Of a stretch of DNA of 64,000 nt, positions 1-64,000 are shown piece after piece (positions within the stretch are counted from its first letter, which is position 1; each line of letters opens with the position of its first letter). The notes below the pieces were generated by a model. That model was not told the DNA's origin. It saw only the letters and a program-made list of their open reading frames with translations, and searched no databases. The DNA is from Mesorhizobium sp. NZP2077 (GTDB lineage: Bacteria; Pseudomonadota; Alphaproteobacteria; Rhizobiales; Rhizobiaceae). The translations under genes were made by a program, and so were the position numbers. Where the stretch lies: contig NZ_CP051293.1 in assembly GCF_013170805.1 (NCBI RefSeq), positions 1,550,001 through 1,614,000 of the forward strand. The letters run 5' to 3'.

Positions 1-122
1 CTGTCAGCAACTTCTGATGCAGGCATCCCATGCTCGATATAGGCTTCCCCGTGCTCGGCACGCTTGACGCAAACCGGCTTTTCATGTCGATACGCCGGCA
101 AAGAGGGTCCAAGAAACAGCTG

Positions 123-734
123 ATGAACGCGCACCAGGCAAATCCTCCAGGCGAGACCCACACCGCACTGCTTGGCCGGCTGGGCAGCCGGTCCATCGTC
201 TTTGTCGGCCTGATGGGCGCCGGCAAGACGGCGATCGGGCGCAAGGTGGCGACCATGCTTTCGCTGCCCTTCATCGACAGCGACCAGGAGATCGAGAGCG
301 TCTCGCGTATGACCGTGCCCGAGCTGTTCGAGCGCTATGGCGAGAGCGAGTTCAGGGCGCTGGAGCAGCGCGTCATCCTGCGCGTGCTGGAGAACGGCCC
401 GCAGGTGCTGTCGACCGGCGGCGGCGCCTTCATGAACGCGCAGACGCGCGAGGCTATTGCTGCGCATGGCGTGTCGGTGTGGCTGAAGGCCGAACTCGAC
501 CTTTTGATGGACCGCGTTTCCAAGAAGCAGAACCGGCCATTGTTGAAAAGCGCCGATCCCCGCGCCGTGCTGGAGCGGCTGATGGGCGAGCGTTATCCCG
601 TCTATGCGACCGCTGATATCACCGTGCCGACCCGCGACGACCGCAAGGAGGTCATTGCCGCCGAGGTGCTGGACGCACTGTGCCGGCATTTCGGCATCGA
701 TGAAATCGCCGCGACGGGCGAGGTCGAATCGTGA
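123..734 (+). CDS. aroK: Shikimate kinase
   Basis: Cytoplasmic enzyme that phosphorylates shikimate with ATP in the chorismate pathway. The 203-residue product has the P-loop GLMGAGKT at about residues 29-36, the Asp-Ser-Asp shikimate/Mg site at 52-54 and the Gly-Gly-Gly substrate motif at 99-101. The reading frame is open further upstream (in-frame ATGs at 30 and 84), but residues before the ATG at 123 look unlike the family, so this start is preferred; no strong ribosome site decides it. The stop overlaps the aroB GTG by 4 bases, the usual aroK-aroB operon with coupled translation. Identity is secure, the exact start less so. Confidence 0.93.
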
Positions 735-1867
735 GCGCGGATCAGCCCGTCACCGTCGAAGTCGGGCTTGGCGACCGTGCCTACGACATATTGATCGGCT
801 CCGGCCTTTTGTCGCGCGCCGGCGAGGAGATTTCGCGCCGCCTGCCCGGCACGCGCGCCGCCGTCGTCACCGACGAGAATGTCGCCGCGGCGCATCTCCA
901 TACGCTGAAGGCCGGACTCGAGAAGGGTGGCATCCAGCCCACCGTCATCACGATGCCGCCGGGCGAGAAGACCAAGAGCTTTGCCCATCTCGAGGCGGTG
1001 GTCGACGGCGTTCTGGCCGCCAGGCTGGAGCGCGGCGACGTCGTCATTGCGCTTGGCGGCGGCGTCATCGGCGATCTCACCGGTTTTGCCGCCGGCATCG
1101 TGCGGCGCGGCATGAATTTCGTGCAGATCCCGACCTCGCTCCTGGCGCAAGTCGATTCCTCCGTTGGCGGCAAGACCGGCATCAACAGCCCGCGCGGCAA
1201 GAACCTTGTCGGCGTCTTCCTGCAGCCCAAGCTGGTGCTGGCCGACACGGAAGTGCTCGACACGCTGCCGATCCGCGAATTCCGCGCCGGCTATGCCGAA
1301 CTGGCCAAATACGGCCTGATCGACCGGCCGGAATTTTTCGCCTGGCTGGAAGCGAACTGGGAAAAAGTGTTCGCCGGCGGGCCGGAGAGGGGAGAGGCCA
1401 TTGCCGAAGCCTGCCGCGCCAAGGCCGATGTCGTCGCCCGCGACGAGTTCGAGACCGGCGACCGCGCGCTGCTCAATCTCGGCCACACATTCGGCCACGC
1501 GCTCGAAGCCGCCACGCAGTATGATGGAACCCGCCTCGTCCACGGCGAGGGGGTCGCCATCGGCATGGCGCTGGCGCATCGCTTCTCCTCGCGGCTCAAC
1601 CTCGCCAGCCCGGACGACGCGGCGCGCGTCGAGACGCATCTGCGTGCCGTCGGACTGCCCTGGCGGATGGCCGATATTCCTGGCGACCTGCCCGATGCCG
1701 AAGCGCTGCTTTCATTCATCACCCAGGACAAGAAGGTGTTGCGCGGCGCGCTGACCTTCATCCTGACGCGCGGCATCGGCCAGGCTTTTATTGCCAAGGA
1801 CGTGCCGGCTTCGGAAGTGCTGTCGTTCCTCAGGGAAAACCATCCAGCCAACGGGAAAGCCGGCTGA
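731..1867 (+). CDS. aroB: 3-dehydroquinate synthase
   Basis: Converts DAHP to 3-dehydroquinate, the second shikimate-pathway step, using NAD+ and a divalent metal. The 378-residue length is normal. Visible family motifs are the GEKTKSF stretch, the NAD-binding [15 protein letters not shown] region near residue 105, [11 protein letters not shown] near 140, and the metal-binding histidines in [11 protein letters not shown] and HGEGVAIGM. The start is GTG and overlaps the aroK stop by 4 bases (GTGA), so the two are probably translationally coupled. The next gene follows after one base. Confidence 0.96.
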
Positions 1868-1868
1868 G

Positions 1869-2753
1869 ATGGACAATGGCTGGACCGTCGTTGCCGTTCT
1901 TGCCATCCTCATCCTGCTGGTCGTTGCCGTGCGCAAGCGCCTTCTCGCCATGTTCGGCTACGAACTGTCGCGCATCGAGCCGCAGCGCTCGAGCCAGGAC
2001 GAGTTGCGCGGCGCGGTCGACGATTTCCGCCGCGACGGCCAGGTGGTGCGCGAGGATCGCGACCGTATCGGCGGCTTGTTCGATCTCGAAGAGCTCGAAG
2101 TCTCCGACATCATGGTCCACCGCACCAACATGCGCTCGGTCAATGCCGACAATGCACCGGAAGCGGTGGTGCGCGAGATTCTGCAGAGCCCGCACACCCG
2201 CATGCCGCTTTGGAAGGGCTCGCTCGACAACATTGTCGGCGTGCTGCACGCCAAGGATCTGCTGCGTGCGTTGAACGAAGTCGGCAACGACTTTTCCAGG
2301 ATCGACGTGATGAAGATCGCCTCGAAACCCTGGTTCGTGCCCGACACGACGACCTTGCAAGAACAGCTCAACGCCTTCCTGCGCCGCAAGGCGCATTTTG
2401 CCGTCGTCGTCGACGAGTATGGCGAGGTCGAGGGGCTGGTGACGCTGGAGGACATCATCGAGGAGATCGTCGGCGAGATCGCCGACGAGCACGATGTCGA
2501 TATACAGGGCGTCAAGCAGGAGGCCGACGGCTCCGTCGTCGTCGACGGCAATGTGCCGATCCGCGACCTGAATCGGGCGCTCGACTGGAACCTGCCGGAC
2601 GAGGAGGCGACCACCATTGCCGGTCTCGTCATCCACGAGGCGCAGTCGATCCCCGATGAGAAGCAGGCCTTCACCTTCCACGGCAAACGCTTCATCGTCA
2701 TGAAGCGCGACAAGAACCGTATCGCCCGGTTGAGGATCAGGCCGGTCACATAA
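1869..2753 (+). CDS. CorC/HlyC-type CBS-pair protein lacking most of the CNNM (DUF21) membrane domain
   Basis: The 294-residue product carries two CBS domains (about residues 70-190, with HTRMPLWKG and VDEYGEVEGLVTLEDIIEEI) and a C-terminal CorC_HlyC domain (about 205-290), the soluble part of CNNM/CorC divalent-cation transporters. Rhizobial homologues recalled from memory are about 430 residues, with a four-helix DUF21 domain first. Here one hydrophobic helix (about residues 6-21) runs directly into AVRKRLLAMFG, which resembles the end of that domain, so about 140-150 residues seem missing in frame. It starts one base after the aroB stop, so no room is left for the missing part. It could be a deletion derivative that no longer transports. 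Confidence 0.85.
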   Translation: MDNGWTVVAVLAILILLVVAVRKRLLAMFGYELSRIEPQRSSQDELRGAVDDFRRDGQVVREDRDRIGGLFDLEELEVSDIMVHRTNMRSVNADNAPEAVVREILQSPHTRMPLWKGSLDNIVGVLHAKDLLRALNEVGNDFSRIDVMKIASKPWFVPDTTTLQEQLNAFLRRKAHFAVVVDEYGEVEGLVTLEDIIEEIVGEIADEHDVDIQGVKQEADGSVVVDGNVPIRDLNRALDWNLPDEEATTIAGLVIHEAQSIPDEKQAFTFHGKRFIVMKRDKNRIARLRIRPVT

Positions 2754-2754
2754 C

Positions 2755-2834
2755 GCAATTCCAGGAAGAGTGTGAACGGTTTTCCCGGGAAAAGCGCGTA
2801 GCGCTTTCCCTTGGGAATTGCGTCAAACAAAGAG
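2755..2834 (+). repeat. 80-bp dispersed palindromic repeat, copy A
   Basis: An 80-base block directly after the CorC-like gene. Its ends are inverted (GCAATTCC at the left; GGAATTGC at 2814-2821, inside the right end), and the centre holds smaller inverted segments such as AAAGCGCGTAGCGCTTT. Nearly the same sequence occurs in reverse orientation at 51985-52064, differing at only a few bases by eye. Both lie just behind a stop codon. It looks like a short rhizobial intergenic repeat; no coding content was seen. Confidence 0.85.
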
Positions 2835-2911
2835 CTGTCAGCCACGTTACCAATCCTTCATTGGAACTTCGTGGCGTCCCGGTGCATTTTGCGCCGGGCA
2901 GCCAGGAGAAA

Positions 2912-3715
2912 ATGATGATCGATCGGCGAACTCTGCTTCTGGCTTCGATGGCGGCTTTTCTGCCGGCCACGACATTTGCACGCCAGTGGTCGCCATCTCC
3001 CAAAACCTTCGACTACGGCCCGGCCAAGCTCGACGTCTATGCGCCGGACGGCGCGAAAAACCTGCCCGTGGTGTTTTTCGTCCATGGCGGGGCGTGGGAG
3101 TTTGGCAAACGCAGCCAGGTGGGCGCCAAGCCGGCCTTCCTGCTAGCCAATGGCTTCTGCTTCGTTTCGATCGATTACCGCATGCTGCCCGATGCCGATG
3201 TCGCCACTCAGGCCAATGACGTCGAGAAGGCCCATGCCTATGTCAGGGCCAACATCGCCGGGCTTGGCGGCGACCCCAAGCGCATTGTTGGCATGGGCCA
3301 TTCGGCCGGTTGCCACCTGATTGCGCTGACCAGCATGCGCGGTGGATTGCCCGGTGTCGCTGGGCTGCTGCTCGACGATACCAGGGCCTATGATCTCGCG
3401 GGGCTTGAGAAAAATGGCGGCATGGTGAGGGCTTATGCCCGCGTGTTTTCCGATCCCTCGCAATGGACGGCACTGTCGCCGGCAAGCTATGTCGATGGCC
3501 GCAAGCATCCGCCGACTTTCATCGCTTATTCCAGGGCGTCCGGCCGTGGCGAGGATTCGAAAGCCTTCGCCGAGCGCCTGCGCGCCACCGGTACCAAAGT
3601 CACCCTGTTCGACGGCAGCGCCTATACGCACATGTCGATCAATCACGATTTCGGCGAAGATGGTGATGCGCTGACGGCGGCTGCGCTGACATTCCTGAAA
3701 TCGACGGTCGGCTGA
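2912..3715 (+). CDS. Exported alpha/beta hydrolase (carboxylesterase-like)
   Basis: A 267-residue alpha/beta-hydrolase-fold protein of the carboxylesterase/hormone-sensitive-lipase type. The HGG oxyanion motif is in FFVHGGAWEFG (about residues 55-65), the nucleophile elbow is GHSAG (about 129-133), and a late His in THMSINHDF is the likely catalytic base. The N-terminus is Met-Met-Ile-Asp-Arg-Arg then a hydrophobic stretch ending in Ala-Arg, a probable signal peptide. The ATG at 2912 is chosen because AGGAG lies just upstream and it gives the signal peptide directly; an ATG at 2861 is in frame but less convincing. The substrate cannot be predicted. Confidence 0.85.
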   Translation: MMIDRRTLLLASMAAFLPATTFARQWSPSPKTFDYGPAKLDVYAPDGAKNLPVVFFVHGGAWEFGKRSQVGAKPAFLLANGFCFVSIDYRMLPDADVATQANDVEKAHAYVRANIAGLGGDPKRIVGMGHSAGCHLIALTSMRGGLPGVAGLLLDDTRAYDLAGLEKNGGMVRAYARVFSDPSQWTALSPASYVDGRKHPPTFIAYSRASGRGEDSKAFAERLRATGTKVTLFDGSAYTHMSINHDFGEDGDALTAAALTFLKSTVG

Positions 3716-3835
3716 TCGCTGCCGACTTTCCGTTTGACCATCCCTGCAACTGGATCATGCCAAAAGCGGCGGCGGGATATTGCCGTGCGGACATCCGTGG
3801 GTGCAATTGCTCTTCATGAGAGGGAGAAAAATTGC

Positions 3836-5389
3836 ATGAATGGCGCCGATGTCTTGTGCGACGTGCTGCTGGCCAATGATGTGACGGTCTGTTTCGCCAA
3901 TCCCGGCACGTCCGAAATGCATTTCGTTGCCGCCCTTGACCGCAAACCGCAGATGCGTTGCGTGCTCGGCCTGTTCGAGGGCGTGGTGACCGGTGCCGCT
4001 GACGGCTATGCGCGTATGACCGACCGCCCGGCCGCGACGCTGCTGCACACAGGCCCGGGCCTGGCCAACGGGCTGGCCAACATGCACAACGCCCGCCGCG
4101 CCAGAACGCCGATGATCAACATCGTCGGCGACCATGCCTCCTACCATCTGCCGCTCGATGCGCCGCTGACCAGCGATATCGAAGGCCTGGCGGCGCCAAT
4201 GTCCAACTGGGTGCGACGTATTTCGGGGCCAGCCGACGTCCAGCCGGCCACCGAGGCGGCTTTCCGCGCCTCGCTGACGCCGCCCTGCGTCACGACGCTG
4301 ATCCTGCCGGCGGATGCTGCATGGGGCGGCGCCAACCCGGTCACACCGGGCAAGGTCGTTCTTTCACCGCCACCGGCCGTCGACAGGGATGTCGTGCGCC
4401 AGACCGCCGCTGCGATCCGTGCGGCTCCGGGCCGTGTCGGCATGATCGTTCGTGGGCGGGCGGGGCGGGCCGATGCGCTCGAGATCGCCGGCCAGATCTC
4501 GACGGCCTGCGATGTCCGCCTGTTCAGCGAGGTTTTGATCGCGCGGATGCAACGCGGCCGCGGGCGCGTCGCGCCGACCCGCATTCCCTATCCAATCGAT
4601 GCGGCGACGGCATTGCTGAGGGACATCGATGTTCTGGTGCTGGTCGGCGGTAAGGAGCCGGTCGCGTTCTTCGCCTATCCGGGAAAACCGGGACGGCTGG
4701 TCCGCGACGACTGCCAGGTGCTGACGCTTGCCTCGCATGGTCAGGACCTGAATGCGGCGCTGGAAGCACTGCGCGACGAACTCGGCGTCAAGCCATCGCA
4801 GCAGACGTTGGTCGCGACCGCTTTCCCGGACGAAACTGCGCCGAGCGGCAAGCTCACGGACGACGCCATCGCACTGTCGGTGGCGCGCAAGCTGCCGGAC
4901 AATGCGATCGTCTGCGACGAGGCCGTCACCTCGGCGCGGCGCTTCTTCGCGCTGTCGGCCTTTGCCGCGCCGCACGACTACATGATGGGCACCGGCGGAT
5001 CGATCGGCGGCGGCATTCCGATGGCCACCGGGGCGGCGATCGCCTGCCCGGACCGAAAGGTGATCAATCTGGAGGCCGATGGCAGCGGTATGTATACGGT
5101 GCAGGGTCTGTGGACGCAGGCGCGGGAAAACCTCGACGTGCTGACGATCGTCTTTGCCAACCGCACCTACGCAATCCTGCACGGCGAGATGCGCAATGTC
5201 GGCGTCAATGCGATCGGCGAGAACGCCAGACGCATGCTCGACCTCGACCATCCCGCGCTGGACTGGGTGTTGCTGGCCAAAGGCATGGGCGTGGAGGCGG
5301 CGCGTGCCGACACATGCGAGCTGTTCGACGCACTGCTGGACAGCGCCCTGTCGCGTCGCGGGCCGTTTCTCATCCAAGCGGTGATCTGA
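3836..5389 (+). CDS. Thiamine-diphosphate enzyme, acetolactate-synthase large-subunit family
   Basis: A 517-residue ThDP-dependent enzyme. The N-terminal pyrimidine-binding domain has the activating Glu in LGLFEGVVTGAADGYARM (about residue 50), the middle domain is degenerate, and the C-terminal domain has the ThDP/Mg motif EADGSGMYTVQ followed by the Asn of FANRTYAIL. GTGGSIGGGIPMATGAAIA precedes it. It is somewhat shorter than anabolic IlvB (about 560-590), and no ilvH regulatory subunit is adjacent, so biosynthetic acetolactate synthase is unlikely; a 2-oxo-acid decarboxylase or catabolic carboligase is possible. The ATG at 3836 has a GGGAG ribosome site upstream. Family is confident, substrate unknown. 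Confidence 0.85.
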   Translation: MNGADVLCDVLLANDVTVCFANPGTSEMHFVAALDRKPQMRCVLGLFEGVVTGAADGYARMTDRPAATLLHTGPGLANGLANMHNARRARTPMINIVGDHASYHLPLDAPLTSDIEGLAAPMSNWVRRISGPADVQPATEAAFRASLTPPCVTTLILPADAAWGGANPVTPGKVVLSPPPAVDRDVVRQTAAAIRAAPGRVGMIVRGRAGRADALEIAGQISTACDVRLFSEVLIARMQRGRGRVAPTRIPYPIDAATALLRDIDVLVLVGGKEPVAFFAYPGKPGRLVRDDCQVLTLASHGQDLNAALEALRDELGVKPSQQTLVATAFPDETAPSGKLTDDAIALSVARKLPDNAIVCDEAVTSARRFFALSAFAAPHDYMMGTGGSIGGGIPMATGAAIACPDRKVINLEADGSGMYTVQGLWTQARENLDVLTIVFANRTYAILHGEMRNVGVNAIGENARRMLDLDHPALDWVLLAKGMGVEAARADTCELFDALLDSALSRRGPFLIQAVI

Positions 5390-5419
5390 GCGCCCCGCAG
5401 ACGCGAGAGCGGGTCTAGC

Positions 5420-5722
5420 CTACCAGCGGGTCTTTTCGCCGGGAGCGGCCGGCTCGATCGCCAGCGCATGCACGCCGGCTTTCAGTTCGTCGGCCAGCAA
5501 TTCGTTGACGGCGCGGTGCCGGTCGATGCGGCTCATGCCGGCAAAGACCGGCGAGATGACACGGACGCGAAAATGTGTTTCGCCAGTTCCGTCATAGGCG
5601 CCGTGATGGTCGGAGCCGTGATGGTGATGGCCGGCGTGGAGATGGCTTTCGTTGATGATGACCAGCCGCTCCGGCGAAAATGCCTTGTTGAGCTTGTCTT
5701 CCATGGTCGTCTGTATGGACAT
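5420..5722 (-). CDS. bolA: BolA family protein with a histidine-rich insert
   Basis: A 100-residue BolA-fold protein; members partner monothiol glutaredoxins to hold or deliver [2Fe-2S] clusters and take part in iron and stress regulation. The conserved core helix HRAVNELLADEL and the C-terminal VHALAIEP strand are clear. Between strand 1 and the helix is His-Leu-His-Ala-Gly-His-His-His-His-Gly-Ser-Asp-His-His (residues 27-40), longer and richer in His than most family members. It is transcribed away from the J-protein/cobS/cobT genes, a neighbourhood typical of rhizobia. Confidence 0.92.
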   Translation of the reverse strand: MSIQTTMEDKLNKAFSPERLVIINESHLHAGHHHHGSDHHGAYDGTGETHFRVRVISPVFAGMSRIDRHRAVNELLADELKAGVHALAIEPAAPGEKTRW

Positions 5723-5760
5723 CGCCGTCTCCCTTCACCACATATGCCTGGCGCACCAGC

Positions 5761-5784
5761 GTGAAAACCGGAAACCGGTTTCAC
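5761..5784. repeat. Short inverted repeat in the bolA / J-protein divergent region
   Basis: GTGAAAACCGG followed by two bases and ACCGGTTTCAC forms a near-perfect 24-base palindrome about 40 bases upstream of the bolA start. Similar GAAACCGGTTTC palindromes are common between rhizobial genes; it could be a repeat remnant or a protein site. No function is claimed. Confidence 0.5.
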
Positions 5785-5914
5785 AAGGGGGGGCGCTGTT
5801 TCGCAACTAAATTCGCCATTCGCCTGCTTTAGGCCGCGATTCAGCGGTTAGGGCGATGATCGCGAAAATGTCAATTCTTGTTTCGCATCTGCGAACGCCC
5901 CATAAATGGGTTAG

Positions 5915-6535
5915 ATGAAGCCGTATCCCAAATATTTCGAGAAGATTCGCGTCCGCCCCGACAAGGACGCGGAGCTGAAGTCGCACTCGCCGATTTGCCA
6001 GTGGGACGGCTGCAAGGAAGCGGGCACTCATCGCGCGCCGGTCGGGCGGATGAAGGAAGGCGAGTATTTCCGTTTCTGCTTCGACCATGTGCGCGAGTAC
6101 AACAAGGGCTTCAACTATTTCTCCGGCGTGCCGGACACCGAGGTCGCGCGCTTCCAGAAGGAAGCCATGACCGGCCATCGGCCGACCTGGAAGATGGGCG
6201 TCAACGGCGCCTCGACGCGTTCATCGCCCGATATTGCCCAGCATCGATCAGGCCGCGCCGGCTATTACAACCGCATGCGCGACCCGTTCGACCTGTTCAA
6301 GGGGCCGAAGGATCCGCGCGAGGCGCGCGAGCGCAAGGCCAAGCCGCTTGAGGCCAAGGCGCTGGAAACGCTTGGCCTTGATACAAAGGCGACTGGCAAG
6401 GATATCAAGGCGCGCTATAAGGAACTGGTGAAACGTCACCATCCGGATGCGAATGGTGGCGACAGAGGTTCGGAAGACCGGTTCCGCGATGTGCTGCAGG
6501 CCTATCGCGTGCTCAAACAGGCGGGCCTGTGCTGA
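5915..6535 (+). CDS. J-domain (DnaJ-like) protein with N-terminal Cys/His region
   Basis: A 206-residue protein. The C-terminal part (about residues 145-206) is a J domain: LETLGLDTKATGKDIKARYKEL, then the diagnostic His-Pro-Asp near residue 174 and a helix ending in AYRVLKQAG. It should stimulate an Hsp70 ATPase. The N-terminal 80 residues are a separate region with Cys-X4-Cys (CQWDGC), a following His, and Cys-X2-His (CFDHV), a possible metal-binding fold. It starts at the ATG of MKPYPKYFEKIRVRP. It precedes cobS and cobT and may help assemble or recycle the AAA+/VWA chelatase subunits; that link rests on context only. Confidence 0.9.
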   Translation: MKPYPKYFEKIRVRPDKDAELKSHSPICQWDGCKEAGTHRAPVGRMKEGEYFRFCFDHVREYNKGFNYFSGVPDTEVARFQKEAMTGHRPTWKMGVNGASTRSSPDIAQHRSGRAGYYNRMRDPFDLFKGPKDPREARERKAKPLEAKALETLGLDTKATGKDIKARYKELVKRHHPDANGGDRGSEDRFRDVLQAYRVLKQAGLC

Positions 6536-6658
6536 GCGACCCTATGGTTTGTGTCGTTTTCCAACTTTCATAAGGTTGGAAAACGCTTTAAGACCGCCCC
6601 CGAACAAAATCGATTGCCGGCGAAACGGGACGTTTCGCCCGTGGAGACGTTGAGAGAT

Positions 6659-7645
6659 ATGAACAAGGTCGATCGCGACATCGCCAACCTGCCCGACACG
6701 ACGGTGTCGGTGAAGGAGAAATTCGGCTTCGAGTCCAAGATGGTGGTGCCGGCCTATTCGGTAACCAGCGAACATGTGCCTGACATTGATCCGGACTATC
6801 TGTTCGACAAGGCGACGACGCTGGCGATCCTCGCCGGCTTTGCCTACAACCGCCGCGTCATGGTGTCGGGCTATCACGGTACCGGCAAATCGACCCATAT
6901 CGAACAGGTTGCCGCCCGGCTCAACTGGCCCTGCGTGCGCGTCAACCTCGACAGCCATGTCAGCCGTATCGATCTCGTCGGCAAGGACGCGATCGTCGTC
7001 AAGGACGGTTTGCAGATCACCGAATTCCGCGACGGCATCCTGCCCTGGGCCTACCAGCACAATGTCGCGCTGTGCTTCGACGAGTACGATGCCGGCCGTC
7101 CGGACGTGATGTTCGTCATCCAGCGCGTGCTGGAATCGTCGGGCCGGCTGACGCTGCTCGACCAGAGCCGGGTCATCCGTCCGCATCCGGCGTTCCGGCT
7201 GTTCTCGACCGCCAACACGGTGGGCCTGGGCGACACGACAGGTCTTTATCACGGCACGCAGCAGATCAACCAGGCGCAGATGGACCGCTGGTCGATCGTC
7301 ACCACGCTGAACTACCTGCCGCACGACAATGAAGTCGCCATCGTGCTGGCCAAGGCCAAGCACTATCGCGACGGCAAGGGCAAGGACATCGTCAACAAGA
7401 TGGTGCGCGTCGCCGACATGACGCGCTCGGCCTTCATCAATGGCGATCTGTCGACTGTGATGAGCCCGCGTACCGTGATCACCTGGGCCGAGAATGCCGA
7501 GATATTCGGCAATATCGGCATGGCGTTCCGGCTGACCTTCCTCAACAAGTGCGACGAACTGGAACGCTCGGTGGTGGCCGAGTTCTACCAGCGCGCCTTC
7601 GGCGAGGATCTGCCCGAAAGCGCCGCCAACGTGGTGCTGGGCTAA
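6659..7645 (+). CDS. cobS: Cobaltochelatase subunit CobS (AAA+ ATPase)
   Basis: AAA+ motor subunit of the aerobic CobNST cobaltochelatase, which inserts Co2+ into hydrogenobyrinic acid a,c-diamide during vitamin B12 synthesis. The 328-residue product has Walker [10 protein letters not shown] (about residues 71-79), Walker [11 protein letters not shown] (about 138-147), sensor 1 [11 protein letters not shown], and the MoxR-like core. The ATG at 6659 is used because the frame upstream (to 6551) is unlike the family. cobT follows after 11 bases; cobN is not in this window. Confidence 0.95.
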
Positions 7646-7656
7646 GCAGGGTCTCG

Positions 7657-9555
7657 ATGGCGGGTCCGGGCGACAACACGCGTAACAAGTCGAAGACGGG
7701 GTCTGAAGCCGACAGCTTCAAGCGCGCCGTCACCGTCTGCATGCGCGCCATTGCCGGCGACAAGGAATTGGAAGTCGGTTTCGCCAAGGACAGGCCGGCG
7801 CTTGCCGGCAGCCGCGCGCGTTTGCCCGAACTGCCGAAGAAGGCGTCGAAGACAGATATTGCGATCACCCGCGGGCTCGGCGATTCCATGGCGCTGAAGC
7901 GCGCCTGCCACGATGCGCGCATCCACACCAAGCTTGCACCGGAAGGCAAGGCGGCCCGCGCCATCTATGACGCGGTCGAGCAGGCCCGTGTCGAGGCGAT
8001 CGGCAGCCGCGCCATGCAAGGCGTCGCCGACAATATCGGCTCGATGCTGGAAGACAAATACGCCAAGGCCAACCTTGTCGACGTCAAGGACAAGGCCGAC
8101 GCACCGATCGAGGAAGCGCTAGCGCTGATGGTGCGCGAGAAGCTGACCGGCCGGCCGGTGCCGAAGAGCGGCGAGCGGCTGGTCGAGCTGTGGCGGCCCT
8201 GGGTCGAGGAAAAGGCCAAGGCCGACCTCGACGGGCTGTCGGCCAAGCTCGGCGACCAGCAGGCCTTCGCCCGCGTCGTGCGCGAGATGCTCGCCTCCAT
8301 GGAGATGGCCGAGGAACTCGGCGACGACCAGGAGACCGAAGACTCCGAGGACAATGACGACAACCAGCCGCAAGGCGAGGAGCAGAGCGAGGAGGGCGGC
8401 GAAGAGGATTCCGGCTCCGAGCAGTCGCAGTCCGAGGATGCCGAGGCGTCGGCCGATGACGAGCAGTCGTCCGAGACGGAGGCGTCCGATGCCACCGCCG
8501 ACGACCTGTCCGACGATGACGATGCGGATGCCGAGACGCCCGGCGAGGCTAGGCGCAATGACAATCCTTTCACCAATCTGCCGAAGGAAATCGACTACAA
8601 GGTCTACACCACCGCTTTCGACGAGACGGTTGGCGCCGAGGAGCTTTGCGAAGAAGAAGAGCTCGACCGGCTCCGCGCCTTCCTTGACAAGCAGCTGGCC
8701 AATCTGTCCGGCGTCGTCGGACGGCTGGCCAATCGGTTGCAGCGCCGCTTGATGGCGCAGCAGAATCGCTCCTGGGATTTCGACCTCGAGGAAGGCTACC
8801 TCGACCCGGCGCGGCTGGTGCGCGTCGTCATCGACCCGATGCAGCCGCTGTCCTTCAAGCAGGAACGCGACACCAAATTCCGCGACACGGTGGTGACGCT
8901 GGTGCTCGACAATTCGGGCTCGATGCGCGGCCGGCCGATCACGGTCGCCGCCACCTGCGCCGATATTTTGGCGCGCACGCTGGAGCGCTGCGGCGTCTCG
9001 GTCGAGATCCTCGGCTTCACCACGCGCGCGTGGAAGGGCGGACAGGCGCGCGAGAAATGGCTGAAGGACGGCAAGCCGCCGAACCCCGGCCGGCTCAATG
9101 ATCTGCGCCACATCATCTACAAATCCGCCGACCATCCGTGGCGGCGGGCACGGCGCAATCTCGGCCTGATGATGCGCGAAGGCCTGCTCAAGGAAAACAT
9201 CGACGGTGAGGCGCTGCTGTGGGCGCACAACCGGCTGATCGCCCGGCCGGAGCAGCGCAAGATCCTGATGATGATCTCGGACGGCGCGCCGGTCGACGAT
9301 TCGACGCTGTCGGTCAATCCGGGCAACTATCTGGAGCGCCATCTGCGCGCCGTTATCGAACTGATCGAAACGCGCTCGCCGGTGGAACTGCTGGCCATCG
9401 GCATCGGCCATGACGTCACGCGCTACTACCGCCGCGCCGTCACCATCGTCGATGCCGAGGAACTGGCCGGCGCCATGACCGAGCAACTGGCTTCGCTGTT
9501 TGCCGAGGAAAGCGCCCGCGACACGCGGCGCGGCGGCATGCGGCGCGCTGGATGA
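7657..9555 (+). CDS. cobT: Cobaltochelatase subunit CobT (VWA domain)
   Basis: Partner of CobS in the aerobic cobaltochelatase. The product is 632 residues: an N-terminal helical region, a very acidic low-complexity stretch (about residues 217-300, mostly Glu, Asp, Ser and Gln), and a C-terminal von Willebrand A domain whose MIDAS motif Asp-Asn-Ser-Gly-Ser lies near residue 415. This order is typical of CobT, and the length matches rhizobial homologues. The ATG at 7657 follows the cobS stop by 11 bases. Its stop overlaps the ATG of the next gene by 4 bases. Confidence 0.95.
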
Positions 9556-10571
9556 TCTTTGCGCGCGGCGGGTTTCGGCAGACGCTGTTCGCCGTCATAG
9601 CCCTGTTCGCCGGCGTGGCTTCGGCGTCAGCCGGCTCAGCCTCGGTCGAGCCCATCGAAGTCTCGGCCCGCCCGATCACCGAATTCCATATTGGCCGCAC
9701 CGACAAGCAGTTCGGCCCGCTCGAATTCGTTGGCGGGCTGGAATTGACCTCGCCATCACGCGACTTTGGCGCGTTGTCGGCCTTTCGGTTTCTGAAAGCG
9801 GGCAGCGATTTTATCGGCGTGGCCGACACCGGATACTGGTTCTTCGGCACGGTGGCCCGCGACGCCGACAAGCGACCCGTGGGCATCCAGAACTTCCGCA
9901 TGCAGCAGATGGTCGACCAGAAGGGTCAGCCGATCGACGAGAAATGGGAAGTCGATGCCGAAGGCCTCGCGGTCAAGGACGGCATCGCCACCGTTGGTTT
10001 CGAGCGCAACCATCGCGTCGCTCAGTTCAAGATCGACCCGGCAAACATGAAGGCGCCGTTCCGGCAGCTGGATTTTCTGGTGCCGGCGCGGGAACTGCGC
10101 CAGAACCGCGGCTTCGAGACCGTCACCCACGCCAATGCCAATGGCCAGCATCAGGGCGGCCTGGTCGTGGTCTCGGAAAAGAGCCTCGACAAATCAGGCA
10201 ACATCTATGCCGCCATCATCGAAGGGCCACACAAGGGTGTCTTCACCGTCAAGCGCAACGGCGACTTCGACATCACCGATGGCGCCTTCCTGCCGGATGG
10301 CGACCTTTTGCTGCTGGAGCGCAGCTTCTCGATGGCTGGCGGCCTCAAGATGCGGCTGCGGCGCATTTATGGCGAGAGCGTCGAGAAGGGCGCTGTCGCC
10401 GACGGACCGGTGCTGCTGGAAGCCGACATGGGCTACCAGATCGACAATATGGAAGGGCTCGACGTCTGGACCCGCGACGACGGCGCGCTGATGGTGTCGC
10501 TGATCTCCGACGACAACCATTCGATCCTGCAGCGCAACCTCTACCTGGAATTTATCCTGCATCAGGATTGA
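9552..10571 (+). CDS. Exported esterase-like-activity-of-phytase family protein
   Basis: A 339-residue protein with a probable Sec signal peptide (Phe-rich hydrophobic segment about residues 8-27 ending Ala-Ser-Ala). The rest resembles the phytase-like beta-propeller family (esterase-like activity of phytase): [55 protein letters not shown] and [12 protein letters not shown]. Its ATG overlaps the cobT stop (ATGA), so it is probably co-translated with cobT although no role in B12 synthesis is known. The substrate is unknown; a periplasmic phosphoester hydrolase is possible. Confidence 0.82.
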
Positions 10572-10638
10572 GCGGTGCTCCAACTGCGAATCTGAAGTTG
10601 ACGGTTTCAACGGCGGGTTTGGTTTGGTTTGATACCTT

Positions 10639-10761
10639 CCCCCACTCCGTCGCCGTAGCGCCGCCGCGCCATCAAATCGCCTGGCGCTGCGACGGACACA
10701 TAGGCGGAGAACTGTTACCCATCTATTGGCTGGAAACGAGCGAAGGTCGACGGAGTGGGGG
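10639..10761. repeat. Interrupted inverted repeat in an intergenic gap
   Basis: A perfect 14-base inverted repeat: CCCCCACTCCGTCG at 10639-10652 and its reverse complement at 10748-10761, separated by about 95 bases. It lies in the 276-base gap between the phytase-like gene and the ArsR-type regulator, which otherwise holds only the regulator promoter. It may be a decayed mobile miniature element or a long hairpin ending the upstream transcript. Confidence 0.6.
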
Positions 10762-10811
10762 TCGACTGCCCCACCCCTCGATTGCGCTCGCCAAAACACT
10801 TTAGTGGAGAC

Positions 10812-10840
10812 TTGACAATTGTCGCTGCCAGCGCAATACT
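10812..10840 (+). promoter_or_regulatory. Promoter of the ArsR-type regulator, with operator-like palindrome
   Basis: TTGACA at 10812-10817 is a perfect -35 box; 17 bases later AATACT (10835-10840) matches the -10 consensus at four of six positions. The expected transcription start is at about 10846-10848, essentially on the ATG at 10848, so the message may be leaderless. GACAATTGTC at 10814-10823 is a perfect palindrome overlapping the -35, a plausible autorepressor site. Promoter and palindrome are seen; their use is inferred. Confidence 0.6.
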
Positions 10841-10847
10841 CAAGTCC

Positions 10848-11216
10848 ATGCTTAACTATTCCGAGATCGACAGCATTCTTCGCGCTCTTGTCGAGCCGAC
10901 CCGCCGGCAGATCCTGGAACGGTTGAGCCGCGGACCGGCCACCGTCAGCCAGCTGGCGGAGCCGTTCGGCATGACCTTTGCCGCCGTGCTGCAGCATCTG
11001 CAGGCGCTGGAAGCCTGCGGGCTTATCCGCAGCGAAAAGATCGGGCGGGTGCGCACCTGCCGGATCGAACCGGGCGGGCTCGCCCCGCTCGCCGACTGGA
11101 TTGCCGAACGCCGCATACCAGCGGAACGCCACCTCGACCGGCTTGGCCAGATTCTGGCCGAGCCAGACCCATCCCCAAAAGGCCAATCCCCCAAGAAGAA
11201 TCAGGAAAAGGACTAA
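10848..11216 (+). CDS. ArsR-family winged-helix regulator
   Basis: A 122-residue ArsR/SmtB-type repressor: IDSILRALVEPTRRQILERL, then the recognition helix region VSQLAEPFGMTFAAVLQHLQALEACGLI and a wing ending in RTCRIEP. No cysteine metal-binding pair of the SmtB kind is seen, so it probably responds to something other than metal. It lies 5 bases before an AHSA1/SRPBCC gene, a very common pairing in which the regulator controls the operon. The ATG at 10848 lies at the predicted transcription start, and no ribosome site is visible. Confidence 0.88.
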   Translation: MLNYSEIDSILRALVEPTRRQILERLSRGPATVSQLAEPFGMTFAAVLQHLQALEACGLIRSEKIGRVRTCRIEPGGLAPLADWIAERRIPAERHLDRLGQILAEPDPSPKGQSPKKNQEKD

Positions 11217-11221
11217 CAGCA

Positions 11222-11707
11222 ATGAACCAGATCGCCCCCGTGAAGGACGAGCAGTCCGTCATCCACTCCACATTCACCATCGAGCGGACCTATCCGCAAT
11301 CGCCGGCCAAGGTCTTCCACGCCTTTGCCGACAAGGCCACGGTGCGGCGCTGGCGGGTCGAAGGCGACGGTTTCACCGTCGTCGAATTCAGCTTCGATTT
11401 TCGCGTCGGTGGCGGCGAGGTGTCGCGCTTCAGCTATGGTGGCGGCCCGGAGATCAGGCTCGACGCGCAGTTCCAGGACATCGTTGCGGACCAGCGCATC
11501 GTGTTTTCCTACCGGATGGCAATCGGGCCACAGCCCATGTCGGCATCGCTGACCACTGTGGAGCTGGCGCCTTCGGGTGACGGCACGCGGCTGACCTATA
11601 CCGAGCAAGGCGCGTTCTTCGATGGCGTCGATTCCGCCAAGGGGCGGGAGGAGGGAACCCGGGGCCTGCTCGAGGCCCTTGGCGCGGAACTCCAGAAATC
11701 AAAGTAA
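11222..11707 (+). CDS. SRPBCC (AHSA1-like) family protein
   Basis: A 161-residue START-like lipid/ligand-binding fold protein of the AHSA1 group. Typical features are FTIERTYPQSPAKVFHAFADKATVRRWRVEG at the start, a central DFRVGGGEVSRF turn, and a C-terminal helix beginning RLTYTEQGAFFDGVDSAKGREEGTRGLLE. Such proteins bind small hydrophobic ligands or act in stress responses. It is paired with the ArsR-type regulator 5 bases upstream and has a GGA-containing spacer only; the ligand is unknown. Confidence 0.88.
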   Translation: MNQIAPVKDEQSVIHSTFTIERTYPQSPAKVFHAFADKATVRRWRVEGDGFTVVEFSFDFRVGGGEVSRFSYGGGPEIRLDAQFQDIVADQRIVFSYRMAIGPQPMSASLTTVELAPSGDGTRLTYTEQGAFFDGVDSAKGREEGTRGLLEALGAELQKSK

Positions 11708-11735
11708 ACCTGAATGCCGCCAGCGACGGCTTCGG

Positions 11736-12416
11736 TCAGGACCGTGAGCCGTTGGTGGCGATCCAGATGACATGGCGCGCGCCACGCTTGCCGTTGGCGC
11801 GCGTGTTGACCTCGTCGACCGCGAAGCCCGCTTGCTTCAGCCGCCTGACAAAGCCGCTGTCCGGCCCCTGCGACCATACCGCCAGCACGCCGCCGGGCTT
11901 GAGGGCAATGCGCGCTGCGCCGAGACCTGCCAGGCTGTACAGGGCGTCATTGCCCTTGTGGACGATGCCTTCGGGGCCATTGTCGACGTCGAGCAAAATG
12001 GCGTCCCAGGCTGCGGTCTCGGACCGTACCAGCTGCCCGACATCGGTCTCCTCTATGGTGACGCGGGGATCGTCGAGACAGCCGCCAAACACCTCGGCCA
12101 TTGGGCCGCGTGCCCAGGCGACGACCGCCGGCACAAGCTCGGCGACAACGATTTCGGCATCGTTGCCCAACTCGGCCAAGGCGGCGCGCAATGTGAAACC
12201 CATGCCAAGCCCGCCGATCAGGATCCTCGGCTGGCGATGGCCCGTGATCCTTTCACAGGACAGTTTCGCCAGCGCTTTCTCGGAGCCGCTCAGGCGGCTG
12301 TTCATCAGCTCGTTGGTGCCGAGCATAATCGAGAATTCGCTGCCGCGTCGCTTGAGGCGAAGTTCTCGGACACCATCCCCGGTCTTTGCCGAATCGAGCT
12401 GGACCCAGGGGATCAT
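11736..12416 (-). CDS. Spermidine-synthase-like SAM-dependent protein
   Basis: A 226-residue Rossmann-fold protein related to spermidine synthases. ILIGGLGMGFTLRAAL (about residues 65-80) is the nucleotide-binding loop, VVAELVPAVVAWA holds the acidic residue that binds the ribose, and AILLDVDNGPEGIVHKGNDALYS resembles the catalytic-Asp segment. The N-terminal domain is very short compared with true SpeE (about 290). It could be an aminopropyltransferase or simply a methyltransferase-like enzyme. It ends the short minus-strand run after yhhQ (3 bases apart), so it may share the yhhQ transcript. Confidence 0.75.
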   Translation of the reverse strand: MIPWVQLDSAKTGDGVRELRLKRRGSEFSIMLGTNELMNSRLSGSEKALAKLSCERITGHRQPRILIGGLGMGFTLRAALAELGNDAEIVVAELVPAVVAWARGPMAEVFGGCLDDPRVTIEETDVGQLVRSETAAWDAILLDVDNGPEGIVHKGNDALYSLAGLGAARIALKPGGVLAVWSQGPDSGFVRRLKQAGFAVDEVNTRANGKRGARHVIWIATNGSRS

Positions 12417-12419
12417 GGT

Positions 12420-13100
12420 TTAGACGGCCACGGCGGGCTGGCTCCAGCGGGCGGCGAGCAGCCGGTAGGGGATGAGCGCGACCACGGCGATGATCAGCTT
12501 CACCGAGAGGTCGCCGAGCGCCCAGGAGACCCAGCGCATGGCGTCGACGTGGAAGACACCCATCAGCGGCGCCGTCTCGAGCGCAAAGCTGTCATTCGGG
12601 CCGACGAAGGCAAAAGCGGCCGAGAAAGCGATGGTGAAAAAGACCATGGTGTCGAACACCGAGCCGACCAGCGTGCCGACGATGGGCGCCCGCCACCAGC
12701 TCTGCCGGCGCAGCCGGTTGAACACGATGACGTCGAGCAGTTGGGCGGACAGGAACGCGGCGCCCGAAGCCGCGGCAATGCGCACCAGCCGGTCGGCTGC
12801 GGTCTCGAATTCGATCAGGCCATGGCGGAACAGGAAGGGCGGAACCAGGATCGAGCAGACCACCGCTGTCATGAAGCCGACAAAGACGATCCTGCGCGCC
12901 ACGGCGGGCCCGTAGCGGCGGTTGGCGAGGTCGGTGACCAGGAAGGAGAAGGGATAGGTGAAAGCGCCCCAGGTGAGCAGGTCAGCCAGCGACAGGCCGC
13001 CGATCTGGCCCTGCATCGGGAACTGCACGAGAATGTTCGACGCCACGACGACGAGCGCCATGGCGGCCACGAAGGGCAAATATCTGGAGAAGGAACTCAT
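12420..13100 (-). CDS. yhhQ: Queuosine precursor transporter (YhhQ/VUT family)
   Basis: A 226-residue inner-membrane protein with about six hydrophobic helices that imports the queuosine precursors preQ0/preQ1. Family features are the first helix RYLPFVAAMALVVVASNILVQFP, LLTWGAFTYPFSFLVTDLANRRYG (the conserved TYPFxFLxTD motif) and SVFDTMVFFTIAF. The ATG at 13100 follows directly after an A-run that, with the 20 bases before it, resembles a preQ1-I riboswitch (separate entry), which fits the proposed substrate. The spermidine-synthase-like gene lies 3 bases downstream. Confidence 0.92.
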   Translation of the reverse strand: MSSFSRYLPFVAAMALVVVASNILVQFPMQGQIGGLSLADLLTWGAFTYPFSFLVTDLANRRYGPAVARRIVFVGFMTAVVCSILVPPFLFRHGLIEFETAADRLVRIAAASGAAFLSAQLLDVIVFNRLRRQSWWRAPIVGTLVGSVFDTMVFFTIAFSAAFAFVGPNDSFALETAPLMGVFHVDAMRWVSWALGDLSVKLIIAVVALIPYRLLAARWSQPAVAV

Positions 13101-13126
13101 TTTTTTATCCTGGGTAATGGAACCAG
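13098..13126 (-). promoter_or_regulatory. Candidate preQ1-I riboswitch overlapping the yhhQ start codon
   Basis: Read on the minus strand from 13126: CUGG, loop UUCCAUUAC, CCAG, then GAU and an A-run leading into AUG. CUGG (13126-13123) can pair with CCAG (13113-13110) as P1. Loop bases CAUU (13119-13116) are complementary to AAUG (13101-13098), forming an H-type pseudoknot that would bury the start codon. The UUC after P1, the C immediately before the P1 3' strand (the base that pairs with preQ1 in the family) and the A-rich third loop match the class I preQ1 layout. It is a few bases shorter than the known 33-34 nt aptamers. Proposed mode: preQ1 stabilises the pseudoknot and blocks translation. 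Confidence 0.62.
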
Positions 13127-13209
13127 CGGAGCATCATACCGACCGGGCGACGCTCGCTTCGTAGGTGAGCACCGGATGTCGAACCTTGCGGATCTATCCG
13201 ATGCCCCGA

Positions 13210-13248
13210 GGCCAACAAGGTTGGCCAGAGGCCAACAAGAGATTGGCC
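13210..13248 (-). terminator. Tandem hairpins after rpmB
   Basis: Two adjacent stem-loops: GGCCAAC-AAG-GTTGGCC (13210-13226) and GGCCAA...TTGGCC (13230-13248). They lie 30-70 bases behind the rpmB stop on the minus strand. No U-run follows, so intrinsic termination is uncertain; they could pause transcription or protect the rpmB mRNA 3' end. Confidence 0.4.
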
Positions 13249-13278
13249 AGGGCGGTCGTCCCCCGCCTCTATCCGATG

Positions 13279-13575
13279 TTACGCAGCGACCTGTTCGGCC
13301 AGCTTCTTGGCGATCTGCTTCTTCAACAGACGCGCGCGCTGCGACAGTTCCTTGACGTCGGCCTTGGCCAGGAAGGCGTCGAGACCGCCGCGATGTTCGA
13401 CCGAACGCAGCGCATTGGCCGAGATGCGCAGGCGCACATTCTGGTTCAGCGCTTCCGAAATCAGCGTCACATTGACGAGGTTCGGCAGGAAGCGACGCTT
13501 GGTCTTGTTGTTGGCGTGGCTCACATTGTTGCCGGTCTGGACTGCCTTGGCAGTGAGTTCGCAGGTGCGGGACAT
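13279..13575 (-). CDS. rpmB: 50S ribosomal protein L28
   Basis: A 98-residue ribosomal protein of the large subunit. [29 protein letters not shown] is the typical alphaproteobacterial L28 N-terminus, and the basic C-terminus ending [13 protein letters not shown] fits. The first Cys remains, but the other zinc ligands are not seen, as in the zinc-free form. The frame is open upstream to 13734, but the ATG at 13575 is fixed by the family N-terminus. It stands alone, with the DUF3108 gene divergent. Confidence 0.96.
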
Positions 13576-13674
13576 AATTCTAACCTTCAATTCTCTCGGG
13601 ACCTGCCAAACCTTTGTGCCCACGCCGGGTGGCGCGCGGTTCTGGTCAGGCGGCCTTATGGAAAAAGTTGGCGT

Positions 13675-13703
13675 TCCATAGTTGCATTTCGCAGGGGCGT
13701 CAA
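13675..13703 (-). promoter_or_regulatory. Probable rpmB promoter
   Basis: On the minus strand TTGACG (13703-13698) is followed after exactly 17 bases by TATGGA (13680-13675), a strong -35 and partial -10 for the housekeeping sigma factor. It would give an rpmB leader of about 90-100 nucleotides. No other promoter-like pair was seen in the divergent gap. Confidence 0.5.
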
Positions 13704-13834
13704 GCTCCGGCTTGCCCACGGAAGCGCCCGGCATTTCATATTAAGGCCGGATTTCATCCTATAAGCGGTCTCATAGGGACATGCCAGACCGGAGTTGCCC
13801 GCCTCCGGTCGAAAATCAAGGATCCGATCCCGCC

Positions 13835-14623
13835 ATGCCTCGTTCGTCTCAAGCCCTCGCTGCCGTGCTTGCCATCGCCTTGCCGTCCACCGCGTCGGCG
13901 GCCTCACCGCAGTCCTTCAAAGGCGAATACACGGTCTCCTTCTTTGGCCTCTCCATCGCGAGATCGACGTTCTCAAGTCATTATGAGAACGGCGCCTACG
14001 CGATCGAAGGCAGCGTAACCGCCGCGGGACTGGCCAAGCTGTTCGACGACACGCGCGGCACGATCTCGTCCAAGGGCACGATTTCAGGCAAAAAGCTGCT
14101 GCCGCAGGCATTTCGTGCCGACTACACCTCCGGCAAGAAGGCGTCGGTGGTCGACATCCGCTTCACCAATGGTGCCGTGACTTCGACGCAGGTCATCCCC
14201 GCTCCGGGCAAGCGCGACCCCAATGCCTGGGTGCCGATCGGCGCCGGCGACCTGGCTTCGGTGCTCGATCCGATGGCCGCCACCGTCGTCCATGCCGACA
14301 GCCTCGACCAGGTCTGCGGCCGCACGGTCAAGTTCTATGATGGCGAGATGCGCGCCGACCTGACACTGACCTACGTCTCGAAAGGCACGATCTCGGTGCC
14401 GGGCTACAAGGGCGATACCATCACCTGCCGGATGGGTTTCGAGCCGGTCGCGGGCTATCGCAAGGGCCGCAAGGCGCTCAACTATCTCAAGAACAAAAGC
14501 CGCATGATGGTGACGTTTGCGCCGCTCGGCCAAACCGGCGTATATGCGCCGATCCACGCCACGGTCGGAACGCAGATCGGCACCTTGACTATCAACGCCG
14601 GGCGTTTCGAAGCGGTACAATAG
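13835..14623 (+). CDS. DUF3108 domain exported protein
   Basis: A 262-residue protein with an N-terminal signal peptide (SSQALAAVLAIALPSTASA) followed by a DUF3108 domain filling the rest: FKGEYTVSFFGLSIARSTFSS, VTAAGLAKLFDDTRGTISS, RADYTSGKKASVVDIRF and a C-terminal YAPIHATVGTQIGTLTI. DUF3108 proteins are predicted periplasmic beta-rich proteins of unknown function, often beside rpmB in rhizobia, as here. The ATG at 13835 gives the signal peptide at once, so it is preferred to the in-frame ATG at 13781. Confidence 0.85.
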   Translation: MPRSSQALAAVLAIALPSTASAASPQSFKGEYTVSFFGLSIARSTFSSHYENGAYAIEGSVTAAGLAKLFDDTRGTISSKGTISGKKLLPQAFRADYTSGKKASVVDIRFTNGAVTSTQVIPAPGKRDPNAWVPIGAGDLASVLDPMAATVVHADSLDQVCGRTVKFYDGEMRADLTLTYVSKGTISVPGYKGDTITCRMGFEPVAGYRKGRKALNYLKNKSRMMVTFAPLGQTGVYAPIHATVGTQIGTLTINAGRFEAVQ

Positions 14624-14665
14624 GCGCGCCCCTCGGGACAGAAAGGGTGCGCCACTGGAGAGGAC

Positions 14666-15580
14666 ATGGCGCGCGCAACACTGATCGGTTTTTCTGCGGT
14701 CGCCATGTGGGCGCTTTTGGCGCTGCTCACCGATGCGTCCGGCAAGGTGCCGCCGTTCCTGTTGTCGGCGATAACCTTCTCGATCGGCACCGGGGTCGGG
14801 CTTGTCGCACGGCTGTTCATGCCGGCCGCCGACAAGAGCCAGAAAATACCGCCCCAGGTGTGGCTCATCGGCATTGCCGGCCTGTTCGGCTACCACTTTT
14901 TCTATTTCACCGCTTTGCGCAACGCGCCGGCGGTCGAGGCGAGCCTGATCGCCTACCTATGGCCGCTGCTGATCGTGCTCGGTTCGGCGCTGATGCCGGG
15001 CGAAAAACTGGCGTGGAATCATGTCGTCGGCGCGCTGCTCGGCCTTGCCGGCACCGTGCTGATCGTCACCAAGGGCGGTGGGCTGGCCTTTGATGCGCGC
15101 TACGCCTTCGGCTACGCCATGGCCGCCGTCTGCGCCGTGCTGTGGTCATCCTATTCGCTTTTGTCGCGGCGGTTTCCCTCGGTGCCGACCAGCATCGTCA
15201 CCTGGTTCTGCGCGGCAACCGCCGGGCTGTCGCTCATCTGCCATCTGGCGCTGGAACAAACGGTGCTGCCTGATAGCACCGGCCAGTGGCTGGCGGTGCT
15301 TGGCCTTGGCCTGATGCCGGTGGGCGCTGCCTTCTATGCCTGGGACATTGGCGTCAAACGCGGCAACATCCAGGTGCTGGGCGCGGCAAGCTATGGGGCG
15401 CCGCTTTTGTCGACGCTGGTGCTGATCGCGGCCGGCGTTGCCGAGCCGTCGCTGCGCATCCTCGCCGCCTGCGTGCTCATCACCGGAGGCGCAGCACTGT
15501 CGGCGAAGTCGCTGTTCCTGCGCAAGCCGGCCGCGGCTGAGAGCGGAGCCGAGGGATCCGAAAGCGGAGCCGGAGCATGA
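14666..15580 (+). CDS. EamA/DMT-family exporter, YddG-like
   Basis: A 304-residue inner-membrane protein with about ten hydrophobic helices in two EamA repeats. The first helix FSAVAMWALLALLTDASGKVPPFLLSAITFSIG and FGYHFFYFTALRNAPAVEASLIAYLWPLLIVL resemble YddG, which exports aromatic amino acids. The final 20 residues are a hydrophilic Ala/Glu/Ser tail. GGAGAGGAC precedes the ATG. The stop overlaps the next ATG by 4 bases, so the two membrane proteins are translationally coupled. Substrate is inferred from resemblance only. Confidence 0.85.
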   Translation: MARATLIGFSAVAMWALLALLTDASGKVPPFLLSAITFSIGTGVGLVARLFMPAADKSQKIPPQVWLIGIAGLFGYHFFYFTALRNAPAVEASLIAYLWPLLIVLGSALMPGEKLAWNHVVGALLGLAGTVLIVTKGGGLAFDARYAFGYAMAAVCAVLWSSYSLLSRRFPSVPTSIVTWFCAATAGLSLICHLALEQTVLPDSTGQWLAVLGLGLMPVGAAFYAWDIGVKRGNIQVLGAASYGAPLLSTLVLIAAGVAEPSLRILAACVLITGGAALSAKSLFLRKPAAAESGAEGSESGAGA

Positions 15581-16251
15581 CGATGCCATTCGACGGCGGC
15601 ATAGAAGCCAATGCCAATGCGACGCTGATCTTCTCGCTGGTGGCGGCGGTGATCTACGCTTTCACGCTGGGCGTGCCACCGAGCCTCGCCCGCTCGGCGG
15701 CAAAGACGCTCGCGGTGGCGATGCTTGCCGTGCTGGCGGCGCTGCAAGGTGGCCCGCTGTTGCTGATTGTGGCGCTGGCGCTCAGCGCGGTGGGTGACGC
15801 CTTCCTGTCGCGCGACGGCGAGAAGGCGTTTCTCGGCGGGTTGGCCAGCTTCCTTGTCGCCCACATTGTCTACATCGCCCTGTTCCTGCGCAGCGGTGGC
15901 GGGGTGGGATTGCTTGGCGCCGAATCCTGGCGCGGGGCGATCGCACTGGCACTGGCGGTGTTCGTGGTCGTCATGCTGGCGGCGCTCTGGCGTCGCGTCG
16001 GCCCCAGCCTGCGTATTCCGATCGCCTGTTATGTCGTGGCAATCCTGGCGATGGGCATGGCGGCGCTGACCACCAACAGCGCCTGGGTCATCGGTGGCGC
16101 GGTGCTGTTCATGGCCTCGGACGGGCTGCTCGCCACCGAGAAATTCCTGGTAGCGGCCATCTCGCCGCATCGCGGCTGGATGCGTTTGGCCGTCTGGGTG
16201 TTGTACTACGCCGCCCAGCTCGCGATTACGCTGGGGTTCCTGCTCGGGTAG
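15577..16251 (+). CDS. Lysoplasmalogenase (YhhN/TMEM86 family)
   Basis: A 224-residue protein of about eight hydrophobic helices from the YhhN/TMEM86 family, whose animal members cleave the vinyl-ether bond of lysoplasmalogens. Characteristic segments are LSAVGDAFLSRDGEKAFLGGLASFLVAHIVYIALF and AVLFMASDGLLATEKFLVA, carrying the conserved acidic residues (GDxxLS and SDxxLA). The bacterial role may be membrane lipid turnover. Its ATG overlaps the exporter stop (ATGA). Its last 26 bases overlap the convergent cupin gene. Confidence 0.85.
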   Translation: MTMPFDGGIEANANATLIFSLVAAVIYAFTLGVPPSLARSAAKTLAVAMLAVLAALQGGPLLLIVALALSAVGDAFLSRDGEKAFLGGLASFLVAHIVYIALFLRSGGGVGLLGAESWRGAIALALAVFVVVMLAALWRRVGPSLRIPIACYVVAILAMGMAALTTNSAWVIGGAVLFMASDGLLATEKFLVAAISPHRGWMRLAVWVLYYAAQLAITLGFLLG

Positions 16252-16666
16252 GTTGCCAGCCCGGTTCGGCCAGTTCGAAGGCGGCGAAATCAAAACCCGG
16301 TGCGACGGTGCAGCCGACCAGCGTCCATTCGCCGAGGCTGCGCGCCGATTGCCACCAGCCCGCCGGTACGACGATCTGCGGCCGTTGGCCCGCGGCGAGT
16401 TCGATGCCGAGCACCTGCTCGATCACGGCTGTATGTTCTTCCCATATCGACAGTGCCAGCGGCGCGCCGGCATGGAAATGCCAGACCTCGGCGGCATCCT
16501 TGACCCGATGCCAGGCCGAAAGCTGATGCTGTTCCAGCAGGAAATAGATGGCGGTCGAATGGCCGCGCGTGCCACCGGCGCCATCGCGAAAGGTTTCCGC
16601 GTACCAGCCGCCTTCCGGATGCGGCTGCAGTCCGAGTGTCGCGATGATTTCCGCGGAGCTGGTCAT
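16226..16666 (-). CDS. Cupin DUF985 family protein
   Basis: A 146-residue single-domain cupin of the DUF985 group. LGLQPHPEGGWYAETFRD at the N-terminus and YFLLEQHQLSAWHRVKDAAEVWHFHAGAPLALSIW (cupin motif 1 with its His residues) are typical; the second half GWWQSARSLGEWTLVGCTVAPGFDFAAFEL is diagnostic. Function is unknown; a metal-dependent epimerase or sugar-binding role is possible. It starts at the ATG at 16666, 20 bases after the gloB stop, probably in one transcript with gloB. Its 3' end overlaps the lysoplasmalogenase gene by 26 bases, tail to tail. Confidence 0.88.
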   Translation of the reverse strand: MTSSAEIIATLGLQPHPEGGWYAETFRDGAGGTRGHSTAIYFLLEQHQLSAWHRVKDAAEVWHFHAGAPLALSIWEEHTAVIEQVLGIELAAGQRPQIVVPAGWWQSARSLGEWTLVGCTVAPGFDFAAFELAEPGWQPTRAGTPA

Positions 16667-16686
16667 GGTCTCCGAAATCCCGGGGT

Positions 16687-17454
16687 TCAGAAATTGTCCT
16701 TGCGCTTGCGGATCTCGGCGAACACCTCGGCATCCCCAGCCTTTTCCATGCCGAGATGCTTGCGGATCGCCGGATCGTGCCAGCGCAGGAAGGGATTGGT
16801 CGACAATTCCTCGCCGATCGTCGTCGGCAGTGTCGGCTTGTTGTCGGCCCGCAGCGCCTCGATCCGGGCGGCGCGCTCCTTCAAGGCCGAATTGGTAGGG
16901 TCGACTGTGAGTGCGAAACGGGCGTTGGCGAGCGAGTATTCGTGGCCGCAGTAGATTGTCGTCGCGGCCGGAAGGGCGGCAAGTTTCTTCAGCGATTCGT
17001 ACATCACCGGCGGCTTGCATTCGAACAGTCGCCCGCACCCCAACGCAAACAGCGTGTCGGCGGTGAACGCCACTTTCGATGCCGGCAGGTGATAGGAAAC
17101 GTGGCCGGCGGTGTGGCCGGGGGTGGCGATCACGTCGATGCGCTCATCGCCGAGATGCAGCACGGAGCCCTCTTCGACGGTTTCGTCGATGCCGGGAATC
17201 TTGGCCTTTTCCGCTTCCGGGCCGATGATGCGCAGCTTGAAGCGGTCTTTCAGCGCCATGTTGGCTTCGACATGGTCCATATGATGATGCGTGGTCAGGA
17301 TCATCGTCGGCGTCCAGCCGGTGCGCTTGATCGCGGCCAGAATCGGTGCTTCCTCGGGCGCGTCGATGATCGCGGTCTGCCCGCTTTTGGGGTCATGCAC
17401 CAGCACGCCGAAATTGTCGCTACGGCACATGAACTGTTCGATTTCGACCGCCAT
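16687..17454 (-). CDS. gloB: Hydroxyacylglutathione hydrolase (glyoxalase II)
   Basis: Cytoplasmic enzyme that hydrolyses S-lactoylglutathione, ending methylglyoxal detoxification. The 255-residue product has the metallo-beta-lactamase metal motif His-His-His-Met-Asp-His (about residues 56-61), the later metal ligands in TPGHTAGHVSYHL, the bridging Asp in FTADTLF and the His of YCGHEYSLANARFAL. The C-terminal substrate domain ends NPFLRWHDPAIRKHLG. Length is normal. It is divergent from the methyltransferase gene. Confidence 0.95.
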   Translation of the reverse strand: MAVEIEQFMCRSDNFGVLVHDPKSGQTAIIDAPEEAPILAAIKRTGWTPTMILTTHHHMDHVEANMALKDRFKLRIIGPEAEKAKIPGIDETVEEGSVLHLGDERIDVIATPGHTAGHVSYHLPASKVAFTADTLFALGCGRLFECKPPVMYESLKKLAALPAATTIYCGHEYSLANARFALTVDPTNSALKERAARIEALRADNKPTLPTTIGEELSTNPFLRWHDPAIRKHLGMEKAGDAEVFAEIRKRKDNF

Positions 17455-17596
17455 CGCATCTCTCCATTTGTCGCCGCAGACATAGGGCGCCTAAGCCCGG
17501 ATGTCATCCCGGAGATGACAAATGTCACTCCTCCAAAGTCGGCCTCATCCGAGCGCCTTTGTTGAATCCGGCCGATATCACGGCTACATCCCTCAC

Positions 17597-18385
17597 ATGC
17601 ATTCCGACATCGTCGATCTTCGCTCCTTCTATTCGACAACGCTCGGCCGGTTCGCCGAGCGCTCGATCACCATGGCGCTGTCGTCGATATGGGCCACTGT
17701 CCCCAATGAACGGCTGGTCGGTCTCGGCTATACCTTGCCCTGGCTGGAGCGCTTCGGCACCGATGCCGAGCGGGTCTTTGCCTTCATGCCGGCGACGCAG
17801 GGCGCCGTGGTCTGGCCGGCGACGGGGCCGGCGGCGACCGCCCTGGTCTTCGACGAGGAACTGCCGCTGGTCGATTCCTGCATCGACCGCATGCTGCTCG
17901 TCCATTCGCTCGAGCATGTCGAAAATCCGCGCGAGACGCTAAACGAGATCTGGCGGGTGCTGTCGCCGGCGGGACGCGTCGTCATCGTCGTGCCAAACCG
18001 GCGCGGTGTCTGGGCGCGCTTCGAGCATACGCCGTTCGGCAATGGCCGGCCGTTTTCACGCGGCCAGCTGACGGAACTGCTGCGCGAGGCGAACTTCACG
18101 CCGGCTTCCTGGTCGGATGCGCTGTTCTTCCCGCCATCGCGGCGGCGCTTCATGATGCGCTTCCACAATGTCCTGGAGCGGGCCGGCCGGCGGCTGTGGC
18201 CGATCTTTTCCGGCGTCATCGTCGTCGAGGCGCAAAAACGGCTCTATCAGGGGGTGCCGGTGGTCCAGCGTGCGTCCCGCCGTGTCTTCGTGCCGGTGCT
18301 GTCGCCGCACGGCGCGACGCGGCTCGGCCGCCGGGCCGAGGCCGGTAACGCGACAACGGCGATGCGCCAGGTGACACCTTCGTGA
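17597..18385 (+). CDS. Class I SAM-dependent methyltransferase
   Basis: A 262-residue protein. The segment SCIDRMLLVHSLEHVENPRETLNEIWRVLSPAGRVVIVVPNRRGVWARFEHTPFGNG is methyltransferase-11-like, corresponding to motifs II and III after the SAM site. The usual Gly-rich motif I is not clear in the first 90 residues (VVWPATGPAATALVFDEE takes its place), which is odd for an active enzyme. The ATG at 17597 (MHSDIVDLRSFYSTTLGRF) is preferred to the in-frame 17522 ATG. It is divergent from gloB, a conserved rhizobial arrangement. Target unknown. Confidence 0.8.
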   Translation: MHSDIVDLRSFYSTTLGRFAERSITMALSSIWATVPNERLVGLGYTLPWLERFGTDAERVFAFMPATQGAVVWPATGPAATALVFDEELPLVDSCIDRMLLVHSLEHVENPRETLNEIWRVLSPAGRVVIVVPNRRGVWARFEHTPFGNGRPFSRGQLTELLREANFTPASWSDALFFPPSRRRFMMRFHNVLERAGRRLWPIFSGVIVVEAQKRLYQGVPVVQRASRRVFVPVLSPHGATRLGRRAEAGNATTAMRQVTPS

Positions 18386-18515
18386 TCATGGTAGTGGCGC
18401 CGCGTTTTCCAACCTATCTGTCGCCTCAAGTGCATGCCAGTCCATTTGAACGACGGATGCCTTCACATCTCTCCACCCGGTTTCAGCACCGCTACTGAAC
18501 GCAAGGACCCAGGCA

Positions 18516-20333
18516 ATGGCTGATCAACCGGACAATCAGGCCACCGTTCAGCCAGTCGCTGTGGTCAGCAGCCTGCGCGATCAAGTGGCGACGATCAAGC
18601 GGGCGCTGGTGGGATCGCCGGTTCGCAAATGGTTGCTGTGGACGTCGGTCGGTATCATGGCCGTCATCATCGCGACGTCGATCGGCCAGGTTCTGCTCAA
18701 CAGCTGGAACCAGCCCTTCTACGATGCTCTGGCACGCCGCGACATGGCGGCTTTCCTGCATCAGCTTCTCGTCTTTGCGATGATCGCCGGCGGGCTGCTG
18801 GTGCTCAATATCGGCCAGACCTGGCTCAACCAGATGACCCGGCTGAAGCTGCGCGAGGCGCTGACGCTGGACCTGATCGATCAGTGGATGCGGCCGGCGC
18901 GTGCCTTCCGGCTGGCCAATGCCGGCGCCATCGGCGTCAATCCCGATCAGCGCATGCAGCAGGATGCCGCGCATCTGTCCGACCTATCGACCGACCTCGG
19001 TGTCGGGCTCTTGCAGTCGCTCATCCTGCTCGTGTCTTTCGTCGGTGTGCTGTGGGAATTGTCTTCGGGCTTCGTCTTCCACTACAATGGCTGGTCGCTG
19101 GCCATACCGGGCTACATGGTCTGGGCTGCGTTCCTCTATGCCGGCATCGCCTCATGGCTGAGCTGGCTGGTCGGGCGACCGCTGATCAGCCTCAACAGCG
19201 ACCGCTACACGCGAGAGGCGGAGCTGCGCTCCTCGATGGTGCGCGTCAACGAGAATGTCGATGCTATCGCCCTCTACCATGGCGAAGCCGATGCCAGGCA
19301 ACGGCTCGTACTCGACCTCGGCACCGTGCTTGGCGCCATGCGGCGCATCTACACCGCGCAGATCAACCTGTCCTGGGTGACCGACACATATGGCTGGATC
19401 ACCGTCGTGGCGCCGATCCTGGTCGCCTCGCCGGTCTATTTCTCAGGCGATATCAGCTTTGGCGGGCTAATGATGGCGGTCGGCGCCTTCAACCAGGTCC
19501 ACTCTTCCCTGCGCTGGTTCGTCAACAACATCGGCAGCATCGCCGACTGGCGCGCCACGCTGATGCGCGTCGCCGATTTCCGCATCGCGCTCGATGAAAC
19601 CGACGTGCTGCACGACACCGAAAGGCGCATCACCTTCGATCAAAACGCCAATGGCAGCCTGACGTTCGAGAAGCTCCAGGTGGCCTCGCCGGAGGGCTGT
19701 ACCAAACTCTCCGACCAGCATGTCGAAGTCCGCCCCGGCGAACGCGTGATGATCACCGGCGAGCCGGGCGCCGGCAAGACGCTGTTCTTCCGCGCCATTG
19801 CCGGGCTTTGGCCGTGGGGCAGCGGAAAGATCGGCCTGCCGGCTGGAGAAACCCTCATCTTCGTGCCGCGCGTGCCGTATTTGCCGGCCGGCACGTTGCG
19901 CGAGGTGCTCAATCACGCGAACGGGCATGCGCCCGCGAGTGATGCCGACATCGTGGCAGTGCTGGCCGAGGTTGGTCTTGAAAGGCTGTCCTCGTCGCTC
20001 GACCGCGTCGGGCGCTGGGACCATGAGTTGGGCGATGACGAACAGCGTTTGCTGGGCGTGGCCAGGCTCGCCTTGCGGCAGCCGAAATGGGTGATCATCG
20101 ACGAAGCGATGGATGCGTTCGACGGACCCGCGCTGCGCCGGGTGCTGGCGATGCTGGAAAAGCATCTGAAGGGAGCCACGATCGTCAATATCGGGCGCGG
20201 CCAGCACAACACTCAGTTCTTTCCGCGCGGCCTGACGATCGTGAAGGATTCCGGCGCGCCGGCGCTGAAACCCGCCCGCGTCAGGGCCGGCGCCATCGAT
20301 CCGCCGCCGGCTGCCGCCCGCCGCAAGAAATAG
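18516..20333 (+). CDS. YddA/ABCD-type ABC exporter, fused membrane and ATPase domains
   Basis: A 605-residue half transporter. About residues 30-330 form the ABC_membrane_2 domain with roughly six helices (EAA-like segment HEADARQRLV region), and residues about 370-570 the ATPase. Walker A is GEPGAGKT, Walker B is WVIIDEAMDAFD with the catalytic Glu. The signature helix is LGDDEQRLLGVARL instead of LSGGQ, as is common in the YddA/SbmA-like and peroxisomal ABCD proteins. The substrate is unknown; relatives move peptides, acyl chains or cobalamin. RBS AAGGACC lies before the ATG. Confidence 0.88.
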   Translation: MADQPDNQATVQPVAVVSSLRDQVATIKRALVGSPVRKWLLWTSVGIMAVIIATSIGQVLLNSWNQPFYDALARRDMAAFLHQLLVFAMIAGGLLVLNIGQTWLNQMTRLKLREALTLDLIDQWMRPARAFRLANAGAIGVNPDQRMQQDAAHLSDLSTDLGVGLLQSLILLVSFVGVLWELSSGFVFHYNGWSLAIPGYMVWAAFLYAGIASWLSWLVGRPLISLNSDRYTREAELRSSMVRVNENVDAIALYHGEADARQRLVLDLGTVLGAMRRIYTAQINLSWVTDTYGWITVVAPILVASPVYFSGDISFGGLMMAVGAFNQVHSSLRWFVNNIGSIADWRATLMRVADFRIALDETDVLHDTERRITFDQNANGSLTFEKLQVASPEGCTKLSDQHVEVRPGERVMITGEPGAGKTLFFRAIAGLWPWGSGKIGLPAGETLIFVPRVPYLPAGTLREVLNHANGHAPASDADIVAVLAEVGLERLSSSLDRVGRWDHELGDDEQRLLGVARLALRQPKWVIIDEAMDAFDGPALRRVLAMLEKHLKGATIVNIGRGQHNTQFFPRGLTIVKDSGAPALKPARVRAGAIDPPPAAARRKK

Positions 20334-20440
20334 GCTGTTTTCTTCCGGTCGCGTGGGTTTCTTCGGGTCGCGTGGGCAAAACCTTATTTCGCCGTGATCG
20401 CAATGGAAGATTTCCCGGAGAAACAACCCCGGCATTGGCC

Positions 20441-21244
20441 ATGCTCGATGTGCTGCGCCTGCTTGCTTGCTTTGCCTGCGCCCAGGCAATTCCCGTCGCT
20501 TCATCGCCGGATGCGCCGGCCGTCGATGTCAAGCTTGTGTTGGCGGTCGATATCTCCCTGTCGATGGACGAGAAGGAATTCGCGCTGCAACGCGCCGGCT
20601 ATGTCGAGGCATTGCGGAATCCCGACTTCATCCAGGCGGTCCGATCCGGCAATACCGGCCGCATCGCGCTCGCCTATTTCGAATGGGCAGGCACGGCGCG
20701 CGACGACGCGGTCATCGACTGGCAGATCATCGACAGCACTGAGAGCGCCAACCGCTTTGCCGACAAGGTGGCGGCGCGCCCGTTCCGGAGTTTTCGCGGA
20801 ACCTCGATTTCCACAGCACTTGCCTTCGGTGCCGGGCTGTTCGACAGGACGGATTTCACGGGCGAGCGCAGCGTCATCGACATATCGGGCGATGGCCCCA
20901 ACAATATCGGGCCGCCAGTCACCGCGACGCGTGATGCTGCAACCGCCAAAGGCATCGTCATCAACGGCTTGCCGATCCTGATCAACCCGTCGACGACCTT
21001 CAGCCATCTCGACCGGTACTATGCGCAGTGCGTGACCGGTGGCCCCGGCTCCTTCGTGCTGCCGATTTATGCGGCCGCCGAATTTTCCACCGCCATCCGG
21101 CGCAAGCTGATCCTCGAAGTGAGCGGCATTCAGGACAAGCCGCGCGTCATCCCCGTCGACGCGGATGCGCCGATCGACTGCCTGCAGGGCGAACGGGACA
21201 GGCGCTTTCTGTCGGATCCGTATTTTCCGGAACTCGACCGGTGA
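20441..21244 (+). CDS. DUF1194 exported von Willebrand A-like protein
   Basis: A 267-residue protein starting with a short hydrophobic signal (MLDVLRLLACFACAQA) and then a DUF1194 domain, a VWA relative. The metal-ion site motif is Asp-Ile-Ser-Leu-Ser (about residue 36-40), and the later SFRGTSISTALAFGAGLF and RSVIDISGDGPNNIGPPV match the family. Function is unknown; probably periplasmic. The frame is open far upstream within the ABC gene, but the ATG at 20441 gives the signal peptide and the family length. Confidence 0.85.
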   Translation: MLDVLRLLACFACAQAIPVASSPDAPAVDVKLVLAVDISLSMDEKEFALQRAGYVEALRNPDFIQAVRSGNTGRIALAYFEWAGTARDDAVIDWQIIDSTESANRFADKVAARPFRSFRGTSISTALAFGAGLFDRTDFTGERSVIDISGDGPNNIGPPVTATRDAATAKGIVINGLPILINPSTTFSHLDRYYAQCVTGGPGSFVLPIYAAAEFSTAIRRKLILEVSGIQDKPRVIPVDADAPIDCLQGERDRRFLSDPYFPELDR

Positions 21245-21257
21245 ACTTGCGAAGGAT

Positions 21258-22193
21258 TCAGGTCGGCCGGGCGCCGAACTTGTTGCGAAACTCGGTGTAG
21301 AGATCGCGGCGCCAACGCCGGCCGCAGACATAGCCGTTGACCAGTTGCGGCAGCGAGTAGCCAAGCTCCTTGGAAGAGCGGTTGGCCATGTACCCGGCAA
21401 ATGCCTCGGGCAAACGGCCCCTGAGAATATCGGCAATCAGCTGGCGCGAGATCATGTAGGGGGGAATGTGCGGGTAGGCGTGGGCAATATGCGGATGCTT
21501 GCTCATCAGATTTGCATAGGCTTCGACATAGCCATCGCGGCGGCCTGAAATCGAATTCTCCGAATTGTGTTTCGTCCAGTCGAGATCTCCGGACAGTTGC
21601 GCGCCGAAGCGCCTGGCGAGGCGCAGCAGCAATTCCCGATCCTGCATCCGGGTTATGTCGCTGTCATAGCCGCCAATGGCCAGCAAGGCCTCGCGGCGGG
21701 CTGATATCGCCGAGCCGGCGATGAAGATCGTTTGCGCCACAAGCGTCCGCTCCAGCATAGCCGGGCTGACGAATGCCTCGGGGTTGATGCAGTTGGTGGT
21801 GCGGCCGCTCTTCAAGGAGACGAACGAGCTGAGCAGAACCTGAAGCGCGGGATTGTCATCGAACCACCTCAAGGTCCGTTCGAGCCGGTGCGGCATGTAG
21901 ACATCGTCGGAATCGAGAAATGTCACCACCGGTGCCCGCGCACGCTCGATTCCGGCATTCCTGGCAGCATTGGCACCTCGCCATTTCGCACCGACATAGA
22001 TCAGCCGCGGATCGCTGATGCGGGCCAGCGCCGCTTCCGTGCCATCGGTGGAGCCATCGTCGATGACGATATGCTCAAGCCTCGCCATGCTCTGGGAAAG
22101 CACGCTTTCCACGGCGCGCAATACCGTTTCGCGCCGGTTGTGGGTCGGCGTGATGACCGTGATAAGGGGAGAGCGCTCCGTCTTTGCGGTCAT
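21258..22193 (-). CDS. Family 2 glycosyltransferase
   Basis: A 311-residue GT-A fold enzyme. TVITPTHNRRETVLRAVESVLSQ and HIVIDDGSTDGTEA are the nucleotide-sugar-binding beginning of GT2, and TFLDSDDVYMP is the DxD metal motif (about residues 95-105). The C-terminal half, with many Arg and Tyr, is variable. The sugar and acceptor are unknown; likely envelope polysaccharide. It converges on the DUF1194 gene. With the second glycosyltransferase at 22938-23996 it forms a patch whose GC content is visibly below the rest of the window. Confidence 0.9.
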   Translation of the reverse strand: MTAKTERSPLITVITPTHNRRETVLRAVESVLSQSMARLEHIVIDDGSTDGTEAALARISDPRLIYVGAKWRGANAARNAGIERARAPVVTFLDSDDVYMPHRLERTLRWFDDNPALQVLLSSFVSLKSGRTTNCINPEAFVSPAMLERTLVAQTIFIAGSAISARREALLAIGGYDSDITRMQDRELLLRLARRFGAQLSGDLDWTKHNSENSISGRRDGYVEAYANLMSKHPHIAHAYPHIPPYMISRQLIADILRGRLPEAFAGYMANRSSKELGYSLPQLVNGYVCGRRWRRDLYTEFRNKFGARPT

Positions 22194-22565
22194 ATCGCGT
22201 CAGCCACATCCGGCGCAAAAATGCTTGTCCCGCCAGTCCCCTCGATTTTTGGGATGGTTAGATGGATCGGACTTCCCCTTCCGTGACCCCTCATCAATTC
22301 GTTGTGAGGCTACAAAAGACAGCCACTCATGTCACCATCGCGCCGCGGCAAATCCATGCGGAATGACGATTCCCGCGACTAGCGCCCCAAGTGCAACACC
22401 ATCGCTGCCCGTTATGCTTGCGAATCGCCATTGCGAAGATGGAACGGCCTGACGTGCGATCGCAGCTATTCCATGACGTCAGAGGTAATCGCGTCGCAGC
22501 TGATGTTTGGGCAGATTACCCTTGCGCGGCAGCAACCCGGCGTTGAACCAGAGGGAGTTTATGTC
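22194..22565. other. 372-base gap, no gene recognised
   Basis: Between the GT2 start (minus) and the DUF1330 start (plus). A plus-strand frame runs from 22431 into the DUF1330 gene, but its extra residues are unlike the family. Base composition is lower in GC than the neighbours. It must hold divergent promoters; no convincing -35/-10 pair, repeat or structured RNA was found by eye. Confidence 0.5.
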
Positions 22566-22886
22566 ATGACCGCTTACGCCGTTGCCCATATGCGCCAAGT
22601 CACGATGGGTCCGCAAATCGTCGAGTATCTGCACAAGATCGATGCCACGCTGGAACCTTTCGGCGGCCGTTTCCTGGTCCATGGCGACGACGTCGAGGTG
22701 ATCGAGAACGACTGGCCGGGCAACCTTATCATCATCGAATTTCCAGAGAGGGACCATGCGCGCAACTGGTACGATTCGCCCGCCTATCAGGCGATACTGG
22801 CGCTGCGCACAGAAAATTCTCTATCTGACGTGGTGTTCGTTGACGGCGTCGAACATCCGCACAAGGCGACGGATGTTCTGGGCTAG
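22566..22886 (+). CDS. DUF1330 domain protein
   Basis: A 106-residue ferredoxin-like (dimeric alpha-beta barrel) protein. IVEYLHKIDATLEPFGGRFLVHGDDVEVIENDWPGNLIIIEFP and WYDSPAYQAILALR are typical DUF1330. Its biochemical function is unknown. The ATG at 22566 is preceded by a strong ribosome site (GAGGGAG), which decides this start over an upstream in-frame ATG at 22431. It lies alone between two minus-strand glycosyltransferase genes. Confidence 0.88.
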   Translation: MTAYAVAHMRQVTMGPQIVEYLHKIDATLEPFGGRFLVHGDDVEVIENDWPGNLIIIEFPERDHARNWYDSPAYQAILALRTENSLSDVVFVDGVEHPHKATDVLG

Positions 22887-22937
22887 CGGCCCGGTAATCG
22901 GCCGCTGTGGGGCCCTCTGCTTTGCGCTTGGATGCGT

Positions 22938-23996
22938 TCATCCACCGGTAAAATCGGGCAGAACTTCAATCTCGTCTGTGATGAGGCCCATGGCCAAACT
23001 GAACTGGCCCCAAAATGCCAAACTGTAGAACGCCAGGCCGACAAGCAGAGACAATGGAATTTGCCAGATTGGCATTCCTGTTTGCCGGGCATGCCGTATG
23101 ACGCGCCGTGCTGTGCGCCACGACATGGTGAGCCATCGGCTGAGCGATTTTGCGATCCGCCGACCACGACGAGAAGATTCCAGTTCTCTGAATTTCCGGT
23201 CGGCATCGCGACCGGTCACCAGCGCGCGCCAGAGGAAGAATCGCCAGCCGCGCGGCGGGTGGTGATAGACACGTGCATTGGCGCTGATCAGTTTATGGCC
23301 GTCGCGCTCAAGCTCACGCATTAGGAGCGTGCAGGAAACCTTGAACCCATTGTTTTCGGGGAAAGGATGATCGGTGATCCAGTCACGGCGAAAGGCAACG
23401 TTGTTGGCGTTGATCGCCCGTTTCGAAGCAAAACGGGCATCCCTTTTCGCCATCGGAAAAAACCAGATCAGTGCAAATGTTCTCGACATGAAGTCATCGT
23501 AGTAAAGGTACGTATATCCATTCACGGCCACGGTCACGGGATCTTGAAATGGATCAAGCATGGCCGAGAGCCATCCGGATTCCGTGACGGTGTCCGAGTC
23601 TGTGAAAATGACGATATCACCGTCGGTGGCCGGGATGCCATTGTTCTTGAGATCGTAATACCTGCCGCCTGGGCATGCGACGAAGATCAAGTCGGCAACC
23701 TGTTCCAGCCGCAATGCTGCAGATGCGATATTACATCTCAGCAAAACGGTGTCCGCATCGTCTCCGCCATGGGAAATAACGACCTGCGGCCTGGCAAGGC
23801 CCAACGAAGACACAGCGCCGATTTCGCGCGCCAAGGCAGTCAACCCGATGCTGACCTCGTCCAGGTCGACCGACCTGGCGTTCTCCATTTCCACGACAAC
23901 GGAATAGCTCAGCGAATTTACAGGCACGTTTATGGAATCCGATTGTAACGCAAGCAGTTCAAGCAACGCTTCAGCACGAAGAAATCCGGATATCAA
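22938..23996 (-). CDS. Family 2 glycosyltransferase with C-terminal membrane helix
   Basis: A 352-residue GT-A enzyme: first strand LSYSVVVEMENA, the acidic motif IFTDSDTVTESGW (metal/nucleotide-sugar binding), then AFRRDWITDHPFPENNGFKVSCTLLMREL, and a hydrophobic segment near the C-terminus (LSLLVGLAFYSLAFWGQFSLAMG). The only start that keeps the first strand and does not run into metW is a TTG at 23996, three bases from the metW stop at 23999, with AAGG just upstream. GC content and codon use are lower than in metW, suggesting acquisition. Acceptor unknown. Confidence 0.8.
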   Translation of the reverse strand: MISGFLRAEALLELLALQSDSINVPVNSLSYSVVVEMENARSVDLDEVSIGLTALAREIGAVSSLGLARPQVVISHGGDDADTVLLRCNIASAALRLEQVADLIFVACPGGRYYDLKNNGIPATDGDIVIFTDSDTVTESGWLSAMLDPFQDPVTVAVNGYTYLYYDDFMSRTFALIWFFPMAKRDARFASKRAINANNVAFRRDWITDHPFPENNGFKVSCTLLMRELERDGHKLISANARVYHHPPRGWRFFLWRALVTGRDADRKFRELESSRRGRRIAKSLSRWLTMSWRTARRVIRHARQTGMPIWQIPLSLLVGLAFYSLAFWGQFSLAMGLITDEIEVLPDFTGG

Positions 23997-23998
23997 CC

Positions 23999-24613
23999 TT
24001 ATCGCTTCAACAAGAACACCGCCTGCTGGCCGAAGAAATTCCAGAACCACCAGGGCATCGACAGGCCGATCTTCTGGCCGGCGGCGTCGAGGGCGGTCGC
24101 TTTTTCCACCGTCGCACCGAGCTCCTCGCACAGATTGACGAAGTCGCGGATGGTGCAGAAATGGATGTTGGGCGTGTCGTACCAGGAATAGGGCAGGTCC
24201 TGGGTCACCGGCATACGGCCTTTGACGAACAGCGACAGGCGCACCCGCCAATGGCCGAAATTGGGGAAGGACACGATCGCCCGGTTGCCGATCCGTAGCA
24301 GTTCGTCGAGCACCAGCTTCGGGTTGCGGGTCGCCTGCAAGGTCTGCGACAGGACGACGAAGTCAAAACCCTTGTCGGGATAGAATTCGAGATCCTTGTC
24401 GGCATCGCCCTGGATGACGGAGAGGCCACGCGCCACGCATTCGTTGACGCCGCGCTGCGACAGTTCAAGTCCGCGGCCGTCAACCTGCTTGGTGTCCTGC
24501 AGCAATTCAAGCAACGACCCGTCGCCCGAACCGACGTCGAGCACGCGCGACTGCGGCGGGATGAGGTTGGCGACGACCTCGAGGTCGACGCGCTGGCTGC
24601 CATTGACGCTCAT
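23999..24613 (-). CDS. metW: Methionine biosynthesis protein MetW
   Basis: A 204-residue SAM-dependent methyltransferase-fold protein. [17 protein letters not shown] is the SAM loop near residues 24-36, followed by [25 protein letters not shown] and [16 protein letters not shown], all typical MetW. It acts with MetX in homoserine activation for methionine synthesis; the exact role is a proposed activation of MetX. Its ATG overlaps the metX stop (TCAT on the plus strand), so metXW is one translationally coupled operon under the SAM-II riboswitch. A larger open frame upstream to 25534 is a metX shadow. Confidence 0.93.
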
Positions 24614-25779
24614 GATGCGAGTCCTCTGGCGCGAGCCGCCGAGCCGATGAAGCCCTTGATGGCGGCGAACAGTTCCGGCTCGTCGAGCAGGAAGGCGTCG
24701 TGGCCGCGATCGGTCTCGATCTCGACGAAGGATACCGAGGCGCCAGCGGCATTGAGCGCGTGCACGATCGAACGGCTCGCTTCGGTCGGAAACAGCCAGT
24801 CCGATGTGAACGACACCAGGCAGAAACGAGTCTTGGTGCCGGCAAAGGCGTCCGCCAATCTGCCGCCATGGTCGGCGGCGAGGTCGAAATAATCCATGGA
24901 CCGCGTCATGTAGAGGTAGGAGTTGGCGTCGAAGCGGTCGACGAAGGTCATGCCCTGGTGGCGCAGATAGCTTTCGATTTGGAAGTCGGCATCGAAGCCG
25001 AAAGTCAGGTGGTCGCGGTCCTGCAAATTGCGGCCGAATTTTCGGTGCAGGGCGGCTTCCGAAAGGTAGGTGATGTGGGCGGCCATGCGCGCCACCGCCA
25101 GGCCCTTTTCCGGACGCTTGCCGTGCTCGAAATATTTGCCGCCATGCCAGTCGGGATCGGCCATGACGGCCTGCCGGCCGACCTCGTGGAAGGCGATGTT
25201 CTGGGAGGAATGGCGGGCGCCGGTGGCGATCGGCAGCGCTGAAAAAACGCGCTCGGGATAGCTTGAGGCCCATTCCAGCACCTGCATGCCGCCCATCGAG
25301 CCGCCGAGCACGCAGAACAGCTTCTCGATGCCGAAATGATCGATCAGCATCTGCTGCGCGCGCACCATGTCGCGGATGGTGATGATGGGCAGGTCGAGCC
25401 CGTAGGGTTTTCCGGTGGCGGGATTGGTCGAGGCCGGGCCGGTGGAGCCGAGGCAGCCGCCGATGACGTTGGAGCAGATGACGAAGAAGCGGTTGGTGTC
25501 GATGATCTTGCCGGGGCCGATCAGCACTTCCCACCAGCCCGGCTTGCCCGTCACCGGATTGGTGTTGGCGACATGCTGGTCGCCGGTCAGCGCATGGCAG
25601 ACGAGGATGGCATTGGAGCGGGCATCGTTCAGCGTGCCATAGGTCTGGTAGGCGATCTGGAACGGCGACAGCAGCGTGCCGGCATCGAGCTTGAGCGGCT
25701 TGTCGGGGCCAAAGCGCAACACCGGGCTCGACGGCTGGTCGGCCTCATTGTTGGTCTTTCCTGCGCGCAGAGCGGCCAT
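24610..25779 (-). CDS. metX: Homoserine O-acetyltransferase
   Basis: Acylates homoserine, the first committed step of methionine synthesis. The 389-residue alpha/beta-hydrolase-fold product has the nucleophile elbow [14 protein letters not shown], the early oxyanion region [13 protein letters not shown], and later catalytic Asp and His in TSDWLFP and [10 protein letters not shown]. The length is normal. It starts with ATG at 25779, downstream of a SAM-II riboswitch with a terminator. metW follows with a 4-base overlap. Some relatives use succinyl-CoA instead of acetyl-CoA; the sequence does not decide. Confidence 0.95.
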
Positions 25780-25850
25780 TCTCGTCTCACTAGCTGCATC
25801 GTATCAGACGAAAAATCGCCGACGATGCGTCCGTCCGGCCGGAAGCGGAC

Positions 25851-25886
25851 AATAAAAAACCGGCATTGCCGTTCGCAAAGCCGGTT
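25851..25886 (-). terminator. Intrinsic terminator in the metX leader
   Basis: On the minus strand AACCGGC (25886-25880), a 15-base loop, then GCCGGTT (25864-25858) and a U-run with sequence TTTTTATT. It lies between the SAM-II aptamer and the metX ATG, so it can serve as the expression platform: SAM-bound aptamer would favour termination and shut off metXW. Confidence 0.8.
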
Positions 25887-25899
25887 ACGTCACGCAAAC

Positions 25900-25956
25900 G
25901 GCCCTTTAGCGAATTGTTTAACGTGGCTGCAAGCCGACCGGCCAAATCACCACGGA
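25900..25956 (-). promoter_or_regulatory. SAM-II riboswitch upstream of metXW
   Basis: On the minus strand from 25956: CCGUGGUGAUUUGGCCGG, then GGCUUGCAGCCACGU and, after a short AAACAA linker, GCUAAAGGGCC. This is the conserved SAM-II (metA motif) arrangement: GUGGU pairs with the GCCAC segment as P1, and the loop bases pair with the 3' GCUAAAG segment as the pseudoknot. The class is known mainly from alphaproteobacterial metA/metX genes. The rest of the 333-base gap between metX and hisC holds only the terminator and, presumably, divergent promoters. Confidence 0.92.
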
Positions 25957-26112
25957 ACTGTCGCAGTCCTTCTAGAACTCGCCCGCCCTGCCGTCAATGG
26001 CAGCTGCCAGGCCGGCTGCTGGCCCCACTGCCGCCTCTCGACATTGCCGGCCATGGCTTGTATTTCCGCTGCGGCCTCCGGATGGAGGCATTTTCGACGG
26101 ATTTTGCAAAAA

Positions 26113-27222
26113 ATGAACCAGACACCGGATCAGGCACGTCCAACCCCGCGCGCGGGCATCATGGACATTGACGCCTATGTGCCCGGCAAGAGCACGGCGC
26201 CGGCGGGTGTCGCCAAGGTCTACAAGCTGTCGTCGAACGAGAACCCGCTCGGGCCGTCACCGAAGGCTATCGAGGCCGCGCGTGAGGTTGCCGCCAAACT
26301 CGACATCTATCCCGACGGCACCGCCAAACGGCTGCGCGAGGCGATCGCCGAGGTGCACGGCCTCAACGCGCAGAACATCATCTGCTCGAACGGTTCCGAC
26401 GAGATTCTCGGCCTTTTGGCACAGACCTATCTTGCGCCCGGCGACGAAGCGATTTTCACCGAACACGCCTTCATGGTCTACAAGATCTACATCCAGTCGG
26501 CCGGGGCCACTCCGGTTGTGGTCAAGGAGACCGAGGAACGCGCCGACATCGATGCGATCCTGGCCGCTGTCACGCCGCATACGAAAATCGTGTTCCTGGC
26601 CAATCCCAACAATCCGACCGGTACCTATGTGCCGTTCCAGGAGGTGCGTCGCCTGCATGCCGGCCTGCCCAGGCATGTGCTGCTGGTGCTCGACGCGGCC
26701 TATGCCGAATATGTCCGCCGCAACGACTATGAAGCAGGCATTGAGCTGGTCGGCAGCACGGAGAACGTGGTCATGACCCGCACCTTCTCCAAGATCGGCC
26801 TGGGTGGCGCGCGGATCGGCTGGATGTATGGTCCCCTGCATATCGTCGACGCGATCAACCGCGTGCGGGGGCCTTTCAACGTCAATGCGACGGCGATCGA
26901 GGCCGGCATCGCCGCGATCCGCGACCGCGCCCATGTCGAGCGCAGCGTGGCGCATAACGAGACCTGGCTCACCTGGCTGAGCCAGGAGATGACCGGGCTC
27001 GGGCTGCGGGTGACGCCCAGCGTCGGCAATTTTCTGCTCATTCATTTTCCCGACGACCAGAAGCATTCGGCGGCGGCGGCTGACGATTACCTGACCGCGC
27101 GCGGCTATATATTGCGGCGCGTTTCAGGCTACGGCTTCCCCAACGCGTTGCGCATGACCGTCGGCACCGAAGAGGCCAATCGCGGCGTTGTCGCCGCGCT
27201 TACGACATTCCTGAAAAGCTGA
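26113..27222 (+). CDS. hisC: Histidinol-phosphate aminotransferase (also aromatic)
   Basis: A 369-residue PLP enzyme of aminotransferase fold type [19 protein letters not shown] is the HisC N-terminal motif, [10 protein letters not shown] the PLP-phosphate region, LDAAYAEY the pyridine-N Asp region, and [16 protein letters not shown] carries the Schiff-base Lys. It makes histidinol phosphate; in rhizobia it lies before tyrC and is thought also to make tyrosine and phenylalanine. The ATG at 26113 is set by the family N-terminus; a frame open far upstream is a shadow of the divergent metX. Confidence 0.93.
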
Positions 27223-27243
27223 ACGCCCAAAGGCCGGAACGCC

Positions 27244-28179
27244 ATGACATCACCGATGTTTGAAAAGATCGCGCTCGTCGGCATCGGCCTGATCGGCTCG
27301 TCGCTCGCCCGCGTCATCCGCCGCGAGGGGCTGGCCGGTCACGTCGCCATCTCGACCCGCAGCGCCTCGACACTGGCGCGAGCACAGGAGCTTGAACTAG
27401 GCGACTCCTACACAACCGATGCGAAGGAAGCGGTCCGCGATGCCGATCTGGTCATCGTCTCGGTGCCGGTCGGCTCGTCCGGCGCTGTGGCGCAGGAGAT
27501 CGCGCCGGCGCTGAAGAAGGGCGCGATCCTCACCGATGTCGGCTCGACCAAGGCGTCGGTCATCGCGCAGATGCAGCCGCATGTGCCTGACGGCGTGCAT
27601 TTCATTCCCGGCCATCCGCTGGCGGGCACGGAAAAATCCGGACCGGATGCCGGTTTCGCCGACCTGTTCGACAATCGCTGGTGCATCTTCACGCCGGTGC
27701 CGGGCACCGATCCGGATGCACTGGAGAAGCTGTCGGAATTCTGGCGCCGCTGCGGCGCCAACATCGACACGATGGACCCGCAGCATCATGACATGACGCT
27801 GGCCATCGTCTCGCATCTGCCGCACATCATTGCCTACAACATCGTCGGCACCGCCGACGACCTGGAATCGGTGACCAAGACGGAAGTGATCAAATATTCC
27901 GCCTCCGGCTTTCGCGATTTCACGCGTCTGGCGGCCTCGGATCCGACAATGTGGCGCGATGTCTGCCTGCACAACAAGGACGCCATCCTCGAAATGCTGG
28001 CACGGTTCTCGGAAGATCTGGCGTTCCTGCAACGCGCGATCCGCTGGGGCGACGGCGACAAGCTGTTCGATCTGTTCACCCGCACCCGGGCCGTGCGGCG
28101 GTCGATCATCGAGGCCGGCCAGGATATCGACGTGCCGGATTTCGGCCGTCAGGCAGTCGAGCACCCAGCCAAGAGCTAA
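27244..28179 (+). CDS. tyrC: Prephenate/arogenate dehydrogenase
   Basis: A 311-residue NAD(P)-dependent enzyme for tyrosine synthesis. The Rossmann motif [13 protein letters not shown] is at about residues 12-24, the catalytic-His segment is [18 protein letters not shown], and [17 protein letters not shown] and [20 protein letters not shown] are typical. It follows hisC by 21 bases in the same direction, forming the tyrosine branch. Its stop touches the restored frame of the convergent PfkB pseudogene by 4 bases. Confidence 0.92.
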
Positions 28180-29110
28180 GCTGTTTCAGGCCAGGTCGCC
28201 GCGATCATCGCCAGCGTCTCGGCTCGGTCAGGCGCGCCCAGCCTGCCGCCGAAGCGCTGGCATTTGAGCGCCGCGGCGGCGCTTGCAAAGCGCAAAGCCT
28301 GCTCGACCGTCATGGCCTCCGCCAGTCCGACGGCAAAGGCGCCGTGGAAGACATCATATCACCCGCCGCCAGCGTGTCGACCGCCTTGATTTTTGGCGCC
28401 GCGACATGTCGGCATGATTGCGCCGCGCGATCGAACCACCAGGTGCCTGCCGCGCCGCCGGTGACCGCGACGAAGGCGTCGGTGCGGGAGGCGAGGTCGG
28501 TGCAAGCACTCTCCAGATCCAGCGCCTGGCCGCATATGATGCGGACCGCCGGCTCGGAGGCGACAATGTGCGAGGCCAGCGGCAACAACTGCTCCAGCAC
28601 CGCCAGCGGCGCGGTATCGGCGTCAAGGATCGCCGGCCGACCGGCGGCGTGCGCCGCCTTGAGGGCAAGGGCCGCGGCACCCGGCCAGCGCACGTCCACC
28701 AGCACGGCATCGAACGCCGCTATGTCTGCGAAAGGCAAAGTCTCGGGATTGGTCTGGGCCAGCCTGTCATAGAAAGGCACGATGATGCGCTCGCCATGCG
28801 CGTCGACCAGGATCGAGGCCAGTGCCGACCGGGCGTCGCTGACGCGGCGGACATAGCTGCAATCGACGCCTTCGGCCTCGACCCCGGCAATCAGCTGATC
28901 GCCGATGGGATCGTTGCCGGCGCTCGCCCACAGCGATACGTCGGCACCCAGGCGATGCGCGGCGCAGGCAGCACTGGTGGCCATGCCCGAGGCAATCTGG
29001 ACACCGTCGGAGGCAATGAATTTTCCCTGGTGGGTGGGAAGTGTCTCGACACGCAGGATCGTGTCCAGCGTCAGCGCGCCGACACTCAGGAGCCTCACAG
29101 GTTTTGCCAT
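28176..29110 (-). pseudogene. PfkB/ribokinase-family sugar kinase, broken by a 5-base frameshift
   Basis: From the ATG at 29110 the product begins like a sugar kinase (RLLSVGALTLDTILRVETLPTHQGKF, then GMATSAACAAHRLGADVSLWASAGND). The conserved catalytic motif begins AVDTLAAGD but the frame then shifts to a nonsense tail and stops at 28310. Removing five bases at about 28350-28357 (GGTGATATGATGTC instead of GGTGATGTC) restores [19 protein letters not shown] and an in-frame end at 28176, full family length. So the frame is interrupted exactly inside the active-site motif. The five bases look like a local TGAT duplication. A sequencing error is the alternative. Confidence 0.85.
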
Positions 29111-29117
29111 GGCCGCG

Positions 29118-30116
29118 CTATTGCACCGGCTTGATCTTGCCGAGCGGAATGAAGCCGAGCGAGGCCTTGCCTTTGACCACTTTCAGCGGCATCGACGGTT
29201 CGCTGCCGAGCAAAGCGAGGGCGGCAAAACCCTGCTCGATTGCATTTTTCTGCTCAGGTATGGCGCCGGCAAGGATGGTGGCAACAGCCTTCGGATCCTT
29301 GATCCGGATCATCAGATCGGCGTCGACCAGGCCTTCGGCATCGACCGATAGCGGTCCGGAAACAGTGATGCGCGCCGTCCCCGACGAGACATCCAGGTTG
29401 CGGATTTCGACCTTCTGGCCGCGCAGGCTTTTCACCTGCGTGCCGATCAGCGCGACGCCGTTCTTCAGCGTGGCGTCGCCGCTGGCATCGAGCGCCGGCA
29501 GCACGCGCCCGCCGATCGCATCCGGGTCGATCTCGAGATCACCGAAGCTGCCGACATAGTCGAGATCGCCGCCATTCGGCTGCAACTGGCCGGCGGCCCT
29601 GCCGGCGCTGAACAGTTCAACCGGATCGGTGTCGTCAGCCGGATCGGTCTGGCCGGACAGGCCCTCGGCCTGCAGGGATATACGGTGCGGCAGCGGGTAC
29701 CACAATTTGACGTTGGCCTGCAGATTGTCCCAGTCGATCCACAGCGGCATCATGCCTGGGACAGAGGTTCTGAGCGGTCCGCGCAGATTGGCAACCGGGG
29801 ACAAAGGCTGGATGATCTGGGCGACGGCATTGAAGGAGCCGGCCGAGGCGGCGATGTTCTTGGCATCGTCCTCGTAGGCGAGGTTGTCGCAGGAGACGGT
29901 AAAGCTCAAGGGATAGCCGCTGACCTGGAGATTGGCGCAGCCGGCCTCGATGCCGCTCTTGTTGAGCGTGGCAACCGCCTTGTCGGCCTCAGTCCTGACC
30001 CGGTCAGCCATGTAGAACCAGCCGCCGCTGTAGATGGCAAACAGCACAACGATGAACGCCACGAGCCAGAACAGGCCGCGGCGGGACTTTGGTTGGCGTT
30101 CGTCACTTGACGTCAT
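29118..30116 (-). CDS. DUF2125 exported or membrane-anchored protein
   Basis: A 332-residue protein with a hydrophobic N-terminal helix (LFWLVAFIVVLFAIYSGGWFYMA, about residues 15-37) anchoring a large periplasmic DUF2125 domain. Family features are GWFYMADRVRTEADKAVATLNKSGIEAGCANLQVSGYPLSFTVSCDNL with paired cysteines. Function is unknown. The ATG at 30116 is used because residues upstream in the frame (to 30422) are unlike the family. It is 7 bases downstream of the PfkB pseudogene start... reading in the same direction it precedes that gene, so both may share a transcript. Confidence 0.85.
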   Translation of the reverse strand: MTSSDERQPKSRRGLFWLVAFIVVLFAIYSGGWFYMADRVRTEADKAVATLNKSGIEAGCANLQVSGYPLSFTVSCDNLAYEDDAKNIAASAGSFNAVAQIIQPLSPVANLRGPLRTSVPGMMPLWIDWDNLQANVKLWYPLPHRISLQAEGLSGQTDPADDTDPVELFSAGRAAGQLQPNGGDLDYVGSFGDLEIDPDAIGGRVLPALDASGDATLKNGVALIGTQVKSLRGQKVEIRNLDVSSGTARITVSGPLSVDAEGLVDADLMIRIKDPKAVATILAGAIPEQKNAIEQGFAALALLGSEPSMPLKVVKGKASLGFIPLGKIKPVQ

Positions 30117-30251
30117 GCTTTGGCTCTCATTAACGCATGGGTATTGGTGGACGGAGCTTCGATTCCGACAACAATAGGTAGACAGACACAGACGGAAAAA
30201 ACACCGATTCAGGTGCGGTGTCGGCAATCTTTTACAATCAGGCGCGGCGAT

Positions 30252-30773
30252 ATGGGCGATTTTTGGGTGTTTGGCTACGGTTCGCTGATCTGGCGGCCCG
30301 GTTTCGCACATGTCGAGACACGCCGCGCCCGGCTGCATGGCTACCGCCGCTCGCTCTGTGTCTATTCCTTCGTGCATCGCGGCACGCGCCAGCGACCTGG
30401 ACTGGTGCTCGGTCTCGACCATGGCGGTTCCTGCGTCGGCCTGGCTTTCCGTGTGCCAGGCGAGTTGCGCGACGAGGTCATCGCCTATCTGCGCGAACGC
30501 GAGCTCGTTACATCAGTCTATCTCGAGCGTACGCTCAGGGTTCGCCTTGATGGCGGCGGCATGGTCGAAGCGGTGGCCTACATCGTCGACCGCAAGCATG
30601 AGCAATATGCCGGCGCGCTGGACACCGCGCATGCGGCGGCGGTGGTGCGCGGTGCGGTCGGCCAATCCGGCAATAATGAGGATTATGTGTTCAGCACGCT
30701 GAAGCATCTGGAAGCGCTTGATATCCGCGACCATTGGCTGGAAGAAGTGGCTCGGGGGATAGCGCCTTTGTGA
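30252..30773 (+). CDS. ChaC-like gamma-glutamylcyclotransferase
   Basis: A 173-residue protein of the ChaC/GCG family, which degrades glutathione to 5-oxoproline and Cys-Gly. The N-terminal VFGYGSLIWRPGF is the binding motif, and AYIVDRKHEQYAG and GQSGNNEDYVFSTLKHLEALDIRD are diagnostic; the catalytic Glu is expected in the region of LRERELVTSVYLERTL. The ATG at 30252 matches the family start. It is divergent from the DUF2125 gene. Confidence 0.9.
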   Translation: MGDFWVFGYGSLIWRPGFAHVETRRARLHGYRRSLCVYSFVHRGTRQRPGLVLGLDHGGSCVGLAFRVPGELRDEVIAYLRERELVTSVYLERTLRVRLDGGGMVEAVAYIVDRKHEQYAGALDTAHAAAVVRGAVGQSGNNEDYVFSTLKHLEALDIRDHWLEEVARGIAPL

Positions 30774-30894
30774 AGGCTGGCTCTGCGGAAAAGGCAGCCA
30801 GGCCTTTGACCTTGGTGCGGCGAGACCTAGGTTAGGCTGCGAACCCCAGCCAGCGGGCGGCATCCGCCTGGCCCAATCCTCACGGAGATCCGTC

Positions 30895-31842
30895 TTGCAG
30901 AAACGCCGTCTCGGTCGCACCGACCTTTCCATCGCGCCGCTCGTTCTGGGCGGCAACGTCTTCGGCTGGACCGCCGACGAGAAGACATCCTTCGACCTGC
31001 TCGACCGCTTCGTCGGGGCTGGTCTTAACGCTGTCGATACGGCCGACGCCTATTCACGCTGGGTCCCCGGCCACAAGGGCGGCGAATCCGAAACCATCAT
31101 CGGCAACTGGATGAAGAACCGTGGCAACCGTGACAAGGTCGTGGTGATAACCAAGGTCGGCTCCGATATGGGGCAGGGCCACAAGGACCTGTCCGCCGCC
31201 TATATCGAAAAGGCCGTCGACGCGTCGTTGAAGCGGCTGCAGGTCGACGCCATCGACCTCTATCTGTCGCACTGGCCGGATCCGACCACGCCCTATGAGG
31301 AAACGCTGGGCGCCTACGAGAAGCTGCTCGCCAAGGGCAAGGTCCGCCATGTCGGCTGCTCGAACCTCGATGCCGGCCAGTTGCGCGCCGCGCTCGATGT
31401 GGCGAGCCTGCGCAGCCTGCCGCGCTACGAGGTGCTGCAGCCAGAATACAATCTCTACGACCGCTCCTCCTTCGATGGGCCGTTGCGCGATCTGTGTGTG
31501 GCCGAGGATATCGGCGTCATCACCTATTTCAGCCTGGCCAAGGGTTTCCTAAGCGGCAAATACCGCAGCGAAGCCGATCTTGGCCAAAGCGAGCGAGGCG
31601 AAGATGTCGGCAGCTATCTCAACCCGCGCGGCATGCGCATCCTTGCAGCGCTGGACGCGGTGTCGGCGAGGCATTCGGCGAAGCAGGCGGAAGTCGCGCT
31701 TGCCTGGGTTATCGCGCGGCCAGGCGTCACCGCGCCGATAGCCAGCGCCACCAAGCCGAGCCAGATGGACAGCCTGATCAAGGCAGTGTCACTGAAGTTG
31801 AGCGCCGACGATATGGCCGAGCTCGACAAGGCGAGCAACTGA
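30895..31842 (+). CDS. Aldo/keto reductase
   Basis: A 315-residue TIM-barrel NADPH-dependent oxidoreductase. The catalytic tetrad is visible: Asp and Tyr in VDTADAYSRW, Lys in VVITKVGS, and His in LYLSHWPDP. The NADPH-binding end TAPIASATKPSQMDSLIKAV is also typical. The start is a TTG with GGAG about 10 bases upstream, because no ATG gives the conserved N-terminal KRRLGRTDLSIAPLVLGGN. Substrate unknown. A hairpin and a LysE gene follow. Confidence 0.9.
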   Translation: MQKRRLGRTDLSIAPLVLGGNVFGWTADEKTSFDLLDRFVGAGLNAVDTADAYSRWVPGHKGGESETIIGNWMKNRGNRDKVVVITKVGSDMGQGHKDLSAAYIEKAVDASLKRLQVDAIDLYLSHWPDPTTPYEETLGAYEKLLAKGKVRHVGCSNLDAGQLRAALDVASLRSLPRYEVLQPEYNLYDRSSFDGPLRDLCVAEDIGVITYFSLAKGFLSGKYRSEADLGQSERGEDVGSYLNPRGMRILAALDAVSARHSAKQAEVALAWVIARPGVTAPIASATKPSQMDSLIKAVSLKLSADDMAELDKASN

Positions 31843-31881
31843 GGCCCCCCGCCACCGCGCTGCGCACGAACGTCCAAGACC

Positions 31882-31930
31882 ACCCTCCTGTCTTGCCATA
31901 GCGTCCTTGGCTCGAGGCAAGACAGGGGGT
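31882..31930 (+). promoter_or_regulatory. Hairpin covering the lysE-family ribosome-binding site
   Basis: ACCCTCCTGTCTTGCC (31882-31897) and GGCAAGACAGGGGGT (31916-31930) form a stem of about 15 pairs with one bulged base and an 18-base loop. Its 3' arm contains the AGGGGG ribosome site three to nine bases before the ATG at 31934, so the folded form would block translation. It could equally act as a hairpin ending the aldo/keto reductase transcript, but no U-run follows. Confidence 0.55.
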
Positions 31931-31933
31931 GCA

Positions 31934-32560
31934 ATGACTGAACCGCTTCTTTCGCAGCCGGAGCTTTGGCGGCCGCTGCTCGCACTCGTGCTTGCCGCCG
32001 CGGTCGTCATGGGCAGTCCAGGTCCGGCAACGATAAGCGTCACCGCCGTCGGTGCCGCCTTCGGCCTGCGCCACTCGTTGCGCTATACAAGCGGTATCAT
32101 CCTGGGCACGATCGCCGTACTGCTGGTCGTGGCGACCGGGATCGTGGCCGTGCTTGGGTCGATGCCGAAGCTGATGCCGTTGCTGGTTGTCGCGTCCGCC
32201 GCCTACATCCTCTATCTCGCCTTCAAGATCGCCACGGCGCCGCCGCTGGCGGCACGCACGGCCGAGGCTTCGCACCCGACCTGGCTGGCCGGTTTTCTCC
32301 TGGCTGTCGCTAACCCCAAGGCCTATGTGGCGATCGCCGCTGTGTTCGCCGGCGCCTCGTCGAACCAGGGCGGTGCCGAACTCGGCCTATGGCTGAAGCT
32401 GACGGTGCTCGCGGTGATGATCGTTGTCATCCACGCCGTGTGGCTGCTTGCCGGCGCGGCGTTCGCGCGCTTCCTGCGCAGGCCCGTCACGTCCCGGATC
32501 ATCAATCTGGTCTTTGCCGCGACGCTGGTGCTGACCACAGTGCTGGCTGTCTATGGCTGA
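31934..32560 (+). CDS. LysE-family amino-acid/metabolite exporter
   Basis: A 208-residue inner-membrane protein with about six helices. MGSPGPATISVTAVGAAFGLRHSLRYTSGIILG (the PGP motif and following Gly) and WLAGFLLAVANPKAYVAIAAVF are diagnostic of the LysE/RhtB group, which exports amino acids or derived metabolites. The ATG at 31934 follows AGGGGGT, the ribosome site that is also in the hairpin described separately. Substrate unknown. Confidence 0.9.
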   Translation: MTEPLLSQPELWRPLLALVLAAAVVMGSPGPATISVTAVGAAFGLRHSLRYTSGIILGTIAVLLVVATGIVAVLGSMPKLMPLLVVASAAYILYLAFKIATAPPLAARTAEASHPTWLAGFLLAVANPKAYVAIAAVFAGASSNQGGAELGLWLKLTVLAVMIVVIHAVWLLAGAAFARFLRRPVTSRIINLVFAATLVLTTVLAVYG

Positions 32561-32579
32561 TTGCCTGGCCGGAGGGCCT

Positions 32580-33368
32580 TCAGGTCTTCGCGCCGAGTTC
32601 CCGCAACCGCTTCACCGCGGTCGGCGGCAAGGCCGGCGGGTTGGGTGCGCGGGATGCCTCGACGAGCATCTGGTCGCAGGCCGCTTCCGTCTCGCCGATG
32701 AGCCGCGCCATGAACTCGTCCTTGCCGAGGCCCGGTGGAATCGGCGGCAGGAAACGCGCCTTGATGGTGCCGGGATAGCGCAGGAACTTGCGGCGCGGCC
32801 AATAGAGGCCGGCGACATGGGCGACCGGCACCACCGGAACGCCAAGCTGTGCGTAGATTTCGACGATGCCGTATTTGTAGGCCGGCTCATCGCCCGGCGC
32901 CCGGCGCGTGCCCTCGGGATAGATGATCAGCTGGCGTGGATTGCGCGCCATCTCTTCCCTGGTCGCGGCGACCACTGCCTTCAAGGCTTTGGAGCGGCTG
33001 CCGCGATGAACCGGGATCATGCGCATCTTCATGATGTACCAGCCGAAGAACGGTATCCAGGTCAGCTCGCGCTTGAGGATGTAGAGCGGATCCTGGAGGA
33101 AAGGGAAGAAGGCGATGGCGTCCCAGAACGACTGGTGCTTGGGCGCCAGGATGAAGGAGCCTTCGGGCAGGTTTTCCTGCCCTGTAATGTCGCTTTTGGT
33201 GCCGGCGATCTTGTCATAGAGCCACATGCAGCTGCGCGACCAGAATTTCGGCACGAACCACGCGCGGTGACGGGGCGACAGGAAATAATAGGGGGTCCAG
33301 AGGATCATCTGGACGATCAGATTGACGTAGAAGACGAAGTTGAACGCCAGCGATCTGACATAGAGCAT
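32580..33368 (-). CDS. plsC: 1-acyl-sn-glycerol-3-phosphate acyltransferase
   Basis: A 262-residue membrane-associated acyltransferase that adds the second acyl chain to make phosphatidic acid. Motif I is His-Gln-Ser-Phe-Trp-Asp (H-X4-D) in LAPKHQSFWDAIAFF, motif III is IIYPEGTRR, and VPVVPVAHVAGLYW is the later conserved block. A hydrophobic N-terminal helix anchors it. In related genomes as remembered it follows ydcF/ftsX/ftsE; here a LysR-led cluster lies between. Converges on the LysE gene. Confidence 0.93.
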   Translation of the reverse strand: MLYVRSLAFNFVFYVNLIVQMILWTPYYFLSPRHRAWFVPKFWSRSCMWLYDKIAGTKSDITGQENLPEGSFILAPKHQSFWDAIAFFPFLQDPLYILKRELTWIPFFGWYIMKMRMIPVHRGSRSKALKAVVAATREEMARNPRQLIIYPEGTRRAPGDEPAYKYGIVEIYAQLGVPVVPVAHVAGLYWPRRKFLRYPGTIKARFLPPIPPGLGKDEFMARLIGETEAACDQMLVEASRAPNPPALPPTAVKRLRELGAKT

Positions 33369-33445
33369 GGGGGAGGTCCGGTGAGGAAGTGTGCGTTGGT
33401 TACACCAAGCAGCGGCAAAATGGAAACAGGGCGATGCGGCTCATT

Positions 33446-34354
33446 TTACCAGGTCGCCCGGGCCAGACGTTCCCTCAGGCGTGGGGCGGCGAAATCGAGG
33501 AAGGCGCGCAGTTTCACCGGCAGCCGGCCCTGGCCGGCGTGCACCAGGTTTACCGGCCAAGGCTCCGGTTCGAATTCCCTGAGTACCGGGCAGAGTGTCC
33601 CTGAGCGCACAGCGGTGACAATCTGGTAGGAAAGCACTCGCGTCATCCCCACGCCGGCAATCGCAGCATCGATCGCCGCCTCCGCGGTGTTGACGCGGAG
33701 CCTTGAGTGGACCGGGACAGGAAAGTCAGCCTTGTCCACCGCGAAGGTCCAGGTGGCGAGCGAGCTCAGGCCCTCGAAGGTGATGCAGCTGTGCGTTTCG
33801 AGATCTCTTGGGGTCTTCGGAGCGCCCCGGTCTGCCAGATAGGCCGGACTTGCGCAGACTACATGACCGATCGAGCCGACCTTGACGGTGACCATGCGCG
33901 AATCCGGCAAACGGCCGATGCGGATGGCTAGGTCGATATGGTCCTCGGCCAGCTGGCTTATCCTGTCGCCGAGCGTCAGGCGGATATCCACCTGCGGGTA
34001 GGCGGCGAGGAAGGCAGTGACGACCGGCAGCACATGAAGGCGGCCAAAGACGATCGGCGCGGTGATGATCAGCTCACCCGTGGGAGCGCTGTATTCGCCG
34101 CCAGCGGTCCGTTCGGCCTCGCCAACCTCGTCTAGAATACGGCGGCAAGCGGCGAGGTAAGCTTCGCCGGCATCGGTCAGCGTCAGCCGTCGTGTTGACC
34201 GGTTCAACAGGCGTGTCTTGAGATGCCGCTCCAGATCGGAGACCTTGCGGCTGACGGTCGCAAGTGGAACGCCCGAACGGCGTGCGGCGGCGGAAAGGCT
34301 ACCGGCCTCCACCGTCGCGACGAAAAGGGACATAGCCTCGAGGCGATCCATCAT
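33446..34354 (-). CDS. LysR-family regulator
   Basis: A 302-residue LysR-type protein: N-terminal helix-turn-helix MSLFVATVEAGSLSAAARRSGVPLATVSRKVSDLERHLKTRLLNRSTRRLTLTDAG and a C-terminal ligand-binding domain. It is divergent, across 96 bases, from the carboxymuconolactone-decarboxylase-like gene, the classic LysR arrangement, so that operon is its likely target. The CrgA-like N-terminus fits that subgroup. Inducer unknown. Confidence 0.92.
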   Translation of the reverse strand: MMDRLEAMSLFVATVEAGSLSAAARRSGVPLATVSRKVSDLERHLKTRLLNRSTRRLTLTDAGEAYLAACRRILDEVGEAERTAGGEYSAPTGELIITAPIVFGRLHVLPVVTAFLAAYPQVDIRLTLGDRISQLAEDHIDLAIRIGRLPDSRMVTVKVGSIGHVVCASPAYLADRGAPKTPRDLETHSCITFEGLSSLATWTFAVDKADFPVPVHSRLRVNTAEAAIDAAIAGVGMTRVLSYQIVTAVRSGTLCPVLREFEPEPWPVNLVHAGQGRLPVKLRAFLDFAAPRLRERLARATW

Positions 34355-34450
34355 TTCTTCCGAAAATTGGAAGGATAGGTTGCAAGAATGGCACCTACAT
34401 CTTCAATATGGAAGGCTGCATAAAGGGGGTGTCTCAACAAGGAAGTCCTC

Positions 34451-35002
34451 ATGCCCCGCATTGCCACGCCCTCGTCCATCGCCACCGCTCCCGTGGCTGC
34501 GCAGCCCATGCTGCAGGCTGTAGAGAAACAACTCGGTGTCGTGCCGAATCTGTTTCGCATGGTCGCCAACAGTCCAGCCGCGCTGGAAGGTTATCTCGGC
34601 ATGTCGGGGGCTTTGGCCAAGGGCCGGCTGCCGGCGCCGACACGCGAGCGCATCGCGCTGGCGGTCGCCGAGATCAATGGCTGCAACTACTGTCTTTCCG
34701 CGCACACCTATCTGGGCAAGAACCTCGCCAGGCTCGATGAAGCCGAGATGATGACCAACCGCCATGGTGGCTCCACGGACCCTAAGGCGGCTGCCGCGGT
34801 GCGTTTTGCCGCCAGGGTTGCGCAAAGCCGTGGGCATGTCGGCGACGAGGATCTCTCCGCCGTCAGGATGGCAAGCTATGATGATGGGGAGATCATCGAG
34901 ATCGTCCAGCATGTCGCCCTGAATGTCTGGACCAATTATATCAACGAGGTTGCCAGGACCGTGATCGATTTTCCGGTTGTTTCTGCCCGCGATGCTGCCT
35001 GA
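34451..35002 (+). CDS. Carboxymuconolactone-decarboxylase / AhpD-like protein
   Basis: A 183-residue protein with the AhpD-type redox motif in [18 protein letters not shown]: Cys-X2-Cys followed by His, with an acidic residue before it (about residues 74-88). The N-terminal [28 protein letters not shown] is typical of peroxidase-related members. It could reduce hydroperoxides or react with quinone-like compounds. GAAGTCCTC precedes the ATG. It is the first gene of the cluster opposite the LysR gene. Confidence 0.9.
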
Positions 35003-35061
35003 ATGCGGATAGGGCTGGCGGTGTCCGCCGGTACCACCCTTCATGCCCCAGAGGATTTCCC

Positions 35062-35532
35062 ATGTCTGAGAGCCGCCCCCCGCTCCCGCCCTTCACCGCC
35101 GAGACAGCCGCGCAGAAGGCGCGCATGGCCGAGGATGCCTGGAATTCGCGTGATCCGGCGCGGGTCGCGCTCGCCTATACGACGGACAGCCGCTGGCGCA
35201 ACCGCGCCGAATTCCTGCAAGGCCGCGATGCCATCCAGGCTTTCCTGACGCGCAAATGGAGCCGTGAGCTCGACTACCGGCTGATCAAGGAAGTCTGGGC
35301 CTTTCACGGCAACCGCATCGCCGTGCGCTTCGCCTATGAATGGCACGACGATTCGGGCTCCTGGTTCCGCAGCTACGGCAATGAGAACTGGGAGTTCGAC
35401 GATCACGGGCTGATGCGCCTGCGCATCGCTAGCATCAACGACCTGCCGATCGGCGAGGCCGACCGCAAGTACCATTGGCCGCTTGGGCGCCGCCCGGATG
35501 ACCACCCAACATTGTCGGAGCTCGGGCTTTAG
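35062..35532 (+). CDS. NTF2-like DUF1348 protein
   Basis: A 156-residue NTF2-fold protein (DUF1348). [51 protein letters not shown] and [28 protein letters not shown] are typical, and the tail [15 protein letters not shown] is diagnostic. The cavity suggests a small-molecule enzyme or binder. It lies 59 bases behind the AhpD-like gene and likely belongs to the same LysR-regulated unit. GAGG precedes the ATG. Confidence 0.88.
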
Positions 35533-35557
35533 ACCCGTTCCGGGCAAGGAGGTTTCG

Positions 35558-36190
35558 ATGAACGCGCATGCTTTCACCAGCGACGTCGCCTTCACGCCGA
35601 CCGTCAAGGCGATCCAGGCACGCAAGGGCTCGCGCCAGTCTTACGCCCGCGTCGAGGAGCGCGGTGGCTGGCAAGCCGTCATCACGCCGGACCTTGCCGC
35701 GTTCATCGAGATGCAGACCAGCGTCTTCCTGTCGACGGCCAATGGCGACGGCCAGCCCTACATCCAGCATCGGGGCGGGCCGGCCGGCTTTCTCAAGGTG
35801 CTGGACGAAAAGACGATCGGCTTTGCGGATTTCTCCGGCAACAGGCAGTTCATCACGCAAGGCAATCTGGCCGATAATCCACGCGCCTTCCTGTTTTTGA
35901 TCGACTACATGCTGCGCCAGCGCATCAAGATCTGGGGCACGGCGCGCGTTGTCGAAAACGATGCCGAACTGATGGCGAGGCTGATGCCTCAAGACTACAA
36001 GGCGCGTCCCGAGCAGGTCATCCTGCTTACGGTCTCAGCCTGGGATTCCAACTGTCCGCAACACATTCCACAGCGTTTCGAAGCGGCCGATGTGGCGACA
36101 GCGCTTGGTGAGCGGGACAAGCGCATTCGGCACCTCGAGCAGGAGGTCGCGCGTCTCAAGGCGGCGTCGAAGGGGACGGACAAGGAATGA
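35558..36190 (+). CDS. Pyridoxamine 5'-phosphate oxidase-family flavoprotein
   Basis: A 210-residue FMN-binding split-barrel protein. YIQHRGGPAGFLKVLDEKTIGFADFSGNRQFITQGNLADNPRAFLFLIDY is the flavin-binding core, and the C-terminus contains a coiled segment (GERDKRIRHLEQEVARLKAAS). The ATG at 35558 is preceded by AAGGAGG at ideal spacing, which settles this start over the upstream frame at 35483. Probably a redox or F420/FMN-dependent detoxification enzyme; last gene of the LysR-opposed cluster. Confidence 0.9.
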   Translation: MNAHAFTSDVAFTPTVKAIQARKGSRQSYARVEERGGWQAVITPDLAAFIEMQTSVFLSTANGDGQPYIQHRGGPAGFLKVLDEKTIGFADFSGNRQFITQGNLADNPRAFLFLIDYMLRQRIKIWGTARVVENDAELMARLMPQDYKARPEQVILLTVSAWDSNCPQHIPQRFEAADVATALGERDKRIRHLEQEVARLKAASKGTDKE

Positions 36191-36209
36191 TGACGGAGCG
36201 CCAGGGGGC

Positions 36210-36935
36210 TCAGCCGCCGGCCGCGGTCTCGGCCAGTGCCAGGCCGTCGGCGGTCTGCTTCACCGGGACGATGCCGCGGGCCAGCGCCAGCAGATATTTG
36301 TTGTATTCGGTGAACAGCACGCGCAAAGCCTGCGGCTTGGTCAGCCAGCCACCATTGTCGAGATTGGAATTGACCACCGGATAGGGTTCCAGCTTGGCGC
36401 CATGCAGCAGCCGGCTCATTTCCAGCAGGCTGCGTGGCATGTGATAGTTGTTGGTGACGAGGATCACCGTGTTATAGGCATGGCTTTCGACCCATTTGGC
36501 GCTTTCCTCGGCATTGCCGATCGTGTCGAGCGCGGCGCGGTCGATATCGACGCAGCAGGAAAACAGCTTCTTGTCGCCGCCGGTCGCGACCTGGAGCTGG
36601 CGGCGGCTGGCGGAAGGATGCACGCCGCTGATCAGCAGCCGCTCGCCCTTGCCGGACGCCAGCAGATCCATCGCGGCGTCGAGGCGTGACTGGCCGCCGG
36701 TCAGCACGATGATGGCATCGGCCTTTGCCGGATTGGCTGGCGTGGTCAGATGGGCGACCTTGCTGGCGAACCAGCCGAAGCCGCCGGCAAACAAGGTTGC
36801 GAGGACGAGAAGGGAGAGCGCGGATATCCGCAGTGCGGTCTTTAAACGGCTAACCCCGCCGTGGTCGCGCAAACGAGCAACCACCACTGGCATCTTCCCA
36901 GCCGTCCCGGTCGAATCCCGCACGTCCATAGCCAT
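36210..36935 (-). CDS. YdcF-family (DUF218) membrane protein
   Basis: A 241-residue protein with one N-terminal membrane helix (SALSLLVLATLFAGGFGWF) and a DUF218/YdcF domain: DAIIVLTGGQSRLDAAMDLLASGKGERLLISG and VILVTNNYHMPRSLLEMSRLL. Relatives are linked to envelope or peptidoglycan precursor handling. It lies 111 bases downstream of ftsX on the same strand, and likely belongs to the ftsE-ftsX unit. The PPOX-family gene converges on it. Confidence 0.9.
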   Translation of the reverse strand: MAMDVRDSTGTAGKMPVVVARLRDHGGVSRLKTALRISALSLLVLATLFAGGFGWFASKVAHLTTPANPAKADAIIVLTGGQSRLDAAMDLLASGKGERLLISGVHPSASRRQLQVATGGDKKLFSCCVDIDRAALDTIGNAEESAKWVESHAYNTVILVTNNYHMPRSLLEMSRLLHGAKLEPYPVVNSNLDNGGWLTKPQALRVLFTEYNKYLLALARGIVPVKQTADGLALAETAAGG

Positions 36936-37046
36936 ATGGTTAATCCTGAAATGCGGCCTTTGGTAGGTAAAAGACGCACTTTGCGTTACGCCGTTTCTCC
37001 ATTCGTGATCGCCCTGCTTCCGTCGCCGCCAGAGAATGCTTCCTTT

Positions 37047-38039
37047 TCATGCGTCGGGTTGGCGAACGTCGATGTCGCTGAGATAGGCGACGACGGTGGC
37101 ATGCGAGGTTGCCGCCGTCAGCGCGCCGATCACCAGCACCATGAGAACGACGCCGAGATAGCCTGCCGAGCCGATGGCAAAATTGCCGAACAGGGCAGTC
37201 GCCTGATCGGCCTGCGGCGTCGCCATGTTGCGCGACGACCACCAGGAAAAGACGATGAAGACCAGCACCGCCGCCGCGCCGCCGGCGGCCGCGCCCTTCA
37301 TGCCGGTGACCAGGAAATGCCGGCGGAATTCGCGTGCGATGAAAGCCGCCTCGGCGCCGACGAAATGCAGCACCTCGATGATGTGGCCGTTGCCGGCCAT
37401 GGCGCCGCGGGTCGCGAACACCACGGTCAGCACGGTCGCCGACAGCATCAGCGCCAGTACGGCAATGCCGATGGTCACCGTGGTGCGGGCCATGGCCACC
37501 AGCCGGTCGACCCAGGTGCGGTGGTCGTCGAGCGACGCGCTCGGCAGTTTCGGCGTGATGGCAGCGCGCATGGCGGCGAAGTCGGGCGGGCTGTTCTCGT
37601 CGATGGTGACGATGATCAGGCGCGGCACCGGCAGCTCGTCAATGTTGAGACCGGAGCCCAGCCATGGCTCCAACAGCCTGGCGGTCGCCTCGCGGTCGAT
37701 GATCCTCGTCGATTTCACGCCGGGAAATTCGGCGGCGATCTGCGAAGCCTGGGCAAGCGCTGCCTCCATGTCGAGGCCGTCGGCCGGCTTCACCTGGATC
37801 GTCGCCTCGCGCGAAATCTGGTTCTCCCAGACCGAGGCGGTGTCGCGCACCAGCGTCACCGCGCCGAAGGTCAGGCACGACAGGAAGGTCATGATGGCGA
37901 TGACCAGCACCAGGGCGCGGCCGGCGATGTTCTGCGCCGGCACGATCGGCGCCATCCGGCGCTGGGCGCGCGGCTTTGCCTCGGCCGCCTCGGCTTCCTG
38001 CTCATGCTCTTCGAGATGTTCGGCCGACAGGTCAGTCAT
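37047..38039 (-). CDS. ftsX: Cell-division ABC permease FtsX
   Basis: A 330-residue inner-membrane protein, partner of FtsE; the complex controls septal peptidoglycan hydrolases. A short charged cytoplasmic N-terminus precedes helix 1 (ALVLVIAIMTFLSCLTFGAV), a periplasmic loop of about 100 residues, then three more helices including a C-terminal one (YLGVVLMVLVIGALTAA). The start overlaps ftsE by 8 bases, so translation is coupled. Length is usual for alphaproteobacteria. Confidence 0.93.
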   Translation of the reverse strand: MTDLSAEHLEEHEQEAEAAEAKPRAQRRMAPIVPAQNIAGRALVLVIAIMTFLSCLTFGAVTLVRDTASVWENQISREATIQVKPADGLDMEAALAQASQIAAEFPGVKSTRIIDREATARLLEPWLGSGLNIDELPVPRLIIVTIDENSPPDFAAMRAAITPKLPSASLDDHRTWVDRLVAMARTTVTIGIAVLALMLSATVLTVVFATRGAMAGNGHIIEVLHFVGAEAAFIAREFRRHFLVTGMKGAAAGGAAAVLVFIVFSWWSSRNMATPQADQATALFGNFAIGSAGYLGVVLMVLVIGALTAATSHATVVAYLSDIDVRQPDA

Positions 38040-38691
38040 AGATGTCCAGCCTTCCGCCGGCCAGGATCATGCGGCGCGCGTCGACCTGTTCCATCAGGCC
38101 GAGATCGTGGGTGGCGATCACCACGGCGGTGCCCAACCGATTGAGCTCGATGAACAGCCGCAGCAGGCGCCGCGCCAGCGGCGGATCGACATTGCCGGTC
38201 GGCTCGTCGGCCAGCAGGATTTCCGGCTGCTCGATCAAGGCACGGGCGATGGCGGCACGCTGCTTTTCGCCGCCCGACAGGACCGGCGGCAGCACATGCA
38301 TGCGCTCGCCCAGCCCCACCCATTTCAACAGCTCGGTGACGTCGGTGCGGTAGCTCGCTTCCTCGCGCCCGCGCACGCGCAGCGGCAGCGCGACGTTCTC
38401 GTAGGTGGTCATGTGGTCGAGCAGGCGAAAATCCTGGAACACCACGCCGATGCGGCGCCTGAGATGCGGCAGTTCGGCGCGAGAGATGCGCGAGCGGTCC
38501 TTGCCGAAGATGGTGATCAGCCCGCGCGTCGGTTTCAGCGACATGAACAAAAGGCGCAGCAACGTCGTCTTGCCGGCGCCCGAAGGCCCGCTCAGGAACT
38601 GGAACGAGCGCTCCGGTATGTGCAGGGAGATGTCGCGGAGGATTTCCGGACCCATGCCATAGCGAAGGCCGACATTTTCGAAGCGAATCAA
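38032..38691 (-). CDS. ftsE: Cell-division ABC ATPase FtsE
   Basis: A 219-residue ATPase of the FtsEX complex. Walker A is [14 protein letters not shown] (about residues 36-49), the signature is LSGGEKQRAAIARAL, and Walker B is ILLADEPTGNVDP followed by the H-loop VIATHD. FQFLSGPSGAGKT and RISRAELPHLRRRIGVVFQDF are FtsE-typical. Overlaps ftsX by 8 bases. A CtrA-type box lies about 70-85 bases upstream of its ATG. Confidence 0.95.
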   Translation of the reverse strand: MIRFENVGLRYGMGPEILRDISLHIPERSFQFLSGPSGAGKTTLLRLLFMSLKPTRGLITIFGKDRSRISRAELPHLRRRIGVVFQDFRLLDHMTTYENVALPLRVRGREEASYRTDVTELLKWVGLGERMHVLPPVLSGGEKQRAAIARALIEQPEILLADEPTGNVDPPLARRLLRLFIELNRLGTAVVIATHDLGLMEQVDARRMILAGGRLDIYD

Positions 38692-38761
38692 TTTCGACGA
38701 CCTGAATTTCCCGGCAGTGCCGAGCCTGCCTGTTCTGCGAGAAGACCATCGGCCGGCATGG

Positions 38762-38776
38762 TTAACCGGCGGTTAA
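38762..38776. promoter_or_regulatory. CtrA-type box between ftsE and the divergent gene
   Basis: TTAA-CCGGCGG-TTAA is a perfect match to TTAA-N7-TTAA, the binding motif of the alphaproteobacterial cell-cycle regulator CtrA. A further TTAACCAT half site lies at 38823-38830. It stands about 70 bases before the ftsE start and about 105 bases before the plus-strand gene at 38883. Site match is seen; use by CtrA is inferred. Confidence 0.6.
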
Positions 38777-38882
38777 TTCCTGTGCTGTTTCGGCTTGTCA
38801 CGACGGCTCCGGTGGGGAAGCGTTAACCATTTTTGTTTACGCAAAAGAAACGAAAAGCGAACACGCGCAATAACGGGGCCAT

Positions 38883-39524
38883 ATGGCTGACGAACGAACC
38901 GCGCGCCCGGTTTCCGGCGAAATCATGACCGATCTACCGGCAATTGCCGTGGCGGACCGGATCGTGCGCTGCCCGGCCGCCGATATCGTCGATGCCGACT
39001 ATGAAGTGATGCCGCGCTTTATCCCTGCCGTGGAAAGCGTTTCACCGCTGCCGCGCGCGATCGTTACGCCACCCATCGAGGGCATGGACATGCTGCGCAA
39101 GCCGGAGGCGCCGACGGAACGTCCGCCGGCCGCGCGCGGCGGGCCGATTTTCTGGATCGCCGGCATCGGTGCTGCCTTTGCCGCCTTCTGGGTCTCCGGC
39201 GGACATGCGCTGGTACGCCAGGCGCCGTTCCTGTCCGCCGCCCAAGCGTCGGCGCTGACCATTTCTGGCGTCACCTCACGCATCGACGCCTCAGGCGCCA
39301 ATCCGGTGCTGTTCGTCGATGGCGAGGCCGCCAATGACGGGACAGGGCCGGCGACCCTGCCGCCGCTCGAAATCCGGGTGACGGGCAATGATGGACGCAC
39401 AGCCCGCTATACGTTGGGGACATCCGGCCATTCGCTGGCTTCGGGCGAAAGATTCCGCTTTGCCAGCCGCCTCGACGTGCCTAAGAACGGCGTAAGGACC
39501 GTTTTGGTCACCTTCGCCGAATAG
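38883..39524 (+). CDS. Membrane protein of unknown function, DUF3426-like
   Basis: A 213-residue protein, not firmly recognised. An acidic/Pro-rich N-terminus (about 1-85) precedes one hydrophobic segment (GPIFWIAGIGAAFAAFWVSGG) and a periplasmic beta-rich part ending ERFRFASRLDVPKNGVRTVLVTFAE, which resembles the tail of the zinc-ribbon/DUF3426 proteins. The zinc-ribbon found at the start of those proteins is absent here. It is divergent from ftsE and precedes hpt, an arrangement seen in rhizobia as remembered. An internal Met at residue 15 is an alternative start. Confidence 0.7.
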   Translation: MADERTARPVSGEIMTDLPAIAVADRIVRCPAADIVDADYEVMPRFIPAVESVSPLPRAIVTPPIEGMDMLRKPEAPTERPPAARGGPIFWIAGIGAAFAAFWVSGGHALVRQAPFLSAAQASALTISGVTSRIDASGANPVLFVDGEAANDGTGPATLPPLEIRVTGNDGRTARYTLGTSGHSLASGERFRFASRLDVPKNGVRTVLVTFAE

Positions 39525-39664
39525 CGTGTGTCGATATTCAGGTGAGGCCGGCCTGCAAACAGCGGTTCCCTGCGCTTCCGGTGCTCACGTACTTTAAGTA
39601 CGCTCCGCTCCGGTTCTCGGAAATCGCCGTTTTCGGCTCGGCCTGACCTGAATCTCAACACACG
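39525..39664. repeat. 140-bp long imperfect palindrome before hpt
   Basis: Arms CGTGTGT...TTCAGGT..GGCCG (from 39525) and their reverse complement near 39635-39664 flank a core with CGTACTT-T-AAGTACG at 39588-39602. The whole block folds as one long imperfect hairpin. The CGTACTTTAAGTACG core with GCTCCGCTCCGG is, from memory, a recurrent rhizobial intergenic element. It fills most of the 182-base gap between the hypothetical gene and hpt and could end transcription of the former. Confidence 0.7.
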
Positions 39665-39706
39665 CTCGGTGTGAAGGCGTTGGGTAAAAACTTGAGGGGG
39701 CGAAAA

Positions 39707-40249
39707 ATGCCAATCGTACGCAACAAGGACATCGAAGTCCTGTTTTCGGCGTCGGCGATCGCGCGCCGCAATCTCGAACTGGCCAAGGAGATCGCCGAGC
39801 ACGACTATCATGATCTGCTGGTGATTTCGGTGCTGAAGGGTTCGTTCATCTTCGCCGCCGACCTGATCCGCGCCATGCATGATGTCGGCCTGTCGCCCGA
39901 GGTCGAGTTCATCTTCATTTCCAGCTACGGCGCCGGCACCACCAGCGGCGAGGTGAGGGTGCTGCGCGACATCGACAACGAGGTCGCCGGCCGTGACGTG
40001 CTTTTGATCGACGACATTCTCGAATCCGGCAAGACGCTGACCTTCACCCGCGACCTGATGCTGTCGCGCGGTGCGAAAAGCTGTTCCATCGCCGTGCTGC
40101 TCGACAAGCGCATGCGCCGCCAGACCGCGCTCGTCGCCGACTATGTCGGCTTCGACTGCCCCGATTATTTCGTCGTCGGCTACGGCATGGACGTGGCGCA
40201 CGCCTTTCGCGAATTGCCGTTCGTGGGCGTTGTGAAGGGCGATGCGTGA
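39707..40249 (+). CDS. hpt: Hypoxanthine phosphoribosyltransferase
   Basis: Salvages hypoxanthine and guanine with PRPP. The 180-residue product has the PRPP loop VLLIDDILESGKTLTF (about residues 100-115) and the N-terminal LKGSFIFAADLIRAM segment. KLVEYVGF-like VADYVGFDCPDYFVVGYGMD is typical for the base-binding end. The ATG at 39707 follows GAGGGGG and matches the family start. Confidence 0.94.
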   Translation: MPIVRNKDIEVLFSASAIARRNLELAKEIAEHDYHDLLVISVLKGSFIFAADLIRAMHDVGLSPEVEFIFISSYGAGTTSGEVRVLRDIDNEVAGRDVLLIDDILESGKTLTFTRDLMLSRGAKSCSIAVLLDKRMRRQTALVADYVGFDCPDYFVVGYGMDVAHAFRELPFVGVVKGDA

Positions 40250-40368
40250 GGCGAGAGCCTTGCACCGGCAAGTTCTGAAAAAGCCCTTAACGGCGCCGGA
40301 AAAATTAGCCTGGTCGGGCGCCGGGGGCTTTCAGGAAAAGTCAACTTTTCGCGGCCAAATTGCCGGCC

Positions 40369-40740
40369 ATGGCAAAGCTTTTGATCGTCGAGGACGATGA
40401 GTCCGTCCGCACCCTCGCAGCCCGCGCGCTCGAACGCGCCGGCCACGCAATCGATATCGCCGCTGACGGCGCGCAAGGCCTGGCGCTGATACGCGCCGCG
40501 CATGGCGCATATGATCTCGTCGTCTCCGACATCCGCATGCCGGAGATGGACGGCATCGAGATGGCGATCGCAGCGGCCGCACTTTTTCCGGCGATGAAGA
40601 TCATGCTGATGACCGGCTATGCCGACCAGCGCGAGCGCGCCGAGGAGTTGAACGGCATCATCCTCGATGTCGTGCAAAAGCCGTTCACGCTGGCCGAGAT
40701 CCGCTCACGCGTCGAACGGGCGCTGATCTGCTTCGCCTAA
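40369..40740 (+). CDS. cpdR: Single-domain response regulator, CpdR-like
   Basis: A 123-residue receiver domain with no output domain. The phospho-acceptor Asp is in VVSDIRMPEMDG (about residue 51), and the conserved Thr and Lys are in LMTGYAD and VVQKPFTLAE. It resembles CpdR1, which controls ClpXP-dependent turnover of cell-cycle proteins in alphaproteobacteria; hpt neighbours this gene in Sinorhizobium as remembered. The ATG at 40369 starts MAKLLIVEDDE; the earlier in-frame ATG at 40360 is possible. Exact subfamily is inferred. Confidence 0.8.
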   Translation: MAKLLIVEDDESVRTLAARALERAGHAIDIAADGAQGLALIRAAHGAYDLVVSDIRMPEMDGIEMAIAAAALFPAMKIMLMTGYADQRERAEELNGIILDVVQKPFTLAEIRSRVERALICFA

Positions 40741-40840
40741 AGCGCGTCGGGTTGAAACGGATTCATGCGACGTGCCTTAGGTCTTTGTTTTATGCATGTC
40801 GTTCTCCCAAAACCGAGGTCACTTTTGGGCGACATGCATT
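40739..40840. repeat. Rhizobial palindromic intergenic repeat (RIME-like)
   Basis: Two stem-loops in about 100 bases: AAAGCGCGTCG...CGACGTGCCTTA (40739-40780) and ATGCATGTCG...CGACATGCAT (40792-40839), the second perfect over 10 bases with further pairing of CCCAAAA and TTTTGGG inside. The block begins at the cpdR stop. Its double-palindrome form and length resemble the rhizobial RIME1 elements. Placement right behind a gene suggests an effect on mRNA 3' ends. Confidence 0.75.
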
Positions 40841-40908
40841 AGATATCCAACGTGGCAATCTATCTTCGCATCCCCTAATATGCCTGCGGGCAGCTTGGGG
40901 TGGGAAGA

Positions 40909-42510
40909 ATGGCGCGTCAGCGTCGCAAACTTGAATCGACGGCGGAAGAACAGCCCGCAAGCGCGGAAACTCCGCCGTCGCCGCCGGAGCGGCCACGGCG
41001 TCTGCGCGACAAGTTTTCGCTTGCCGGCTTTGATACGTGGTCGACCACGGTTCGCAGCATTTTCCTCAACGCGCTCTTCCTGGTTGCCGTCATCATTGTT
41101 TTCCCGGTGCTGGTCAGCCAGTTCCGCCGTGACGAGGTGGTCATCGAGCCGATCGCCGTGCCCGAGGCGCTGAGCAAGGAAGGCCTGACCGCCGATGTTG
41201 CGGCAAGCCGGGTCTGGGATGGTCTTCAGGACGTAGCGGCGAAGGCTAAGACCAGCAAGGCAAGCATCAGCGCCATCCCGCAATCGCGGCGTGTCGAGTT
41301 TTCCTTTCCCGATTCCGGCTTCTCGATCGAATCGCTGATCTTCCATGTGCGCCGACTGTTCAACGCCTACGAGACGCGCATTTCCGGCGAATTCGTCTGT
41401 GCCGACGAGACATGTGGGCGCTCGGGCCTGCGCTTGCGGCTCAGGGTCGTGCGCGACACGGTCGAGATCATCGATCTGCCGCCGATCGGCGACCGGTCCG
41501 AGCGGGAATACTTCGCCGACGCCGCCTCCAGCATCATGGCGACCCTTGATCCGTTCGTTGCCATCGCCGCCGACGCCGAGAAGGAGCCTTTGCGGGCGAC
41601 GACGTTGGCGCGACGGCTGATCCGCTCGCACCACAAGGATGCCAAATGGGCCTACAATCTCGTCGGACTCATCCGCTACAATGCCAATGACCTGCCAGCC
41701 GCTATCGAGGATTTCAGGGCAGCGATCGCGCTCGATGCCGGTTTTCTACCGGCGCGCCTCAATCTGGGAAATGTGCTGCGCGTCTCCGGCGACCTTGACG
41801 GAGGCCAGGCCGAGTTCCGAGAAGTGCATAGCCGTGACGCGACGAACGCGCTTGCCGTCGAGGGTTTCTCCGACATAGCGATGGCGCGCAAGCATACCGA
41901 CGAGGCGATCAAATTCCTGGTCGAGGCGGCGGATCTCGATCCCGAGAATCCGCGCTACTACGCCAAGGCCGGCAAGATTGAGCTCGATCGCGGGCGCAAG
42001 GAGCAAGGCGTCGGCTTGTTGCGCCGTTCGCTCGAACTCGATCCCGGTTATATCGTGGCCTTCGCCTATCTGGCGTCGATGTATATTGGCGACGGCAATT
42101 ACGAAGAGGCGGAGAAGGTGTTTCGCGACGCCGCCGACTATTCGCCGCAAAATGCCGAGGCGCAGGCGCAGGATGCCAATCTGCTGGCCTTGCTGCACAA
42201 ATGGGATGCCGCGGCGCAGCGCTATGACCGCGCCAAGATCATCGAGCCCGGCAATGCCGGCTACTGGCTGGAATATGCCCACTGCCTGCAGGCGCTCAGT
42301 CAGCAGAAAGAGGCGTTGGAGGCGCTGGCAACGGCGGTCAAGCTGGCGCCCGACAAGGCCGAGATCTACAGCGCGCTTGGCGACAGTTATCGCGACACCG
42401 ACCGCAAGCCCGAAGCGATCGCCGCCTACAAGAAGTTTCTGGAGTTGGACAAGACCAACTCGCCGACCCGGCCAATCGTCCAACGCTTCATCGAAATTCT
42501 GTCCGGCTGA
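40909..42510 (+). CDS. Membrane-anchored tetratricopeptide-repeat protein
   Basis: A 533-residue protein. A basic, Pro-rich start is followed by one membrane helix (SIFLNALFLVAVIIVFPVLVSQF, about residues 50-72), a domain with two Cys pairs (CADETCGRSGL), and about eight TPR-type repeats in residues 240-530 (for example YNANDLPAAIEDFRAAIALDAGFLPARLNLG and AYKKFLELDKTN). It likely scaffolds an envelope complex; partner unknown. The frame opens at a GTG at 40900, but the ATG at 40909 follows GGGAAGA and is preferred. Confidence 0.85.
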   Translation: MARQRRKLESTAEEQPASAETPPSPPERPRRLRDKFSLAGFDTWSTTVRSIFLNALFLVAVIIVFPVLVSQFRRDEVVIEPIAVPEALSKEGLTADVAASRVWDGLQDVAAKAKTSKASISAIPQSRRVEFSFPDSGFSIESLIFHVRRLFNAYETRISGEFVCADETCGRSGLRLRLRVVRDTVEIIDLPPIGDRSEREYFADAASSIMATLDPFVAIAADAEKEPLRATTLARRLIRSHHKDAKWAYNLVGLIRYNANDLPAAIEDFRAAIALDAGFLPARLNLGNVLRVSGDLDGGQAEFREVHSRDATNALAVEGFSDIAMARKHTDEAIKFLVEAADLDPENPRYYAKAGKIELDRGRKEQGVGLLRRSLELDPGYIVAFAYLASMYIGDGNYEEAEKVFRDAADYSPQNAEAQAQDANLLALLHKWDAAAQRYDRAKIIEPGNAGYWLEYAHCLQALSQQKEALEALATAVKLAPDKAEIYSALGDSYRDTDRKPEAIAAYKKFLELDKTNSPTRPIVQRFIEILSG

Positions 42511-42518
42511 TATCGGCT

Positions 42519-43469
42519 TCAGGCCGTTTCGCGTGTTGCGGTAAGCACAGGCGCCGCGCTCTTGCGCCGCTCGGAGTTGAGCGCCAGCAGGCCGGCGCCG
42601 ATGATGAGCACCGCACCGATCACGGTCGTCGACCTGGGCACTTCGGCAAAAAACAGGAAACCCCACAGCGGCGACCACAGGATGCCGGTGTATTCGAAAG
42701 TGGCGACGCGGTTGGCCGGCGCCAGCCTGTAGCCCTGCGACAGAAGGATCATGCCGGCGGAGGCGACGAAACCGCAGGCGGCCATCTTGAGGAAATCCGG
42801 CAGCGTCGGCAATATCCACGGTCGCACCAGGAATTCGACGCTGGGGTGGATGGCGTGGGTTATGCCGGCCAGGTGGAATGTGCCGGCAACCACGGCGGCG
42901 CCGATGAGATAGGCGCCGTTCTGATAGAAGGCCATCACCGTGGATGATTCGGTATCGCCGATCTTGCGGGCCATCAGCTGCGAGAAACCGTAGAGCGCCG
43001 CCGAGCCCAGCGACAGCAGCGCCGCCCAGTCAAACAGGCCGGCGCCGGGACGCACCATCACGATGACGCCAACCAGTCCGATCAGGACGGTTGCCAGCGT
43101 CCGCCAGGAGACGTGTTCGCCAAGATACGGCCCGGCCAGCGCCATGATGAACAGCGGCGCCATGAAATAGAGCGCCACGGCGTCGGCCAGCGGCAGCGCG
43201 GCGATGGCCAGATAGTACACCGTGTAGGAGGTGAACTGGATGAAGGCGCGGATCGTCAGCAGGCCGAACCGTTTCGACAGGATTGCTCGCAGCCCGACAT
43301 CTGCTTGGACGAGGACGATCAGGATCGGCAAGGCGACGATCGAGCGGATCGCCATCACCTCGGTCACCGGGTAGCCGCTCGACACGGCCTTGACGAGCGG
43401 GTCCTGCAGCGAGAAAACCAGTACACCCAGGCACAGGCTCAGGATGCCGCGCACCATCCTATTCTGCAT
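42519..43469 (-). CDS. EamA/DMT-family transporter
   Basis: A 316-residue protein with about ten hydrophobic helices in two EamA repeats: ILSLCLGVLVFSLQDPLVKAVSSGYPVTEVMAIRSIVALPIL and YYLAIAALPLADAVALYFMAPLFIMALAGPYLGEHVSW. It is divergent across 209 bases from a LysR gene that probably regulates it. It is unrelated in detail to the YddG-like exporter at 14666. Substrate unknown. Confidence 0.9.
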   Translation of the reverse strand: MQNRMVRGILSLCLGVLVFSLQDPLVKAVSSGYPVTEVMAIRSIVALPILIVLVQADVGLRAILSKRFGLLTIRAFIQFTSYTVYYLAIAALPLADAVALYFMAPLFIMALAGPYLGEHVSWRTLATVLIGLVGVIVMVRPGAGLFDWAALLSLGSAALYGFSQLMARKIGDTESSTVMAFYQNGAYLIGAAVVAGTFHLAGITHAIHPSVEFLVRPWILPTLPDFLKMAACGFVASAGMILLSQGYRLAPANRVATFEYTGILWSPLWGFLFFAEVPRSTTVIGAVLIIGAGLLALNSERRKSAAPVLTATRETA

Positions 43470-43629
43470 CTGCGGTTCGGCTCCTGCGCATATGATCCGA
43501 AGCTGTCGCCTGCGGCTAAAAAGAACCCGCCACCGTTTCGGGCAGCGGGCACGAGTGAGGACTCTTTATTGGTCCGCGGCTGATTTCGCAGCCGCATATC
43601 CAATGGGTGTAACAACTATCGTCCGGCGT

Positions 43630-43658
43630 TTGACATGTTGCAAACGAATTGGAATGAT
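43630..43658 (+). promoter_or_regulatory. Possible promoter of the LysR gene
   Basis: TTGACA at 43630-43635 and AATGAT 17 bases later (43653-43658) form a plausible promoter 20 bases before the ATG at 43679. GTTTG and CAAAC flank it as a short interrupted palindrome (TTTG-N8-CAAA), which could be the LysR self-binding site. Confidence 0.4.
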
Positions 43659-43678
43659 AGCTGTAATCAGATTTTCTT

Positions 43679-44548
43679 ATGGCGGATTCCATGCGACCAA
43701 CCCTCGACAGTGATCTACTGCGCACCTTTGTCGCCATCGCCGAGGCCGGCAATTTCACCCGGGCGGCCGAGCAGGCCGGCCGCACCCAGTCGGCGGTGTC
43801 GATGCAGATGAAGAAGCTGGAAGAGCTGGTCGGCGACAGCCTGTTCGAGCGCGGCTCGCGCGGCGTCGCGCTGACCCGGCGTGGCGGCGAACTCATCGTC
43901 AACGCCCGCCGCATCGTCTCGCTGCTCGACGAAACGGCGGCGTCGATGGCGGCGCCGCCGCTCGGCGGACCGGTGCGCATCGGCATTCCGGAGGAATATG
44001 GCCATGCCATCCTGTCGCGCGCGCTCGGCGCGTTTTCGAAACGCCACACCAAGGTCGAGGTCACCGTGCGCTACGCGCATTCGGAGGCGCAGCTGGCAGC
44101 GCTCGCCGCCGGCGAACTCGATCTATGCGTCGTGTTCGAATGGCAGGATCCGGCCGGCGGCGAAGTGCTAATGCACGACCCGACGGTCTGGGTGACGTCG
44201 ACCCTGCATCACATGCACGAGGAACGGCCGGTGCCTATCGCGCTCTACAACCGGGTCAGCTGGTGCAAGGACTTCGCCATCAAGTCGCTGGAGCAGCGCG
44301 GGCTTGCCTATCGCGTCGCCTATACCAGCGACACCACAGGTGGTCTGAAGCTTGCGGTCACCTCGGGACTGGCGATCGCGCCGATCTCGCGCAGCAACAT
44401 TCCGGACGGCTGCCGTGAATTGACGTCCGCCGACGGATTCGGCGACATCGATTCCTCGAATGTGGTGATGCACCGCAACCCGAATGCATCAGGCGAGGCG
44501 ATCGACGGCATGCAGGAGGCGATCCGCGAGGCGTTCGTCAACCGGTAG
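43679..44548 (+). CDS. LysR-family regulator
   Basis: A 289-residue LysR-type regulator: N-terminal helix-turn-helix SDLLRTFVAIAEAGNFTRAAEQAGRTQSAVSMQMKKLEELVGDSLFERGSRGVALTRRG, then a ligand-binding domain. Its sequence differs from the LysR protein at 33446. It is divergent from the DMT transporter gene at 42519-43469, which is its likely target, so the pair may be a self-contained efflux unit. The start ATG follows a T-rich stretch without a clear ribosome site. Confidence 0.9.
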   Translation: MADSMRPTLDSDLLRTFVAIAEAGNFTRAAEQAGRTQSAVSMQMKKLEELVGDSLFERGSRGVALTRRGGELIVNARRIVSLLDETAASMAAPPLGGPVRIGIPEEYGHAILSRALGAFSKRHTKVEVTVRYAHSEAQLAALAAGELDLCVVFEWQDPAGGEVLMHDPTVWVTSTLHHMHEERPVPIALYNRVSWCKDFAIKSLEQRGLAYRVAYTSDTTGGLKLAVTSGLAIAPISRSNIPDGCRELTSADGFGDIDSSNVVMHRNPNASGEAIDGMQEAIREAFVNR

Positions 44549-44591
44549 AGTCGGCGACAGCTTTCATGGAAATGCGGACGGTCGCCGTTTG

Positions 44592-47168
44592 CTATTTTAG
44601 CTCAAGCAGCCGTTCCAGATAGCTGCGCTCGATGTCGGGGCTCAGCGCATTGCCGAGGCGCTTGCGGATCGCTTCCAGTATCTGGCGGGCACGCTGGACG
44701 TCGATCTCGTCGGGGACTTTCACTGAATCGCCGAAATCGGGGCCTTGGCTGGCGCGCGGTCGGCCGAGCGGGTCACGGTCGGCATTCTGCTGGCGACCGC
44801 CTTCCTGGCTGCCGCCCTGGTCGCCTTGCATGGCCTGCATCTGCTTCATCATGTCCTTGGCGCCCTTGCGCAGCGCCTCGAGCGCCCGGCCCTGGTGGCC
44901 GACGGCCTCGCCGCCCTGGCCCTCGCCAAGCGCCTGTTCGGCATTGCCCATGGACTTGCCGGCCTCGCCGAACCCTTCATTGGGCTCCATGCCCATGCCT
45001 TCGAGGCCTTTCTTCAGCTGCTCAAGGTCGCTTTTCAGCTGGCCCTGGCCTTCCTGCAGCTGCTTCAGCGCGTCGGCAAACTCCTGCGGCGTCATCTGCT
45101 GTTTCGGCTTGGCGAGCGGATCGCGGTCCTGGCCAACGCCCGGCAAGTCCTGGTCCTGGCCACCGCCAGACTGGTCGTTGGGGTTCTTGCCGCGCTGCAT
45201 CTGGTCCATGCGGAAAGTGTCGTTCATCATCTCCTGCTGGCGGCGCAGGATATCGCCGAGCTTGTCCATCTGCTGACGCATCTGGCTGTCCTGCTCGCCG
45301 CCCTGCTGCTGACGGCCGGCCTGGAGATTGTTCATCATGTCCTGCAGCTGCGACAGCAATTGCTGAGCCTTGTCGCGATCGCCCGACTTTGCCAGGTTCT
45401 CGATCTGGTCCATCATGCGGTCGATGTCGCTCTGGCGCAGTTCCTGGCCATTCTGCTGCATCTGCGGCGCGTTCGGGTTCTGCTTGGCGCGCTCGGCGAA
45501 TTCCTGCAGGAACTGGTTCATCGCCTCGCGCAGTTCCTTCATCGCCTTTTCGATTTCCTGGTCGCTGGCGCCATTCTTGATGGCGTCCTGCAGCGCCTGC
45601 TGCGCCTGGCGTAGCCGCTTTTCGGCGGCCGATAGGTTGCCCTCTTCGATGCCGAGCGCGATTTCCCAGAGAAAGGCGACCTCGCTGCGCAGCTGATCGT
45701 CGTTCCCGGCGAGCTTCAGCCGGCTGCGCGCGCTCATGATGGCAAGGTAGTGGGACATGTTGTCGAACGTATCTTCCGGCCGCAGCGTGATGGCGTCGAT
45801 CAGGTCGAGCACGTGCGGCCTGGCATTGGCGTCGAGCGCCAGCAGGCGGCGCTGCTCGATCACCGCCCGCGCCAGCGGGTTGGCGAACGGCCGCTCGGGC
45901 ATGACAAGCGTCTTGGTCTCGCTGGACGCCGAATGTCCGGCATCGTCGGTGGCGACCAACGTCAGCTTGATGCTGCTGCCGGCCCAGACATGCTCGGTCA
46001 GGTCCTTGGTGGTCTTGGCGGCATTCGACTTGCCGCCGCGGCGCGGTAGCGCCAGCGGCATTTCGGGCGCGCCGTAGAGCGGGTGCGCATCCGGCGCCTG
46101 CGGGTCGGCCAGTTCGAAGACCGCCTTGGCGTTGGCTGCGCCATAGTCGTCGTCGATCTGGTAGTTGAGTTCGAAGGCGCCGTTGGCTGCGCGCTTGGGC
46201 TCGCCGATGAAGCGGATCTGCGGCGGTTTGTCGGGGATCACGGCGAAGGCCCAGCGACCAAGCTGGTCCTCACCCGATTTCAGCGTCAGCGTGCCGTCGC
46301 CGGTCAGCTTGCCGGTGAACTGGCGCACCTTGGAAGGCGTTGCTGGGCTAGCTGCCGGCTTGGCGGTGGCCGCCTGCGGTCCGGCCGGGTCGATGGCGCG
46401 CGCATTGCCATCCTTGTCGGCATAGGCAAGCGTTTCCTCGCCCGAGCCTCCGGTCACGCGCAGCGAGACATCGCTGCCTTCAGGTACATGAAACGTTGGC
46501 GTCGCCTGGTTGGCGTCTGCGGTCAGGAAGATCGGCGGCTTGCCGGTGTAGGCCGGCGGCGTCACCCAGGCATCGATGCGCGGCGGTACGGCATCGTGCG
46601 CGCCGTGGGCGCTGAAGCCGTCGGCTATCCTGCCGCCGGTCGGCCCGAAGGAGAAGGCAAAGGCGGTGACGAGCAGGAGTGCCGCCACGGCGCGCAGCCC
46701 CCAGGGGTCGCGCTCCGGCACGCGCGTGCGCGGCAGGTCGGCGCCGATTCTGTCGAGTTTGGCGGCCATGCGCTTCTGGTGTTCGCGCCACAGCGCCTGC
46801 GAGAAGCTGCTGTCCCGGCCGCTTGGTCGGTCGGCCTGCACCAGCACGGGGCTGTGCAGCAGTTCGTTGGCGGCCTCGATGCGGCGATCGACCTCAGCGG
46901 CAGCAGGCAGGCGGAAGAAGCGCAACGGATAGAGCGCTGCCACCCCAGCCAGGCCGAACGCGGCGACAAGGCCGATCCGTACAATATCCGGAAGCCGCGA
47001 GAAAATACCGAACCAGGAGATGCTGAGATACAGGCTGGCGATAATGATCAGCGGCAGCAGCAGCGGCCAGCCGCGCTCGACCACCATCGAGACCCGCGTC
47101 GCCAGCCGACTCAAGGCCAGGCGCCCGGCCAGGCCGCGATCGTTGCTGAAGGTGGGTCGTTGCGTCAT
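44592..47168 (-). CDS. TIGR02302-family (DUF4175) membrane protein with Gln/Met-rich coil
   Basis: An 858-residue protein. Two N-terminal membrane helices (PLLLPLIIIASLYLSISWFGIF and LVAAFGLAGVAALYPLRFF), a third at about residue 165 (ALLLVTAFAFSFGP), then a large beta-rich part, and a C-terminal third that is helical and very rich in Gln, Met, Asp and Lys (for example QMRQQMDKLGDILRRQQEMMND). This matches the TIGR02302/DUF4175 family of rhizobia, whose function is unknown. In the family the gene usually follows lysA; here a threonine dehydratase lies between. Confidence 0.88.
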   Translation of the reverse strand: MTQRPTFSNDRGLAGRLALSRLATRVSMVVERGWPLLLPLIIIASLYLSISWFGIFSRLPDIVRIGLVAAFGLAGVAALYPLRFFRLPAAAEVDRRIEAANELLHSPVLVQADRPSGRDSSFSQALWREHQKRMAAKLDRIGADLPRTRVPERDPWGLRAVAALLLVTAFAFSFGPTGGRIADGFSAHGAHDAVPPRIDAWVTPPAYTGKPPIFLTADANQATPTFHVPEGSDVSLRVTGGSGEETLAYADKDGNARAIDPAGPQAATAKPAASPATPSKVRQFTGKLTGDGTLTLKSGEDQLGRWAFAVIPDKPPQIRFIGEPKRAANGAFELNYQIDDDYGAANAKAVFELADPQAPDAHPLYGAPEMPLALPRRGGKSNAAKTTKDLTEHVWAGSSIKLTLVATDDAGHSASSETKTLVMPERPFANPLARAVIEQRRLLALDANARPHVLDLIDAITLRPEDTFDNMSHYLAIMSARSRLKLAGNDDQLRSEVAFLWEIALGIEEGNLSAAEKRLRQAQQALQDAIKNGASDQEIEKAMKELREAMNQFLQEFAERAKQNPNAPQMQQNGQELRQSDIDRMMDQIENLAKSGDRDKAQQLLSQLQDMMNNLQAGRQQQGGEQDSQMRQQMDKLGDILRRQQEMMNDTFRMDQMQRGKNPNDQSGGGQDQDLPGVGQDRDPLAKPKQQMTPQEFADALKQLQEGQGQLKSDLEQLKKGLEGMGMEPNEGFGEAGKSMGNAEQALGEGQGGEAVGHQGRALEALRKGAKDMMKQMQAMQGDQGGSQEGGRQQNADRDPLGRPRASQGPDFGDSVKVPDEIDVQRARQILEAIRKRLGNALSPDIERSYLERLLELK

Positions 47169-47284
47169 CGGCCCTTCCTGGAATCGGACAGGATAGCCCG
47201 ATCCTTACGACTCGAAGAATACCAGCAAACACGGCAAAGGCGAGGCGCTTTTAAAAAACGTGAAGCAGGCCGCGATAGTTGCAA

Positions 47285-48226
47285 TCAGAAGTTTGCAGGA
47301 TTTGCATTCGCCCCACAGACCAGCACCGCGACGCGTTCGCCCGGTGCCGGTGCGTAGCGGCCGGACAGGATCGCCGCGAAGGCAGCCGCACCACCCGGCT
47401 CGGAAATGATCTGCACTCGGTTCCACAGCGCCCTCTGGGCGGCGATGATGTCGTCGTCGCTGACCAGGATGGAACGTTCGACGAAGGCCTCGGCGAGCGG
47501 GAACATCAATTCGCCGACGCGCTTTGGCGCCAGCGAATCGGCGGCGATGCCTTCCGCCGGCGCGTCGACCGGATGGCCCGCCTCGAAGGCGCGATGAAGC
47601 GTCGGCGCGCCCTCGGGCTCGATGGCGATGATGCGAATGCGGCCAGCGAACCAGGCGGCGATGCCGCCGATCAGGCCACCACCGCCAACGGCGACCAGCA
47701 GCGTCTCGATCTCAGGCAGATCGTTCTCGATCTCGAGCCCGAGCGTGCCTTGGCCGATCAGCGTTTCCTCCTGGTTGAAGGCGTGGATCTGCAAGGCGCC
47801 GGTTTCCTCGGCGAAACGTTCGCTGGCGGCCAGCGCTTCGGCATAGCGGGCGCCGCCGACGACGAGGTCGGCGCCATAGAAGCGAATGCGGTCCAGCTTG
47901 GCCTGCGGGCTCACCTCAGGAACGAAAATGGTTGCCTTGTGGCCGAGCCGCATGGCGGCGTAGGCGACGGCGGCGCCATGGTTGCCGCCCGACGCGGCGA
48001 CGACGCCGGCCTTGGGGACCGGCCGCTCCAGCAGATTGGTGAAGGCGCCGCGCGCTTTGAACGAGCCGGAATGCTGCAGGCATTCGAGCTTGAGATCGAC
48101 CGCCAGCGGCGGCTGGTCGAAGTCGGCCATGTCGACGCGCAGCACTGGCGTGTGTCTGATATAGGGGCGGATGCGCGGTTCCATAGCGGCAATGCGTTCG
48201 CGTGTGACGGTGTTGCCCTGCGCCAT
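47285..48226 (-). CDS. Threonine/serine dehydratase
   Basis: A 313-residue PLP enzyme of fold type II. The PLP lysine is in HSGSFKARGAF (about residue 60), ASGGNHGAAVAYAAMRLGHKATIFVPE is the substrate-binding segment, and VGGGGLIGGIAAW is the phosphate-binding tetraglycine-like loop. It has no C-terminal ACT domain, so it resembles catabolic or short threonine dehydratases (possibly eutB-like). It lies 29 bases from the lysA stop and may be co-transcribed. Substrate cannot be settled. Confidence 0.9.
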   Translation of the reverse strand: MAQGNTVTRERIAAMEPRIRPYIRHTPVLRVDMADFDQPPLAVDLKLECLQHSGSFKARGAFTNLLERPVPKAGVVAASGGNHGAAVAYAAMRLGHKATIFVPEVSPQAKLDRIRFYGADLVVGGARYAEALAASERFAEETGALQIHAFNQEETLIGQGTLGLEIENDLPEIETLLVAVGGGGLIGGIAAWFAGRIRIIAIEPEGAPTLHRAFEAGHPVDAPAEGIAADSLAPKRVGELMFPLAEAFVERSILVSDDDIIAAQRALWNRVQIISEPGGAAAFAAILSGRYAPAPGERVAVLVCGANANPANF

Positions 48227-48254
48227 GACTTGTTCCTCGTATAAAAAATCTCGG

Positions 48255-49523
48255 CTATGCCAGCCAGTCGGGTACCGAATCCAGCCCGATCAGATCGTCA
48301 TAGGTCAGCCGCGGGCGCACGATGTGGAAACGGTCGCCGTCGACCAGCACCTCGGGCACCAGCAGGCGGGTGTTGTAGGTGCCGGCCTGCACGGCGCCGT
48401 AGGCACCGGCGGTGGAAACAGCGACGAGATCGCCGGCCTTCAGCCTGGGCAGATCGCGGTCGAGGCCGAGATAATCCCCGGTCTCGCAGACCTGGCCGAC
48501 CACGTCGACCATCATGCGCGGCGTGTCGGCCGGCGGCTGCACGACCGGCTTGATGTCGTGGAAGGCATCGTAGAGCGTCGGCCGGATCAGATCGTTCATG
48601 GCGGCGTCGACGACCAGAAAATTCTTGGCGTCGCCTTCCTTCACGAAAATCACTTCCGAAACGAGGATGCCGGCATTGCCAACGATCAGCCGGCCCGGCT
48701 CGAACATCACTTTCAAACCGAGCTTGGTGACATGCTTCCTGACGACCTGGGCGTAAGCATCGGGCAAGGGCGGCGGATTGTTGTCGACGCGATAGGGAAT
48801 GCCGAGGCCGCCGCCGAGATCGACATGATCGATGGCATGGCCATCCGCCCGCAGCGCGCCGACCAGATCGACCAGCAGAGCGAAGGCGTCGTCGAAGGGC
48901 TGCAACTCGGTGATCTGGCTGCCGATATGGGTGTCGATGCCGGTGACCTTGATGCCCGGAAGCGTTGCCGCGCGGGCATAGACCTGCCGCGCCCGCTGCC
49001 ACGGTATGCCGAACTTGTTCTCGGCCTTGCCGGTGGAGATCTTCTTGTGGGTCTTGGCGTCGACATCGGGATTGATGCGCAGCGAGATCGGTGCCACCTT
49101 GCCCAGCGCCGTGGCACGGGCCGACAGCAGCTCGAGCTCGGGCTCGGATTCAACGTTGAAGCAAAGGATGCCGGCTTCGAGCGCGAAGTCCATCTCGCGC
49201 GCGGTCTTGCCGACGCCCGAGAACAGGATCTTGCCGGGCGGGACGCCGGCGGCCAGCGCCCGGCGCAACTCGCCTTCCGAAACCACGTCGGCGCCGGCGC
49301 CGAGCTTGGCCAGGGTCCGCAGCACCGCCTGGTTGGAATTGGCCTTCATGGCGTAGCAGACCAGCGCGTCCAGCCCGGCAAAGGCCTGGGCGAACACCCG
49401 GTAGTGCCTGGTCAAGGTGGCGGTGGAGTAGCAGTAGAACGGCGTGCCGACCTGTGCGGCGATATCGGGGATTGCCACGTCTTCGGCATGGAGCACGCCG
49501 TCGCGGTAGTCGAAATGGTTCAC
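48255..49523 (-). CDS. lysA: Diaminopimelate decarboxylase
   Basis: Last enzyme of lysine synthesis. The product is 422 residues. The PLP lysine lies in YAMKANSNQAVL (about residue 55), then HIGSQI, the phosphate-binding GGGLGI, EPGR, and Cys of VCETGDYLG, all conserved. I prefer the GTG at 49523 (Val-Asn-His-Phe-Asp-Tyr-Arg-Asp, the usual alphaproteobacterial start) over the GTG at 49550, which adds nine unlike residues. lptM and argH lie upstream in the same direction. Confidence 0.95.
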   Translation of the reverse strand: MNHFDYRDGVLHAEDVAIPDIAAQVGTPFYCYSTATLTRHYRVFAQAFAGLDALVCYAMKANSNQAVLRTLAKLGAGADVVSEGELRRALAAGVPPGKILFSGVGKTAREMDFALEAGILCFNVESEPELELLSARATALGKVAPISLRINPDVDAKTHKKISTGKAENKFGIPWQRARQVYARAATLPGIKVTGIDTHIGSQITELQPFDDAFALLVDLVGALRADGHAIDHVDLGGGLGIPYRVDNNPPPLPDAYAQVVRKHVTKLGLKVMFEPGRLIVGNAGILVSEVIFVKEGDAKNFLVVDAAMNDLIRPTLYDAFHDIKPVVQPPADTPRMMVDVVGQVCETGDYLGLDRDLPRLKAGDLVAVSTAGAYGAVQAGTYNTRLLVPEVLVDGDRFHIVRPRLTYDDLIGLDSVPDWLA

Positions 49524-49587
49524 GAGAGTGGTTCCGGAAAGTTGGAGCACGAAGAGATCGGGCTGGAAAGCCGCGGTCTCATAGGCT

Positions 49588-49794
49588 CTAGATCAGCGGG
49601 TCGAGGAAGAACTTCTTGTCCTTGACCGGTTTTTCCGGCTCCGGCGGCAACGGCTGCTTGGCCCTCTCGGCATCCTTGCGCGCCTGTTCGGCGGCCTCAT
49701 AGGGGGTGTCAAGACCGGCCTTGCGGCCGCAGGCGGTCACGGCGGCCATCGCCACCAGCAGCGTCAGCGTCACCAAAATCCTGCTTCCGGTCAT
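49588..49794 (-). CDS. lptM: Small lipoprotein LptM (YifL-like)
   Basis: A 68-residue lipoprotein. The signal segment RILVTLTLLVAMAAVTAC ends in a lipobox, with the lipidated Cys at about residue 22, then GRKAGLDTPYEA, the signature after the Cys in LptM/YifL, which helps mature the LptD translocon. A charged C-terminus ends KKFFLDPLI. The ATG at 49794 gives the signal peptide; upstream frame residues look like noise. It lies between argH and lysA, as usual. Confidence 0.88.
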   Translation of the reverse strand: MTGSRILVTLTLLVAMAAVTACGRKAGLDTPYEAAEQARKDAERAKQPLPPEPEKPVKDKKFFLDPLI

Positions 49795-49865
49795 CGATCC
49801 ATCCGTCCGAAACGTTTTGTCAGCCGCCGCTTTTAGCCGAGTTCTCGGCGTATTGCACCCCTGGC

Positions 49866-51266
49866 TCAATCTTTCGCCAGTCGCTTTTTCCAATAGCGAA
49901 TCTGCTTCCTCACTTCCGACGGCGCGGTGCCGCCGAAACTGGTGCGACTCTTGACCGAGTTCTGCACCGCCAGCACCGAGAAAATATCCGATGTGATACC
50001 GGGGTTGATTGACTGCAGGTCCTCCAGCGAAAGCTTCTCCAGGCTCACCTTTTTCTCCTCGGCCAACGCCACCGCGCGGCCGGTGACATGATGCGCCTCG
50101 CGGAACGGCAGGCCGAGCGTGCGCACCAGCCAGTCGGCGAGGTCGGTCGCGGTCGCGTGGCCGGAGCCGGCGGCCTTCTTCATCGCGGCTGCGTTGACTG
50201 TCATGTCCGAGACCATGCCTGTCATCGCCGCCAGCATCAGGTCGAGTGTCTCGGCGGCATCGAACACCGATTCCTTGTCTTCCTGCATGTCCTTGCCATA
50301 GGTCAAAGGCATGCCTTTCATCACCGTCAACAGGCCGACCAGATGGCCGTTGACGCGGCCTGTCTTGCCGCGCACCAATTCTGCGGCGTCAGGGTTCTTC
50401 TTCTGCGGCATGATCGAGGAGCCGGTGGAAAACGAGTCCGACAGCCTGATGAAGCCGAATTGCGGCGTCGACCAGATGATGATCTCCTCAGCCAGCCGCG
50501 ACAGATGCGTGGCGCAGATCGCAGCCATGCCGAGGAATTCCAGCGCGAAATCGCGATCGGAGACGCTGTCCAGCGAATTGCGCATCGGCTCGCGGAAGCC
50601 GAGCGCCTTGGCGGTCTGATGGCGGTCGATCGGGAAGCTGGTGCCGGCAAGCGCCGCCGCACCCAGCGGGCTCTCGTCCATGCGCTCGATAGCATCGCGC
50701 ACGCGCGACAGGTCGCGCGAAAACATCTCGACATAGGCCATGCAGTGATGGCCGAAGGTCACCGGCTGCGCCGCCTGCATGTGGGTAAAGCCCGGCATCA
50801 CGGTCGCGGCATGTTGCTCGGCCCGCTCGAGCAGCGCAGTGATCAGCCCCTTCAACGCCTCGGCGACGCGAAAGCATTCGTCCTTGACCCAGAGCCTCAG
50901 GTCGACCGCCACCTGGTCGTTGCGCGAACGCGCGGTGTGCAGGCGGCCGGCGGCCGGGCCGATCAGGTCGGCAAGGCGCGCTTCGACATTCATGTGGATG
51001 TCTTCCAGCCTGGTCGAAAACTCGAATATGCCGGCCTCGATCTCTTTCAGGATCGTGTTCAGCCCGTGAGCGATTTTTTCTTGATCGGCCGCCGAAATAA
51101 TGCCCGTTTGCGCCAGCATTTCGCTATGGGCGATGGAGCCGCGGATGTCCTGCGCGTAGAGTTTGCGGTCGAACGAGATCGAGGCGTTGATCGCTTCCAT
51201 GATCGCGGCCGGACCCGAGGCAAATCGTCCGCCCCACATCTGGTTGCTGGTCTTCTTGTCGCTCAT
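49866..51266 (-). CDS. argH: Argininosuccinate lyase
   Basis: Last step of arginine synthesis: argininosuccinate to arginine and fumarate. The 466-residue product has the fumarase-superfamily signature [12 protein letters not shown] (about residues 285-296) and [25 protein letters not shown] at the start. The frame runs upstream to 51635 but the ATG at 51266 fits the family. It is divergent from tlpA and heads argH-lptM-lysA. Confidence 0.96.
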
Positions 51267-51303
51267 CGCTATAAAACCCGTGCTCTGGAGCAGTTTTGAG
51301 AAC

Positions 51304-51984
51304 ATGGCAGACGGAAACAGATTTTTCCCGGCCCCGCGCCTGATCCTCGCCGCCCTGGTGACGGGAGCGCTGGCCGGCGCGGTCGCGGTATATGTCAGCG
51401 AGAGCCGGTCTGGCAACAATGCACCGGCGCAAGTGGCCGTCGGCGACAGCAAGGACGACGTCGCCTGCGCCACCAAGAGCGACCGCGCCAAGAAGGTCGC
51501 GGCCGCTGCGACCGGCGAAGTCGCCGCCCTGTTGCCCGCCGACCCGCCGCAATCCATGAAAAGCCTTGCCTTCAACGGCCCGGACGGCAAGCCGATGACG
51601 ATCGCCGACCATGCCGGCAAGACGGTGCTGCTCAACCTCTGGGCGACGTGGTGTGCGCCGTGCCGCGCCGAAATGCCGGCGCTCGATGCGCTGCAGAAGG
51701 AGAAAGGCAGCGACGCCTTTCAGGTCGTCGCCGTCAATGTCGATGCCGGCGACGATGTGAAGCCGAAGAAGTTCCTCAGGGATACCGGTGTGGAGACGCT
51801 CGGTTACTACCGGGATTCGACGGTGGCGCTGTTCAACGACCTCAAGGCACGCGGCCTGGCGCTCGGCCTTCCCGTCACCATGCTGATCGACGGCGAAGGC
51901 TGCCTGATCGCGCATATGAACGGTCCGGCCGAATGGTCGGGTCCTGACGCCAAGCGGCTGGTCGAGACCGCGCTAGGATCGTGA
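51304..51984 (+). CDS. tlpA: TlpA-family thiol:disulfide oxidoreductase
   Basis: A 226-residue membrane-anchored periplasmic thioredoxin-like protein. A single helix ([19 protein letters not shown], about residues 14-32) precedes the redox domain with Trp-Cys-Ala-Pro-Cys in [16 protein letters not shown] (about residues 112-128) and the cis-Pro region [19 protein letters not shown]. In Bradyrhizobium TlpA acts in cytochrome aa3 assembly. The ATG at 51304 is used; it is divergent from argH, a common rhizobial pair. Confidence 0.92.
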
Positions 51985-52064
51985 CTCTTTGTTTTGACGC
52001 AATTCCCTAGGGAAAGCGCTACGCGCTTTTCCCGGGAAACCGTTCACACTTTTCCTGGAATTGC
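51985..52064 (-). repeat. 80-bp dispersed palindromic repeat, copy B
   Basis: Directly after the tlpA stop. Read on the minus strand it matches the block at 2755-2834 at all but a few of 80 positions, including the inner AAAGCGCGTAGCGCTTT. The opposite orientation and similar position behind a stop codon suggest a small dispersed element rather than local duplication. Its left end lies one base past the tlpA stop. Confidence 0.85.
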
Positions 52065-52065
52065 T

Positions 52066-54516
52066 TTAGGCCGAGCGCACGCTTGGCTTGAGCAATACGA
52101 GACTGCCATCCTGGCGGTCGGCGCGCACCGGAGCGCGCTTGCCGTGGCCGGTCAGGTCGTCGAACGCCTCGATCGGCGCCGGTTTGCCGAGATAGTAGCC
52201 CTGGCCGATCTCACAGGCTTCCGCATCCAGGAACTTCAGCTCGCCAAGCGTCTCGACGCCTTCGGCAAGAACCGGCAGGCCAAGGCCGCGCCCCAACCCC
52301 AGCACGGCTCGCACGATTGCCGCCACCTGGCCGTTGGTATCGACCGCCTTGATGAAGGAGGAGTCGATCTTGATCTTGTCGAAGGGGAAAGCGCGCAGGT
52401 TGGAGAGAGAGGAATAGCCGGTTCCGAAATCGTCCATGGCGACGCGCACGCCCAGCGCCTTGACCTGCCGCAGGCTTGCCAGCGCGCGCGGCATGTCCTT
52501 CACCAGCGCAGTTTCGGTGATCTCGAGTTCCAGTCTTGTCGGGGCAAGCCCTGTCCTCAGCAGCGTCTCGTGCACCTTGCGGCTGAAATTGTGATTGTGA
52601 AGCTGGACTGCGGAGACGTTGACGGCGACCGTCAGCGGATTTTCCCAGCGGGCGGCTTCCGCGCAGGCCGCGTCGAGCACCCAGTCGCCGATCTGGCCGA
52701 TGGCGCCGCTGTCCTCGGCCACCGGGATGAATATTGCCGGCGAAACATCACCGCGCTCGGGATGGCGCCAGCGGATCAGGGCTTCGAAGCCAACCATCCT
52801 GCCGCTACTGATCTCCTTCTGCGGCTGGTAGACGAGGTAGAATTCGCCACGCACGACGGCCTGGCGCAATTCGTGCTCCATCACGCGCTTGTCGCGGGCC
52901 TCGGCGCCCATCGACGCCTCGAAATAGCGGAAAGTGTCCCGGCCTTCGATCTTGGCGCGGTAGAGTGCCGTGTCGGCATGGCTGATCAGGCTGGTCTGGT
53001 CTTCGGCATCGAGCGGATAGATCGCGATGCCGATGCTGGCCGAGACCAGCCCGCCGCCAACCGCGGCCCGGTTCTCCTCGCGCATGGCGGCGAGCAGTGA
53101 GCCTGCGATGCGGCCCGCCGCCTGCGGGTCGGGCAGGTTGGGAGCGATGATGGCGAACTCGTCGCCGCCGAGGCGGGCAAGCATCTGTCCGTGGCGCAGA
53201 ACGCCGGCTGCGCAGCTTGCCACTTTCTGCAGCATCGCATCGCCGGCGCCATGTCCGTAAAGGTCGTTCACCTCCTTGAAGCGGTCGAGGTCGAACAACA
53301 GGAGCGCAAGATGCCGGCCTTTCACGCCCTTGTCGGCATTGGCGGTCCGTTTCATGGATGCGATTTCCATGTCGAGACGGCTGGAAAAGGAGCGGCGGTT
53401 GGCAAGTCCTGTCAGCGGGTCGAAATGGGCGAGGCGGAGGATCTCCTGCTCCGCCTTCTTGCGTTCACGGATGTCGCGGACGGCGATGACGTTGTGGGGC
53501 TTGCCGCAATAGTCGATGCTTCGGGCGATCAGCTCGACGGGAATTCGCGTTCCGTCGCGGTTCCTCAACTCCGCCTCCCGTGGCTGGCCTTCCAGGCTGG
53601 CCGCGTCTGTTGCGGTGTGTCCGTCGAAGAGCTCGCCGAGTTCCATGCCGTTCAGCGCTGCTGCCAGCGTGCCGGTCAGCATGCCCATGCTGTCATTGGC
53701 GCTGACGATGCGATTGCCGTCGCAGACGATCAGGCCCTCCACGGCGGCATTGGCCAGGCCGTGCATGCGATCGACCTCGAGCTTCTGGCGACGGAAGCGC
53801 AAATCGATCCACAGCGCCGATGCCGACAGCACCAGGATCACCAGCGTGGCGGCCGCGGCCGCGAAAGCCTGCGAGGTCGGCTCGATCGTGTATTCGGATA
53901 TGACGATCGAGGAATCGGGAAAGATCGAGACGGCACCCATGCCGATGAAATGCAAGGTGCAGATCGCCAGCGTCAGTAGCACCGCGCCGACGGACGTCGC
54001 CACCCGGGAGGGGCGGCGCAGCACGACACGCAGCGCCAGCGCCCCGAGTGTCACGCCGGCCAGCAGGGAAGCGGCGACCATCAACAGGTTCCATTCGATG
54101 CGGCCCTGGACCTCGAATGCCGCCATGCCGATGTAGTGCATGGCCGCGATGCCGCCGCCCAGAACGGCGCCGCCGACGAGATGATAGTCGAACTCGTCGC
54201 GCAAGGTGGCGATCCACATGCCGGCCGCCGTCAGCGTGACCGAGGCGGCGAGCGAGAGCACGGAGAGCCACGGATCGTAGGCACTGGGTATGCCCGGTGT
54301 GAACGCAAGCATGGCGATGAAATGCGTTGCCCAGATGCCGAAGCCGGTCGAGGTGGCCGCAATCATCAGCCAGGCAAGCCGGTTCCGGTCTGTCGAGCGG
54401 CTGATGTGATGAAGCAGGCTGACAGCAGAGAAACAGGAAATTCCGCAGATCAGCGCGGCGAGTGCGACCAGTCTCAGATCGTGCTGGTTCACGATACAAT
54501 TGTAGACCGTCAACAT
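52066..54516 (-). CDS. MHYT-PAS-GGDEF-EAL cyclic-di-GMP signalling protein
   Basis: An 816-residue inner-membrane protein. Residues about 1-240 form seven helices with three MHYT-type motifs (THFIAM, MHYIGM, LHFIGM), a proposed copper/gas sensor. A PAS-like part (about 250-360), a GGDEF domain with intact RLGGDEFAI (about 455) and an EAL domain with GFEALIRW, DDFGTGYSSL and EGVETLGEL follow. Both catalytic motifs look intact, so it may make or break cyclic-di-GMP. The ligand is unknown. Confidence 0.94.
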   Translation of the reverse strand: MLTVYNCIVNQHDLRLVALAALICGISCFSAVSLLHHISRSTDRNRLAWLMIAATSTGFGIWATHFIAMLAFTPGIPSAYDPWLSVLSLAASVTLTAAGMWIATLRDEFDYHLVGGAVLGGGIAAMHYIGMAAFEVQGRIEWNLLMVAASLLAGVTLGALALRVVLRRPSRVATSVGAVLLTLAICTLHFIGMGAVSIFPDSSIVISEYTIEPTSQAFAAAAATLVILVLSASALWIDLRFRRQKLEVDRMHGLANAAVEGLIVCDGNRIVSANDSMGMLTGTLAAALNGMELGELFDGHTATDAASLEGQPREAELRNRDGTRIPVELIARSIDYCGKPHNVIAVRDIRERKKAEQEILRLAHFDPLTGLANRRSFSSRLDMEIASMKRTANADKGVKGRHLALLLFDLDRFKEVNDLYGHGAGDAMLQKVASCAAGVLRHGQMLARLGGDEFAIIAPNLPDPQAAGRIAGSLLAAMREENRAAVGGGLVSASIGIAIYPLDAEDQTSLISHADTALYRAKIEGRDTFRYFEASMGAEARDKRVMEHELRQAVVRGEFYLVYQPQKEISSGRMVGFEALIRWRHPERGDVSPAIFIPVAEDSGAIGQIGDWVLDAACAEAARWENPLTVAVNVSAVQLHNHNFSRKVHETLLRTGLAPTRLELEITETALVKDMPRALASLRQVKALGVRVAMDDFGTGYSSLSNLRAFPFDKIKIDSSFIKAVDTNGQVAAIVRAVLGLGRGLGLPVLAEGVETLGELKFLDAEACEIGQGYYLGKPAPIEAFDDLTGHGKRAPVRADRQDGSLVLLKPSVRSA

Positions 54517-54876
54517 CCTGTTTCCCCAAGCCCATTGGAAATAAAAAGGAAATATGACTGATTACTGCTTGGCTGTTGAAGGATCGATAAGGCTTCCTGC
54601 AACCAGAGCGTGCTTCCTCAGCGCGCGTCCATCAGTTGCCGCAGAGCATTTCAACGTCCCGTAGCGGGATAATCATGTCTTTACGTCCCCGGCAGTCGCT
54701 CTAGCTATCTCAGACGCCGGTGTGCCGTTTGATGCCGGCCAAGCCGCCGAGGGAGAGGGGCGAGCAGCTGTGCAAAGGCCGGAGAGCCACAACAGAACTG
54801 TCACATACCTTCTCTAAGAGAGCCGGCAAGGATTTGCGCAAGACACTTGTCACCAGCCACTCAAGAGGGAAAAACC
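54517..54876. other. 360-base gap upstream of ugpB
   Basis: Between the MHYT protein and ugpB. No gene was recognised. CTGTCAC at 54798-54804 matches one half of a PhoB box (CTGTCAT), expected because ugp operons are phosphate-starvation induced, but the second half is poor. AGAGGG at 54868-54873 is a good ribosome site for ugpB. No repeat or strong hairpin was found. Confidence 0.45.
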
Positions 54877-56229
54877 ATGACTATGATCAAGCGGGGCTTC
54901 GTTGCCCTCGCCGCTGGTGCGCTCAGCACCGCGCTGGCGATGCCTGCCTTTGCGGAACCGGTAAAATTCGATTTCTGGTTCGGCCTTTCGGGCGACCTCG
55001 CCCGTGTCGTCGACACGATGTGCAAGAACTTCAACGCCTCACAGACCGACTATGAAGTCGTCTGCACCAGCCAGGGCAACTACGACGCTACGCTGCAGAA
55101 TACCATTGCGGCCTTCCGCGCCGGCAAGCAGCCCGCCATCGTCCAGGTCTATGACGTCGGCACCGCCACCATGATGCTGTCGGGCGCCTACAAGCCCGCC
55201 GACAAGCTGATGGAAGAAAACGGCTACAAGATCGACTACGCCGACTATTTCCCCGGTATCGCGCGCTATTACGCCACGTCGAAGGGCGAGATGCTGTCTT
55301 TCCCGTTCAATTCGTCGACCGCGCTGATGTACTGGAACAAGGATGCCTTCGCCAAGATCGGCAAGACCGAAGCGCCAAAGACCTGGGAAGATGTCGGCGC
55401 CGACCTCAAGGCCATGAAGGATGCCGGCTATGAGTGCCCGATGGCCATCAACATCTCGGCCAATGAAAGCTGGCAGCTGATGGAGCAGTTCTCGGCCATC
55501 CACAACCAGCCGATAGCCACCAAGAACAACGGCTATGACGGCCTCGACGCCCGCCTCGAAGTCAACAAGACCAAGTTCGTCCAGTACGTCACCGATCTGA
55601 AGAAGTGGTATGACGCCGGTCTCATCAAGATCAAATCCAAGGACCTCGGCCAGGACATGGTCCAGGCCTTCGCCTCGGGCACCTGTCAGGTCATCCTGAC
55701 CTCGGTCGGCGACCACGGTACCGTCGGCAGGACCCAGAAGGAAGGCATGAAGTGGGATGTCGCCGAGCTGCCGGTCTATGCCGGCACCGAGCGCAAGAAT
55801 TCGCTCGTCGGCGGCGCTTCTTTGTGGGTCCTCTCCGGCAAGTCGGATGCGGAATACAAGGGCGCGGCCGCGTTCCTCAACTTCATCCACGACCCCAAGA
55901 CGGCTCTGTTCTGGTCGACCAACACCGGCTACATCCCGGTGACCAAGTCGGGCTTCGACTACATGAAGGGCCAGGGGTTCTACGACAAGGCACCCTACAA
56001 GGGCCGTGAAACCGCGATCGCCAGCCTGACCGCGTCCGAGCCGACCGAAATCACTCGCGGCATCCGGCTGGGCAACTTCACCCAGATCCGCGCCGAGTTC
56101 GGAACGCAGATGCAGGCGATCTTCGCCAACAAGGTCAGCGTCCAGGAAGGCCTCGACACGCTGGTCAAGAATGGCGACGCCATCCTTGAGCGCTTCCAGC
56201 AGACCTATCCGGGCAAGACCCTGCCCTGA
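54877..56229 (+). CDS. ugpB: Glycerol-3-phosphate ABC solute-binding protein
   Basis: A 450-residue periplasmic protein with signal peptide MTMIKRGFVALAAGALSTALA ending Ala-Phe-Ala. It is a cluster-B binding protein whose segments EVVCTSQGNYDATLQNTIAAFRAGKQPAIVQVYDVGTATMM and SSTALMYWNKDAFAKIG resemble E. coli UgpB. It captures sn-glycerol-3-phosphate or glycerophosphodiesters for phosphate and carbon. The ATG at 54877 (after AGAGGG) is chosen over 54847. ugpA, ugpE and ugpC follow. A strong hairpin after it may lower downstream expression. Confidence 0.92.
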   Translation: MTMIKRGFVALAAGALSTALAMPAFAEPVKFDFWFGLSGDLARVVDTMCKNFNASQTDYEVVCTSQGNYDATLQNTIAAFRAGKQPAIVQVYDVGTATMMLSGAYKPADKLMEENGYKIDYADYFPGIARYYATSKGEMLSFPFNSSTALMYWNKDAFAKIGKTEAPKTWEDVGADLKAMKDAGYECPMAINISANESWQLMEQFSAIHNQPIATKNNGYDGLDARLEVNKTKFVQYVTDLKKWYDAGLIKIKSKDLGQDMVQAFASGTCQVILTSVGDHGTVGRTQKEGMKWDVAELPVYAGTERKNSLVGGASLWVLSGKSDAEYKGAAAFLNFIHDPKTALFWSTNTGYIPVTKSGFDYMKGQGFYDKAPYKGRETAIASLTASEPTEITRGIRLGNFTQIRAEFGTQMQAIFANKVSVQEGLDTLVKNGDAILERFQQTYPGKTLP

Positions 56230-56247
56230 TCGCTGGAAATTTTCGGG

Positions 56248-56290
56248 CCGCCCGTCGACTCCCGTGCTTCGAGTCGACGGGCGGTTGTTT
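56248..56290 (+). terminator. Attenuator hairpin between ugpB and ugpA
   Basis: CCGCCCGTCGACTC (56248-56261) and GAGTCGACGGGCGG (56271-56284) form a perfect 14-pair stem with a 9-base loop, followed by TTGTTT. It lies 19 bases behind the ugpB stop. Likely partial termination plus 3' protection so that the binding protein is made in excess over the permeases. Confidence 0.75.
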
Positions 56291-56340
56291 CGCGTATTTA
56301 ATGCAAACGTGACTGGCCGCTCAGCGGCATCGGTGGACCG

Positions 56341-57225
56341 ATGGAAAAACGCGTCACTTTCAGCAGTTGGACGATCGGCATCCTTTTCGCGGTGCCGCAA
56401 CTCCTCCTGATCTTCACGTTCTTCTACTGGCCGGCCGGCCAGGCGGTATACTGGTCGCTGACGCTGCAGCAGCCCTGGGGCGGCGGCAACATCTGGGTCG
56501 GGCTCGACAATTTCCGCTCGATCCTGGCCAACGCCGACTACTGGAACTCGATTACGGCCAGCCTCGTCTTTGCCGGCATCAGCACGGGGCTTGCGATGTT
56601 CATCGCGCTCGTGCTCGCCGCCTTGACCGATCGGCAGCTCGCCGGCTCGCGCCTCTATCGCGTGGTGCTGATCTGGCCCTACGGCATCGCCGCACCGGCG
56701 CTGGCGCTGGCGTTCCGCTTCATTCTGGCGCCGGAGGCGGGGTTCCTTTCCGTCATCAACCGGATGTGGCCGGGGATCTGGGATCCGGGTCTCGATGGCG
56801 CGGATGCCATGGCGTCGATCATCGTCGCCTTCTCGTGGAAGTATGTCGGCTACAACTTCATTTTCTTCATGGCCGCGTTCCAGGCCATACCCCGCTCGCT
56901 GATCGAGGCCGCCGCAATGGATGGTTCGGGCGTCATCAGGCGTTTCTGGGACATCCAGTTCCCGCTGATCACGCCAACGATCTTCTTCCTTTTGGTCATC
57001 AACATCACCGAAAGCTTCCAGGATTCCTTCGGCATCGTCGACATCATGACATCAGGCGGCCCGGCGAACTCGACCAATCTGATGGTCTACAAGATTTATT
57101 CCGACGGCTTTAAAGGTTTGGATTATTCGGGTGCCGCTGCGCAGAGCATCATCCTGATGATGCTCATTATCGTGCTCACCATCTTCCAGTTCCGCTTCAT
57201 CGAGCGGCGGGTGCATTACGGGTGA
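56341..57225 (+). CDS. ugpA: Glycerol-3-phosphate ABC permease
   Basis: A 294-residue inner-membrane subunit with about six helices. The cytoplasmic EAA loop is EAAAMDGSGVIRRFWDIQFPLITPT. IGILFAVPQLLLIFTFFYWPAGQAVYWSLTLQ is typical of UgpA. It follows ugpB after a hairpin-bearing gap of 111 bases and precedes ugpE by 7 bases. Confidence 0.93.
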   Translation: MEKRVTFSSWTIGILFAVPQLLLIFTFFYWPAGQAVYWSLTLQQPWGGGNIWVGLDNFRSILANADYWNSITASLVFAGISTGLAMFIALVLAALTDRQLAGSRLYRVVLIWPYGIAAPALALAFRFILAPEAGFLSVINRMWPGIWDPGLDGADAMASIIVAFSWKYVGYNFIFFMAAFQAIPRSLIEAAAMDGSGVIRRFWDIQFPLITPTIFFLLVINITESFQDSFGIVDIMTSGGPANSTNLMVYKIYSDGFKGLDYSGAAAQSIILMMLIIVLTIFQFRFIERRVHYG

Positions 57226-57232
57226 GGATGAC

Positions 57233-58147
57233 ATGGTAGAGCGCACCCCATTCCTCAATTTCTTCACGCATCTGATCCTGTTCGTCGGCTTCGTCTTCTG
57301 CATCGCGCCGTTCGTGGTCGTGGTGATTGCGGCGTCGCACAACCTGCGGGATGTCAACGATGTGCCGATGTCGCTGCTGCCGGGCAGCGACTTCTGGGTC
57401 AACATCAAGACGGCGTGGGTGACGGCCGATCTCGGCCCCAAGCTGCTCAACAGCTTCATCGTCGCCGGCGGCGTGGCGGCGGGCAAAGTGATCATTTCGG
57501 CGCTCACCGCCTTCTCGATCGTCTATTTCCGCTTTCCCGGCCGGATGTTCATCTTCTGGCTGATCTTCGTCACCCTGATGCTGCCGCTGGAAGTTCGCAT
57601 CGTGCCGACCTACGCGGTCGTCGCCAACGTGCTGTCGCCCTATCAGACCATCCTCGACGTGACTGGCTTGAGCTGGCTGATCGAGAAGGTGTCAGGCGTG
57701 CAGGTCTCGCTCAGCCTCGGGCTGCTCAATTCCTACCCCGGCCTGATACTGCCGCTGGTCGCCACCGCCACCGGGACGTTCCTGTACCGGCAGTTCTTCC
57801 TGACGGTGCCGGATGAGCTCACCGAGGCGTCGCGTATGGATGGTGCAGGACCGCTGCGTTTCTTCATCGACGTGCTTTTGCCGCTGTCGCGCAACAACAT
57901 GGCCGCGCTCGGAACCATCATGTTCCTGTGGGCCTGGAATCAGTATCTGTGGCCCCTGCTCATTACCACTGACCAGTCGCATGCGATGGCGGTGACCGAA
58001 CTCAAACAGCTGATCCCTAATGTCGGCGGCACTCCGGAATGGCACATTGCCATGGCCGGCACGCTAATCGTGATGCTGCCGCCGCTGCTTGTCGTGGTGC
58101 TCATGCAACGCTGGATCGTGCGTGGCCTGATCGCCACCGAGAAATAA
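57233..58147 (+). CDS. ugpE: Glycerol-3-phosphate ABC permease
   Basis: A 304-residue inner-membrane subunit with about six helices and the EAA loop [25 protein letters not shown]. It pairs with UgpA to form the channel. The N-terminal [31 protein letters not shown] fits. GAGG precedes the ATG, 7 bases after ugpA. Confidence 0.93.
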
Positions 58148-58160
58148 CAGGAGACAAAAA

Positions 58161-59261
58161 ATGGCCTCCATCACCATTCGCGGCGTCAAGAAGAATTACG
58201 CTAAGACGCAGGTCGTGCACGGCGTCGACCTCGACTTCGCCTCGGGGGAATTCGTCGTCATCCTGGGGCCGTCCGGCTGCGGCAAGTCCACGCTGCTGCG
58301 CATGATCGCCGGGCTGGAAGACATTTCCGGCGGCACGATCTCGATCGACGGCATCGTCGTCAACAAGCTGGAACCACGCGAGCGCGGATGCGCCATGGTG
58401 TTCCAGAACTACGCGCTCTATCCGCATATGAGCGTGGGGCAGAACATAGGCTATTCGCTCAAGGTCGCCGGTGTTCCCGCCGCTGAACGCACACAGCGCA
58501 TCCAGTCGGTCGCCCGCACGCTCGAACTCGAACATCTGCTCGACCGCAAGCCGATGGCGCTTTCCGGCGGCCAGAGGCAACGCGTCGCCATGGGCCGGGC
58601 GATGATCCGCGAGCCGAAAGTGTTCCTGTTCGACGAGCCGCTGTCCAATCTCGACGCCAAGCTGCGCGTCCAGATGCGCTCGGAAATCCGTAAGCTGCAT
58701 CGCCGGCTGAACGCCACCTCCGTCTTCGTCACCCACGACCAGGTCGAGGCGATGACGCTGGCCGACCGGCTGGTGATCATGAACGGCGGAAAGGTCGAGC
58801 AGGTCGGCACGCCAGGTGAGATCTACACCCGGCCGGCCAGCCGCTTTGTTGCCACCTTCGTCGGTGCACCGGCGATGAACATTCTCGAAGGCACGGTCGA
58901 TCTCGACGGGCTGTCGCTGCTCGGCGGCAGCCGGCGGCTGGCGATGACACGCACCGGCCTGCCGGTCGGCACGAAGGTCGCGATGGGCATCCGGCCGGAA
59001 GCCGTCCGGCTGGCGGCGCCCGGCACGACAGGCGCGATCGACGCCACCGTCGACCTGGTCGAGGAACTGGGTGCGGGGCGGGTCATCTATGTCGATCTCG
59101 ACGGCGCGCCGTTTTCGGTGATGACGTCCGAGGCCATCCACCCAGAGCCCGGCAGTACGGTCGGCCTGAAGATCTCGCCGGAGGACATGCATTTCTTCTC
59201 GTCGGAGACGGGAAGCCGCCTCGATGTCTTCAAGGCGTCCGTTCCCGAGCCGGCGCTCTGA
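58161..59261 (+). CDS. ugpC: Glycerol-3-phosphate ABC ATPase
   Basis: A 366-residue ATPase. Walker A is [14 protein letters not shown] (about residues 37-50), the signature [15 protein letters not shown], Walker [18 protein letters not shown]-loop [12 protein letters not shown], and a C-terminal regulatory (TOBE) domain with [11 protein letters not shown]. It completes ugpBAEC. The stop lies 34 bases from the convergent iron ABC ATPase. Confidence 0.94.
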
Positions 59262-59295
59262 TTTTCAAGCCACCGCGCGCCGAGCTGTTGGCCGC

Positions 59296-60378
59296 TCAGG
59301 CGAACACATGCGCCTTTCCCGACACGGTGAGCCGCACGATCTCACCGACCGCCGGCGCGTCCATGCCGGATTTGCGCAGGATCAGCGGTGTGTTGCCGAT
59401 CGCGGCGGCATCCGGCGGATCGGCATTGTTCAAGAGCCTCACCGCGATCGTGCATGTCGAGCCGGCGAATTCCGATTCCGTCACTTGGCCGAACAACATG
59501 TCAGTGGTGCCCGACATGCCTTCGCGCGATGTTCTCTTGAGGGCAATCTGCTCCGGCCGCAGCATGATGCGGGCGATATCGCGGCTGTCATTGGTATCGA
59601 CGGCGATGCGGCCGAGCGGCGAGTTGGCGAAACCACCCGCTATCTTCGCCGGCAGGATGATGGCGTCGCCGAGGAACTCGGCGATCATCCTGTCTTTCGG
59701 CTTGAGGTAGAGATCGCGCGGGGTGCCGACCTGCGAGAACTTGCCGTCGCGCATCACCGCCACCTGGGCAGCGAAGGACAGCGCCTCGGCCTGGTCGTGC
59801 GTCACCAGGATGGTGGTGATGCCGGCCGCCTCCAGCAGTTCGGCGACCGCCTTGCGCATCGAGGCGCGCAGGCCAGTGTCCAGGGCCGAGAACGGCTCGT
59901 CGAGCAGCATCAGCCGCGGCTTCATCGCCATGGCGCGGGCGAGCGCCACGCGCTGCTGCTGGCCGCCGGAGAGTTCGTGCGGGCGGCGCTTGAGGACCGC
60001 CTTGTCCAGCCCGACGATATAGGCGAGTTCGACGATGCGCTCGGCACGCTTATCCTCGCTCCGGTCCATGCCGAAACCGATATTGTCCGATATGGTCAGA
60101 TGCGGGAACAGGGCGCCGTCCTGCGCCACCACGCCGATGCCGCGGCGATGTGCCGGGACAGCGACGCCGTCCTTGGCCAGGACCTCGCCGTCGAGCACGA
60201 TGCGGCCCTGGTCCGGGGCCTCGAAGCCGGCGATCAGCCGCAGCAAGGTGGTCTTGCCGCAGCCGGAGGGTCCGACGATTGCGGTCCGGCTGCCGCTGGC
60301 GACACTGAGGTCGACGCCGGCAAGGGCTGCGACCGGGCCGTAATGCTTGGTGAGAGCGCTGATTTCGAGAAAGCTCAT
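59296..60378 (-). CDS. fbpC: Iron(III) ABC transporter ATPase
   Basis: A 360-residue ATPase: Walker [15 protein letters not shown], signature [15 protein letters not shown], Walker [17 protein letters not shown] and H-loop [11 protein letters not shown], then a C-terminal TOBE region with [11 protein letters not shown]. It powers the ferric-iron permease upstream. Overlaps the permease gene by 4 bases. A much longer frame upstream is a shadow of the permease. Substrate is inferred from the binding protein. Confidence 0.9.
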
Positions 60379-61952
60379 CGTCCGGCCATCCGTTTCGACT
60401 GGACATAGAGCAGCCAGGTCAGGGGCAGCGACATCGCCACCATGATGAAGGCGTAAGGGGCGGCCGAGGCATAATCGATCTCGCCGCTGTAGGACCAGAA
60501 CGCCATCGCCAGTGTGCGGGTGCCGTTCGGCGCCAGCATCTGTGTCGCGGTCAGCTCGTTCATGATGCCGAGCGCCACCAGCGCCATGCCGGCCGCGGCA
60601 CCGGGCGCCGACAGACGGATGGTCGTCGACCACAGCGCGTTGAGCGGACGCCGGCCGAGGCTGGACGCGGCGCGCTCGAGTTCGACCGGCGCCTGGGCGA
60701 TCGAGGCGCGCAGGCTGACCAGGGCACGCGGCAGGAACATGAGTGCATAGGCGACCAGGATTGTGAACAGCGTCTGATAGAGGGGCAGGGCGATGCGCAC
60801 GGTGATGGTGACCAGCGCCAGCGCGATGACGACACCCGGTAGCGAGCCGACGATGTAGTTGCAACCCTCCAGGACGCGCTGCAACGGCCCCGGCGCGCGG
60901 ATCGAGATCCAGGCCATCGGCATGGCGGCGGCGGTGGCAAGCAAGGCGCCGGCAAGCGCCAGGAACAGCGTCTGGCCGAGCGCCAGGCCAATCTCGTCGA
61001 GACGCCAGACGTCGGCGCCACCGGCGACGAGCCAGCGGCCGATGGTGACGAACGGCACGCCAAGCGCCAGCAGTGTGGTGACGACAAGCAAGAGCAGGCT
61101 CGGTATGGTGGCACGGCCGAGGCGGGTGCGTTGCTGGTAGCGCGCCGCGCCGGAGCCGACACGGGCATAACGCTCCTCGCCGCGCACCAGCACTTCGAGG
61201 CCCAGAAGCACGAAGCAGCAGGTCACCAGGACGCCGGCCAGCATGTTGGCGGCCGGTCCGTTGAAGGTCGACTGGAACTGGTCGACGATCGCCGTGGTGA
61301 AGGTGTCGAAGCGGATGAAGACGTAGAGGCCGTATTCGGCCAGCAGATGCAGTCCGACCAGCAGCGAGCCGCCGCAGATGGCGAGCCTGAGCTGCGGCAC
61401 CACGACACGCCAGAAGACGCGCCAGGGTCCAAGGCCAAGGGCGGCGGCGGCATCCTCCAGCGCCGGGTCGAGGCGACGCAGCGCCGCCGATATGGGCAGA
61501 TAGAGGAAGGGGAAATAGGCGATCACGGACACCAGCACGCCGGCCCACAGGCCGTGCAGCCCGGGCACCATGGTGATCCAGGCATAGGAGTGGACGAAAG
61601 CGGGAATAGCGAGCGGCGCCACGCACAGCCACGCCCACAGCCTGGCGCCAGGCAGGTCGCTGCGCTCGGTCAGCCAGGCCAGCGCAACAGACAGCACGAT
61701 GGCGATCGGCACGGCCAGCAGCACCAGCAGCGTCGTATTGACCAGCAGCTCGCCGACGCGCGGCCGGAAGACCAGCGCCGAAACGGTCTCCCAGCCTGTC
61801 TGCACCGCGATCCAGATGATGAAGGCGAGCGGCACAAGGGCGAGCAGCGAGACGAGCACAGCGGCAGTGACAAGCCAGGGTGCGGCCCGCCGCCGCCTTC
61901 GACGCATCTTCATCGGCAGGTCCGAGCGCGCGAGATCGAGCGTGGGCTGCAT
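60375..61952 (-). CDS. fbpB: Iron(III) ABC permease, fused double unit
   Basis: A 525-residue protein containing two permease units in tandem, about twelve helices, as in FbpB/SfuB. Both EAA-type loops are visible: [24 protein letters not shown] and [23 protein letters not shown]. The Arg-rich [13 protein letters not shown] precedes the first helix. The ATG at 61952 ([11 protein letters not shown]) is preferred; Met at 61913 and 61991 are alternatives. 173 bases separate it from fbpA, holding an attenuator. Confidence 0.88.
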
Positions 61953-62052
61953 CAGCTCGGACGCCCCACGGTTGCGGCGGGGTGCCGGCAATCAAGGGAC
62001 CACGGTCGGCGGTCAGGAACGCAGCGTGTCGTCATCGACGAAGGCCATCTCG

Positions 62053-62092
62053 AAAATAAGCGCTCCCGCGGAAGGCAAGGTCCCGCGGGAGC
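62053..62092 (-). terminator. Attenuator hairpin between fbpA and fbpB
   Basis: Read on the minus strand, GCTCCCGCGG (62092-62083) pairs with CCGCGGGAGC (62071-62062) in a perfect 10-base stem, followed by CTTATTTT. This is a typical intrinsic terminator or attenuator, placed 34 bases behind the fbpA stop. It probably reduces permease expression relative to the binding protein, like the ugpB-ugpA hairpin. Confidence 0.78.
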
Positions 62093-62125
62093 ACGGTCTG
62101 ACGTCCTTATCAGGACGAACGGCAA

Positions 62126-63133
62126 CTAAAGCAAGCCGGCTGCGGTCATCAGGTCGGTGACCTTCTTGGAGTTCAGCTTTGTGGCGTCGACCTTCGGCGC
62201 CTGCAGATCAACCAGCTGCACCAGCTTCGGATTGGACTCGGCACCCTTGCCGACCGCGTATTCGAAGGAGGTCCCGTTCTTCAGCACATCCTGGCCGCCC
62301 TTGCCGGTCACCCATTTCAGGAAGGCCTGGGCTTCCTTCGGATGCTTGCTCGAGGCGAGCACACCGCCACCGGAGACCGAGACGAAAGCGCCCGGATCCT
62401 GGTTCTTGAAATAGTGCAGCGCGACGTTCTTGCTGTTCTCGCCGGTCTTGGCCTGATCGCCGAAGTAGTAATAATGGTAGATCACGCCGCCTTCGATCTC
62501 GCCGGCGTTGACCGCCTTCATCACCGTGCTGTTGCCCTTGTAGGCGGTGAAGTTCCCCTTCATCGCCTTCAACCAGTCCGCCGTGGCGGCCTCACCCTTG
62601 AGCTGCAGCAGCGCGCTGACGATGGCCTGAAAATCAGCGCCCGACGGCGAAGCGGCCCAGCGGCCCTTCCAGCTCGGATCGGCAAGATCAAGCAGCGACT
62701 TGGGCAACTGGTCGGCCTTGAGCTTGGTCGTGTTGTAGGCAAAGACGGTGCTGCGCGCGGCCACACCCACCCATTTGCCACTGGCGGCCTGATAGTCCTG
62801 CGGCACCTGAGCAAGGGTGTCGGCATCGACGGGCGCGAACAGGCCGGCATTCTCGACCAGCACCATGGCGGGCGAGTTCTCGGTCAGGAACACGTCGGCG
62901 GGCGAGGCGGTCCCTTCGGCGACGATCTGGTTGGAGAAGTCGCTGTCGCCGCCATTGCGCAGCGTGACCTTGATGCCGGTCTCCTTGGTGAACCCTTCGG
63001 CCCATTCCTTGGCCAGGCTTTCGTGCTGGGCGTTGTAGACGATGATGCCGGCATCCTCGGCCATCGCAGGAACCGCGGCCAGGCTGATTGCAAGTGCGGT
63101 GGCACCAGCAAGGGCGGAAAGGGTGAATTTCAT
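62126..63133 (-). CDS. fbpA: Iron(III) ABC solute-binding protein
   Basis: A 335-residue periplasmic protein with a signal peptide (FTLSALAGATALAISLAAVPAMA). The core IIVYNAQHESLAKEWAEGFTKETGIKVTLRNGGDSDF and the Tyr cluster in YHYYYFGDQ (about residues 215-225) fit ferric-binding proteins, which hold Fe3+ through two adjacent Tyr residues. The ATG at 63133 gives the signal peptide; the frame to 63172 is noise. A RirA-type box lies upstream. Confidence 0.92.
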   Translation of the reverse strand: MKFTLSALAGATALAISLAAVPAMAEDAGIIVYNAQHESLAKEWAEGFTKETGIKVTLRNGGDSDFSNQIVAEGTASPADVFLTENSPAMVLVENAGLFAPVDADTLAQVPQDYQAASGKWVGVAARSTVFAYNTTKLKADQLPKSLLDLADPSWKGRWAASPSGADFQAIVSALLQLKGEAATADWLKAMKGNFTAYKGNSTVMKAVNAGEIEGGVIYHYYYFGDQAKTGENSKNVALHYFKNQDPGAFVSVSGGGVLASSKHPKEAQAFLKWVTGKGGQDVLKNGTSFEYAVGKGAESNPKLVQLVDLQAPKVDATKLNSKKVTDLMTAAGLL

Positions 63134-63183
63134 AGCGTCATCCTCGATGTCGTTGGTCTTTGCACGCTGCACCTATCGATACC

Positions 63184-63198
63184 TGACAGACATAGTCA
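63184..63198 (-). promoter_or_regulatory. Iron-responsive (RirA/IRO-type) box upstream of fbpA
   Basis: TGA-N9-TCA at exactly the IRO-box spacing (TGACAGACATAGTCA on the plus strand), about 51-65 bases upstream of the fbpA ATG. In rhizobia RirA binds such boxes and represses iron-uptake genes under iron sufficiency. On the minus strand a TTGACT overlaps it, a possible -35 box. Match is seen; regulation is inferred. Confidence 0.6.
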
Positions 63199-63370
63199 AC
63201 ATTGGCGGCTGCTTCAATCGGTCGCTGAGGCGCAAAGGTCGACGCAAAGCGGACAATTCCATGTGATGGCAAGGTCTGTAAGGTGGACCCGGTACGCGGC
63301 TGTGCCTTCGGGACCCGCAAACTTTCGTGATTTGCCCGTAGTTTGGCTTGGACATTATTTCGCCGGCCAC

Positions 63371-63396
63371 GTAACAAATCAGTGCCGAGGCACGAA
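63371..63396 (+). promoter_or_regulatory. ECF sigma-type promoter before the sigma factor gene
   Basis: GTAACA at 63371-63376, then exactly 16 bases, then CGAA (63393-63396). The spacing and both elements resemble the GTAACC-N16-CGAA promoter described for Caulobacter SigF, quoted from memory. Together with the ribosome site GGGGGAG at 63400-63406 it points to self-activation of the sigma factor. Confidence 0.6.
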
Positions 63397-63415
63397 ATCG
63401 GGGGAGTGAACTCTT

Positions 63416-63967
63416 GTGAGCGGCAAGGACGAGGCCGAACTTTCCCGGCTGTTGCGGGCCGCGATCGCGGGAGACGAAAAGGCCTACGCCGACTTTCTTC
63501 ACCGGATTGCCGCGCTGGTGCGTGGTTTTGTCCGGCGCAAGATCGTGCAGGGCGGGGTCGATCCCGAGGATGTCGTGCAGGAAACCTTGCTGGCCATTCA
63601 TGTGAAACGGCATACCTGGCGCCAGGACGCGCCGGTGCTGCCTTGGATCTATGCGATCGCCCGCTTCAAGCTGATCGATGCGTTCCGGCGGCGCGGTCGA
63701 CGCATCGAGATCGATGTCGACGATATAGCCGAGACCTTTGCCGAGCCGGAGACCGAAACCGTCAGCGAGCGCGACATCAACCGGGCGCTGGACGGGCTGC
63801 CGCCGGCCCAGCGTTCCGTGGTTTCGGCGGTATCCGTGGAAGGCCGCTCGATCGGCGAGACGGCAGCGAAGTTCGGCATCAGCGAGACGGCGGTGCGTGT
63901 GTCGCTGCATCGCGGACTTGCCGCCATAGCCAAGCGATTTGGGCAGGGGCGATTCGGGCGGGAATGA
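63416..63967 (+). CDS. ECF sigma factor, SigF-like
   Basis: A 183-residue sigma-70 family protein with only regions 2 and 4. Region 2 includes FLHRIAALVRGFVRRKIVQGGVDPEDVVQETLLAIHVKRHTW, region 4 the recognition-helix stretch GETAAKFGISETAVRVSLHRGLAAI. The start is GTG, set by GGGGGAG upstream. A gene starting 2 bases after the stop resembles its membrane anti-sigma factor. The group (SigF/NrsF of alphaproteobacteria, oxidative or metal stress) is inferred from that pairing and the promoter. Confidence 0.88.
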   Translation: MSGKDEAELSRLLRAAIAGDEKAYADFLHRIAALVRGFVRRKIVQGGVDPEDVVQETLLAIHVKRHTWRQDAPVLPWIYAIARFKLIDAFRRRGRRIEIDVDDIAETFAEPETETVSERDINRALDGLPPAQRSVVSAVSVEGRSIGETAAKFGISETAVRVSLHRGLAAIAKRFGQGRFGRE

Positions 63968-63968
63968 C

Positions 63969-64000
63969 ATGAGGACCGAGGATCTCATCAAGGCGCTGGA
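63969..64000 (+). CDS. Start of a probable DUF1109 (NrsF-like) anti-sigma factor, cut by the window end
   Basis: Only the first ten codons are present (Met-Arg-Thr-Glu-Asp-Leu-Ile-Lys-Ala-Leu). This resembles the start of DUF1109 membrane anti-sigma proteins that pair with SigF-type ECF factors. The ATG begins 2 bases after the sigma gene stop, as expected for co-translation. Assignment rests mainly on context. Confidence 0.5.
   Translation, partial: MRTEDLIKAL

Follow-up and report, generated by a model that had tools for sequence, protein, structure and literature searches.

Class I type II preQ1 riboswitches are known from B. subtilis queC and T. tengcongensis, and type III of this class was reportedly defined in a paper by McCown in 2014. 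Across bacteria, the yhhQ gene is described as being under preQ1 riboswitches of various classes (PMC5372724), and in Escherichia coli it is controlled by a class I type III preQ1 riboswitch (PMC10622847). The latter source gives a KD of 57.9 nM for preQ1 binding by the E. coli aptamer and reports its switching in living cells. In its structure, the edge of preQ1 is read by U6 and A27, and helix P2 is formed in the crystal by the pairs U11-A28, C10-G29, and C9-G30, i.e., by CCU with the Shine-Dalgarno AGG (PMC10622847). Type III elements are reported to be almost exclusively gammaproteobacterial, or to belong to Pseudomonadota (PMC10622847, PMC11625349). New subclasses with new expression-platform control were predicted by the authors of the E. 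coli study (PMC10622847).

In the window (the whole analyzed stretch of 64,000 nucleotides from Mesorhizobium sp. NZP2077), the gene for a queuosine precursor transporter of 226 aa, yhhQ, is located on the minus strand at 12420..13100. Its product matches TIGR00697 (106 bits, cut-off 50.95) and PF02592 (98.7 bits, cut-off 27.2), and the ATG at 13100-13098 is the earliest ATG, GTG, or TTG in the open reading frame. The 29 nucleotides of the minus strand from 13126 to 13098, CTGGTTCCATTACCCAGGATAAAAAAATG, end with this start codon and have the layout CUGG-UUCCAUUAC-CCAG-GAUAAAAAA-AUG, which was read directly from the sequence. Thus, the CUGG/CCAG helix, the UUCCAUUAC loop, and the A-rich linker named in a preliminary description of this locus were all found. 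Element position i corresponds to window coordinate 13127-i, and all the parts given below are on the minus strand.

The 5′ strand of helix P1 (C1 U2 G3 G4; 13123..13126) is partnered by the 3′ strand CCAG (C14 C15 A16 G17; 13110..13113), which was read from the sequence and whose pairs were counted across the family and E. coli-type elements. P1 has 4 bp, and in the window it is flanked by a G on each side. The loop between the strands begins with L1, U5 and U6 (13121..13122), which correspond to E. coli U6 and U7 by our own position mapping. It continues through C7 to the 5′ strand of P2, the anti-start triplet C8 A9 U10 (13117..13119), and then through U11 and A12 to C13 (13114), which is predicted to be the specificity base for preQ1 by homology to C14 of the E. 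coli crystal (PMC10622847). Among the 25 variants used for the covariance model described below, U5 and C13 are invariant and A12 is not. A Shine-Dalgarno sequence, AGGA (13108..13111), lies 7 nt 5′ of the AUG, its first two letters being the last two letters of the 3′ strand of P1. L3 (13101..13109) is composed of G18 A19 U20 and six adenines (A21-A26), the final one of which (13101) corresponds to E. coli A27. The start codon itself, A27 U28 G29 (13098..13100), also serves as the 3′ strand of P2. A helix of CAUU with AAUG had been proposed for this place; its CAU/AUG part stands, and the fourth pair, U11-A26, does not. Since position 11 can be U, C, or A, P2 has 3 bp with no fourth pair.

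A scan with YhhQ gave 573 related loci, and the element is present in all of the best 80, 78 of which are titled Mesorhizobium. A C-A mismatch in P1 is a single case among these 80 loci (L045, Mesorhizobium). In the window's genus as a whole, YhhQ was matched in 145 of 146 genomes. The diversity sample comprised 121 genomes of one family, which we take to be Rhizobiaceae in the GTDB sense; YhhQ was matched in 116 of them, and every leader was read. The element was found in 109 of these 116 yhhQ leaders, always with ATG as the start codon. Thus, the element is distributed family-wide and not in Mesorhizobium alone. It is more than a chance arrangement, given the conservation described next.

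With the start codon as the anchor of the alignment, mean conservation in the 109 leaders is 1.61 bits over the 26 positions preceding ATG, with 1.87-2.00 bits from -6 to -1. The flanks are far less conserved (0.06 bits at -70..-51, 0.11 at -50..-31, and 0.15 in codons 2-8), and conservation ends exactly at AUG. The linker has 3 nt in 107/109 elements. The AGG letters are missing from four leaders (L136, L142, L145, and L287), all of which retain P1 and CAU. One of these, L136, is also the sole element with a 7-nt linker.

A covariance model constructed from 25 variants, mostly from the family-sample genomes, found exactly one match in each of 109 of the 121 genomes and no match in the remaining 12. 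The 109 matched genomes are the same ones whose yhhQ leader shows the element, and the other 12 are 7 genomes having yhhQ with no intact element and 5 genomes with no YhhQ match, none of which (0/5) carries the element. Because the model was built mostly from the sampled genomes, this hit rate is true by construction; the exclusivity to yhhQ is not. In the window genome, the model scores 50.7 bits at the element versus 16 bits at the next best place (C1:4264038-4264081, L282, E 6.6), which was taken as a chance match. Outside the family, the element was found in none of 55 loci from the same order or class, inspected by eye and with the model around the top YhhQ-like matches, a part of which were weak. 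Likewise, none of 239 other genomes of the class matched the model under stricter filters with 31 candidates scored per genome. Apparently decayed remnants of the element precede yhhQ in two genomes of one genus (L298 in G255, 1.5 Mb, and L300 in G151, 1.1 Mb). Both are reduced genomes with no QueF match, as if the switch were being lost.

The Rfam PreQ1 model (RF00522), proposed at the outset as a check, matched neither the 601-nt nor the 61-nt window stretch nor the whole genome. As a control, the same model matches B. subtilis and misses the validated E. coli aptamer too; therefore, the negative result was set aside. Single-sequence folding, performed with a program that does not model pseudoknots, gave no support (z = +0.72).

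The preliminary description had placed the element within class I. That assignment is supported by the sequence evidence, and the right comparison proved to be type III. With class I type II elements, the window element shares the H-type pseudoknot, the AC before the 3′ strand of P1, and the A-rich L3; in contrast, the type II loop is longer, and the window element is missed by RF00522. The resemblance to type III is closer. The E. coli K-12 yhhQ leader is ttGGGTTCCCTCACCCCAAtggttaatcAAAAAGGtacaatATG, and its core, GGTTCCCTCACCC, is one base apart from the core common among the family variants, GGTTCCATCACCC. Between GGUUCC and UCACCC, E. coli has C and the common family variants have A; the window additionally has U for C after CAU. 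This link to the E. coli type was drawn from the short core, by eye and by pattern. The E. coli element and the present one share the gene, yhhQ, a 9-nt loop (UUCCCUCAC versus UUCCAU, U or C, and AC), the GG closing pairs, the specificity C, the A-rich L3, and a P2 formed between the loop and the sequence past the A tract. The C-to-A change in the loop is mirrored in the tail by AGG to AUG, converting the middle C-G pair to A-U. Thus, the pairing of P2 would be kept while its target has moved from the Shine-Dalgarno sequence to the start codon. By duplex energies, replacing CCU/AGG with CAU/AUG costs about 2.2 kcal/mol in helix stability.

The E. coli-type set comprised 22 leaders, those of E. 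coli and of 21 genomes with an E. coli-like YhhQ. The CCU/AGG form, GGGTTCCCTxxCCCC...AAAAAGG, was found in 20 of them (E. coli and 19/21). The third P1 pair is G-C in 20/20 of these elements versus U-A in the window element, and the fourth, the next one out, is T-A, A-T, or C-G in 16/20. When the family model was applied to the 22 loci, only one (L274) was matched at the aptamer, and this match, with 7.7 bits and E 6.7, is below significance; four other weak matches lie away from the aptamers.

The features of type III found here are a short P1 with GG closing pairs and with covariation, AC before the 3′ strand of P1 (A12 C13 in the window), and UU after its 5′ strand, which is present in the window and in 56/109 family elements, the remaining 53/109 having UG. 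Other features differ. P1 has 4 bp here versus 5-6 bp in type III (PMC10622847); the tail is AAUG in 109/109 elements versus AAGG, so that P2 holds the start codon instead of the Shine-Dalgarno sequence; and the Shine-Dalgarno sequence, part of P2 in E. coli type III, has moved into the 3′ strand of P1. The linker, nearly constant in the family, ranges from 3 to 44 nt in the 20 E. coli-type elements, and the host is alphaproteobacterial, in contrast to the host range reported for type III (PMC10622847, PMC11625349). Because an AAGG tail paired in P2 and a P1 of 5-6 bp were both absent, the element is not filed as a member of type III. Judging from its sequence, it is most fittingly described as a class I variant that would sequester the start codon and work like type III.

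Covariation in relatives had been suggested as a check of both helices, and it was found for P1. In a genome of 2.0 Mb (L297), P1 is CCGG/CCGG, a compensatory change of U-A to C-G. Nine family rows with seemingly shifted P1 letters are register artefacts, the pattern having taken an early C. For P2, CAU occurs with AUG in 109/109 family elements with no variation, and thus the evidence for its covariation is a single contrast with the E. coli-type elements, which perhaps arose in one event. GTG or TTG starts that could reveal covariation of P2 within the family form were searched for with the pattern GGTNNCAVNNCCCAGNNTAAAAAABTG, which is blind to other base changes or linker lengths; with at most one mismatch, it was matched in none of 394 genomes of the family.

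An open pattern allowing all four loop and tail combinations gave 65 matches in 398 genomes of the phylum, all flanks of which were read. Three P1 pairs are possible in 60 of the 65 matches, including 46 with CCT and AGG, 12 with CAT and ATG, 1 with CCT and ATG, and 1 with CAT and AGG. Thus, loop and tail are concordant in 58/60 matches with P1 versus 2/5 without P1, where three are discordant. Eleven of the 12 CAT and ATG matches are within the family, and the twelfth (L321) is inside an open frame of 342 aa. The discordant match with CCT and ATG (L320) is inside an open frame of 693 aa on the other strand. Among entries of the same order or the same class, neither form was matched by the open pattern. 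All pair counts were made by script, MAFFT having misaligned the tails. Since the concordance may reflect one evolutionary event, the number of sequences does not equal the strength of the evidence. The lone P1-compatible match with CAT and AGG (L371) has no start codon just downstream.

Taken with a probability of roughly 0.8, the best explanation of these data is that the element works as a translational OFF switch belonging to class I of the preQ1 riboswitches, with aptamer, ribosome-binding site, and start codon contained in 29 nt. The proposal in the preliminary description, a small translational switch resembling class I preQ1 riboswitches and holding AUG within P2, is thereby supported at the sequence level. 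The supporting evidence comprises the near-absolute conservation and the exclusive link to yhhQ in the family sample, the near-identity to the E. coli core at the same gene with its matched loop and tail change, and the P1 change in L297. Most probably, binding of preQ1 closes the pseudoknot, so that the start codon is buried. By analogy with the E. coli aptamer, we infer preQ1 as the ligand, the geometry of the pocket, and repression at the level of translation. When preQ1 is scarce, AGGA and AUG would be accessible, YhhQ would be made, and queuosine precursors would be imported. When preQ1 is present, it would pair with C13, its edge being read by U5 and by A26, the adenine before AUG. Homology mapping places U10-A27 as the ceiling of the pocket; the +1 A of the start codon is therefore proposed to sit on the ligand. 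P1 (CUGG/CCAG) and P2 (CAU/AUG) would close together, hiding AUG and the AG of AGGA, and initiation would stop. The linker is the spacer between the Shine-Dalgarno sequence and AUG in this arrangement, which would account for its fixed 3 nt; in the E. coli type, the Shine-Dalgarno sequence is in P2, and the linker can have 3-44 nt. Points that weigh against this explanation are the 4-bp P1, the weaker P2 with its invariant CAU and AUG, the P1 mismatch in L045, the two discordant P1-compatible matches (L320 and L371), the poor recovery of E. coli-type loci by the family model, the lack of the second U in 53/109 elements, the 45 element-bearing genomes with no strong QueF match, and the negative promoter scan.

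Two other readings were weighed against this riboswitch. One of them, that the leader is only a conserved strong ribosome-binding site with no ligand, fits the distance of AGGA from AUG and the A-rich spacer between them. It is highly improbable, since conservation extends to the loop and to the 5′ strand of P1, up to 26 nt before AUG, and since the leaders that have lost AGG still keep P1 and CAU. Moreover, the element was not seen at the yhhQ-like loci searched outside the family. Least probable of all is a DNA operator, i.e., an imperfect palindrome CTGG-N9-CCAG bound by a transcription factor controlling yhhQ. The palindromic arms do lie directly 5′ of the gene, but an operator needs neither the fixed A tract spanned by the conservation nor an end of conservation at AUG. 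It would also leave aside the mirroring of the loop change in the tail; a single copy is found per genome, and the core is the same as that of the RNA aptamer crystallized from the E. coli yhhQ leader (PMC10622847).

A third alternative retains the fold and the logic of the riboswitch and replaces its ligand by preQ0 or queuine, at least in some of the elements. Three loops were found in the 109 elements: UUCCAU (56), UGGCAU (44), and UGCCAU (9), the latter two among the family leaders L111-L198 and L283-L308. Thus, the second U (E. coli U7) is G in 53/109 elements, 44 of which are also altered at the next base (E. coli C8), and in the E. coli structure the bases altered in these loops form triples near the ligand (PMC10622847). 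YhhQ proteins are themselves described as carrying more than one precursor: that of E. coli transports preQ0 and preQ1, and that of Bartonella henselae also salvages queuine (PMC11570991). In addition, a strong match to QueF (at least 88 bits) was found in 64/109 element-bearing genomes and was absent from the other 45. All of this would suit another ligand in the UGGCAU and UGCCAU subgroup. Nevertheless, U5, the predicted specificity base C13, and the adenine preceding AUG are all kept, and no relation is visible between loop type and QueF, the genomes with and without it numbering 31/25 for UUCCAU, 28/16 for UGGCAU, and 5/4 for UGCCAU. The window element, for its part, has a loop of the E. 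coli type, for which a preference of about 138-fold for preQ1 over preQ0 is reported (PMC10622847). On balance, a ligand other than preQ1 appears unlikely.

For the preferred reading, a switch responding to preQ1, the supply of the ligand was analyzed as well. QueF is the enzyme that makes preQ1, and the window genome has it (107.5 bits). In Sinorhizobium meliloti, queC and queF mutants are reported to be rescued by 300 nM preQ1 in the medium (PMC3568095). Together, these two observations fit a supply of preQ1 as the ligand. Across the family, the strong QueF match occurs in 64/109 genomes with the element versus 1/7 without an intact one (Fisher p 0.043, ancestry not corrected), and p rises to 0.24 once a borderline match in G235 (27.9 bits, cut-off 27.3) is counted. 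Since this link is not robust, no association is claimed. Four of the five family genomes with no YhhQ match (G155, G189, G193, and G220) have a strong QueF match, hinting at synthesis without salvage.

The arrangement proposed here was compared with that of other riboswitches. The direct-occlusion riboswitches SAM-II, SAM-III, and SAM/SAH are described as having the expression platform inside the aptamer, as proposed for the present element; in contrast to it, the ribosome-binding site is embedded there and AUG lies downstream (PMC10907184). In the add adenine switch, both the ribosome-binding site and AUG are hidden, there by a separate hairpin outside the aptamer (PMC10907184). Among the literature matches listed, judged by titles and abstract openings, neither a type III preQ1 element from an alphaproteobacterium nor a class I aptamer whose pairing includes the start codon was found. 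In the available text of PMC10622847 and PMC11625349, the term "start codon" has no occurrences.

A more far-reaching reading, to which we give somewhat less than an even chance, is that the element is a fourth subtype of class I preQ1 riboswitches. In this joint proposal, the start codon would be part of the ligand-bound structure, its +1 A forming the ceiling and the -1 A touching preQ1. A single compensatory swap would have moved the target of P2 from AGG to AUG, the Shine-Dalgarno sequence would have entered P1, and the pocket would have been rebuilt in the large subgroup of UGGCAU elements, the ligand preference of which may differ.

If the riboswitch reading is true, the element, with aptamer, ribosome-binding site, and start codon in 29 nt, is among the smallest natural switches, and a single base-pair swap can shift a riboswitch between control signals. 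The element also accounts for the way in which a regulator present across a family is missed by the Rfam model. For rhizobia, it offers a point of access to queuosine supply; S. meliloti queC, queF, and tgt mutants are reported to fix nitrogen poorly with the host (PMC3568095).

Scanning for promoters and terminators at yhhQ gave no match. The gene upstream on the same strand, with its stop at 13279, is presumably rpmB, as recognized from its protein sequence. Downstream, a spermidine-synthase-like open reading frame (11736..12416, minus strand), annotated by position with NCBIfam matches under their cut-offs, begins 3 nt past the end of yhhQ. It is possibly co-transcribed with yhhQ and, if so, would come under the control of the same switch. 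An open reading frame start resembling that of this gene adjoins yhhQ in several relatives.
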